A DNA stretch of 32,809 bases from Omnitrophica WOR_2 bacterium RIFCSPHIGHO2_02_FULL_48_11 (GTDB lineage Bacteria; Omnitrophota; Gorgyraeia; Zapsychrales; GWA2-47-8). The stretch lies in assembly GCA_001805615.1 (NCBI GenBank), contig MHGP01000032.1, forward strand, positions 1 through 32,809, in the 5' to 3' direction. A program made the position numbers and the translations under genes. Positions within the stretch are counted from its first letter, which is position 1. Every line of letters starts with the position of its first letter. Under the pieces are notes generated by a model, which had not been told where the DNA came from, searched no databases, and worked only from the letters and a program-made list of their open reading frames with translations. Positions 1 to 32,809 of this stretch are shown here, one piece after another.

Positions 1-585
1 CTGACTTTTATTCTCATAGAGCTGATTCAACTTTATGTTTTTTTCATCCCAGGCAGCCTTGGGGGACTCGTTTGCGGAGGACAACTTTTCTTTGATCTGG
101 GCAATTTCTTCCTGCAGCCGGTCCGCTTCTCTCTGCAGGTCATATTGCCGCGCCTGCTTCTGCGAAATCCTTGCATGGATATCTGAATTCCCGCCATTGA
201 ACTGTTCAATGGACTGCTCCATCTCTGAAACTTCTGTCTTAATGACTTCTGTTTCTATTTTTTCCGCCGCCAAAACTTCCTGCATATTTTGGCCTTCCTG
301 CAGCAAACTGTCCTTCTGTTGTTCAACCGCTCTCAATTCCTGCTGCAGCTGAGGGACCCGGGCTTCGAACCGGTTCATTTTCTCCAGCAATAAACGATTC
401 GCTTGCTGCAGCTTTTGGACGTCGGCCTTCAAATCCAACAAACTGCTTTTTAAATACTCTTCATCCCACGCCGAGCGATCATCCCAATCGCGGCCTCGCC
501 CTTCGGCGATCCCCGACCCCAAAGATAAAAATATCAGCAAAACGGTTGAAAGAATACCCGCCCCGCAAAAGAATATTTTTTTCAA
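1..585 (-). CDS. Signal-peptide coiled-coil protein, partial (C-terminus outside window)
   Basis: This gene opens with a TTG codon at 585 preceded by AGGAG four bases upstream, so ATG-based calling misses it. The frame stays open for 195 codons to base 1 and continues outside the window. Residues 1 to about 28 form a signal peptide or signal anchor (MKKIFFCGAG, then a hydrophobic run rich in L, I and V). From about residue 40 to the edge the protein is Gln/Glu/Lys/Leu-rich with heptad-like spacing, which predicts a long coiled coil facing the periplasm. It starts 24 bases after pilC and is probably the last gene seen of the same transcript, so a role at the pilus or secretion machine is possible. 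No family is recognised. What is seen is the start site, the leader and the coiled coil; the function is unknown. Confidence 0.8.
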   Translation of the reverse strand, partial: MKKIFFCGAGILSTVLLIFLSLGSGIAEGRGRDWDDRSAWDEEYLKSSLLDLKADVQKLQQANRLLLEKMNRFEARVPQLQQELRAVEQQKDSLLQEGQNMQEVLAAEKIETEVIKTEVSEMEQSIEQFNGGNSDIHARISQKQARQYDLQREADRLQEEIAQIKEKLSSANESPKAAWDEKNIKLNQLYENKSQ

Positions 586-609
586 ATTTACTCCTGGAAT
601 AATGCTATT

Positions 610-1812
610 TTAGACAATTTGTGTAATTTGCAAAATCGGCAAGAACAAAGCAATAACGATGAAGCCGACCACAATGCCCAAGAAACCAATAATCAACGGT
701 TCGATAATACTGGTTAATCCGGCGACCGCGGCATCCACTTGGTCATCATAAAACTCTGCGATCTTCGTCAACATTTTCTCCAGCTGCCCTGATTTTTCGC
801 CGACGGCGATCATGCGGGTGACCATGGGAGGAAAAACCGTGCTCTTCATCAAAGGACCGGCGATACTTTCACCTTCGCGGACATTGGTCTTGATATCCGC
901 AACAACCATCTCGATCACTCTGTTGCCGATCGACTTCCCTACAATATCCAATGATTCTAAAATAGGAACACCGCTTTGCACCAGCGTAGCCAAAGTCCGA
1001 CTGAAACGGCTGATCGCTACTTTTCTGAACAAATCCCCAAAAATAGGAAGTTTTAATTTTATTTGGTCAATCGCCAAGGCCCCGCGGTCTGTTTTATACC
1101 AGCGGTTAAGCAAAAAGACGATAATGACAATCCCGGCAATAACATAAGGCAATTGATGCTGCAGAATCGAGCTGATATTAATAAGGAGTTGTGTGGGACC
1201 CGGCAGCTCACGCCCGAAAGAAGCATAAATCGAAGCAAAAGTCGGAACGACTTTCACCAAAAGCAATACCGTGATGAGCATGGCCATCGTCACAACCACC
1301 GCCGGATAAATCATCGCCGCTTGAACTTTTTGTTTGAGTTTTAACGTTTTCTCCATATAACTGGCGATACGGTCCAAAATGGCGCTTAACACACCGCCGG
1401 TCTCACCGACCCGCACCATATTTGTAAAGAGCACGTCAAAAACATTAGGATGCTTTGTAAACGCCGTGGACAAACTGCTCCCCAACTGAATGTCATCCCG
1501 AATAGTGGTAATAACCGTTTTAAAATAAGGCTGCGTCATCTGTTCCTGAAGGGCTTCCAGCGACTGCAGGATAGGGATCCCTGCTTCAATCATGGTGGCC
1601 AACTGACGCGAAAAAATAACCAAATCTTCCTGTTTGACTTTTTTGGACTGGAAGGAAATTTTAAAACTGGATTCTTTAATTTCATTAATGGAGATGATGG
1701 TGAGTTTGCGCTTGCGGAGCTCTTCAATAACCGCCGACTGGCTGTCTGCCACCATTTTTCCGGTAATCGAACGCGCATCTACAGTTTTTGCAGCATATTT
1801 AAATGTCGGCAT
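610..1812 (-). CDS. pilC: Type IV pilus / type II secretion inner-membrane platform protein PilC/GspF
   Basis: This is the polytopic platform protein that couples the cytoplasmic assembly ATPase to pilin insertion. At 400 residues it has the normal family length. An N-terminal cytoplasmic region (residues 1-65, starting MPTFKYAAKTVDARSITGKM) is followed by two GspF domains, about 70-190 and 270-395. Each holds the family hallmarks: FSRQLATMIEAGIPILQSLE in the first, FSRTLATLVQSGVPILESLD in the second, and VGETGG / VGEKSG in the two copies. Hydrophobic segments lie near 168-190, 220-240 and 370-395. The ATG has AGAGGA and AAGG just upstream. It lies 98 bases after an MshEN protein and has its own candidate promoter. 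T4P versus T2SS cannot be decided without pilins or a secretin, hence the double name. Confidence 0.95.
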   Translation of the reverse strand: MPTFKYAAKTVDARSITGKMVADSQSAVIEELRKRKLTIISINEIKESSFKISFQSKKVKQEDLVIFSRQLATMIEAGIPILQSLEALQEQMTQPYFKTVITTIRDDIQLGSSLSTAFTKHPNVFDVLFTNMVRVGETGGVLSAILDRIASYMEKTLKLKQKVQAAMIYPAVVVTMAMLITVLLLVKVVPTFASIYASFGRELPGPTQLLINISSILQHQLPYVIAGIVIIVFLLNRWYKTDRGALAIDQIKLKLPIFGDLFRKVAISRFSRTLATLVQSGVPILESLDIVGKSIGNRVIEMVVADIKTNVREGESIAGPLMKSTVFPPMVTRMIAVGEKSGQLEKMLTKIAEFYDDQVDAAVAGLTSIIEPLIIGFLGIVVGFIVIALFLPILQITQIV

Positions 1813-1865
1813 AACCTTATTCCTCTATTGAAATTGTTATTATTGCGGCTGAACGTCTTCCTTAT

Positions 1866-1894
1866 TTTATACCAATAAAAAGTCAAGGAAGCAA
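1866..1894 (-). promoter_or_regulatory. Candidate extended -10 promoter for pilC
   Basis: On the minus strand the -10 hexamer TATAAA (1866-1871) has a TG one base upstream (extended -10) and a weak -35, TTGCTT (1889-1894), at 17 bp. It lies about 55 bases ahead of the pilC ATG, in a 98-bp gap that is longer than most gaps in this cluster. It may give pilC extra expression independent of the upstream ATPases. The call rests on sequence only. Confidence 0.4.
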
Positions 1895-1910
1895 CCGTTT
1901 GCGCAGAAAT

Positions 1911-2375
1911 TTATTTGCGATCCTTCTTATACCATTTGGCAATCGCAGTATCGATCTCGGTCAAAGTGGCGATAAAAGGCATAATTTTACACTTTGTCGC
2001 GCGCTCTAATTCTTTGCGCGTTTTCTCATCAAAGGGATCGACCATGACAACATTCAAGATTTCAGCGATACGATCAATGGGGATCAAATGAAATTTTTTT
2101 GCCAGGGCTTCGGGCACCAGCTGCACAATCTTCGGATCGATCGTATATTTGGTGATCGAAATATACGGAATGCCGCACTGCAGGATGAGGGCCACCACGA
2201 TATCCCGTTCCTCGACGAATTTCAGCCCCAGCAGGATCTGCCCGAGCAGTTCATCTTTTTCCTTTTGAATTTTTAACGCCTTGTCCAGCTGTTCCGTGCT
2301 GAGCAGCTTGCGCTGGATAAGGATCTCTCCTAAACGCGGCCGCTCGGCAGAAGTGGAATTATTCGCAGTAACCAT
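1911..2375 (-). CDS. Stand-alone MshEN-domain protein (predicted c-di-GMP receptor)
   Basis: This 154-residue protein is essentially one MshEN (T2SSE_N) domain with no ATPase attached. Residues about 14-66 carry the two 24-residue c-di-GMP-binding repeats separated by 5 residues: the first begins RLGEILIQRKLL and ends KALKIQ, the second begins LLGQILLGLKFV and ends VALILQ. The Arg and the LG pair of motif 1 and the LG of motif 2 are retained. The rest, residues about 70-145, is the usual C-terminal part of the domain (VDPFD, then a region matching the ADPLN segment of PilB). GGGAG lies six bases before the ATG. In MshE/PilB proteins this domain controls the ATPase; here it is separate, between the two ATPase genes and pilC, and may act in trans. 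The nucleotide ligand is inferred from the motif. Confidence 0.85.
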   Translation of the reverse strand: MVTANNSTSAERPRLGEILIQRKLLSTEQLDKALKIQKEKDELLGQILLGLKFVEERDIVVALILQCGIPYISITKYTIDPKIVQLVPEALAKKFHLIPIDRIAEILNVVMVDPFDEKTRKELERATKCKIMPFIATLTEIDTAIAKWYKKDRK

Positions 2376-2397
2376 AGTTCTCCCGTCATTTTCATCA

Positions 2398-2470
2398 ATC
2401 CCTCAAGAAGGGATGACGAGGTCCGCCTTCAGCGAGATCTCGCCGGTGCATCGGCGGACTCGCCCTTTTC
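2398..2470. repeat. Intergenic palindromic element (GCGAGATCTCG family, copy 1)
   Basis: The 124-bp gap between pilB and the MshEN gene holds stacked palindromes. A perfect 6-bp stem with a 5-nt loop (2398-2403 / 2409-2414) is followed by an outer pair GGTCCGCC (2420-2427) / GGCGGACT (2453-2460). Inside it lies the perfect 12-bp palindrome GCGAGATCTCGC (2432-2443) and a small CCG..CGG stem. A related core with the same GCGAGATCTCG word, next to a hairpin and an AGTCCG word, occurs inside the addB-like gene at 25341-25385. Two related copies in unrelated contexts suggest a dispersed palindromic repeat. It could also act as an RNA hairpin affecting the downstream MshEN and pilC genes. Confidence 0.6.
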
Positions 2471-2499
2471 AAAATTTAATGGCGGCCTCACTTTTTCAG

Positions 2500-4209
2500 T
2501 TAATCATTCGATGTAATGCGCAGGACCTCTTCCACCGTGGTCAATCCGTCAGAGAACTTGCGCATCGCATCTTCCCAAAGAGTCGCCATGTGTTGTTTTT
2601 CGATGGCGTATTTTTTAATATCATCGGAAGAAGCCCCTTTGATAAGCATCTCCCGGACCTCATCATCTATGGCCAAAATCTCCGTGACCCCCATACGTCC
2701 GAGGTATCCGGTCTGCCGGCACATTTTGCAGCCTTTCCCATGATAAAATTTGGCTTTAGGTTTAAAATCAAATTTTAAATCTTTCAGCACCTGGGCCGGC
2801 ACGTCCACCGGTTCCTTGCAATGCGGACATACTCTGCGGCAAAGGCGCTGCGCCATGACCAATACCAAACTTGAAGCCACCAAAAACGGCTCGACACCCA
2901 TATCCACCAAACGCGTTAAGGCCCCCGCCGAATCATTCGTGTGCAGCGTCGAGAAAACCAATTGCCCGGTCAGCGACGCCTTGATGGCGATATCCGCCGT
3001 TTCATTGTCGCGGATTTCTCCGACCATGACAATATCCGGACTTTGCCGCAGGATCGCCCTTAAGCCCGAGGCAAAGGTCAATCCGATCTCCGGCCGCGCC
3101 TGGATCTGAGTGAGCCCCTCGATCAAATATTCCACCGGATCTTCGACGGTGATAATATTCTTATCCACCGTGTTCAAGGCGCTGATGATCGAATACAAGG
3201 TCGTCGATTTTCCGCTCCCCGTTGGGCCGGTGACCAAGATCATCCCAAACGGTTTCTGGATGCCTTCCTTGATGATCTCCTCCGAATCTTTGGTGAACCC
3301 GAGCCCGTCTAATCCCACCGAAAGACCTTTGCGGTCCAGCACGCGCATGACCACTTTTTGGCCAAAGGTCGTGGGCAAAAGCGACACGCGAAAATCCACT
3401 TCCTGATTTCCGACCTTCATCTTAAAACGGCCGTCCTGCGGCGTACGCGTAGCGGTGATATCCAGCTGCGACATAATTTTGATACGGATAGCAACCGCAC
3501 TTTGATTTTCTTTGGGGATATTTATGAAATCCTGTAAAATCCCGTCGATGCGATAACGCACCCGCACCGCATCATTCTGCGGTTCAATGTGGATATCCGA
3601 AGCCCGCTGTTTCAAGGCTTCCTTGATCACCAAATTCACCATCCGGATAACCGGAGCCTGCTCCCCCTCATCGATCCGCACATCCTCCTGCTGAAAGCCG
3701 GACTGTTCGGAAATGATCTCAAAATCAGTCACATCGATATCTTTACTGACATCCTGGACCGTATTGACATTTCTAATCCCATAAAATATATCGATCGCCT
3801 TAAGAATATCCGAATCCGTTCCCATCACCACATCGATGTCGCACCCCGTGATATTTTTAATATCATCCATAGCAAAAATATTCAAAGGATCCGCCAAGGC
3901 GATCGTGATCGTGGTCTGGAGTTTTGAGATGGGGACAATGTGATACTGCCGGGCGAGCTTTTCGGGAATAACCTCTTTCAGATCAGGATGAATTTTATAT
4001 TTACTCAAGTTAATAAAGGGAATGTGCAGTTCCTTGACCAGCAAAACCAGCAAGTCCTTTTCATTGATCAAGCCTTTTTCCATCAAGGCCTTATCGAGGC
4101 TGATATTTTTCTCTTTCTGAAAAGCCATGGCAAGCTCCAAGTCGGCCTTCGACAGCTTCTTGGATTCCAGCAGAGTGCGAATAATGCGTTCTTTAAGAGT
4201 CTCGGCCAT
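2500..4209 (-). CDS. pilB: Type IV pilus assembly / type II secretion ATPase PilB/GspE, paralogue 1
   Basis: This hexameric secretion ATPase powers pilin polymerisation from the cytoplasm; 569 residues is normal length. Residues 1-145 form an MshEN-like N-domain, but the c-di-GMP signature is eroded: the RLG of motif 1 reads RII, and motif 2 begins with SLDKAL. The catalytic core has Walker A GPTGSGKST (328-336), an Asp box around VEDPVEY (about 355-361), Walker B ending GEIRD (397-401), and the His box STLHTND (about 420-426). A zinc-binding tetracysteine follows (C461/C464 and C494/C497). All catalytic motifs look intact. It starts 5 bases after the stop of paralogue 2, with GGAAGAG inside that gene's end as the likely ribosome site. 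Tandem assembly ATPases suggest either division of labour or a hetero-oligomer. A PilT retraction ATPase is unlikely because the N-domain and Cys4 site are PilB features. Confidence 0.95.
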   Translation of the reverse strand: MAETLKERIIRTLLESKKLSKADLELAMAFQKEKNISLDKALMEKGLINEKDLLVLLVKELHIPFINLSKYKIHPDLKEVIPEKLARQYHIVPISKLQTTITIALADPLNIFAMDDIKNITGCDIDVVMGTDSDILKAIDIFYGIRNVNTVQDVSKDIDVTDFEIISEQSGFQQEDVRIDEGEQAPVIRMVNLVIKEALKQRASDIHIEPQNDAVRVRYRIDGILQDFINIPKENQSAVAIRIKIMSQLDITATRTPQDGRFKMKVGNQEVDFRVSLLPTTFGQKVVMRVLDRKGLSVGLDGLGFTKDSEEIIKEGIQKPFGMILVTGPTGSGKSTTLYSIISALNTVDKNIITVEDPVEYLIEGLTQIQARPEIGLTFASGLRAILRQSPDIVMVGEIRDNETADIAIKASLTGQLVFSTLHTNDSAGALTRLVDMGVEPFLVASSLVLVMAQRLCRRVCPHCKEPVDVPAQVLKDLKFDFKPKAKFYHGKGCKMCRQTGYLGRMGVTEILAIDDEVREMLIKGASSDDIKKYAIEKQHMATLWEDAMRKFSDGLTTVEEVLRITSND

Positions 4210-4214
4210 ATTTT

Positions 4215-5960
4215 TTATTTCTCTTCCATAACCTCGTCGGGAGCAGTGACCCGCAGGACCTCTTCTAAAGTCGTCAGACCGGCTAAGGCCTTGCGCACTC
4301 CGTCTTCGCGCATCGTGACCATGCCTTCTTTTCGTCCCACCTCTTTGATTTTAAATTCTCCCGCGTGCGCTAAAATCAGTTCTTTCACCGCCGGGGTCAA
4401 GACCAAGATCTCCGTGATACAGACCCGGCCCTGGTATCCGGTTTGGAAACAGCTCTTACATCCCTTGGCCCGGTACAATTTTACTTCTTTGGATTTTGCG
4501 GCGCGGCTTAATCCGATTTTCTCCACCAATTCTTTGGGGACGGCATAAATTTCTCTGCAATTAGAACAAATTTTTCTCACCAAGCGCTGGCCCATGATCG
4601 CAATGACCGCTGAACAGATCAAGAACGGTTCAATGCCCATGTTCATCATACGGATCACCGACCCCGCCGCCGTTGTCGTGTGCAAAGAGCTCAACACCAG
4701 ATGTCCCGTCAAGGCGGCCTTAACGGCGATGTCCAGTGTTTCCGTATCACGGATCTCGCCGATCAAAATAACATCCGGGTCCTGCCGCAGGATCGAGCGC
4801 AGCGCCGTCGAGAAGGTCAACCCGAAATTCGCCTGAACATTGACCTGGCTCATCCCCTTCATTTGGTATTCCACCGGATCCTCGACCGTCACGATATTAA
4901 TGTCCGGAGTATCGATAAATTTCAAAATGGAATACAACGTCGTGGTCTTCCCGCTTCCCGTCGGACCGCAGGATAAGATCATCCCGTGCGGACGCTCGGC
5001 ACATTCCTGCAATTTCTTTAACGACTCATCATCCAGGCCCAGCTTGGTTAGGTCTAAATTCGCCGATGTTTTATCCAAAACACGCAGCACAACTTTTTCT
5101 CCGAACGATGTCGGCAAAACGCTTACCCGGAAGTCCACCATTTTATCGCCGTCGAGAATCGTTCGGAAGCGGCCGTCCTGCGGAAGCCGCCGTTCGGAAA
5201 TATCCAAATTCGAAATGACCTTGATCCTGGATACCAGAGGAAAAAGCAGGGCCTTGGACATACGATCAATTTCGCGGATGACGCCGTCAATACGGTAACG
5301 GATGCGCAAAATTTTTTCCAAAGGTTCAATAAAAACATCGCTGGCCTTGGCGAGGACCGCCTGCTTAACGATCGTATCGGTCAATTTAATGATCGGCGCT
5401 TCCTGGGTTAAATCTTCAATGGCCCCTCTTTCTAATTCTGTCGTGCTGTCCTTCACCAGTTCCAAGTCCTCAGACTCTTTGATGTCTTTGATAATTTTAT
5501 CAAAAGTTTTGCTGGCCTCGCCGGTATCCACGGCATAATACCGCTGGATTGCCTGGACAATGTCGCTCGAGCGGCTGATCAGCGGATTGATCTTAAGCCC
5601 GGTCAGTGTGCCGACATTATCGATGGCAAAAATATTCAAAGGATCGGCCATGGCCAGCGTGAGGGTCTTGCCGATCTTGGAGATCGGCATAATTTGATAT
5701 TGCAGGGCCGTTTCTTGCGGAATTAATTTGACCACTTCCGGATCGATCTTAAGGCGGGAAATATCCATCGGCGGGATGCCTAAGCCTTCGCTTAAAAGCA
5801 TCGCCAGGGCTTTTTCATCGATGAGTTTAAGCTTGACGAGGATTTTGCTGAGTTCGCCGCCGGATTTTTTCTGCTCAGCGAGGGCCTTCTCGAGGTCCGG
5901 CTGCGTGATAATATTGTCCCGCAGGAGTATTTGCTGCAAACGTTCTTTGAGGGAAAACAT
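4215..5960 (-). CDS. pilB: Type IV pilus assembly / type II secretion ATPase PilB/GspE, paralogue 2
   Basis: This second full-length assembly ATPase has 581 residues. Residues 1-145 are MshEN-like, but again without the c-di-GMP signature (RLQQILLRDNII in place of RLGxxL; motif 2 starts ELSKIL). Motifs include Walker A GPTGSGKTT (332-340), the Asp box VEDPVEY (about 359-365), Walker B ending GEIRD (401-405), the His box SSLHTTT, and a Cys4 zinc site (CSNC, then CKSC about 35 residues later). It is clearly homologous to paralogue 1 but well diverged, so the duplication is old. The ATG at 5960 has no good Shine-Dalgarno, so its translation may depend on the upstream MshEN gene, 20 bases away. 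Both ATPases look catalytically competent. Which one drives which fibre cannot be told from sequence. Confidence 0.95.
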   Translation of the reverse strand: MFSLKERLQQILLRDNIITQPDLEKALAEQKKSGGELSKILVKLKLIDEKALAMLLSEGLGIPPMDISRLKIDPEVVKLIPQETALQYQIMPISKIGKTLTLAMADPLNIFAIDNVGTLTGLKINPLISRSSDIVQAIQRYYAVDTGEASKTFDKIIKDIKESEDLELVKDSTTELERGAIEDLTQEAPIIKLTDTIVKQAVLAKASDVFIEPLEKILRIRYRIDGVIREIDRMSKALLFPLVSRIKVISNLDISERRLPQDGRFRTILDGDKMVDFRVSVLPTSFGEKVVLRVLDKTSANLDLTKLGLDDESLKKLQECAERPHGMILSCGPTGSGKTTTLYSILKFIDTPDINIVTVEDPVEYQMKGMSQVNVQANFGLTFSTALRSILRQDPDVILIGEIRDTETLDIAVKAALTGHLVLSSLHTTTAAGSVIRMMNMGIEPFLICSAVIAIMGQRLVRKICSNCREIYAVPKELVEKIGLSRAAKSKEVKLYRAKGCKSCFQTGYQGRVCITEILVLTPAVKELILAHAGEFKIKEVGRKEGMVTMREDGVRKALAGLTTLEEVLRVTAPDEVMEEK

Positions 5961-5980
5961 GATGAGGACTCTTACGCCGA

Positions 5981-6430
5981 TTATTTTGTCTGATAATATT
6001 TATTAATAGATTCACGGATATCACTGGCCGTGCTCACAAACGTTTGCACCGCGCAGCCGGTGATCAACTCGACATCCTCCACCGCATGCACGTTGAGAGG
6101 ATCAGCCATCGCCAAAGATAAACTTTTTCCGATTTTATCAATAGGAATAAGACAGAACTGCCGACAAACATTTTCGGGGACAGCGTTGATCACTTCCGGG
6201 TCAATCTCATAATTAATAAGCGGCAGATAGGGAAAACCGTATTGCGCGGTCAAGGCCTGGGCAATGTCTTCTTCCGTCGCAAATTTCAACTCGACAAGAA
6301 CTTCTCCGAACAACCCGCCCTTTTCTTTTTGATAGGCCAGCCCCATCGACAGCTGGTCCTTATCGACCACGCCGCGTTCGACTAATAATTCACCAAGATG
6401 TTTATTTGTTGCTTTCTTAAAAGGTTTCAT
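5981..6430 (-). CDS. Stand-alone MshEN-domain protein, second copy
   Basis: This 149-residue protein consists of a single MshEN domain. The two 24-residue repeats are present (first: HLGELLVERGVV ... GLAYQ; 5-residue linker; second: LFGEVLVELKFA ... ALTAQ). Compared with the other stand-alone copy, the first repeat starts with His instead of the Arg that contacts guanine in MshEN structures, while LG and the terminal Gln positions remain. The C-terminal half keeps PIDKIGKSLSLAMADPLNVH, very like the equivalent segment of the adjacent ATPase, so it may derive from a PilB N-domain or from a duplication of it. It sits between the GGDEF gene (26 bases upstream) and an ATPase (20 bases downstream). 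It is a likely nucleotide-sensing adaptor for pilus ATPases, with weaker ligand confidence than the other copy because of the Arg-to-His change. Confidence 0.85.
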   Translation of the reverse strand: MKPFKKATNKHLGELLVERGVVDKDQLSMGLAYQKEKGGLFGEVLVELKFATEEDIAQALTAQYGFPYLPLINYEIDPEVINAVPENVCRQFCLIPIDKIGKSLSLAMADPLNVHAVEDVELITGCAVQTFVSTASDIRESINKYYQTK

Positions 6431-6456
6431 AATGATTTCTTAATAAATGAAAATGC

Positions 6457-7887
6457 TTAATGGGCAATCCGGTTTCCCCCCTGATGCATGGTCTCCGCTA
6501 AAAGCACCCCGCTTTTTAAAATTAACTCATCGGCCGTTACGCCGTCAATCGGATTCTCGGTAATCACGCCCGTGCAGGTTAATTTTCGGCGAGGATCTTC
6601 TTCATTGAGAAAAGTCTGCTCAATCCTTTTACGGATATCGTCTGCCACTTTGATGGATTCTTTTTTATTTTTTCCAGGCAAAATAACGGCAAATTCGTGA
6701 TCGCCAAACCGTGCCGCTTTGTCCGTAGGAGAAATACTTTCTTTTAAAATACTCGCCACCTTAATCAAAATGCTTTCGGCGGAAATATGCCCAAAGGCCT
6801 TATGAAATTCATCAAACCGATCAAGGGCAATAAGCACAAAAGAACAGGGCTGCTGCGAATTGGAAGCGCGTTTGATTTCTTCCGTAAGACGCTTGCGCGT
6901 AAAAGTATTATTAAATAACCCGGTCAAATGGTCCGTCACTTCTAACTTTTCAATTTCACGAATCAGCATATCGTTATTAACAGCAATGGCGATTTGTTTG
7001 GCGAGCAACCCAAAAACTTCTTTTTCCGTCGGAGCACAAATGAAATTATCGATCTCATTCCCGGCAATCAAGAGACCGAAGACATTGCCTTTGGAAGTGA
7101 TCGGCGCAATCACCGCATTGCTAATGCCAAACAGCCGATTGAATTCTTCGATTTCCTCAGAGGATGGGACATTTTGATCCAGGACGATAACGTTTTGCTT
7201 TAAGATCGCCTTCCCCAGCAATCCTTTCCCCAACCGGATGGGGATGTCTTTGATTCCCTGTTGCATCAACTGTTCACTTTTATTGCCCGTCAATAAATGA
7301 ATTTTAAAATCGCCGCTCGCTCGGTCCTTGAGGACCAACACCCCCAGAGTCATATTGCCAAACTCCAGACATTTATCAGCTGCCGCTTTAAGAATCAATT
7401 GTAATTCGGCATTTTGGGCAATAAGGTTGCTGATTTCCACCAGACTGGCCAAGATCACCACCCGACGATTGATTTCAATATTAATACTTTCCGTCTGCTT
7501 GCTGTATTTCTGCAACTCGTCGACGTTATCCTTGATGCGGCGGGTCATTTGATTCAGCGCCAATCCCAACTCTCCGATTTCATCTTCTCGGGCCATTTCG
7601 ATTTCCCGCTCCAGATTGCCATCGGCAATAAGCTTCGCCTCATTCGAAATCTTGATGATCGGCTCCACAATCTGCAAAATAATAAGAAACCCGATAATAA
7701 CAATAAACAAAGCAATCAAAACCGCAATGTGCAGCCACATTTTCGGCTCAAAAAACGAAGCAATCCCGGGAAATAAATATCCCAAAAAAACTAAAATAGC
7801 GACCACGATGAGACCAAAGGCAATCTGCAGTTCTGTTCTTAATTTCTTAGAACTTAAAAATAGCTTTTTAAAATAAATCTTAGCCAT
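6457..7887 (-). CDS. Membrane HAMP-GAF-GGDEF protein with degenerate GGDEF active site
   Basis: This 476-residue signalling protein has two membrane helices (about 19-40 and 51-72), a HAMP domain (about 73-126), a GAF domain (about 145-308) and a GGDEF fold (about 315-476) starting with the canonical DHLTGLFN at 319-326. The signature is GDHEF (395-399) instead of GGDEF/GGEEF. The first metal-binding Asp of the IDID segment is Ala (A354; D356 is kept), and the guanine-binding Asn region before GH reads FHKAFGH. The inhibitory-site RxxD is SPTD, so only the Asp remains. Together these changes argue against cyclase activity and favour a sensor, scaffold or pseudo-enzyme. The ATG has AAGGA six bases upstream. 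It heads a cluster with two MshEN proteins and two pilus ATPases, which ties it to c-di-GMP-type control of pili. Confidence 0.9.
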   Translation of the reverse strand: MAKIYFKKLFLSSKKLRTELQIAFGLIVVAILVFLGYLFPGIASFFEPKMWLHIAVLIALFIVIIGFLIILQIVEPIIKISNEAKLIADGNLEREIEMAREDEIGELGLALNQMTRRIKDNVDELQKYSKQTESINIEINRRVVILASLVEISNLIAQNAELQLILKAAADKCLEFGNMTLGVLVLKDRASGDFKIHLLTGNKSEQLMQQGIKDIPIRLGKGLLGKAILKQNVIVLDQNVPSSEEIEEFNRLFGISNAVIAPITSKGNVFGLLIAGNEIDNFICAPTEKEVFGLLAKQIAIAVNNDMLIREIEKLEVTDHLTGLFNNTFTRKRLTEEIKRASNSQQPCSFVLIALDRFDEFHKAFGHISAESILIKVASILKESISPTDKAARFGDHEFAVILPGKNKKESIKVADDIRKRIEQTFLNEEDPRRKLTCTGVITENPIDGVTADELILKSGVLLAETMHQGGNRIAH

Positions 7888-7933
7888 GATTTTCCTTAAA
7901 ATAAATTAATTACCTTCAGATGAAATCATGACT

Positions 7934-7983
7934 ACCCCAAATACATCCTGATGTTGTCTGGCTATTCAAATGTACTTTGGGGT
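7934..7983 (-). promoter_or_regulatory. Long imperfect hairpin in the 5' leader of the GGDEF gene
   Basis: ACCCCAAA (7934-7941) pairs perfectly with TTTGGGGT (7976-7983), and pairing continues inward for five more bases (TACAT / ATGTA) past a one-base bulge. This gives a 13-bp stem with a loop of about 23 nt. It lies about 45 bases upstream of the GGDEF gene ATG and downstream of its candidate promoter, so it would be in the mRNA leader. No U-run follows on either strand, so it does not look like a standard terminator. It could be an operator, an RNA control structure or a dispersed palindrome. Confidence 0.5.
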
Positions 7984-8020
7984 GGCCATAGTATTCTTCT
8001 TATAAGTATTTTAATTTATA

Positions 8021-8049
8021 ATTTTACTATAGTTAGCCCTGGTTCACAA
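8021..8049 (-). promoter_or_regulatory. Candidate promoter for the GGDEF / MshEN / pilB cluster
   Basis: On the minus strand -35 TTGTGA (8044-8049) and -10 TAAAAT (8021-8026) are separated by 17 bp, in an AT-rich gap between rodA and the GGDEF gene. It predicts a leader of roughly 125 nt that contains the long hairpin at 7934-7983. The next genes downstream follow with gaps of 5-26 bases as far as pilB paralogue 1, so this could drive the regulatory and ATPase genes. The hexamers are four and five out of six matches. Confidence 0.4.
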
Positions 8050-8070
8050 TGATATTTCCAGGATTATACT

Positions 8071-9177
8071 TTAGAATATCGTCCTGCGCCTGGCTAAGTT
8101 AAGCAAAAACCCGATCATAATGATAAACATCATAAACGAAGTCCGGCCATAACTGACCAGCGGCAGCGTGATCCCCACCACCGGACAAAGCCCGGACACC
8201 ATCCCGATATTAATCGTCACCTGCAAAGCCAAAATGCCGACAATTCCCGTCGTGACCAATGTCCCGAACGGATCCTTATTATGCTCGGCAATCTTAAATC
8301 CGCAATTAATAATCGTAAAATACGAAAAAATAAGGATCATTGCGCCGAAAAGGCCCCACTCCTCCGCAATAACCGAAAAAATAAAGTCCGTGTGCCGTTC
8401 GGGCAAAAAATTCAGCTGATTTTGCGTTCCTCCCAGCCATCCCTTGCCGAAAATTTGACCTGATCCGATAGCGATTTTCGACTGAATAATGGTGTACCCG
8501 GCGCCTAAAGGATCAATGTTAGGATTTAAAAAAACCAACAACCGGTCCCGTTGGTACGGTTTCAAAATGTGCCAGGCAAAGGGCGCCGCGATCAGGCATA
8601 GGGCAAGGAATCCGGAAATGATCCGGTACCTGACCCCGCTGGCAAACAACATAATAAAAAAAATACCAAAGATCAACAAGGCTGTCCCCAGGTCCGGCTG
8701 TTTAAAAATCAGCAGCATCGGCACGGCGGTGATCCCCAGCGGTATCAATAAGTCCCGGGAAATCATCTGCCCCCCGCGCGAAGAACGGAAAGAAAATGCT
8801 TCCTGGTGTTGGCTGAAATACCTCCCCAGAGCCAGGATAATAACCAATTTCGTCAATTCCGACGGTTGGAAGCTGATGCCTCCGAACTCAAGCCAGCGAC
8901 GGGCTCCCAAGGCGTGCCGTCCGCCAAAGAGGACCAGCAAAAGAAAAAGGATATTGATCCCATAAAGAATATAGGCGATATCAAAGAACCGCCGGTAATT
9001 CATCCGCTCCAAAAAAAACATCGCCACCAAGCCCAGCCCCGCCATAAACAGCTGGTCATAAAAAACCTGATGCGAAACGCGGACATTTTGATAGGACGCG
9101 CTGTAAAGAGTGATCAATCCAAAAGCGATGATGATGATCGTAAAAACCCAAATCGTTCTTACCGCTTCCCGGTTCAT
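8071..9177 (-). CDS. rodA: Rod-shape SEDS peptidoglycan glycosyltransferase RodA
   Basis: RodA is the SEDS-family polymerase of the elongasome; it extends glycan strands from lipid II in the inner membrane with PBP2 as transpeptidase partner. The 368-residue protein has about ten hydrophobic helices and family motifs: FQPSELTKL near residue 105, KQPDLGTALLIFGIF, and the segment PERHTDFIFSVIAEEWG whose Asp is the catalytic position in characterised RodA. Near the C-terminus, GITLPLVSYGRTSFM matches the SEDS signature with an Arg where many homologues have Gly (SYGGSS). Its ATG overlaps the stop of mrdA by one base (TAATG), indicating translational coupling to its partner enzyme. Last gene of the mre cluster. 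Confidence 0.96.
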   Translation of the reverse strand: MNREAVRTIWVFTIIIIAFGLITLYSASYQNVRVSHQVFYDQLFMAGLGLVAMFFLERMNYRRFFDIAYILYGINILFLLLVLFGGRHALGARRWLEFGGISFQPSELTKLVIILALGRYFSQHQEAFSFRSSRGGQMISRDLLIPLGITAVPMLLIFKQPDLGTALLIFGIFFIMLFASGVRYRIISGFLALCLIAAPFAWHILKPYQRDRLLVFLNPNIDPLGAGYTIIQSKIAIGSGQIFGKGWLGGTQNQLNFLPERHTDFIFSVIAEEWGLFGAMILIFSYFTIINCGFKIAEHNKDPFGTLVTTGIVGILALQVTINIGMVSGLCPVVGITLPLVSYGRTSFMMFIIMIGFLLNLARRRTIF

Positions 9178-10907
9178 TACAGGATGTCCTCACTCTGCAT
9201 TTTCATAAGTAAATTGCGGGTCACCTCAACCGCATAATAACTCGAACCGCCCTGCTCAAGAAAAACACAAAATGATAACCGCCGCTTATCCGGCTTTTGT
9301 GAGGTCGTATAACCCACAAACCACGCGTGATGTTTTTTCTGCCCGCCGGACTGTGCGGTGCCGGTTTTTCCTGAGGTGATTAAGCCGGCGATATCCAGCT
9401 GATTGGCGGTCCCGTGGGGATCCACGACCGTCCCGCGTATCCCCTGGCGGACGGTCTCGAACGTTTTTTCGCTCACGGGAATTGTTCTTTGCAAAATATA
9501 TTTTTGCTGCTCCACTTCTTGAGAATCTAACGCTTTGATAACATGCGGTTGAACATCCTGCCCGCTCTTGCCGACCAGGGTTATCATGCGCAAAAGCTGA
9601 ATAGGTGTTACCATCACATCGCCTTGTCCGATGGATAAGTTGGCCGTATCGCCTTTATACCAACCCTGACGCAAAAGCATCCGCCGCTGAGTCTGACTGG
9701 GAATCAACCCTGCCTTTTCAAAAGGCAAATCAATGCGGGTCAATTGGCCTAAGCCGAACAATTTGGCATATTTCGAAATAAGATCCGACTCCAATTTCAA
9801 CCCCGTGCTGATAAAATAAACGTTGCAGGAATGGGCGATCCCTTCTAAAAGATTCTGCGCTCCGTGCGTATGGGCGCAGCGGATCTGCCGGCGCCCTAAA
9901 TAAAAAGCCCCGCGGCAAACAAAAGTTGTTTGGGGAGTGATCTTTTCCGTCTCCAAGGCGCCGACGGCAATGGGGATCTTAAAAACCGATCCCGGCGGAT
10001 ATAATCCTTTCACCGCCCGGTTCAAAATCGGCGACGAGCTATCCGCAAAAAGCGAAGACGTCTGTTTATTCATTTTAGCATCAATAAAAATATTGGGATC
10101 ATACGAAGGAGAACTGACCATGCCCAGCACTTCCCCGTTATCCATATCCATGACGATGACCGCTCCGGATTTTCCCTGCAGGGCCTCAAAGGCAAATTGT
10201 TGAATACGGCTGTCGATCGTCAACTGAATGTCTTGTCCACTCTGCGCTTCTTTGATCCCCAGGATGCGGACCTGCTGTCCACGGCTGTTGACCTCGATCT
10301 GCAGACCGCCTTCCGCCCCTTTCAAATACTGATCATAAGACTCTTCCACGCCGGCATACCCCACCACGCTCAGGGCCGAATAACCATAGTCCTTCAATTT
10401 CTCGATGCGGGAACGACTGATCTTGCTCACATAGCCCAACACATGGCTGCCGACATCTTTCATGGGATAAAACCGCCGGTAACCTTCTTGAATGATCAAA
10501 CTGGGAAACCGGAATCGATTCTCTTCCAGAACAAAGGCCTGTTCACGGGTAATATCCTGCGCCAGCACAACCGGAGCAAAAGGCGCATAGCGCCGCTGCT
10601 GAAAGCGTTTGGCCAGTGTCGTCTGATCTGTTTCCAAAACTTTGCTGAGGAACAAAAACAATTCCTCTTTGTTTTTCATTTCCTGCGGGGTCACCATCAC
10701 GTCGAACGAAACACGGTTATCCGCCATCACCACCCCATGGCGGTCGAGGATACGGCCCCGCTTGCCCTCCAGCGGAACTACCCGGATGCGGTTATTGGTG
10801 CTTAAACGGTAGTAATACGGCCCGCGGATCACCTGAGAATAGACCAGGTCCACGACGATCACCGCCAAAAGAACATTCATGATAATCTGCAGGATCTTAA
10901 TGCGCAT
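9177..10907 (-). CDS. mrdA: Penicillin-binding protein 2, elongasome transpeptidase
   Basis: This class B penicillin-binding protein cross-links peptidoglycan during side-wall growth. It has an N-terminal membrane anchor (about 5-25), then the pedestal region with GRILDRHGVVMADNR (about 51-65), and a transpeptidase domain with all three motifs: SVFK with the acylated Ser307 and Lys310, SCN at 360-362, and KTG at 514-516 within ITSGKTGTAQ. At 576 residues it is slightly shorter than the E. coli enzyme (633), mostly at the C-terminus, which is common outside Proteobacteria. It lies 9 bases after mreD and is coupled to rodA. The pairing with rodA and the mre genes argues for PBP2 rather than the division-specific FtsI. 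Confidence 0.96.
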   Translation of the reverse strand: MRIKILQIIMNVLLAVIVVDLVYSQVIRGPYYYRLSTNNRIRVVPLEGKRGRILDRHGVVMADNRVSFDVMVTPQEMKNKEELFLFLSKVLETDQTTLAKRFQQRRYAPFAPVVLAQDITREQAFVLEENRFRFPSLIIQEGYRRFYPMKDVGSHVLGYVSKISRSRIEKLKDYGYSALSVVGYAGVEESYDQYLKGAEGGLQIEVNSRGQQVRILGIKEAQSGQDIQLTIDSRIQQFAFEALQGKSGAVIVMDMDNGEVLGMVSSPSYDPNIFIDAKMNKQTSSLFADSSSPILNRAVKGLYPPGSVFKIPIAVGALETEKITPQTTFVCRGAFYLGRRQIRCAHTHGAQNLLEGIAHSCNVYFISTGLKLESDLISKYAKLFGLGQLTRIDLPFEKAGLIPSQTQRRMLLRQGWYKGDTANLSIGQGDVMVTPIQLLRMITLVGKSGQDVQPHVIKALDSQEVEQQKYILQRTIPVSEKTFETVRQGIRGTVVDPHGTANQLDIAGLITSGKTGTAQSGGQKKHHAWFVGYTTSQKPDKRRLSFCVFLEQGGSSYYAVEVTRNLLMKMQSEDIL

Positions 10908-10916
10908 AGGATTTTC

Positions 10917-11402
10917 TTAGGAATGGAATTGCACGGCCCAATTTTTTAAATATTTCAGAAGATAGGAACAGACCAGCATCGTAGCGACCACTTCCGGCAA
11001 AAGGATCGACTTGACCATCGGCCAAAAATCAGCCGTACTCAACGCCACATGAATGATGTATTGCACCAGAACATTCACCACGCAAACCATAAAAATGATT
11101 CTTGCCCGCGAAGAACGGGTCCCTAAATAATAAAAATACCGACGGATAAAGGTGACCAGGTAAACCGAAACAATAAAAGAAAAAACATTGAGGCCAAAAA
11201 AACTCGCGCTGAGACTGTCTTTCAGAACTCCGCAGACCAAAGCCGCGATGATCCCATAGCGGATCCCCCAAGCGAGATTAAAAAAAGCGATCAAGATAAT
11301 AGCGAAATTGGGTTTGAGCCACGAACCGAAGAAATTAAAAAGGACAAACTCGCTGACAATGGCCAAAAACGATAACACGATGATAAAAAAAATTTTACGC
11401 AT
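10917..11402 (-). CDS. mreD: Rod-shape-determining membrane protein MreD
   Basis: A 161-residue integral membrane protein with five or six hydrophobic helices. Family features include an early charged/aromatic segment before KPNFAIILIAFFNLAWGIRYG and GLLKDSL-like residues in ALVCGVLKDSLSASFFGLN, a region conserved in MreD proteins. It helps organise RodA, PBP2, MreC and MreB in the elongasome. It lies 25 bases after mreC and 9 bases before mrdA. MreD diverges strongly between phyla, so the name depends on both the membrane pattern and the gene order, which is standard. Confidence 0.9.
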   Translation of the reverse strand: MRKIFFIIVLSFLAIVSEFVLFNFFGSWLKPNFAIILIAFFNLAWGIRYGIIAALVCGVLKDSLSASFFGLNVFSFIVSVYLVTFIRRYFYYLGTRSSRARIIFMVCVVNVLVQYIIHVALSTADFWPMVKSILLPEVVATMLVCSYLLKYLKNWAVQFHS

Positions 11403-11427
11403 GATATTTTTTAAAAAATCCCGAATT

Positions 11428-12210
11428 CTATTTCTGTATGATCAAAACCTCTTCTATCTTGGAAAGAGAAACTGCCGGCTGCACCACATACTCCATGGCC
11501 GGATTGTCGGCGGTGCCTTTAATCCCGATGATTTTCCCGATCAGCAAACCTTCCGGAAAAGAAGTGCTGAGTTTGGAGGTGATCACTTCATCTCCGATCT
11601 GAATACTCGCCTCGGAAGAGACATACCGCAAACGGCAGATGCCTTGCAGCGACCCGGAAATCAAGCCGCTCTCCCGCGGGCTCTGCACCAAGGCAGCGAC
11701 GCTGAACTGCGGGTCGGTTAAAAGGATCACCCGGCTCATGGAAGGACTCACCTCAGCGACACGCCCCACCACCCCGGCGGCGCTCACCACCGGCATGCCG
11801 ACCGATACCCCGTCTTTTGTTCCGCGGTCAACAATCATGGAAGAATTCCAATTGGCCGGATCGCGTCCGATCACATTGGCGGGAACCGACGCATAAATTA
11901 AATTCCTCTTAAAGCGCAGCAATTGCTCCAAGCGGCTATTTTCCCGCACCACCTCTTCCAGTCCGACCAGACGCGTCTTGAGGATATTCACCTCTTTGCT
12001 CAGGCGGACATATTCCGCGAACGTGCGGTGATAATAAAGGAGCTTTTTTAATTCTCGGACGGGAAAAGAGATGATTTGAGCTGGCAGCGAAACGAGCTCA
12101 GCAACTTTGAATTTGACAGGACTAAACGTCGAAGCGTGTAAAAAAAGAAATAAGAAAGGGATGATAAAAACGGCGAGGTAAATTAATGACTTGAAATATC
12201 TTTTGGACAC
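11428..12210 (-). CDS. mreC: Rod-shape-determining protein MreC
   Basis: MreC is the bitopic periplasmic scaffold of the elongasome that activates PBP2-RodA. It has a membrane helix at about residues 8-27, a coiled coil around 60-95 (YVRLSKEVNILKTRLVGLEE), and a C-terminal double beta-barrel domain containing VIGRDPANWNSSMIVDRGTK and GVSVGMPVVSAAGVVGRVAE, both typical of the family. At 260 residues it is of ordinary length. The start is a GTG at 12210 with no clear Shine-Dalgarno; there is no better in-frame ATG, and it starts 27 bases after mreB, so coupling from mreB is plausible. Confidence 0.95.
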   Translation of the reverse strand: MSKRYFKSLIYLAVFIIPFLFLFLHASTFSPVKFKVAELVSLPAQIISFPVRELKKLLYYHRTFAEYVRLSKEVNILKTRLVGLEEVVRENSRLEQLLRFKRNLIYASVPANVIGRDPANWNSSMIVDRGTKDGVSVGMPVVSAAGVVGRVAEVSPSMSRVILLTDPQFSVAALVQSPRESGLISGSLQGICRLRYVSSEASIQIGDEVITSKLSTSFPEGLLIGKIIGIKGTADNPAMEYVVQPAVSLSKIEEVLIIQK

Positions 12211-12237
12211 ACGATTTCAAAGGTAACTGAATTTAGG

Positions 12238-13311
12238 TTAGAAGTCTAATTTCGTTGAAACGACCAAGCGTCGTCGTAAACTGGCTGGCATGTTCAATGT
12301 TTGGCCGGTTCCCAAAACCACCGCTGTCAAAGGATCATCAGCCACATGGACCGGAAGTCCGGTCTCTTCCGCGATGCGCTTATCCAAACCGCGCAGCAAT
12401 GACCCGCCCCCGGCCATCACGATGCCCCGGTCGATCAAGTCCGCGGCTAATTCGGGCGGGGTGTTTTCCAAGGTCATTTTAGCGCCATCCACGATCGCCT
12501 GAATGGGGCCCTGCAAGGCTTCCCGGATCTCAATAGAGGTGATCGAAATCGTTTTGGGCAGTCCGGAAATCAGATCGCGGCCGCGCACATCCATGGTCAA
12601 TTCTTCATCCAGAGGATAAGCGGATCCGATACGGATCTTAATATCCTCGGCGGTGCGCTCGCCGATCATCAAGTTATACGTTTTTTTCATATAATCAATG
12701 GCCGCCTCATCCATTTCATCGCCGGCAATGCGCAAAGATTTTGAATACACCAAACCTCCCAAAGAAATCACCGCAAAATCCGTCGTACCGCCTCCGATAT
12801 CGATGATCATATTGCCCGCCGCTTCTTCAACCGGCAGGCCGACCCCAACGGCAGCAGCCTTGGGTTCTTCAATCAACTCTACGCTGCGCGCGCCCGCCCG
12901 TTCCGCAGAATCTCTGACCGCACGTTTTTCGACCGCGGTGATCCCGCAAGGAATGGCGATGACCATGGCCGGACGGACCAAGACACGCCGCTTGTGCACT
13001 TTCTTGATAAAATATTTCAACATGGCTTCCGTGATCTCAAAGTCGGAGATGACACCATCCTTCATCGGACGGGTGGCAATAATGTTGCCCGGCGTACGGC
13101 CTAACATCTTTTTCGCTTCATCCCCAACGGCAACCACGCGGTTGGTGTCTTTTTCGATCGCAACGACCGAAGGCTCGCAAAGGACAACCCCCTCCCCCTT
13201 GACATAAACCAGGGTCGTGGCCGTTCCCAAATCAATACCGATATCGTTGGAAAATAATCCCAGAATGTAATTGATGATTTTTTTGATGAACTTGATTACT
13301 CTTTGGAACAT
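12238..13311 (-). CDS. mreB: Actin-like cytoskeletal protein MreB
   Basis: MreB polymerises on the inner face of the membrane and directs side-wall synthesis. Nucleotide-binding motifs are intact: phosphate-1 [17 protein letters not shown] (from about residue 23), the connecting segment with [16 protein letters not shown], phosphate-2 [18 protein letters not shown], and the adenosine motif [17 protein letters not shown]. At 357 residues it is slightly longer than usual because of a basic, amphipathic N-terminal segment ([20 protein letters not shown]). Such a helix is known to bind membrane in Gram-negative MreB, and here it is longer. GGGGA lies seven bases before the ATG, and a strong promoter is upstream. 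First gene of the mreBCD-mrdA-rodA run. Confidence 0.97.
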
Positions 13312-13365
13312 TGAAAATCCCCGATCAGTTAAATTTTTTTATAAGTCTTTCAAATGAATCAACTT

Positions 13366-13394
13366 ATAATATATAAAAAGGTAAAAAGTGTCAA
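13366..13394 (-). promoter_or_regulatory. Near-consensus sigma70-type promoter for mreBCD-mrdA-rodA
   Basis: The minus strand reads TTGACA (13389-13394), a 17-bp AT-rich spacer, then TATTAT (13366-13371). The -35 is perfect and the -10 matches five of six. It begins eight bases after the aroA stop codon and about 55 bases before the mreB ATG. This is the strongest promoter-like sequence I see in the window and marks a transcription start separating the cell-shape genes from aroA. Confidence 0.75.
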
Positions 13395-13401
13395 ACCCTA
13401 T

Positions 13402-14688
13402 TTAGCTTTTTTTCATTTTCCCGCCGATTTTCTTCAAATCACGCACAAAACGCGGATAGGATTTACGGGTACACTCAATATCCTCAACGATAGCCCCGAT
13501 TCTTACGCCTAAAACACTGAAGGCCATGGCTAAGCGGTGATCATGGTGCGGGTTCAAACGGATGTTTTTTTTATAAACCGGCTGAGGGTCAATCACCAAT
13601 TCGTTGTCGCCCTCCGTGATACGTGCCCCTACCTTAAGCAATTCCTTTCGCAAATCACTGATACGGTCCGATTCTTTGGCGCGGGCATGCGCAATATCGT
13701 ACAGACGGGTTTTCCCTTCAGCGAATAAGGCCAAAACCGCGACGATCGGCACAAGGTCAGGACAATTCTTCAGCGAAAAATTGCCGCCTTTTAAAACAAA
13801 CGGCCCCTGCATTTTAATCGCCTGGCTTGTCTTGGTAAATTTTACGCCCATGGCCGCTAAAAGGTCTAAGATAGCACCGTCCGCCTGGACAAAACGATCG
13901 TCGAGATTTCCGGACAAAACGATATCCGATTTAACCAGCGCTGCTGCCGCCATAAGAAACGCCGCCAACCCGTAATCCGCGGGAATAGCAAACTCTTTCA
14001 ATCCCTTGAACTGCTGATTTCCGGAAATTTTAAATTCCCGGTCCGAGAGACGCTGAATTTGGATGCCGGCCAGTTTCAGCACCTGCTCGGTCATGACCAC
14101 ATAATCCGCCGAAACGATTTTATCGCCGGTAATGACCAGCTGCGTATTTTCGGTGAGTTGAGGACAGGTAATCAAAAGCGCCGAAATAAATTGCGAACTC
14201 AGGCTTCCGTCGATCTCCAGCCTGCCGCCTTTGAGCGTGCCGCCTTTCAGGTTCAACGGAATACTATCCTGCGGCGCCGTCCCCTGGATCGCGACCCCCA
14301 TATTGCGTAAAGTTTTCACCAAATGCGTGTTCGGCCGGCCGGCCAGATTCCCTTCTCCCTGCACCAAAAAATAATTAGGATGCCGCGCCAGCATCGGCAG
14401 CAAGAGCCGCAGAACTGTTCCTGATTCCCCGACACTCATCACCGAAGTTTGGGGCTTCTGTCCTTTGCTTTTGACATACCACACATTGCCTTTCCGGTAA
14501 CGGATCTCCGCCCCCAGACATTTGGCAATGTTCATCGAAATTTTTGCATCATCACAGTCCGAGGGATTAATGAGGGTGGATTCCCCGCCGCAGGACGCGA
14601 CGAGAAAAGCCCGAATCGTATAGGATTTGGAAGACGGCAGTTGTGCCTGTCCTTTTAAGGAACGGACAGGTTTCACGGTAAGGATCAT
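13402..14688 (-). CDS. aroA: 3-phosphoshikimate 1-carboxyvinyltransferase (EPSP synthase)
   Basis: AroA transfers enolpyruvate from PEP to shikimate 3-phosphate, step six of the shikimate pathway, in the cytoplasm. The 428-residue protein has normal length. Motifs: PSSKSYTIRA (about 18-27, substrate Lys and Arg), GESGTVLRLLLP (87-98, equivalent of the NAGTAMR loop of E. coli), SSQFISALL (S3P binding), PADYGLAAFLMAAA, a KESDR segment, and HDHRLAMAF with the conserved DHR. The PEP loop has Glu-Ser-Gly instead of Asn-Ala-Gly, a variation seen in several bacterial lineages; I infer nothing about inhibitor response from it. The ATG overlaps the previous stop as ATGA, so aroA is translationally coupled to an unrelated coiled-coil gene. 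Confidence 0.96.
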   Translation of the reverse strand: MILTVKPVRSLKGQAQLPSSKSYTIRAFLVASCGGESTLINPSDCDDAKISMNIAKCLGAEIRYRKGNVWYVKSKGQKPQTSVMSVGESGTVLRLLLPMLARHPNYFLVQGEGNLAGRPNTHLVKTLRNMGVAIQGTAPQDSIPLNLKGGTLKGGRLEIDGSLSSQFISALLITCPQLTENTQLVITGDKIVSADYVVMTEQVLKLAGIQIQRLSDREFKISGNQQFKGLKEFAIPADYGLAAFLMAAAALVKSDIVLSGNLDDRFVQADGAILDLLAAMGVKFTKTSQAIKMQGPFVLKGGNFSLKNCPDLVPIVAVLALFAEGKTRLYDIAHARAKESDRISDLRKELLKVGARITEGDNELVIDPQPVYKKNIRLNPHHDHRLAMAFSVLGVRIGAIVEDIECTRKSYPRFVRDLKKIGGKMKKS

Positions 14689-15476
14689 TGTTTGGTAAGA
14701 ACCCGATCGTTTTTATTAACAGTATTGCTGGAGAGCGGGGGGATAAAATCAGCGGCAGACATTTCTGGTTGCACGCGGGTAAGTTTTACATCTCCTAAAT
14801 AACTTTCTCCTCGATAAATCGACATCACGCTGCCGGCGGTCAGACCATCTTTTTCGCCCAAACTGATAATCACAAAATCATTGTCCGCATCCACGGTCAA
14901 AACTTTTCCCTCTTTACTGCCCGGAGCCACCACAATTTTTTCTAACTGCACCGCTTTTCCGGATGGTTGATTGCTTTTTTCGGACTCCAGCTGATTGACC
15001 TTTTCCTGCAATTGTTGACCGGCCGCCTCGAGATCTTTGCTGCGCGTGGCCTCTTGGGTCAGCTGCGCTTGCAATTCTTCGATCCGTTTTTGCGATTCTT
15101 CCAGCTTTTGATTCAATTCTTGACGGACTTGTTCTTTGGACTGGGTTTCGGCCGTCAACTGGTCCTTGAGCGATTCGCCTTCTTTTTTCATTGCTTCGCG
15201 CAAGCCCTGTTCCAACTCAAGATCGTCCAGCAGACCATTGATCTTATCATCCGCTTCTTTATTTTTCTGGGTCAGGAGTTCGACTTGTTTTTTGGCTTCG
15301 GTGAGTTCGCCGTCTAATTTTACCTCCCGTCCTTTAATCTGCTCGAGAAGTTCTTCGGCCGCTTTGCGCCGTTCCAATTCTTTTTGAAAGAAAAACATCG
15401 ATATTGCGGTTAAGGAAACCAAGAGAACGGTAAAAATGACCAAGAAAACAGTTAAAACTTTTCCAACTTTATTCAT
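14685..15476 (-). CDS. Membrane-anchored coiled-coil protein of unknown function
   Basis: The 263-residue protein has one N-terminal membrane helix (about 7-30), then a long Glu/Gln/Lys/Leu coiled coil (about 32-170). A compact C-terminal beta domain (about 178-263) contains GKVLTVDADNDFVIISLGEK, then DGLTAGSVMSIYRG and a VKLTRVQ strand. That C-terminal pattern (strand, 'inlG..dGv..G....vyr', strand) resembles the small beta domain seen at the end of FlgT-like and other envelope proteins; this is a motif impression, not a search result. It is probably extracytoplasmic. GAGGAG precedes the ATG and a candidate promoter lies upstream. Coupling to aroA (4-bp overlap) is conserved-looking but functionally unexplained. 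Confidence 0.85.
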   Translation of the reverse strand: MNKVGKVLTVFLVIFTVLLVSLTAISMFFFQKELERRKAAEELLEQIKGREVKLDGELTEAKKQVELLTQKNKEADDKINGLLDDLELEQGLREAMKKEGESLKDQLTAETQSKEQVRQELNQKLEESQKRIEELQAQLTQEATRSKDLEAAGQQLQEKVNQLESEKSNQPSGKAVQLEKIVVAPGSKEGKVLTVDADNDFVIISLGEKDGLTAGSVMSIYRGESYLGDVKLTRVQPEMSAADFIPPLSSNTVNKNDRVLTKQ

Positions 15477-15531
15477 GAATTGCTCTCCTCAAAATTTCTT
15501 TGAGTTCGGGGATTAATAAAGCACCGGTAAT

Positions 15532-15559
15532 ATTATAAAAGAAAAACACTTGAAGTAAA
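15532..15559 (-). promoter_or_regulatory. Candidate promoter for the coiled-coil gene and aroA
   Basis: The minus strand has a consensus -10 TATAAT (15532-15537) with a TTTACT -35 (15554-15559, four of six) at 16 bp. It lies in the 106-bp gap after the rluD-like gene, about 55 bases before the ATG of the coiled-coil protein. The gap has no other obvious structure. Confidence 0.5.
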
Positions 15560-15582
15560 GATTTCTCACAAGAATTTTGCCT

Positions 15583-16482
15583 TTAATCAAGCTGTAAGAA
15601 TTCCTGCGGCGGCTTCACCAGAAATTCCATATATTGGTTGCTGTGCGGATGGACAAAACCGATCCCCTGCGCGTGCAAGGCCAGGCGGGGGAAAGAATCT
15701 TTCTTACCGTACTTGTCATCCCCGAGGATGGGGTGTCCCAAATGGGCCATGTGAACGCGCAGCTGATGCGTCCGGCCGGTCTGCGGGAATAAAGCCACAA
15801 GCGTTTTATTCTTAAACCGCCGCTTCACTTTATAAAATGTGGTGGCCTCTTTCGCTGCGTCATCAAAAGAAATTTTTTTACGGTCATAGTAGCGCGGATG
15901 CTTGCCCAAAGCAGCATCCACCACCCCCTCGTCAAACTCCACCTTGCCTTCGACCAGGGCTAGGTACTGCTTCTTGATCTCATGCCGCTCAAATTGTTTG
16001 GCGAGCTTGGTGTGAGTTTTATTATCTTTGGCGACCAGCAGCAATCCCGACGTCTCGCGGTCCAGGCGGTGCACGATCCCGGGACGCGTTTCTGCGTTGA
16101 CGCTGGAAAGGGTCTTGCAGTGATGCAGCAAGGCGTTCACCAGGGTTCCCGACGTATTCTGCGCGTTGACCGGATGCACCAGCAATCCCGACGGTTTGTT
16201 GACAAGCAAAAGGTTTTCGTCCTCATAAACGATATCTAAAGGAATGTTTTCCGGGGCAATGTTCTCATCCTGCGGCAGGGCCGACAACTCCACCACCACT
16301 GCATCGCCGGAGACGACCTTCTGGTTGGCCTTGGCGGTTTTTTTATTGATGCTGACCTGACCGGCCTCGATCAACCGTTTCACAAAGGTGCGGGACGGCA
16401 CATCGGAAAGATTTTGCGCCAGATAGACATCCAGGCGCAATTGGCTGTGATCAGGATCGACTTTTAAGACATGCGTTGGCAT
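15583..16482 (-). CDS. rluD: RluA/RluD-family 23S rRNA pseudouridine synthase
   Basis: The enzyme isomerises uridine in RNA to pseudouridine. Residues 12-75 form an S4 RNA-binding domain (RLDVYLAQNLSDVPSRTFVK, then LIEAGQVSINKKTAK). The catalytic domain follows with GLLVHPVN, PGIVHRLDRETSGLLLVAKD (catalytic Asp in HRLDRETSG), and PQTGRTHQLRVHMAHLGHPI near the C-terminus. S4 plus this catalytic domain at 299 residues is the RluD arrangement; exact target uridines cannot be read from sequence. Its first 32 bases overlap the 3' end of lgt. The ATG at 16482 is kept because the S4 domain begins almost immediately after it. Confidence 0.93.
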   Translation of the reverse strand: MPTHVLKVDPDHSQLRLDVYLAQNLSDVPSRTFVKRLIEAGQVSINKKTAKANQKVVSGDAVVVELSALPQDENIAPENIPLDIVYEDENLLLVNKPSGLLVHPVNAQNTSGTLVNALLHHCKTLSSVNAETRPGIVHRLDRETSGLLLVAKDNKTHTKLAKQFERHEIKKQYLALVEGKVEFDEGVVDAALGKHPRYYDRKKISFDDAAKEATTFYKVKRRFKNKTLVALFPQTGRTHQLRVHMAHLGHPILGDDKYGKKDSFPRLALHAQGIGFVHPHSNQYMEFLVKPPQEFLQLD

Positions 16483-17179
16483 AGAGGGCGACCAGCAAGA
16501 CGGACAAACAGATCAATTGAAAAATGCTTAAACCAAAAAATAATATCTGGTGATCGGCGCGAAAGAATTCGATCATAAAGCGCTGCAGCGAGGCCAAAAT
16601 TAAATACAAAATAAAAACGCGGCCGGAAATTTTATTGAGCCGCTGATATTTCTTTAAGACAAAAAATATTAACACCAGTCCCAGCGCATCATACAACTGG
16701 GTCGGGTGCAGACTGGCCTGATGGACCGGAAAATATATTCCCCAGGCCAAAGGTTTTCCATAACAGCATCCGTTTAAAAAACACCCCAGCCGGCCGATGG
16801 CCTGACCCAAGGCCACATACGGGGCGATGATGTCCAAAAAGGGCGCCAGCGGCAACTTTTGTTTTCTGATATAGACCAGCGCCGCGACCGTTCCGGCGAT
16901 GAGACTGCCCTGCCACGCCAACCCTCCCTTTTGCAGCATCACGATTTCCAAAGGATCACGGACAAAATAATCAAGATTCAGCAGAATAAAAAATAACCGC
17001 GCCCCGGCGATCCCACTCAGCACAACCCAAAAAACAAAATCAAAGATCTTCTCCGAGGAGATCCCCAGCGACCGTGCATCGCGGCTCAAAAGGAACACAC
17101 AGACCATGACCGCAACGGCCATCATCAGGCCATACGAATAAATTGTGACGGGCCCTATTTTTAAAATAATGGGAAACAT
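16451..17179 (-). CDS. lgt: Prolipoprotein diacylglyceryl transferase
   Basis: Lgt attaches diacylglycerol to the lipobox cysteine of prolipoproteins, the first step of lipoprotein maturation, in the inner membrane. The 242-residue protein has about seven hydrophobic helices. Family motifs: SYGLMMA near residue 15, GIAGARLFFILLN, GGLAWQGSLIAG, the signature GQAIGRLGCFLNGCCYG, HPTQLYDALG and FRADHQ. It is slightly shorter than E. coli Lgt (291), mostly at the C-terminus. It begins 4 bases after lspA, whose product acts next in the same pathway, so the two enzymes are probably co-translated. Confidence 0.95.
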   Translation of the reverse strand: MFPIILKIGPVTIYSYGLMMAVAVMVCVFLLSRDARSLGISSEKIFDFVFWVVLSGIAGARLFFILLNLDYFVRDPLEIVMLQKGGLAWQGSLIAGTVAALVYIRKQKLPLAPFLDIIAPYVALGQAIGRLGCFLNGCCYGKPLAWGIYFPVHQASLHPTQLYDALGLVLIFFVLKKYQRLNKISGRVFILYLILASLQRFMIEFFRADHQILFFGLSIFQLICLSVLLVALYANACLKSRS

Positions 17180-17183
17180 GATT

Positions 17184-17663
17184 TTATTTCGCTGACAATC
17201 TGAGACATTTCACCGCGATGATACACGCCCCGACCGTGATGGCGCTGTCGGCGATGTTAAAAACCGGCCAGACACGCAGATCAATAAAATCGATCACATA
17301 GCCATACGCGATCCGGTCGATAAGATTTCCGATAGCTCCCCCCAGGATCAGGGAAAAACCGCCGATATACAGCCGACTCAATTCTTTATTGTTGCGGTAA
17401 TAAAAAATATTGAAAACCAAAAGGATCACCGCGATAATCGGGATAATGATAAACACGATCCCGTGATTTTTGAACAAACCGAACGCGATACCGGTATTGT
17501 GTACCAGGGTCATATGGATGACATTGCGAATGAGAGGAAGGCTTTCTCCCAGAGAAAGCAAATCAGAAAAGAAAATCTTGGTGACACGGTCCGCCAAAAC
17601 AATGGTGGCGACGGTGAAGAGGGAAAGAAAAATGTCGACGTGAGATCGGCTAAGACCTCTCAT
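17184..17663 (-). CDS. lspA: Lipoprotein signal peptidase (signal peptidase II)
   Basis: LspA cleaves the signal peptide of diacylglyceryl-modified prolipoproteins in the inner membrane. The 159-residue protein has four hydrophobic helices and both catalytic Asp motifs: GAIGNLIDRIAYGYVIDFID and FNIADSAITVG. VHNTGIAFGLF is the conserved N-terminal segment. The start ATG is followed by MRGLSRSHVDIFLSLF, of plausible length. It lies 20 bases after the dksA-like gene and 4 bases before lgt. Placement downstream of ileS matches the widespread ileS-lspA linkage, here with a dksA-like gene between. Confidence 0.96.
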   Translation of the reverse strand: MRGLSRSHVDIFLSLFTVATIVLADRVTKIFFSDLLSLGESLPLIRNVIHMTLVHNTGIAFGLFKNHGIVFIIIPIIAVILLVFNIFYYRNNKELSRLYIGGFSLILGGAIGNLIDRIAYGYVIDFIDLRVWPVFNIADSAITVGACIIAVKCLRLSAK

Positions 17664-17682
17664 GGAATGATACGGAAGAAAT

Positions 17683-18081
17683 TTATATTCTTCTTCCGCC
17701 TCCGTTTTCCATTTTTTCCTGACATTTCAGGCAGTATTCTGTGTAGGGGATGGCTTTCAGGCGTGCCGCCGGGATAGATTTTTTGCATCCCGTGCAATGG
17801 CCGTAATGTTTGTCGTGAATGCGCTTTAAGGCTGCCTCGAGACGGCTGAGCAATTCACGATCATTGGAAGCAAGTCCGAGATTAAATTCGCGGTCATACA
17901 TATCGGTGGCCACGTCCGCCATATGCAGGGCATGACTGGAGACATCCACCGAAGAATCCTTCGCCGAACCGGATTCGGCGGAAGTCATATTTTTAATATC
18001 ATGAAGGATATTCTCCTTCATTTTAAGGATCAATTTGCGGTAACCTTCGAGCTGTTTCTTATCCATTTTCTTATCTGGCAT
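17683..18081 (-). CDS. DksA/TraR-family C4 zinc-finger regulator
   Basis: A 132-residue protein with an N-terminal coiled-coil region (about 5-90) and a C-terminal zinc finger: CTGC, 17 residues, CLKC, the exact spacing of DksA. DksA-family proteins enter the RNA polymerase secondary channel and alter initiation with or without ppGpp. The acidic tip of the coiled coil is present in general form (DSSVDVSS to MADVATDMYDREF), but I cannot align the functional DxxDxA motif with certainty. AAGGAGA lies about nine bases before the ATG. Between ileS and lspA it could report on translation or stress status. DksA itself and a short TraR-like paralogue are both possible. Confidence 0.9.
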   Translation of the reverse strand: MPDKKMDKKQLEGYRKLILKMKENILHDIKNMTSAESGSAKDSSVDVSSHALHMADVATDMYDREFNLGLASNDRELLSRLEAALKRIHDKHYGHCTGCKKSIPAARLKAIPYTEYCLKCQEKMENGGGRRI

Positions 18082-18110
18082 GACGCTGTTGTCTCCTTTA
18101 CTAAAATTAC

Positions 18111-18187
18111 AAGGTCACACGTCACACGGTCACATGTAAAAACTAAAAACTTGGAAACAACTTGTGACTTTGTGACATTGTGACTTT
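18111..18187. repeat. GTCAC/GTGAC palindromic element, copy A
   Basis: Left arm: GTCAC at 18114, 18121 and 18129. Right arm: GTGAC at 18164, 18172 and 18180. Units are 7-8 bp apart. The two 27-base arms pair almost fully with one bulge around an AT-rich loop of about 23 bases. It sits in the ileS to dksA gap, and its right arm abuts the ileS stop codon. Two further copies lie at 21005-21083 and 22756-22834. Confidence 0.85.
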
Positions 18188-20997
18188 TAGACCTTTATAA
18201 ATTCCTTCACCACCGACGCACATCGATCACATAAACTGGGGTGATCCGGATCGAAACCTAGGATGCGGTAATTCCAGCACCGCTGGCATTTCTCGCCTTC
18301 GGCGCGTTCGATCTGAACTTCTGTTTTAGAAAAATTCTCGCTCAACGCATTCTGAACCGCCTTAACCTCAACCACTGCCACTTGCGAAACAATAAATACC
18401 GCAGGCAAATCTTTCTCAAAATCTTTTAAATATTTTAAATCCCGGTCACTGGCGGTCTTAAAAACAATTTTGGCTTCCAAAGAGCTCCCAATCTTCCCTT
18501 CCTGACGTTTATTTTCCAAGGCCTTCGATACAAAGGGACGCAACTCAGACAAAAGCTTGAATTGATCTTCAATTCTAGGATTGATCCATTCTCCCGGGAC
18601 CTTCAACCATTCCAAAACATGCACGCTGGCTGCCGCACGACTCTCGCGATCCTTGGGCATCATGGTAAATATCTCTTCTGCCGTAAAGGTAAGGACCGGA
18701 GCGGTGATTCTCACTAAATTATTTAGGATATGATAAAGAACCGTCTGTGCAGAGCGTCTTTCTTTGGATTTAGTTGGTGAAGTATACAGCCGATCTTTTA
18801 GGATGTCAAGGTAAAAACTGGACATGTCTTCGTTACAGAACGCATAAATCGAACGGTACACCTTATCAAATTCATAAGCGTTGTAAGCGTCCTGCACCGT
18901 CTGTAAAAGTGCGGCCAAACGCTGCAAGGCCCAGCGGTCTATGTCGAGCATTTGACCGTACGCGGCCTGATCCTGGTCAGGATCAAAGTCGTGGAGATTG
19001 CCCAAGAGGTAGCGCGCAGTGTTGCGGATCTTGCGGTAAGAGTCGATCATGCGATCCAGGATCTCTTTGGAGACCCGTACATCATCATTGTAATTGCTGG
19101 CCGCGACCCACAGACGTAAAATATCCGCGCCGCTGGTTTTGATCACATCCTGCGGAGCCACGACGTTGCCCAACGACTTGGACATCTTGCGGCCCTGGCC
19201 ATCGACGACAAATCCATGCGTTAAAACACTTTTAAAAGGCGCCTTCCCTTCCAGCGCCACTGCCGGAATAATCGAAGACTGAAACCAGCCGCGGTGCTGG
19301 TCCGATCCTTCCAGATACATTTCAATGGGAAGGTCTTTTTTCAGCATTGCTTTCACCACGGCCTGATGACTCACCCCGGAATCGAACCAAACATCTAGAA
19401 TGTCATGAGTCTTTTCAAAATTGGCTTGCTTGCAATCGGGACAAACAAATCCTTTGGGAAGAATATCTTTAACATCTTTGGCAAACCACGCGTCGCTTCC
19501 CTCTTTTTTCACGATCTCGGCAAAATGTTCGATCACCGAAACAAAAAGTTTGGGCTCGCCGTTACAACCCTGACAGGCCAGCGCCGGGATCGGCACGCCC
19601 CAATGCCGCTGACGCGACAAACACCAGTCTGGACGCAAACTCACCATCGCGGCGATCCGTTCTTGACCGGCTTCCGGGATCCACTGCACATCGCGCTTGA
19701 TAATTTCCTGCAACTTGTTACGCAAATGATCATGGTCAATATTTAAAAACCACTGTTTGGTGGCACGAAAGATGATCGGCTTCTTGCAGCGCCAGCAATG
19801 CGGATAGGAGTGAGTAATATTTTCACTATAGAAAAGAGTTCCGCGCGCTTGTAAATTCTCAATAATCTTTTCATTAGCTTTGAAAACATGCTGACCGGCA
19901 AATTCGCCAGCCTGATCGGTAAATATTCCACGGTCATTAACCGGCATTCTGATAGGCAAACTGTTTGCTAGACCGGCCTTAAAATCATCCTGCCCATGTC
20001 CCGGTGCGGTGTGGACCAATCCCGTACCGTCTTCTTTGGTAACATAATCAACCGTGATCACTCGATAGCTTCCCATCATGCTAAATGGAGAAGTATAATT
20101 TATATTTTTTAACTCATTCCCCTTAAATCCCGCAATAACTTTATAATCCGTGACCGTGCCTTTGGCTAAAACTTTTTCTACCAGAGAACCCTCTATAATT
20201 AAAATTTCACGCCCGATATCCACCAACCTATAATCATAATCCGGATGCACCGCCACTGCCACATTCGCCAAAAGGGTCCAGGGAGTCGTGGTCCAGATCA
20301 AAAGATAAACATCTTTGCCCGAAGGCAAGCCCTTGATGGCCTGCGGATTATTGACTTTGAATTTCACATACACCGACGGAGACGTGTGATCTTCGTATTC
20401 CACTTCCGCCTCGGCAAGTGCGGTCTCGCAATTCGGGCACCAGTTGACCGGCTTGAGCCCGCGGTAGACATAACCTTTCTTGGTCAACTCGGCAAAAGAT
20501 TTTAGGATCCAATATTCATAATCCGGCGCGAGCGTTAAATACGGATGCTCCCAATCGCCGAACACCCCGAGGCGTTTAAATTCTTCACGCTGGATCCCCA
20601 CGTACTGCATCGCGTAGTCGTGGGCCTTCTTGCGAAAATCCACCGTGTCGACTTCGGTCTTATGTTTTTTCAATTCCTTAAAAAGCTGGTGCTCGATCGG
20701 CAGACCGTGGCAATCCCAGCCGGGAACATAATAACTGTCGAATCCCTGCATGGTTTTCATCTTAACAATGACGTCTTTCAAAATTTTATTGAGGGCATGG
20801 CCGATGTGAATGTTGCCGTTGGCGTACGGCGGGCCGTCGTGCAGCAAGAATTGTTTTTTCCCTTTGGATTTGGCGCGGATGGCGGGATAAAGCCCGGCGG
20901 TTTCCCAATGTTTGAGCAGGGCAGGTTCTTTTTCAGCCAAACCCGCCTTCATCGAAAAATCCGTCTGAGGTAAATTGATGGTTTTTTGATAATCCAT
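18187..20997 (-). CDS. ileS: Isoleucyl-tRNA synthetase
   Basis: IleS charges tRNA-Ile in the cytoplasm. With the ATG at 20997 it is 936 residues, close to the usual bacterial length, starting MDYQKTINLPQTDFSMKAGL, the standard family N-terminus. A GTG at 21009 would add four residues but lies inside palindrome copy B, so I prefer the ATG. Motifs: HIGH at 64-67 in DGPPYANGNIHIGHALNK, the editing domain segment GTGLVHTAPGHGQDDF, KMSKS in GQGRKMSKSLGN, and a C-terminal zinc ribbon (CQRC, then CDRC about 17 residues later) typical of the bacterial type-1 enzyme. There is no AGGAGG; a GGTGA word from the repeat lies about ten bases upstream of the ATG. Confidence 0.97.
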   Translation of the reverse strand: MDYQKTINLPQTDFSMKAGLAEKEPALLKHWETAGLYPAIRAKSKGKKQFLLHDGPPYANGNIHIGHALNKILKDVIVKMKTMQGFDSYYVPGWDCHGLPIEHQLFKELKKHKTEVDTVDFRKKAHDYAMQYVGIQREEFKRLGVFGDWEHPYLTLAPDYEYWILKSFAELTKKGYVYRGLKPVNWCPNCETALAEAEVEYEDHTSPSVYVKFKVNNPQAIKGLPSGKDVYLLIWTTTPWTLLANVAVAVHPDYDYRLVDIGREILIIEGSLVEKVLAKGTVTDYKVIAGFKGNELKNINYTSPFSMMGSYRVITVDYVTKEDGTGLVHTAPGHGQDDFKAGLANSLPIRMPVNDRGIFTDQAGEFAGQHVFKANEKIIENLQARGTLFYSENITHSYPHCWRCKKPIIFRATKQWFLNIDHDHLRNKLQEIIKRDVQWIPEAGQERIAAMVSLRPDWCLSRQRHWGVPIPALACQGCNGEPKLFVSVIEHFAEIVKKEGSDAWFAKDVKDILPKGFVCPDCKQANFEKTHDILDVWFDSGVSHQAVVKAMLKKDLPIEMYLEGSDQHRGWFQSSIIPAVALEGKAPFKSVLTHGFVVDGQGRKMSKSLGNVVAPQDVIKTSGADILRLWVAASNYNDDVRVSKEILDRMIDSYRKIRNTARYLLGNLHDFDPDQDQAAYGQMLDIDRWALQRLAALLQTVQDAYNAYEFDKVYRSIYAFCNEDMSSFYLDILKDRLYTSPTKSKERRSAQTVLYHILNNLVRITAPVLTFTAEEIFTMMPKDRESRAAASVHVLEWLKVPGEWINPRIEDQFKLLSELRPFVSKALENKRQEGKIGSSLEAKIVFKTASDRDLKYLKDFEKDLPAVFIVSQVAVVEVKAVQNALSENFSKTEVQIERAEGEKCQRCWNYRILGFDPDHPSLCDRCASVVKEFIKV

Positions 20998-21004
20998 GAA
21001 CAAC

Positions 21005-21083
21005 GTCACCAGGTCACCCAGTCACCCGGTCACCAGTCGTTTCAAGTTTACACTTGTGACTTGGTGACTGATGACTTAGTGAC
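21005..21083. repeat. GTCAC/GTGAC palindromic element, copy B
   Basis: Left arm: GTCAC at 21005, 21013, 21021 and 21029, an exact 8-bp period. Right arm: GTGAC at 21056 and 21064, a degenerate ATGAC at 21071, then GTGAC at 21079. The loop is about 22 bases. The element fills the gap between the mtnP stop (21084) and the ileS start (20997), leaving almost no other intergenic sequence. Confidence 0.85.
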
Positions 21084-21944
21084 TTATTTAATATATTTCC
21101 CGATCAAAATTTCTAATTCTTTTTTCTTCTGTTCCGGGATCGCTTTAGGATCGGTAATGAGCGCGAACTGCAGTGCCCCTTGCGCGCTAAAACTTTTTAA
21201 CTTGCCGATTTCCGGAATGGCTAATTTCAAAATCTTTTTGGCATTCTCGATGTTCTGATTCAAATTGGCAATGATCATCTCCAGGGTGACGGAATCATGG
21301 CTCGGATGCCAGCAATCGTAATCAGTGACTGCCGCCAGCGTGGCGTATGAAATCTCCGCCTCCCGCGCCAACTTGGCCTCCACAATATTCGTCATGCCGA
21401 TAATATCCATCCCCCAGCTGCGGTACAGATTGGACTCAGCCTTCGTTGAGAACTGCGGGCCTTCCATATTGATGTACGTTCCGCCGTTATGCACCGTGAC
21501 CCCGGCTTTCTTTGCCGCTTCCACCAGGATCTTTTGCAGTTCCGGAGAGACCGGATCGGCAAACGCCACATGCGCGACAAGCCCGCCGCCAAAAAATGTT
21601 GATTCGCGGGCATGATTGGTGCGGTCGACAAATTGATCCGGCACCACAAAATCCATCGGTTTCAATTCTTCTTTCAAACTCCCGCAGGCGGAAACCGAGA
21701 GGATCGCATCCACGCCTAATTTTTTCATGCCAAAAATATTCGCGCGGTAATTGATCTCCGTCGGTGAAATCTTGTGCCCTTTGCCATGCCGCGGCAGAAA
21801 AACAACATCAATCCCCGAAATTTTTCCTTGGATATAATTCCCCGAAGGGACACCAAAAGGGGTCAGGATCGAAATCTCTTCCACCTTCTCAATTCCTTCA
21901 ATCTGATACAAGCCGCTACCGCCGATAATCCCGACTTTAGGCAT
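21084..21944 (-). CDS. mtnP: S-methyl-5'-thioadenosine phosphorylase
   Basis: MtnP splits methylthioadenosine with phosphate into adenine and 5-methylthioribose-1-phosphate for methionine salvage. The 286-residue protein begins with MPKVGIIGGSGLYQIEGIEK and has PRHGKGHKISPTEINYRANI (phosphate and substrate binding), VSACGSLKEEL, MEGPQFSTKAES, GMTNIVEAKLAREAEI and TDYDCW, all diagnostic of the MTAP branch of trimeric nucleoside phosphorylases. AAGGAG precedes the ATG. It starts 14 bases after proC. The closely related purine nucleoside phosphorylase is the main alternative; GGSGLY, the MEGPQFST run and TDYDCW favour MTAP. Confidence 0.95.
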   Translation of the reverse strand: MPKVGIIGGSGLYQIEGIEKVEEISILTPFGVPSGNYIQGKISGIDVVFLPRHGKGHKISPTEINYRANIFGMKKLGVDAILSVSACGSLKEELKPMDFVVPDQFVDRTNHARESTFFGGGLVAHVAFADPVSPELQKILVEAAKKAGVTVHNGGTYINMEGPQFSTKAESNLYRSWGMDIIGMTNIVEAKLAREAEISYATLAAVTDYDCWHPSHDSVTLEMIIANLNQNIENAKKILKLAIPEIGKLKSFSAQGALQFALITDPKAIPEQKKKELEILIGKYIK

Positions 21945-21958
21945 GACAGGATCTCCTT

Positions 21959-22744
21959 TTATTTCTTGGAAAGTTTTCCGGCTCTTTTCTTTGCAGCCAT
22001 GGCCGCTTCTTTGATGATATTCTGAAATTTTTTAGCAAAAAAAACTTTCATGGCTGCTTCGGTTGTTCCGCCTTTAGAAGTCACTTTCGCACGAAGTGTT
22101 TGTGCATCATCCTTAGATCCTAGCAAGTGAAAAACACTGCCCAGGAGCGTGCCGTAAGACAATATTTTGGCGGTCGCTTTATCCAGACCCAAGGACTCGG
22201 CAGCCTTTTGTAGGCTTTCTTCAAAAAGAAAAACATAGGCCGGGCCGCTGCCGGAGATGGCCGTAACCGCATCCATATTTTTTTCTTGAACGATAACGGT
22301 TGTTCCGATCTTATTAAAAATATCACGCGCCAGCCGAACATCCGCCGGTGCCGCATACTTTCCCTTACAGATAGCGGTCACACCTTGTCCGATCTGCGCG
22401 TTAAGATTGGGCATAGTCCGGATGACCTTAGTCCCATTTCCCAGCCTCTTCTCTATATAAGACGTCGTAATGCCGGCCGCGATCGAGATGACCAGCTTCT
22501 TTCGGACCAAGGCACTCATGCACTCCAGGACGCCCTCGATATCCTGCGGTTTAACCGCGACGATCACGATATCGCTTTTTTTAAGCGCGCTCCCAAAGTC
22601 GGCAGGAGTAATCTTGTATGTACGGCGCAGATAATTGGCCCGCTGCGGATTTTGTTCGCAGACAAGAACCTTAAAATTCTTGCGAACGCGCTCCAGGATC
22701 GCGGTCCCCATGTTTCCGCCGCCTATGATAGAGATAGTAGTCAT
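21959..22744 (-). CDS. proC: Pyrroline-5-carboxylate reductase
   Basis: ProC reduces pyrroline-5-carboxylate to proline with NAD(P)H, the last step of proline synthesis. The N-terminal Rossmann motif is SIIGGGNMGTAIL; the conserved AVKPQDIEGVL follows (about 66-76), then SIAAGITTSYIEKRL, RTMPNLNAQIGQG, the signature AISGSGPAYVFLFEESLQKA, and KVTSKGGTTEAAMKVF near the C-terminus. Length of 261 residues is typical. No Shine-Dalgarno is visible: palindrome copy C ends a few bases before the AT-rich sequence preceding the ATG. Follows yggS, a common and conserved yggS-proC linkage. Confidence 0.96.
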   Translation of the reverse strand: MTTISIIGGGNMGTAILERVRKNFKVLVCEQNPQRANYLRRTYKITPADFGSALKKSDIVIVAVKPQDIEGVLECMSALVRKKLVISIAAGITTSYIEKRLGNGTKVIRTMPNLNAQIGQGVTAICKGKYAAPADVRLARDIFNKIGTTVIVQEKNMDAVTAISGSGPAYVFLFEESLQKAAESLGLDKATAKILSYGTLLGSVFHLLGSKDDAQTLRAKVTSKGGTTEAAMKVFFAKKFQNIIKEAAMAAKKRAGKLSKK

Positions 22745-22755
22745 ATTTTTTTAAA

Positions 22756-22834
22756 GTCACAATGTCACACGTCACAACGTCACCCGAAAAAATTTAAAAC
22801 CACTGGTGACCTAGTGACCCTGTGACTTGGTGAC
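22756..22834. repeat. GTCAC/GTGAC palindromic element, copy C
   Basis: Left arm: GTCAC at 22756, 22764, 22771 and 22779. Right arm: GTGAC at 22806, 22814, 22822 and 22830, an exact 8-bp period. The loop is about 22 bases and AT-rich. It fills the gap between yggS and proC and is flanked on the plus strand by a T6 run just beyond the right arm. Confidence 0.85.
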
Positions 22835-22840
22835 ATTTTT

Positions 22841-23530
22841 TCATGCAAATATCGCCCGTCCGATGCGTATCATATTCGACCCTTCTTCGAGGGCGATCTC
22901 AAAATCTTCGGTCATCCCCATAGACAAATATTGCATCTTTACATTCGGTAAGCCTTGAAATTTTTTGGCTGCTGCGTCGCGGATCTCGCGCAATTGTTTA
23001 AAACAGGCCCGGACGATATTTTTATCGTCGACAAACGGTGCCATGGTCATCAGACCTAAGATCCTGATCCGCTTTAATTTTGCGATCTCTGCCACCAGCG
23101 CCAAGGCCTCGGCTGGGTCTGTTCCAAATTTTTGTTCTTCTCCCGAAGTCTTCACCTGCACCAAAATATCCGCGGCACGGCCCAATTTTTCCGCCTGTTT
23201 GTCGATCTCCTGCGCGAGCTTCAGACTGTCCACCGATTGGATCAAATCGCACACCTTTAAAGTATCTTTAACCTTATTCGTCTGCAGGTGTCCGATCAAA
23301 TGGCAGGTGATCTGAGGATATTTCTTCTTCAATTCCGGAAACTTCTTTTGAGCTTCCTGAACCTTGTTCTCGGCAATATGAGTGATCCCCGCCTGAATAG
23401 CGGCTTTTATCTTTTCGGTCGGCGCGAACTTGGTCACACCGATGAGGATGATTTCGCTGGGATTCCGTCCTAACCGCTTGCAAACAGAGGAGATTTTGCC
23501 CTGAATTTCGGAAATTCTTGCAGAAATCAT
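22841..23530 (-). CDS. yggS: YggS/PROSC-family PLP-binding homeostasis protein
   Basis: A PLP-binding protein that helps maintain vitamin B6 and amino-acid homeostasis; it has no known catalytic reaction. The TIM-barrel-like domain holds the PLP lysine in IGVTKFAP, AENKVQEAQKKFPEL, CHLIGHLQTNK, SVDSLKLAQEI, VQVKTSGEEQKFG, LGLMTMAP and the closing SMGMTEDFEIALEEGSNMIRIGRAIF. I choose the ATG at 23530 (229 residues). A TTG at 23548 would add six residues (ending in CYFSP) but lies within a predicted promoter -10 region. There is no Shine-Dalgarno, which fits a leaderless start. Downstream is proC, the typical neighbour. Confidence 0.95.
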   Translation of the reverse strand: MISARISEIQGKISSVCKRLGRNPSEIILIGVTKFAPTEKIKAAIQAGITHIAENKVQEAQKKFPELKKKYPQITCHLIGHLQTNKVKDTLKVCDLIQSVDSLKLAQEIDKQAEKLGRAADILVQVKTSGEEQKFGTDPAEALALVAEIAKLKRIRILGLMTMAPFVDDKNIVRACFKQLREIRDAAAKKFQGLPNVKMQYLSMGMTEDFEIALEEGSNMIRIGRAIFA

Positions 23531-23536
23531 TGGGCT

Positions 23537-23565
23537 AAAATAGCACAAAAGGGTTGGATAGTCAA
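23537..23565 (-). promoter_or_regulatory. Candidate promoter for yggS, possibly giving a leaderless mRNA
   Basis: The minus strand has TTGACT (23560-23565), exactly 17 bp, then TATTTT (23537-23542) with an extended -10 TG. The -35 starts directly after the addB-like TGA stop. The expected start point, about seven bases beyond the -10, coincides with the yggS ATG at 23530, which has no ribosome-binding site. Confidence 0.5.
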
Positions 23566-26433
23566 TCAGTGTTGTGGGTCTTCAATGAAGGGAATCTCCT
23601 GATCGAGGATTTCCTCCACCACAAACCCCAGCGCCCGCAAAAAAACACCATTGACTTCCTGCCTTTTTTGCAGCAGCTGCGGATTCAGGAACGGTTTTAT
23701 CTCCAAAGCGCGCAAATTGTACAACGCGGCATTGATCGGCTGCTTTGGGAATTGTTTGTCGAGATAATGAAAATACAGCGGTAATTGGAAAGATTTGACC
23801 GTATCGCGGATCGACTCGCGGGACAATTTTAAGGCCGCGACCTGCTCCAGCGATCTGGGCATTTGATCGATCGAACCGGTCTTGTAATCCACGACCATGA
23901 CCGTACCGTCCGGCAGTTGATCCACCCGGTCCACAACATAATTGAAACGGATAGGACCGCACGAAAGTTCGATCGTTTCTTCAAAACGGTGCTCGAGATA
24001 CAAAATTTTTTCGACCTGGCGCTCCTCGTTAAATTCCTCATTGTCCAGAAACCGTTTGAGCCGGTCGGCCAGAACGGATTTTAATAAAAAGGAATCCGAC
24101 TTCATGGTCCGCTCAAAGGTGTCGGCAAACTTTTTTTCGAACGCGCGGGAAAAATATTCACGGAATTTGGCATTGACCTCGGGTTTTTTGTTCAAGAACG
24201 GCCGGTAGCAATGTTCCAACAATTCATGAATGAACGTTCCCACCTGCCGTGCCTCCGGCTCATCGAGGAGATCATCTTCTTCTCTTAAGCCGAGTACATA
24301 ATTGTAGTAGAACTCCATAGGATTTTCTAAGTACTTGTTTACGCTCGAGGCGGAAAAGGTGTGACGGCGCAGCGCGGCGACCATCTGCGGCGTTTTCTTA
24401 ACGGCAAGTTTCTGCGGCGCGACCTTGACCGCAAAATTCGCCCGGGTCACGGCGATCGCCTCGACCTTTCCCAACTTTTTCTGGCGCTCCCAAATAAGCT
24501 CTTCGACAAAACGGCTCTTCTCTTTCTCTTTACTTTCCTGATAAACCAAATGCACATTTCTCGCCGAGGAGATCAGCCGCATGAACTGATACCGCTGGAT
24601 CTCTTCTTCCAATTCCAGGCGGTCAAGGTTGAGACTGATCATCACCTCGCGCGGGATGAGCGGCTCATAGATCTGCAGCCGCGGCAAGACGCCTTCGTTG
24701 ACATCCAGCATGATCACGTTGGTAAAATTGAGCGAGCGCGTTTCAAAAAGTCCCAAGATCTGCAATCCCTTTAAAGGTGATCCCATAAACGCCACGATTT
24801 CCCGGCTGACTTTACTGTCAAAGATCCTAAAAAGATCCTCCTGCGGAAATTTTTCTTCATTGAACGCCGCCTGCACAAATTCATCCTTGATCTCATACAT
24901 CTTGGTCGCGATATTCAAATTCAACGGATAATTGTGCATAAAACTTTTGTGCGTCAAAATATCCAGGAAACGTTCCAAAATATTACCCAGGTCCTTAAAG
25001 GTCGAGACCCGTTCCCATTCCTCAAAGCAAAGCGCATGGATATTTTCCACGATGGCCAAAAGCTCGGCGCGTTCCGCTTTAAGCCCCAGGCGATCGAGCA
25101 TTTCCTGGGTCAGCATGTACAATTCATCGAGGCTTTCCACATCTTCCAATTCAAAAAATAAACTGCCGGAGAGCGAGGTTTTCACCTTGCCGGTCAGGAT
25201 CTCCTCGATCTTATGGACCAAGATACGCGTGACCGTCGGGTCGCTGCTCAATTTTAAATTTTTTATGAACGGGTGGCTGATCGTTTTCAAATAATCTTTG
25301 GCATAGTAACGGTGCTTCCGCCCAGAATTTCTATTATTGGGCGAGATCTCGTCCAATCCGTCAGCGGATTGGACGGACTTTCGCGAGGCCTGCGACTGAA
25401 AAATAAATTCAAAAAGCGTGTAAAGGCTGCTGCGCTTGAGCGGATAGCCCATGGAAATATTGAAATCCTGCGCGACCTGGGTGACTTCGGAGAGAAGCGG
25501 GATAATGTGGTCCGGGTCAGGCACCACGATCACGGTCTGGCTCAATTCCTGCGGCGCCTGCTTTTTGATCTTCTGCAAAATTTCCCGCACCAGCCCCACC
25601 TGCGAATGGGTATCAAACCCGGCGTAAAGTTTTAGATCAAATTGGGGCGTCAGCGGCTCCTTGCCCTCTTCGATCGCCGCGCCGAAATTCCGCGAGATAC
25701 GCTTAAAGACCGGCCAGCGGCGTTCATCCCCCTGAAAGATCAAAGTGGCTTTATTGCGTTCGTAGAGATTTTTGACCACCGCCTCTTCGGAACGGTTAAA
25801 ATAAAAAAAGTTGCAAAACAAGATCTGCTCAAACTCCGCGAACTCCGCCTCCGCCACGACCTGGCCGGCGCGCAGATACTGCAAACCGCGCGAAAATATT
25901 TTCTGCTCATGAAGCGCGCGATGATACGCCCGGCGCAGCACGACAATATTTTCCAGAAGCCGATTGATATCTGCCGGGACCGCGTAGCCGATCTCGGCGT
26001 TGGCTTCAATATTCTCCAAAGTTTTATCCGCGATATTTTCCAAGTCGAGCTGATCGATAAACGACAGAATCTCCCGCGTCCAGGGTAAGAATTGCGCAAA
26101 GGTTTCACGCCCCTTCAAGATCTGCGGCGTATGTTCCCGGGCCAATTTATAAAGCAAATAACAGCTATCCATGTCCTGGCCCGGCTGAAAAGATTCTTTT
26201 TTATTCAGCGTGTACGTAATGAATTCATCAATGGAAAAAAACTTGGGAGAATAAAAACCCTTCCCCAGCCGCTTGGCAAGTTCACGTTTTAAAAACAGCG
26301 TCGGCCGCTTCCCGCCGAAGACAACCGCCACGCGGCTTAGGTCTTTGCCTTTTTTGACAAAATTTTCCTCGATATAATCGATGAGGTTATCAAGGAAACT
26401 TTCGGTAAAAGGATAAGTAATGACATTGTTCAT
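23566..26433 (-). CDS. addB: AddB-like PD-(D/E)XK nuclease subunit
   Basis: Predicted partner of the AddA-like helicase in double-strand break end processing. The N-terminus (VAVVFGGKRPTLFLKREL, about 34-51) resembles the AddB type that lacks a working Walker A and carries an inactivated helicase fold. The C-terminus is a RecB-type nuclease: HTFSASSVNKYLENPMEFYY, GTFIHELLEHCY, then DRVDQLPDGTVMVVDYKTGS with the Asp and DYK catalytic residues. At 955 residues it is within the family range. I do not see the four cysteines that make the iron-sulfur cluster in Firmicutes AddB. A palindromic element contributes about 15-20 residues in frame near residue 350. No Shine-Dalgarno is visible; a palindrome fills the gap to addA. 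Confidence 0.85.
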   Translation of the reverse strand: MNNVITYPFTESFLDNLIDYIEENFVKKGKDLSRVAVVFGGKRPTLFLKRELAKRLGKGFYSPKFFSIDEFITYTLNKKESFQPGQDMDSCYLLYKLAREHTPQILKGRETFAQFLPWTREILSFIDQLDLENIADKTLENIEANAEIGYAVPADINRLLENIVVLRRAYHRALHEQKIFSRGLQYLRAGQVVAEAEFAEFEQILFCNFFYFNRSEEAVVKNLYERNKATLIFQGDERRWPVFKRISRNFGAAIEEGKEPLTPQFDLKLYAGFDTHSQVGLVREILQKIKKQAPQELSQTVIVVPDPDHIIPLLSEVTQVAQDFNISMGYPLKRSSLYTLFEFIFQSQASRKSVQSADGLDEISPNNRNSGRKHRYYAKDYLKTISHPFIKNLKLSSDPTVTRILVHKIEEILTGKVKTSLSGSLFFELEDVESLDELYMLTQEMLDRLGLKAERAELLAIVENIHALCFEEWERVSTFKDLGNILERFLDILTHKSFMHNYPLNLNIATKMYEIKDEFVQAAFNEEKFPQEDLFRIFDSKVSREIVAFMGSPLKGLQILGLFETRSLNFTNVIMLDVNEGVLPRLQIYEPLIPREVMISLNLDRLELEEEIQRYQFMRLISSARNVHLVYQESKEKEKSRFVEELIWERQKKLGKVEAIAVTRANFAVKVAPQKLAVKKTPQMVAALRRHTFSASSVNKYLENPMEFYYNYVLGLREEDDLLDEPEARQVGTFIHELLEHCYRPFLNKKPEVNAKFREYFSRAFEKKFADTFERTMKSDSFLLKSVLADRLKRFLDNEEFNEERQVEKILYLEHRFEETIELSCGPIRFNYVVDRVDQLPDGTVMVVDYKTGSIDQMPRSLEQVAALKLSRESIRDTVKSFQLPLYFHYLDKQFPKQPINAALYNLRALEIKPFLNPQLLQKRQEVNGVFLRALGFVVEEILDQEIPFIEDPQH
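25341..25385. repeat. Palindromic element inside the addB-like gene (GCGAGATCTCG family, copy 2)
   Basis: A perfect 10-bp stem with a TCAG loop, GTCCAATCCG (25351-25360) / CGGATTGGAC (25365-25374), is flanked by GCGAGATCTC and by GGACTTTCGC, which pair partly. It shares the words AGTCCG and CGAGATCTCGC, in the same order and on the same strand, with the intergenic element at 2398-2470. It keeps the addB reading frame and encodes roughly ASRKSVQSADGLDEIS, in a region predicted to be a loop between helicase-fold helices. Confidence 0.6.
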
Positions 26434-26443
26434 ATTGATTGGG

Positions 26444-26540
26444 TTTACGGCAACGGTTACGAAGTTCGTATCGTTGTGCGGTCACGTTGTACGTAGCCGA
26501 ACGCCGAAACGGGCTTCGTAACCATAACCGATTTACGTAA
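26444..26540. repeat. Intergenic palindrome between the addA-like and addB-like genes
   Basis: GGTTACGAAG (26455-26464) and CTTCGTAACC (26514-26523) form a perfect 10-bp stem around 49 bases. Related TACG/CGTA words recur inside and outside the arms (TTTACG, GTTACG, TTCGTA, GTACGTA, TTTACG). It is different in sequence from the GTCAC family but has a similar build: short words repeated on one arm, inverted on the other. It overlaps the addA stop and fills the gap to the addB start. Confidence 0.6.
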
Positions 26541-29500
26541 TTCTCTCTATTTCCAATTCATCCAAATACACCAAATACCCGCAGATTTTCTTTTTCGGAT
26601 AGATCTCGGCCAGCAATGCCATATATTCCCGGACCTGCGCTTGATAGCGTCCTTGCGCGTCGGGCGACGGTTTATAATCCACCACCCACACTTCATCTTT
26701 TTTGACGATCAGCCGGTCCAAACGTTTGGTGTGGCCCTGGGCATTGACGATGTCCTGTTCGGTGTGGACTTCGCCCTCTTGAATATAAAAAAACGGATGC
26801 AAATTCTGCGCGCTCAACGCGTCCGTGACTATCCGCAGGTATTCCGAAAGATCTTTGATGTTGGGAAATTTGCTTCTCGCGGCCTGCACGGCATTTTGCA
26901 TTTCTTCCTTTTTATCTGCGGCCAGCAGATTCCCGATCTTCGAAAGAATAAAATGCAGCACCTCCCCGCGCTGTCTTTGCCCGCGGTTGAGCAGATTCTC
27001 GTGCTCCAAAAATTCATCCTTAAGATAATCGATCCAGTCATGATATTGGGCCGGGCCGAGCTCGACGATCGAGACGCCCTTGGCCGCAGGCTGGTCATAC
27101 GTTGCCGGAGCGCCCTGTTCGTAAATTTCTTCCGGGATCAAAAATTTCACGACATTCAGCGCTTGGCCCACCTTTTTGGGAATAAACGCGTACAATTCAT
27201 ACTGCGGTCGGGTCAGCGCCACATAAACGTTGTTCAATTCCGATAAGAACGCCTTTTTATATTCCTGGCGGCGGAGTTGATAAAGCTCATCGGAAAACAG
27301 ATAATATTTTTCTTTTAAACGCAACAGTTCCATCGCCTCGCGGTCTTCCCGCAGCACATAGGACTGCTGGTTCTCGCTGCTCATCCCCACCTGAATATCC
27401 ATACCCAGAAACGGCAGGATCACGACCGGAAATTCCAATCCCTTGGATTTGTGGATCGTGAACAGCTTGAGCGCGTCGCTGTCGGCAATATGCACGTACA
27501 GATCATCCCCGCTTAAATTTTCAAAATGCTTCAAAAAGGATTCAATATCGTTATGGTCCTCTTCGTGTTTCTTGATCAATTCCAGAAAATGCATAAAGAA
27601 CCCCTGGGATCCGGGAAAATTCTGCAGGCAGGCAAATTTGTTATAAACACTGATCACCAGTTCATAAAGCGGATACAGGCCGACATTCTTAAAGAATCCG
27701 TCCAAAAGATTATCCCAAAGTTCCGCATGCTGCCGGCGGAACTCGGTGTAAAGGTACAGATCTTTTTCATTGCGCAGCCGCTCCCGCAGACTAAAAACAA
27801 AATGATGCAGCTCTTCCGTTTTAAGCCCGGTGGCTGCGGCAAAGATATCGCCCAAGATAAAATTCGCAAAACTCACGTTATTAATGGGCGAGTCCAAGAA
27901 TTTCAGGAGGGCCATGAGCTCTAAGATGATTTTATTTTCCTGAATATTCAACGTGCGCTCGGACTCGACCGGGATCCCCTCTTCCAGGAACCAGGCGGTC
28001 AGCTGTTCGATCTCTTTGTTCCCGCGGGTCAAGACGGTGATGTCGCGGTAGGCAAAGCGCCGGCGCAGGTCTTTGACGAGCGTCACCAATTTCGTGCGCA
28101 TAACCGCATCGCGCTCTTCCTTTTTATCGATATCGATATATTCAACGCGGACGTAGCCTTTGTCATTCTTCGCCTGTTGGGTCTGCTGCGAATTGCTAAA
28201 AATGCCCGCCACCTCCTGCAGGTCCGCCTCGCTGAAAAACACCGTCTTACGGCTATTTTTTTCATCCTCATGCTGTTCTTTCAAAGCGATGAAACGTTTG
28301 AGATTCTCGCCCGCAAAAATATGATTATTGAATTCCACGATCGCCTTCTGACTGCGCCAGTTATTGGCCAAATAATCCACCTGAACGTTAAAAGAACTGA
28401 ACCGCTCTTTGATCGCGTCAAAAAGCCGCACATCGCCGCCGCGAAAACTATAGATCGCCTGTTTCTTGTCCCCGACGTAAAAAAGCGTGCCGCCGGTGGA
28501 GAGCGCCTCTTCCGCCATCATTTCCAAATTGTGCCACTGCAGGCGGCTGGTATCCTGGAATTCATCTATCAGATAATGGTGAAAACGCGTGGCCAGGCGG
28601 TAATACAGTTCCTCAACGGTCACGTGGTCTTCGTCAAAAAGTTCTCCCGCGCGTTTGTTCAGCTGTTCCAAAAAAAGCACATCATCCTTGGACGTCAACG
28701 CATAGAACTGATCCATCGCTCGGTCAAAAATCTGGATATAAGGATTAAAGACCGACGCTGCCTCGGCCGCGCAGAGCTCTTGCAGGTTCTTGCGGATAGA
28801 CCCCCACACATTGTCCGCTTTCCGCGGCACGTCCGTATCTTTTCTGACCGGGACTTCCTCGCGGGCAAAATAATCCGAAACAGTGTCGACATCGAAACTG
28901 ATGACGTTGTTCACCAAAAACTTATCCAAGCTCGTTACAAAACCTTTATGCGCTCCTTCGGGCAAAATGTCGCGCAATTCCTTCATCTGCTCCAGAATCT
29001 TGCGCTTCTTCTTGATAAGATCCTCAGGCGCAAACGGACTCTCGCGGAATTTCCGCCCGTAATGATTATTCTGCATAAAAAGATTTCCCAGGGTGGCCAG
29101 GATATCTTTTTTCGGGAACCAGCCGGTGCGGTTGTCCAGATAAAGATACTGGTGCAAAAAATATTCAAAGATCTTACGCGTCGCCTTGTCCCGCGGCGCG
29201 CGGTCGATCAATTCATCGAGGCTGCGCTCCAAATATTCGGCGGAATTGGTTTTAATGCGAAAGTTGGCGGTGAGATCAATCTTGAACGCGCAGCCCGAAA
29301 GCAACGCGTTGATGAATTTATCGATCGTCTGGACTTGAAAAAAATTATAATTGCGGATGAGCGCTTCCATGATCTCAAACGCCTTTTGACTGGCGGTCTT
29401 GGGGTCAACGCCGATGGGAGTCAGGACATCCTCGACCGCGCCGGGCGAAATTTCTTGCAGCGCGATCTTTTTTAAGAACTCCAGGATCCGGCCTTTCATC

Positions 29501-29751
29501 TCGAACGCGGCTTTATTGGTAAAGGTGATGGCAAGGATATTGCGCAGCGGAACGTGCTCCAGGTGCAGCTTGGGATTCAAAAGCAACTGCACATAGCGCT
29601 TCGCCAGCGCATAGGTTTTGCCGGAACCGGCGGATGCCTCGACCACCCGCACTTCGGGAGAAAGAAAAGGTTTACTCTGAGCGGAGTCCCAAGATTGCCG
29701 AGGGACGGAATTAAAGGATTGGGAATGTTTAGGAGGGGTTCGGATGGGCAT
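26533..29751 (-). CDS. addA: AddA-like UvrD-family helicase-nuclease
   Basis: Superfamily 1A ATP-dependent DNA helicase fused to a RecB-type nuclease, acting with the AddB-like subunit at broken DNA ends. Motifs in order: Walker A EASAGSGKTYALAKRY (about 39-54), Ia ILAITFTNKAAFEMKGRI, II YLIDEFQDTSRLQW, III YVGDKKQAIYSFRGGD, IV NWRSQKAIVEFNN, V FTIHKSKGLEFPVVIL, VI NVYVALTRPQYELYAF. The C-terminal nuclease has RLDRLIVKKDEVWVVDYKPS with the Asp and Lys of PD-(D/E)XK. The 1072-residue length is normal. The ATG at 29751 is chosen over a TTG two codons upstream; neither has a good ribosome site. The first 35 residues are Ser/Pro/Gln-rich with no family similarity that I recognise. PcrA/UvrD is excluded by length and by the nuclease domain. 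Confidence 0.9.
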   Translation of the reverse strand: MPIRTPPKHSQSFNSVPRQSWDSAQSKPFLSPEVRVVEASAGSGKTYALAKRYVQLLLNPKLHLEHVPLRNILAITFTNKAAFEMKGRILEFLKKIALQEISPGAVEDVLTPIGVDPKTASQKAFEIMEALIRNYNFFQVQTIDKFINALLSGCAFKIDLTANFRIKTNSAEYLERSLDELIDRAPRDKATRKIFEYFLHQYLYLDNRTGWFPKKDILATLGNLFMQNNHYGRKFRESPFAPEDLIKKKRKILEQMKELRDILPEGAHKGFVTSLDKFLVNNVISFDVDTVSDYFAREEVPVRKDTDVPRKADNVWGSIRKNLQELCAAEAASVFNPYIQIFDRAMDQFYALTSKDDVLFLEQLNKRAGELFDEDHVTVEELYYRLATRFHHYLIDEFQDTSRLQWHNLEMMAEEALSTGGTLFYVGDKKQAIYSFRGGDVRLFDAIKERFSSFNVQVDYLANNWRSQKAIVEFNNHIFAGENLKRFIALKEQHEDEKNSRKTVFFSEADLQEVAGIFSNSQQTQQAKNDKGYVRVEYIDIDKKEERDAVMRTKLVTLVKDLRRRFAYRDITVLTRGNKEIEQLTAWFLEEGIPVESERTLNIQENKIILELMALLKFLDSPINNVSFANFILGDIFAAATGLKTEELHHFVFSLRERLRNEKDLYLYTEFRRQHAELWDNLLDGFFKNVGLYPLYELVISVYNKFACLQNFPGSQGFFMHFLELIKKHEEDHNDIESFLKHFENLSGDDLYVHIADSDALKLFTIHKSKGLEFPVVILPFLGMDIQVGMSSENQQSYVLREDREAMELLRLKEKYYLFSDELYQLRRQEYKKAFLSELNNVYVALTRPQYELYAFIPKKVGQALNVVKFLIPEEIYEQGAPATYDQPAAKGVSIVELGPAQYHDWIDYLKDEFLEHENLLNRGQRQRGEVLHFILSKIGNLLAADKKEEMQNAVQAARSKFPNIKDLSEYLRIVTDALSAQNLHPFFYIQEGEVHTEQDIVNAQGHTKRLDRLIVKKDEVWVVDYKPSPDAQGRYQAQVREYMALLAEIYPKKKICGYLVYLDELEIERIT

Positions 29752-29810
29752 AGTCAAAGCACTTTAATTCTCTTGTTTTCTAACCACTATCTCTTTAAAA
29801 AACGGCTTTC

Positions 29811-32027
29811 TCAGCGAGAAGACAAATGTGCAGCCAAAACACCTTGGTCCACTAAGGCTTCATGAATTTTTTTCCCATATTTCTTCGATAATTGATTTGC
29901 TTCACTTTGGATTTTATCTAATCGTCCTGCCGGATTAATAAGTACGCCGCTCAAATCCACCTTCTTCTGTGCTATTTCCCAAAAGCACCGTTCGCCCACC
30001 AAATCAGCGATAAGAACCTGTCCCACTAATGTCTTTTTATATTGGCAGTTCTCTCCCAAATAATGCTTAACAGAGGCAAAATTGGTAAAAATGATAACCT
30101 TGCCTGTTGTTTTACTGTATGAACTTCTCTGATGCGGTTCTCTTGTTTCCATATCAAAATCCGGATCACTAAACATACCCTGTCTGTTTTTCTCATCCTC
30201 CTCTTCTTTTGATCGAACCCTAATCTCTAAAAGCGCAACGCATGATCCGAACTCAGCAGTAATGATAGCGTCCTGTCCAGGCCCATCACCCCAAACTTCA
30301 AGTTCGTATTTCACAACCTGTCTAATAGCTTCGCGATCATTAATCACAATTTTATCTTTGGAGACATGTACTGTGTTATTGTCTGATGTGATACTAACTT
30401 CACTCCCCCCTTCAATCATTTTGACATAAACAAGCAAATTAACTTTTCGTGGCTGATTGGGTCGCAGTGTTATACTCTCAGGCGCAAAAACCATACCCTC
30501 CTGATATAAAAATTCCTTTTCCGGGACCACATGTACTCTAACCTGGGACAACTTATTTCCTACCGAGGCAGTTATAGCACCCTCGATATTAGGCTCAAGG
30601 CCTTCAATAGTAATATATTTATGCAAGACATCTCCTGTTTCACCTCTATCATCGACCAACAGCTTAATCTCGGATGTAATCACTCGGATTTTAGGATTAG
30701 AAGACAATATCTTAACATTTGATCCTCTATTAACCACCCTGGTATTCGCCCTCAATTCAAAATTATAACGCTTCCCAACGGTTATCTCAGCAGAAGAGGG
30801 GTATAAGCAAAAACCGTTTGGAGGGAGCTCCTCCTCTTTGGTTAAGTCTTGTCCTAAATTTTTAATCTCCTCTGCTTCCTCCTCAGCGATCTTATTTAAA
30901 ATAGAAAAGGCTTTTCTATAACGAGTTGTTTCCTCCCGATCAAACTTATTCTGATCCTCTTTTTGTTTACGGGCCCTTTCTTCTTGAACGCTAATTTCCA
31001 GCCGCCTTTCAATCTCTGCAATAAGTTTCTGACAAAACGGATGACGCGCAACAAGACCATTTCTTTCTTCATCAAGGACCGGCTCCTCATTCTCCAATAG
31101 TTCTCGGAATCGATCGATCCGAATCTCCCCGAAAAATCTGGCCGCCAAAGGTTCATTATCGTACTTAAACAAAGATATACCTAAAACCGCATTCTTGCCA
31201 TCAACCAAAAGCAACCCACCGTCACGATCATCCCCTGTCTGCATGAGTTCTTTATCAGCGCGAGAAAGAACAAAATGAATTGGAAAATTTCCATATTTAC
31301 CATAAGTAATAAAGAAATCTTGTTTCATTATCTCCTTACCGGGGGGCATTTGATAACGTATCAAACGAGGTTCTCCGGTATTCGTATCAGCGTCTAAAAG
31401 AAATGCTTTTCTTGAAGGATTAGTCATGATCTTTCGAAGAAAAGCATTATTTGTCAATTCTCCTTGTACTGTGTTAAGACGCGGGACAACTCCTGCTGTT
31501 CTTTGGGGATCCACTTTAAAATAAGCTATAGTCCCATTTCTGTCGATTTTATGTTCATTTCTTATCTTAGAATTGGCGGGTATCGGATCATTAATAGAGT
31601 ACATAGGTTTGTCATCTTTAATGAAAATCCTACATTCCACAAATTGATTGTCCTTAAAAGTACAGATTCGCCCATCTACCATACCCGCTAAAGCATCCTT
31701 GGCGCCTTGCCCAAAATAGCCGCGTACTCCTTTGCCTGCCTTAAGACCGCTGGTTGCCGCTCCATATCGTTTAAAATTATTACGCACATCATCAATTGAC
31801 ATACCTTCTTCATAATCCCTTACGGCAAAGATTCCACAATAGCCGTCTTTTTTATAAACAATATCGATCTGTCCTTTTGCTTCTTTTTGTCCCTCTTCTA
31901 GTCTAATGTAACTATCATCGGCATTAGTAATTAATTCGACTAAGGCACGTATCGCATTGCCCTGCATTGCAGTTCTTATACGTCGAACGGTATGCCTGGG
32001 ATCAACTTCTATTATTCCCTGTTCCAT
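29811..32027 (-). CDS. GHKL (Hsp90/MutL/MORC-like) ATPase with Ig-like domains, probable defence protein
   Basis: A 738-residue protein. The N-terminal GHKL ATPase has the N box ELITNADDS (E31, N35, D37/38), the ATP-lid Asp-Gly motif RDYEEGM (D71, G75), and the glycine loop GKGVRGYFGQGAKDA (about 98-112). A second fold element continues to about 330, then a charged helical linker (about 340-400). Two regions, roughly 415-515 and 520-640, read as beta-sandwich/Ig-like (for example PSSAEITVGKRYNFELRA and PESITLRPNQPRKVNLLV). A small C-terminal alpha/beta domain follows (about 660-738). The ATG at 32027 is chosen because AGGGGGGT lies five bases upstream; an upstream in-frame start would overlap the previous gene. 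GHKL ATPases of this kind occur in restriction-like and other defence operons (paraMORC type); family placement is inferred. Confidence 0.8.
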   Translation of the reverse strand: MEQGIIEVDPRHTVRRIRTAMQGNAIRALVELITNADDSYIRLEEGQKEAKGQIDIVYKKDGYCGIFAVRDYEEGMSIDDVRNNFKRYGAATSGLKAGKGVRGYFGQGAKDALAGMVDGRICTFKDNQFVECRIFIKDDKPMYSINDPIPANSKIRNEHKIDRNGTIAYFKVDPQRTAGVVPRLNTVQGELTNNAFLRKIMTNPSRKAFLLDADTNTGEPRLIRYQMPPGKEIMKQDFFITYGKYGNFPIHFVLSRADKELMQTGDDRDGGLLLVDGKNAVLGISLFKYDNEPLAARFFGEIRIDRFRELLENEEPVLDEERNGLVARHPFCQKLIAEIERRLEISVQEERARKQKEDQNKFDREETTRYRKAFSILNKIAEEEAEEIKNLGQDLTKEEELPPNGFCLYPSSAEITVGKRYNFELRANTRVVNRGSNVKILSSNPKIRVITSEIKLLVDDRGETGDVLHKYITIEGLEPNIEGAITASVGNKLSQVRVHVVPEKEFLYQEGMVFAPESITLRPNQPRKVNLLVYVKMIEGGSEVSITSDNNTVHVSKDKIVINDREAIRQVVKYELEVWGDGPGQDAIITAEFGSCVALLEIRVRSKEEEDEKNRQGMFSDPDFDMETREPHQRSSYSKTTGKVIIFTNFASVKHYLGENCQYKKTLVGQVLIADLVGERCFWEIAQKKVDLSGVLINPAGRLDKIQSEANQLSKKYGKKIHEALVDQGVLAAHLSSR

Positions 32028-32032
32028 GATAT

Positions 32033-32040
32033 ACCCCCCT
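32033..32040 (-). promoter_or_regulatory. Ribosome binding site fixing the start of the GHKL ATPase
   Basis: AGGGGGGT on the minus strand lies five bases before the ATG at 32027 and overlaps the TAG stop of the upstream gene. It decides the start: the longer frame beginning at 32087 would extend 49 bases into the upstream gene. Confidence 0.7.
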
Positions 32041-32674
32041 ATTCTGTTCCAATGTCGAGAAATTGAGTGAATCGTTGTTCCAGCCAATTAAAAAAATCCA
32101 AAAGGTTTCTCTGCTTAAGTTCATGAGCATACTTTTGTAATAAAAAGAAATTCTCTTTCAGCATTTTACGATCCGAATTTAACGTTCCCTGGAGCATATC
32201 GCAAAGATCACCCTCGGAAATCGAATCATTTTGCTTCTCAATATATTTTAAATACGCAGTAGATGACATTGCTTCCTTGAGGAGCAATTCTTCCCTTCTT
32301 GTTTTGGATGGTGACTTTTTCACAACCTGATACTGTCCTCTCAAAATATCTTCCACCTCTTTTATATGTGCCCGCCCTCTTTCAGTGACAACAAATCCCT
32401 GTTTTATTTTTCCGCTCAGCCATGGTTTGACCTTAGATGTAAGGCGCCAAAGACATTTCATCACTCGATTTGCATCCGGATAATCAGGAAATCCCAATAA
32501 TGAAAATTTCTGAGGAAATAATTTAAAACTAGCCATAACAGCGTTTTCAAAGGATAATTCTGCTCCTATTTTTTCTAATTGACTTATTGCATATATAGCT
32601 AAACGATCGAGGTCAATATCTTCATATTTGCTTAAATCCACAGTTTGCAATCTTAGAATCTCCTCTCGCCCCAT
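32039..32674 (-). CDS. Winged-helix-like protein of unknown function, partner of the GHKL ATPase
   Basis: A 211-residue protein with no signal peptide or membrane helix. Residues about 20-110 look like a winged-helix region: helix DLDRLAIYAISQLEKIGAEL, a second helix NAVMASFKLFPQKF, a helix DANRVMKCLWRLTSKV, then a beta-wing-like VTERGRAHIKEVEDIL. The C-terminal half (about 120-211) is helical and charged and ends LEQRFTQFLDIGTE. AAGGGA lies six bases before the ATG. It ends 11 bases before the ATPase gene, so the two are co-transcribed and probably work together, as DNA-recognition or regulatory partner. I recognise no named family. Confidence 0.8.
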   Translation of the reverse strand: MGREEILRLQTVDLSKYEDIDLDRLAIYAISQLEKIGAELSFENAVMASFKLFPQKFSLLGFPDYPDANRVMKCLWRLTSKVKPWLSGKIKQGFVVTERGRAHIKEVEDILRGQYQVVKKSPSKTRREELLLKEAMSSTAYLKYIEKQNDSISEGDLCDMLQGTLNSDRKMLKENFFLLQKYAHELKQRNLLDFFNWLEQRFTQFLDIGTE

Positions 32675-32696
32675 TGATAGTCCCTTCTCTTATTTT

Positions 32697-32809
32697 TTAT
32701 CCCACCCAAAAAATTTTTATATCTTGCTCAACAACTCTAAACTCTTTATCCGCTGTAACGAGTTCTCCCTTCTTTAATTTTGCCAAAGCAGCAACAAAGC
32801 AATCAACGT
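32697..32809 (-). CDS. PIN-domain (VapC-like) protein, C-terminal fragment
   Basis: The frame from the window edge to the TAA at 32697-32699 encodes about 37 residues: VDCFVAALAKLKKGELVTAD, then KEFRVVEQDIKIFWVG. This is the C-terminus of a PIN-domain ribonuclease: Asp in DCFVAALA and Asp in TADKEF are the third and fourth metal-binding positions. It ends 22 bases before the winged-helix gene. PIN proteins are mostly toxins of type II toxin-antitoxin pairs; the antitoxin would lie outside the window. Too short for reliable subfamily assignment. Confidence 0.8.
   Translation of the reverse strand, partial: VDCFVAALAKLKKGELVTADKEFRVVEQDIKIFWVG

Follow-up and report, generated by a model that had tools for sequence, protein, structure and literature searches.

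The window analysed here, a 32,809-nt stretch of contig MHGP01000032.1 from Omnitrophica WOR_2 bacterium RIFCSPHIGHO2_02_FULL_48_11 (Omnitrophota), contains three repeat elements, each of which occupies a gap between protein-coding genes (Table 1). Every element consists of an array of GTCAC units, a loop and an array of inverted GTGAC units, with the units spaced at 7-8 bp in all three, and none of the elements contains an open reading frame. Element 1 and the stop codon of ileS are 2 bp apart, while element 2 adjoins the mtnP stop codon and leaves 7 bp to the ATG of ileS. The phased inverted arrays reported in a preliminary description of these operon gaps were thus found where it had placed them, as was their location between co-oriented genes and near stop or start codons, all five flanking genes being on the minus strand. 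Its three to four units per arm and 7-8-bp spacing also hold. A comparison of the window with Rfam gave no match to a known RNA family.

Table 1. Repeat elements and flanking genes in the window.
Feature	Position	Strand	Description
DksA/TraR C4 zinc-finger protein gene	17683..18081	-	PF01258; flanks element 1
Element 1	18114..18184	.	ileS to dksA/traR-like gap; GTCAC x3, 30-nt loop (18134-18163), GTGAC x3
ileS	18187..20997	-	isoleucyl-tRNA synthetase; separates element 1 from element 2
Element 2	21005..21083	.	mtnP-like to ileS gap; GTCAC x4, 22-nt loop (21034-21055), GTGAC x3 plus degenerate ATGAC at 21071
PNP_UDP_1 family phosphorylase gene, mtnP-like	21084..21944	-	PF01048; flanks element 2
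proC	21959..22744	-	pyrroline-5-carboxylate reductase; PF14748; flanks element 3
Element 3	22756..22834	.	yggS to proC gap; GTCAC x4, 22-nt loop (22784-22805), GTGAC x4
yggS-like PLP-binding protein gene	22841..23548	-	PF01168; flanks element 3

All three elements fold far better than shuffled sequences, and do so on both strands (z-scores of -4.3 to -6.1). The arms had been described as pairing over 27-35 bp. In fact, the pentamers alone keep their pairing, and because the facing spacers pair below chance, the stem consists of short helices stacked like a ladder and not of a continuous 27-35-bp helix. The third spacer base matches across the arms in 6 of 102 cases in the genome of the window and in 7 of 55 in a relative (G328), compared with 27-30% expected, and complementarity between the arm spacers is avoided at offset 0, the precise register of the hairpin, and at no other (z = -4.7). 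As a universal rule an enforced spacer mismatch fails, being true for GTCAC in these two genomes and not for the pooled heptamer words. The operators of MetJ and of the omega repressor likewise consist of a fixed word phased at 7-8 bp, a likeness which would suit arrays that serve as double-stranded sites for an oligomerising protein (a heptad or octad binder of the ribbon-helix-helix type). A protein-binding array is nevertheless not favored, since a double-stranded site needs no spacer avoidance whereas avoidance in precisely this register implies that the strand is folded; the presence of many words within one genome also speaks against this reading, which we consider improbable.

The arrays are dispersed throughout the genome. 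The pattern GTCACN2-4GTCACN2-4GTCAC gives 113 matches in the 2.01-Mb assembly and its reversed form, used as a control, gives none. A total of 63 elements were catalogued in 678 kb including the window, 60 of them in the 645 kb of other stretches, so that the search for further copies proposed in the preliminary description had a clear positive outcome. Loop lengths, put at about 22-27 nt in the preliminary description, span 5 to 33 nt across the genome, and the copies have in common a genome-specific loop consensus, ACGTAAAAACTT..AACRACTT, which occurs in either orientation with a weak bias (25 versus 11, p = 0.03). Four species of one genus contain 7, 27, 128 and 0 matches to the pattern. 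The absence of an ORF, the inverted ends and the many dispersed copies are features of MITEs.

Scattered extragenic hairpins without an ORF are equally typical of REP, REPIN and BIME elements, and because a Y1_Tnp gene (C24:9025-9612) directly adjoins an element in the same genome, mobilisation of the arrays by a RAYT (TnpA-REP), as elements of the REP/BIME type, was pursued as a possible origin. Only one of the three RAYTs of this genome is adjacent to an element, however, and of 30 RAYT loci in other array-rich genomes just 1 has an array at a distance of 1.5 kb or less, while three such genomes (G328, G337 and G146) have no detectable Y1_Tnp match at all. The layout differs as well, a ladder of phased pentamers taking the place of the single imperfect palindrome of REP sequences, and no consistent association with RAYTs is seen. 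A REP/RAYT origin is not supported by these observations and must be regarded as extremely improbable; the candidate partner gene that was found, instead of the TnpA-REP-like one suggested earlier, encodes IVP.

IVP (PF05635) is the 23S rRNA-intervening-sequence protein, familiar from odd insertions in rRNA. In 12 Omnitrophota genomes, inverted arrays of 7- or 8-nt period are present on both flanks of 30 of the 37 IVP genes, compared with 10 of 240 control ORFs, and every IVP gene bracketed in this way has its own word. For inverted similarity between the two flanks, IVP genes have a median of 21, whereas 239 control ORFs and mis-paired IVP flanks both have one of 11 (p = 3e-15), and the lag-7 periodicity of the IVP flanks is 0.58 versus 0.40. 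Bracketing extends to several phyla, with 16 of 19 plasmid IVP genes (cyanobacterial and other) lying between such arrays. Brackets of GTCAC itself were found in G171, in G198 and in the genome of the window, where one of eight IVP genes has GTCAC arms; in G171, the subterminal sequences of the IVP-bearing and bare forms are no more than suggestively alike. Furthermore, IVP is present in 28 of the 32 genomes with at least 10 GTCAC matches versus 204 of 352 others (p = 0.001), and in 39 of the 47 genomes with TCAG ladders versus 193 of 337 others (p = 0.0007). Two genomes with many GTCAC arrays, G138 and G271, gave no IVP match, these being metagenome-assembled genomes of 93% and 84% completeness. 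The occurrence of every IVP word in bare ladders of the same genome holds for GTCAC, TAAGT and CAAAT and is absent for several others, and a search for IVP carried by phages gave no match. No known catalytic motif is present in IVP, and its closest solved relatives are uncharacterised proteins. The variable unit number and the short words might be expected of by-products of replication slippage or template switching that have neither mobility nor function. Correction of quasipalindromes should, however, yield matching spacers, the opposite of what is found, and the genome-wide word, the common loops and the IVP bracket would be left unexplained, which makes such an origin highly improbable.

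When elements inside ORFs or at contig edges are excluded, 83 elements can be placed in the window's genome and G328, and 73 of these lie between co-oriented genes, at median distances of 0-5 bp from the stop codon and 6-8 bp from the start codon. Arrays of equal architecture are built from other words (TCAG, GTAAG, GTAT, TCGT, ACAT and more), many of them side by side in one genome, and their period is usually 7 bp, compared with 8 for GTCAC. The earlier description needs correction here, the word being fixed neither across species nor across gaps. Between G328 and another relative, G224, 24 gaps can be compared: all eight that hold an element in G328 are also occupied in G224, four of them by a different word, while a strict scan finds none in G224 at the other 16 (p of about 1e-6 to 2e-5). 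The yggS-proC gap, with its GTCAC array in the window, carries a TCAG ladder in G328 and, in G337, an IVP gene between GTGAC/GTCAC arrays; the mtnP-ileS gap has GTCAC in the window and a GTAAG heptamer ladder in G328. No element is present in the ileS-dksA gap of G328, and the ileS gaps checked in more distant relatives contain no GTCAC arrays. Identical presence in relatives, which had been named as evidence against mobility, is thus not observed, because the words differ and one relative's gap is empty.

Conserved occupancy could also reflect function. If the ladders were functional RNA hairpins of polycistronic mRNA (for its processing or stability, or to insulate the translation of neighboring cistrons), structure alone would count and words would be replaceable, in keeping with the eight G328/G224 gaps that stay occupied despite word switches, the exact stop-to-start placement, the strong folding and the spacer mismatches maintained in hairpin register, a feature expected to confer resistance to RNase III. 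On the other hand, mismatches at the third spacer position show no bias for the transcribed (sense) strand (G.U 27 versus A.C 27), some of the same gaps are empty in relatives (ileS-dksA in G328 and the more distant ileS neighbors), copy number varies from 0 to 128 matches within a genus, and IVP genes within the hairpins would require a separate explanation; on balance, we consider such a role in mRNA unlikely.

The interpretation we favor, and regard as probable, is that the three window copies are bare, ORF-less and MITE-like forms of a class of IVP elements. Among the mobile element, protein array and RNA-processing site proposed earlier, a non-autonomous mobile element is best supported because of the dispersed copies, their common loop, the range of 0-128 matches within a genus and the matching ORF-bearing form. 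Such an element ends on either side in a phased array, the two being inverted and built from one short word (GTCAC with a period of 8 in the window), so that a single strand folds into successive 5-bp helices whose intervening spacers are mismatched. Full-length elements would carry an IVP gene between the same arrays, and the bare form may have derived from them; IVP might act on the arrays and have some role in any movement of the elements. Neither a target-site duplication nor a transposition event was observed. Intercistronic gaps would gather elements, a self-contained hairpin between stop and start being tolerated there, and an occupied gap would tend to remain so, its content being exchanged for elements of other words or for the IVP-bearing form. 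Such an exchange of words at a fixed gap represents an unusual mode of sequence turnover.

Several known systems resemble parts of this class. In the 23S rRNA intervening sequence (IVS) of Coxiella, the S23/IVP ORF lies in the loop between complementary ends, which form a 28-bp near-perfect duplex within the rRNA, and the insertion is considered selfish, its mobility being unknown (PMC4990558). The Omnitrophota IVP-bearing elements have the same arrangement of an IVP ORF between complementary ends; unlike the IVS, their ends are phased arrays of 7-8-nt words, most copies lack an ORF, and the window copies sit between protein genes rather than inside an rRNA gene. The P6b stem of the Nostoc tRNA-Leu intron is made of 7-nt repeats that are degenerate but keep a conserved core (Class I/II), and one word class can be swapped wholesale for the other at the same site while a similar secondary structure is retained (PMC4476775). 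Both traits recur in the Omnitrophota, whose arms consist of degenerate, core-conserving repeats (7 nt in the sister words, 8 nt for GTCAC) and whose gaps show wholesale word replacement at one site, but trnL P6b has two words in one intron site, whereas the Omnitrophota elements occupy about 100 intercistronic gaps per genome with many words, including the octamer of the window, and are linked to IVP. The IVP of the GTCAC element is also a weak match, below the family cut-off, to bAvd, the Avd-type accessory protein of diversity-generating retroelements.

Short phased gap repeats and the orphan IVP/S23 protein have hitherto been handled as unrelated curiosities. If inverted arrays with words of 7-8 nt normally enclose IVP genes and gene-less arrays are derived from such elements, a common candidate source for several repeat families emerges, and the long-open question of IVS/S23 function becomes testable in culturable cyanobacteria. 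The class may explain several families of short bacterial repeats of no known source. The heptamer repeats of cyanobacteria are known as STRR; both these and the repeats in P6b of the trnL intron are probably members of the IVP element class. A bolder proposal, possible though doubtful, is that IVP is the copying or homing factor of cross-phylum mobile elements with interchangeable-word array ends, of which STRR/heptamer, TAACTGA and trnL P6b repeats, 23S rRNA IVSs and the Omnitrophota ladders are full-length or relic forms. TAACTGA direct repeats occur in Beggiatoaceae, Cyanobacteria and Bacteroidetes, with no inverted partner arm or gene association described (PMC4679880). Like the Omnitrophota arrays, the TAACTGA and STRR repeats are dispersed, intergenic, 7 nt long and located beside start codons, and TCAGTTA, the complement of TAACTGA, is found among the Omnitrophota TCAG ladders.

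The GTCAC/GTGAC arrays of the window are best read as ORF-less derivatives of elements built around a gene for IVP, the 23S rRNA-intervening-sequence protein (PF05635, S23). All three arrays reported in the preliminary description are present, each between minus-strand housekeeping genes and composed of a GTCAC run with 7-8-bp spacing, a loop and a GTGAC run (see table). Further copies were sought throughout the MAG (2.01 Mb in 95 contigs; nearest ileS relatives all Omnitrophota), in which the GTCAC pattern has 113 matches versus 0 for the reversed control pattern. The majority of the 63 elements catalogued in 678 kb (window included) are 60-84 bp long. Most elements occupy the stop-to-start gap between co-oriented genes. 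The loops of this genome have a common consensus, ACGTAAAAACTT..AACRACTT, found in either orientation; loops from other genomes resemble it less, those of another Omnitrophota genome, G138, being mutually alike.

Coordinates of arrays, genes and related features
Feature	Location	Context
Element 1	window 18114-18184	ileS/dksA-like gap
Element 2	window 21005-21083	mtnP/ileS gap
Element 3	window 22756-22834	yggS/proC gap
IVP gene, this genome	C24:10174-10569	GTCAC half-array on either side
IVP start region overlapping array	L040 10177-10569	contig C24
Y1_Tnp (RAYT-like) gene	L040 9025-9612 (-)	predicted start overlaps GTCAC element
IVP in cyanobacterial plasmid CRISPR operons	L356 586-954; L352 607-966; L362 589-945	cas6-IVP-cas4, cas10-IVP-cmr3; heptamer arrays adjoining
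Loci with orthologous G224 gaps holding dispersed repeat	L224 4551-4640; L240 9079-9129	two inverted arms, ~7-nt phase

The window elements all fold strongly (z = -4.3 to -6.1, both strands) into a hairpin ladder of paired pentamers and unpaired spacers. In exact hairpin register, the complementarity of facing spacers is below chance, with facing pairs of 2-nt spacers almost absent and the strongest avoidance at the third spacer base, which matches in 6 of 102 cases in this genome and 7 of 55 in G328, another Omnitrophota genome, versus 27-30% expected. Descent from a single mismatched ancestor does not account for this avoidance, since the third base shows every kind of letter mismatch. The avoidance is not significant in pooled heptamer words, nor in the small sets from G224 (same genus as G328) or other genomes.

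The best-supported partner of the element class is IVP and not RAYT, the TnpA-REP-like transposase originally suspected. At 37 Omnitrophota IVP loci the two 200-bp flanks are mutually inverted, with a median local score of 21; the control values are 11 (239 ORFs comparable in length; p=3e-15), 11 (IVP flanks mis-paired between loci) and 12 (27 RAYT genes). Scores of at least 16 are reached by 30/37 IVP loci versus 10/240 ORFs, a control set that still includes some IVP genes. Both 7-nt (0.58 versus 0.40) and 8-nt periodicity are present in the IVP flanks. Of nine IVP loci inspected in two genomes, eight are array-flanked, each with its own word (conserved unit); GTCAC arrays bracket IVP genes in this genome, G171 and G198, and the G110 IVP word, CAGTG, is the reverse complement of CACTG, the word behind the control-pattern matches of G110. 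The IVP family occurs in 232/384 Omnitrophota genomes versus 0/14 control genomes, and more commonly where ladders are frequent (ladder-positive genomes counted by hand from GTCAC and TCAG listings). We infer mobility of the elements and a role for IVP in their movement or copying.

Plasmid homologs of IVP are mainly cyanobacterial; a search for phage homologs found none. Inverted flank similarity of at least 16 is seen in 16 of 19 inspected plasmid IVP genes (median 25 versus 11 mis-paired, p=5e-7), with heptamers including GGGAACA, AGTCAGG and GGGTGTA, and most have co-oriented neighbours on both sides.

Of the eight IVP genes in this genome, five sit on contig C24 (19.8 kb), which also holds a RAYT gene and several GTCAC elements; the overlap of Y1_Tnp with an element was not seen elsewhere as a general association. 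Array units also encode part of some IVP N-termini (e.g. MSQSHNDTRSQ), the start regions overlapping the array (also at L265 and L272 of G224).

In Coxiella, an S23 ORF lies inside a 28-bp stem in 23S rRNA, in an intervening sequence viewed as selfish whose protein has no known role (PMC4990558). The Nostoc trnL P6b stem holds either of two degenerate heptamers, with repeated whole-region replacement of one class by the other (PMC4476775), and TAACTGA direct repeats occur in several phyla with no gene partner (PMC4679880). The open literature searched links IVP to phased arrays in no paper, which, coverage being partial, is weak evidence of novelty.

The element class is broader than first described: a word-independent scan of this genome and two relatives recovered the same architecture with TCAG, TAAG, GTAA, GTAT, TCGT, AGAC, AATG, CCAG, ATGT and other words, the non-GTCAC words spaced mainly at 7 bp. 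No arrays were found in Markov-shuffled controls or, under the strict criterion, in 1.33 Mb of ileS-surrounding loci from many phyla. Distribution is patchy, with the GTCAC triple in 106/384 and a strict TCAG ladder in 47/384 Omnitrophota genomes, and 7, 27, 128 and 0 GTCAC matches in four congeneric species. G351, in the genus of G328, has no GTCAC matches, TCAG ladders or IVP matches, and differs in this from three sister species.

Between G328 and G224 (flanks 69-87% identical), 24 gaps are comparable. Each of the eight gaps with an element in G328 is also occupied in G224 by a phased inverted array; the word is unchanged in four and switched in four (ACAT, TCAG twice, AAGAANC; one identified by eye). 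The strict scan found no arrays in the remaining 16, a few of which have looser ladders by eye, sometimes in one species alone; the symmetric comparison is biased because the G328 stretches were selected for holding GTCAC elements. As for the window gaps, in G328 yggS-proC holds a TCAG ladder, mtnP-ileS a GTAAG ladder, and the ileS and dksA-like genes overlap, leaving no gap; in G337 the yggS-proC gap contains an IVP gene flanked by GTGAC/GTCAC unit arrays. A longer dispersed repeat (ccagaggctgatccgccaatgaaggttagaaaagg...) was also observed in two G224 gaps (see table).

Follow-up and report, generated by a model that had tools for sequence, protein, structure and literature searches.

The right end of a 32,809-nucleotide Omnitrophota contig carries two adjacent genes, encoding a winged-helix protein (WH) and a GHKL ATPase, which almost certainly form a real two-gene module that is rare and patchy in its distribution. 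Together with a linked VapBC-type gene, the pair probably belongs to a defence or conflict system that is not yet described. The explanation that best covers the whole locus, to which we give a probability of roughly 45%, is an acquired two-gene conflict module, probably anti-phage or anti-plasmid, which here has a VapBC-type locus upstream.

The locus and its two proteins

The DNA analysed (the window) is an entire contig of a 2.0 Mb genome that is 86% complete in 95 contigs. The genes form a co-directional minus-strand set at the right end of the contig, running from the PIN gene through WH and GHKL to addA, addB, and housekeeping genes. Their features are as follows:

29811..32027, minus strand: GHKL ATPase gene, 738 aa (ATG at 32027, stop at 29811)
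29847..30077, minus strand: C-terminal helical domain of the ATPase, ~aa 651–727 (low-confidence model)
30216..30494, minus strand: second Ig-like domain, aa 512–604 (AlphaFold2 model and fold match)
30525..30815, minus strand: first Ig-like (Big_2-like) domain, aa 405–501 (AlphaFold2 block, pLDDT mostly 65–88)
31704..31721, minus strand: G2 box, G103-xx-G106-x-G108, invariant in three copies
31800..31817, minus strand: G1 box, D71-xxx-G75-M76, with G75 and M76 invariant in three copies
31914..31937, minus strand: N box, E31-xxx-N35-xx-D38, invariant in the window, Cloacimonadota, and G276 copies
32039..32674, minus strand: WH gene, 211 aa, without Pfam or PADLOC family
32477..32527, minus strand: WH signature F-K-x-F-P-x-K-F-S...Y-P, aa 50–66, conserved in three copies
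32697..32809, minus strand: 3' end of a VapC-type PIN gene, truncated by the contig end

The PIN-domain gene reported to adjoin the pair is confirmed. Just its last 36 codons are present (stop at 32699–32697) before it leaves the contig at 32809, and they are recognisable as VapC by identity to the VapCs of two other Omnitrophota genomes (G005 and G123), which are complete and pass the PIN cut-off. A PIN-WH-GHKL operon is likely because the intergenic gaps measure 22 bases (PIN/WH) and 11 bases (WH/GHKL), the latter as originally given. A strong ribosome site (AGGGGGG) precedes the ATG of the GHKL frame; an alternative TTG start at 32087 is unlikely and would overlap WH.

The module is compositionally foreign and was probably horizontally acquired. 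At 0.397, its GC content lies below the average of 0.481 (SD 0.014) for equal-sized segments of the remaining window, and its GC3 of 0.33–0.34 compares with 0.50–0.63 in neighbouring genes, in agreement with the original prediction of an AT-rich locus. Similarly, its dinucleotide distance is 123, compared with 64 or less for the other equal window segments. The original prediction also placed the locus beside AddAB and called this a typical insertion neighbourhood; the adjacency is true, but the second point fails as evidence. Inside the window, the neighbours of the pair are housekeeping genes only, addA and addB included.

The ATPase consists of a GHKL domain (~aa 1–175, beginning at ~aa 14), a middle or transducer region with long helices to ~aa 400, two Ig-like domains, and a C-terminal helical domain. 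Its N, G1, and G2 boxes are intact, as had been claimed from the sequence alone, and an NGT motif follows them in order at residues 164–166. Specifically, E31, N35, D38, G75, G103, G106, G108, G165, and T166 are invariant among three divergent relatives. The Pfam HATPase_c match is sub-threshold (E 0.0065, below the gathering score), and no NCBIfam or PADLOC model matches the protein. PDB sequence searches with the window proteins gave no useful match, and the ATPase is unlike characterised chaperone and repair proteins, none of which was found to be close; strong similarity to one of these would have counted against the original prediction.

The AlphaFold2 model of the ATPase was built on a shallow alignment of three sequences and has an overall pLDDT of 47, with aa 405–604 as its sole well-predicted stretch and values below 50 for aa 171–373, the region checked for an S5 domain. 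Because confidence is low in the GHKL part of the model, the transducer, dimer, and C-terminal folds are only putative. Within the well-predicted stretch, VIA-align gives the Ig-like part a Z of 10.3 to SbsC and 9.6 to Big_2-CBM56, and in fold comparison the tandem sandwiches resemble SbsC, Big_2, intimin, and similar domains. In G123, whose GHKL is only distantly related, the equivalent stretch matches the curated Big_2 profile (E 3e-9), and the two beta-sandwich regions first proposed are, as such, real. The C-terminal helical domain is 48% identical in Cloacimonadota and 90% in G005, where it is mostly kept in a remnant of the gene.

The WH model (pLDDT 80) combines a winged helix (aa 13–120) with a helical C-terminal part (aa 124–206), and structurally it comes closest to DNA-binding proteins of archaea and viruses and to the winged helix of MukF: AF1382 (Z 9.7 over 86 residues, rmsd 2.7), SSV1 F-93 (Z 8.9), and MukF (Z 8.5). 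Foldseek by itself is weak (E above 0.1). The predicted fold is a winged helix (wHTH), and since Z stays below 10 it is the fold alone that the model supports. WH has no family in Pfam, PADLOC, or PHROG, and it was indeed introduced as an unrecognised winged-helix-like partner. Its single NCBIfam match, MukB, is at chance level (E 0.029), an Orbi_VP5 hit was also judged chance, and matches in Vibrio phages (E 5e-3), inside a protein annotated as virion RNA polymerase, were disregarded.

Distribution of the pair and its link to VapBC

We sought relatives by a scan of genome contigs and by searching the genomes of 384 Omnitrophota and 124 Cloacimonadota. Every clear WH relative found has a GHKL gene beside it, and the pair is present at five loci of different lineages, namely the window, a Cloacimonadota locus (L009), the Omnitrophota genomes G276 and G123, and a conjugative plasmid of Ensifer. 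The Cloacimonadota copy is made up of an additional gene, p1, followed by WH and GHKL, with 43–45% identity to the window across both genes, and G276 encodes p1, WH, and a GHKL that is shorter and shows no Ig domain. G123, a member of another Omnitrophota class, carries VapB, VapC, GHKL with Big_2, and WH; this copy may be decaying because its GHKL frame has one in-frame stop ahead of the C-terminal part. The Ensifer plasmid carries a 75-aa gene, GHKL, and WH, the last two overlapping by 4 nt. The 75-aa gene (L047, 11770–11997) lies directly upstream of GHKL, has no relatives in the loci fetched, and may be a third component.

Two gene orders are therefore found, WH-GHKL in the window, Cloacimonadota, and G276 and GHKL-WH in G123 and Ensifer. 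The WH proteins of these two sets are homologous (hhalign 96%, E 3.6e-9), and the WH signature can be made out in G123 and less clearly in Ensifer. The GHKL proteins of the window and of G123/Ensifer have a modest link over the ATPase domain and its boxes (hhalign 67%, E 5e-5). A neighbourhood survey had been proposed for the pairing with WH, which proves to be conserved across phyla and gene orders.

The module is rare. WH is found at E below 1e-6 in 3 of 384 Omnitrophota, there is one clear case in the 124 Cloacimonadota, and the class to which G123 belongs has it in 1 of 49; weak WH matches in G297 (L006) and G473 (L017) were left out. Among 92 relatives, GHKL occurs only in the window genome and as the remnant in G005. 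Comparisons of the window proteins with plasmids and phages (tblastn) and with viral contigs returned no full-length relative, and no WH was recognised beside a Rhizobium match of the G276 GHKL.

One VapC family lies upstream of the module, on the same strand and with short gaps, in three Omnitrophota lineages (window, G005, and G123), and the PIN linkage first noted thus recurs with one specific family. The 36-aa end of the window VapC is 62% identical to the G005 VapC and 47% to that of G123, and the linked VapCs are 47–62% mutually identical; 8 other PIN genes of these genomes have no such similarity. G123 has three PIN genes and G005 six. Two loci have a complete VapBC, with VapB found in G005 and G123. 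A PIN neighbour at two of five independent loci has P ~2e-4, given few loci and a rough assumed chance of 0.4% per locus, and judging from these comparisons a chance linkage of VapC to the module is unlikely. VapBC is absent at three of six loci (Cloacimonadota, G276, and Ensifer) and so is not essential to WH-GHKL.

G005 belongs to the same taxonomic order as the window genome but to another family. In it, VapB and VapC are followed by a 98-aa ORF that fuses the first WH codons to the last part of GHKL; at the DNA level this GHKL part has 84% identity, and the two parts overlap by 3 bases where they meet. The simplest reading would be a single precise deletion of ~2.6 kb in a window-like VapC-WH-GHKL operon. 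The other neighbours of the G005 module differ from those of the window, which supports mobility. Beside the deleted module, we also noted by eye a Y1-type (REP) transposase-like gene and an ERCC4-like nuclease gene (L003, 268–801 and 801–1482).

Possible roles of the pair

As a best guess from gene context, a defence or conflict role for the module is reasonably likely. Two of the five WH-GHKL loci with a readable neighbourhood have defence genes nearby: G276, in an island with SIR2 PDC-S21, PDC-M45A/B/C, and a BbrUII-type GHKL, and Ensifer, where UzuA and a type II methyltransferase are encoded close by. At the other three loci (window, Cloacimonadota, and G123) the surrounding genes are ordinary ones. 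Neither WH nor GHKL has a PADLOC match, and no description of the pair was found in the literature searched, which had few subscription papers; the original statement that no named defence system is matched stands.

In the mechanism we propose, the GHKL domain would dimerise on ATP like MutL, MORC, or GyrB and close a clamp on DNA, with WH as a dedicated DNA-binding and loading partner, while arms and dimer contacts would come from the Ig-like domains and the C-terminal helices. The pair would most likely hold or silence invader DNA or signal its presence, actions that are favoured because no nuclease is recognisable in either protein, and VapC, where present, may add RNA cleavage and dormancy or addiction. 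The ATP-gated DNA clamp is a tentative proposal, and gating of VapC by the pair is doubtful. The most explicit version is unlikely to hold in full; in it, a MORC/SMCHD1-like GHKL with Ig-like arms and a WH loader would clamp and silence foreign DNA uncut, and in Omnitrophota would share one operon with VapBC growth arrest.

Toxin–antitoxin pairs commonly stabilise mobile segments, and VapBC could be a mere addiction passenger or neighbour on such a segment, with WH-GHKL acting alone, as the three loci that have the pair without VapBC would suggest. This is somewhat unlikely, however, given that the same VapC family stands at short spacing upstream of the pair in three lineages, a distant class among them.

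Control of VapC or of a wHTH repressor by GHKL proteins has precedents in immunity, namely vapKSC and CapK-CapS (Chambers et al. 2026, PMC13373217), and these make the present combination plausible. In one reading, infection or DNA damage is detected by the pair, which then frees or activates VapC in a vapKSC-like manner, with GHKL as sensor or switch. The recurrent same-strand VapC family upstream in three Omnitrophota lineages favours it, as does published vapKSC (PMC13373217), in which VapC is linked to an antitoxin and a GHKL kinase; there too, a VapC-type PIN toxin and one more small protein are encoded alongside a GHKL protein. By contrast, the third protein in the window is a winged helix rather than a STAS antitoxin, and GHKL is a large protein of 738 aa with Ig domains and a MutL/MORC-like layout. 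WH-GHKL also occurs without VapC in Cloacimonadota, G276, and Ensifer, and in G005 and G123 a VapB of its own already accompanies VapC, so we regard this reading as unlikely.

The pair might instead be regulatory, with WH as a transcription factor and GHKL as its controlling ATPase or kinase, as CapK-CapS are for neighbouring immune operons (PMC13373217). The wHTH fold of WH, the immune genes beside some copies, and p1, which is also of DNA-binding type and precedes the pair in two copies, are consistent with this. However, CapS is a STAS-wHTH and CapK an HTH-STAS-GHKL protein, and both depend on STAS domains, for which Pfam gives no hit in WH or GHKL, the WH model being a winged helix plus helices. 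Since vapKSC and CapK-CapS both rest on STAS, WH-GHKL is not a member of either. Furthermore, no conserved operon to control lies downstream in the window, Cloacimonadota, or Ensifer, and a regulatory role is more unlikely still. Finally, a housekeeping repair or chaperone pair tied to AddAB, suggested by the adjacent addA, is very improbable and already contradicted, with AddA present in 16 of 19 relatives against the GHKL distribution given above, flanks upstream of addA that differ between relatives, foreign composition, and a related pair on a conjugative plasmid.

Known systems and GHKL genes elsewhere

The preferred reading, an acquired conflict module, comes close to MORC/paraMORC GHKL ATPases, which occur in prokaryotic conflict and restriction-modification operons (Iyer et al. 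2008, PMC2292703). In both cases a large protein of several domains begins with a GHKL domain whose motifs are intact, the distribution is patchy, and some copies lie in defence islands, but the window protein has Ig-like domains and a helical tail in place of nuclease or TIR extensions, as well as a dedicated WH partner. Prokaryotic MORC-like ATPases are common in conflict operons; a compact pair of one such ATPase and a DNA-binding-type partner, occurring in Omnitrophota and as far away as a conjugative plasmid of a rhizobium, would offer an uncomplicated system for distinguishing DNA trapping, signalling, and regulation. If it acts in defence, it adds a family missed by PADLOC (2023 release).

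Other known systems are more distant. Shedu with GHKL (VcSduA, paraMORC3; PMC12137116) carries a C-terminal DUF4263 nuclease, but neither DUF4263 nor any Shedu model is matched by the window proteins in Pfam or PADLOC. MzaA/MzaB of MZA and BbrUII-type GHKL restriction enzymes are resembled only by the G276 neighbours; neither is matched by the window proteins. RIIA-like phage proteins share 31% identity over ~125 aa of the GHKL domain (E only 1e-3), with no similarity found beyond the ATPase domain, and the phage hits are only to RIIA-like ATPase N-termini. PDC-M33, a PADLOC candidate of GHKL plus DUF6339, has a different GHKL family and the same p1 family upstream in haloarchaeal plasmids; its M33A/C models do not match the window GHKL or WH, and no DUF6339 gene is seen beside them.

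p1 (338–352 aa) precedes the pair in Cloacimonadota and G276, has a haloarchaeal relative annotated as ribbon-helix-helix, and was not found in the window genome (86% complete) or G005. It is a recurrent upstream partner of conflict GHKL genes. For example, it precedes GHKL-like genes in G085 and G233 and, on Halobaculum and Haloplanus plasmids, a PDC-M33A-type GHKL beside DISARM genes; in two other plasmids it precedes non-GHKL genes. We keep p1 out of the core module because the G085 and G233 GHKLs have no detectable relationship to the window ATPase (hhalign 0.1%).

In the haloarchaeal plasmids, p1, the PDC-M33A GHKL, and a DUF6339 gene lie between DISARM DrmC and DrmMII (L012, 9001–13662; L014, 8869–13677), and the Haloplanus copy of this GHKL is split. 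In G085 (L044, 2095–13498), an island with an AriA/OLD-like ATPase, a cytosine methylase, and a Vsr gene includes p1 together with a GHKL-like protein of 848 aa that may have a zinc ribbon. In the G276 island, the second GHKL, of BbrUII type, comes directly after a protein that combines an RpoA-CTD, a sigma-70 region 4 resembling that of MzaA and RpoS, and a HARE-like end (L007, 5212–8463); the two look like a separate conflict pair. A DUF2130-like gene comes after the GHKL genes both in G276 (L007, 8603–10093, Pfam hit) and in G085 (L044, 6448–7713, by eye).
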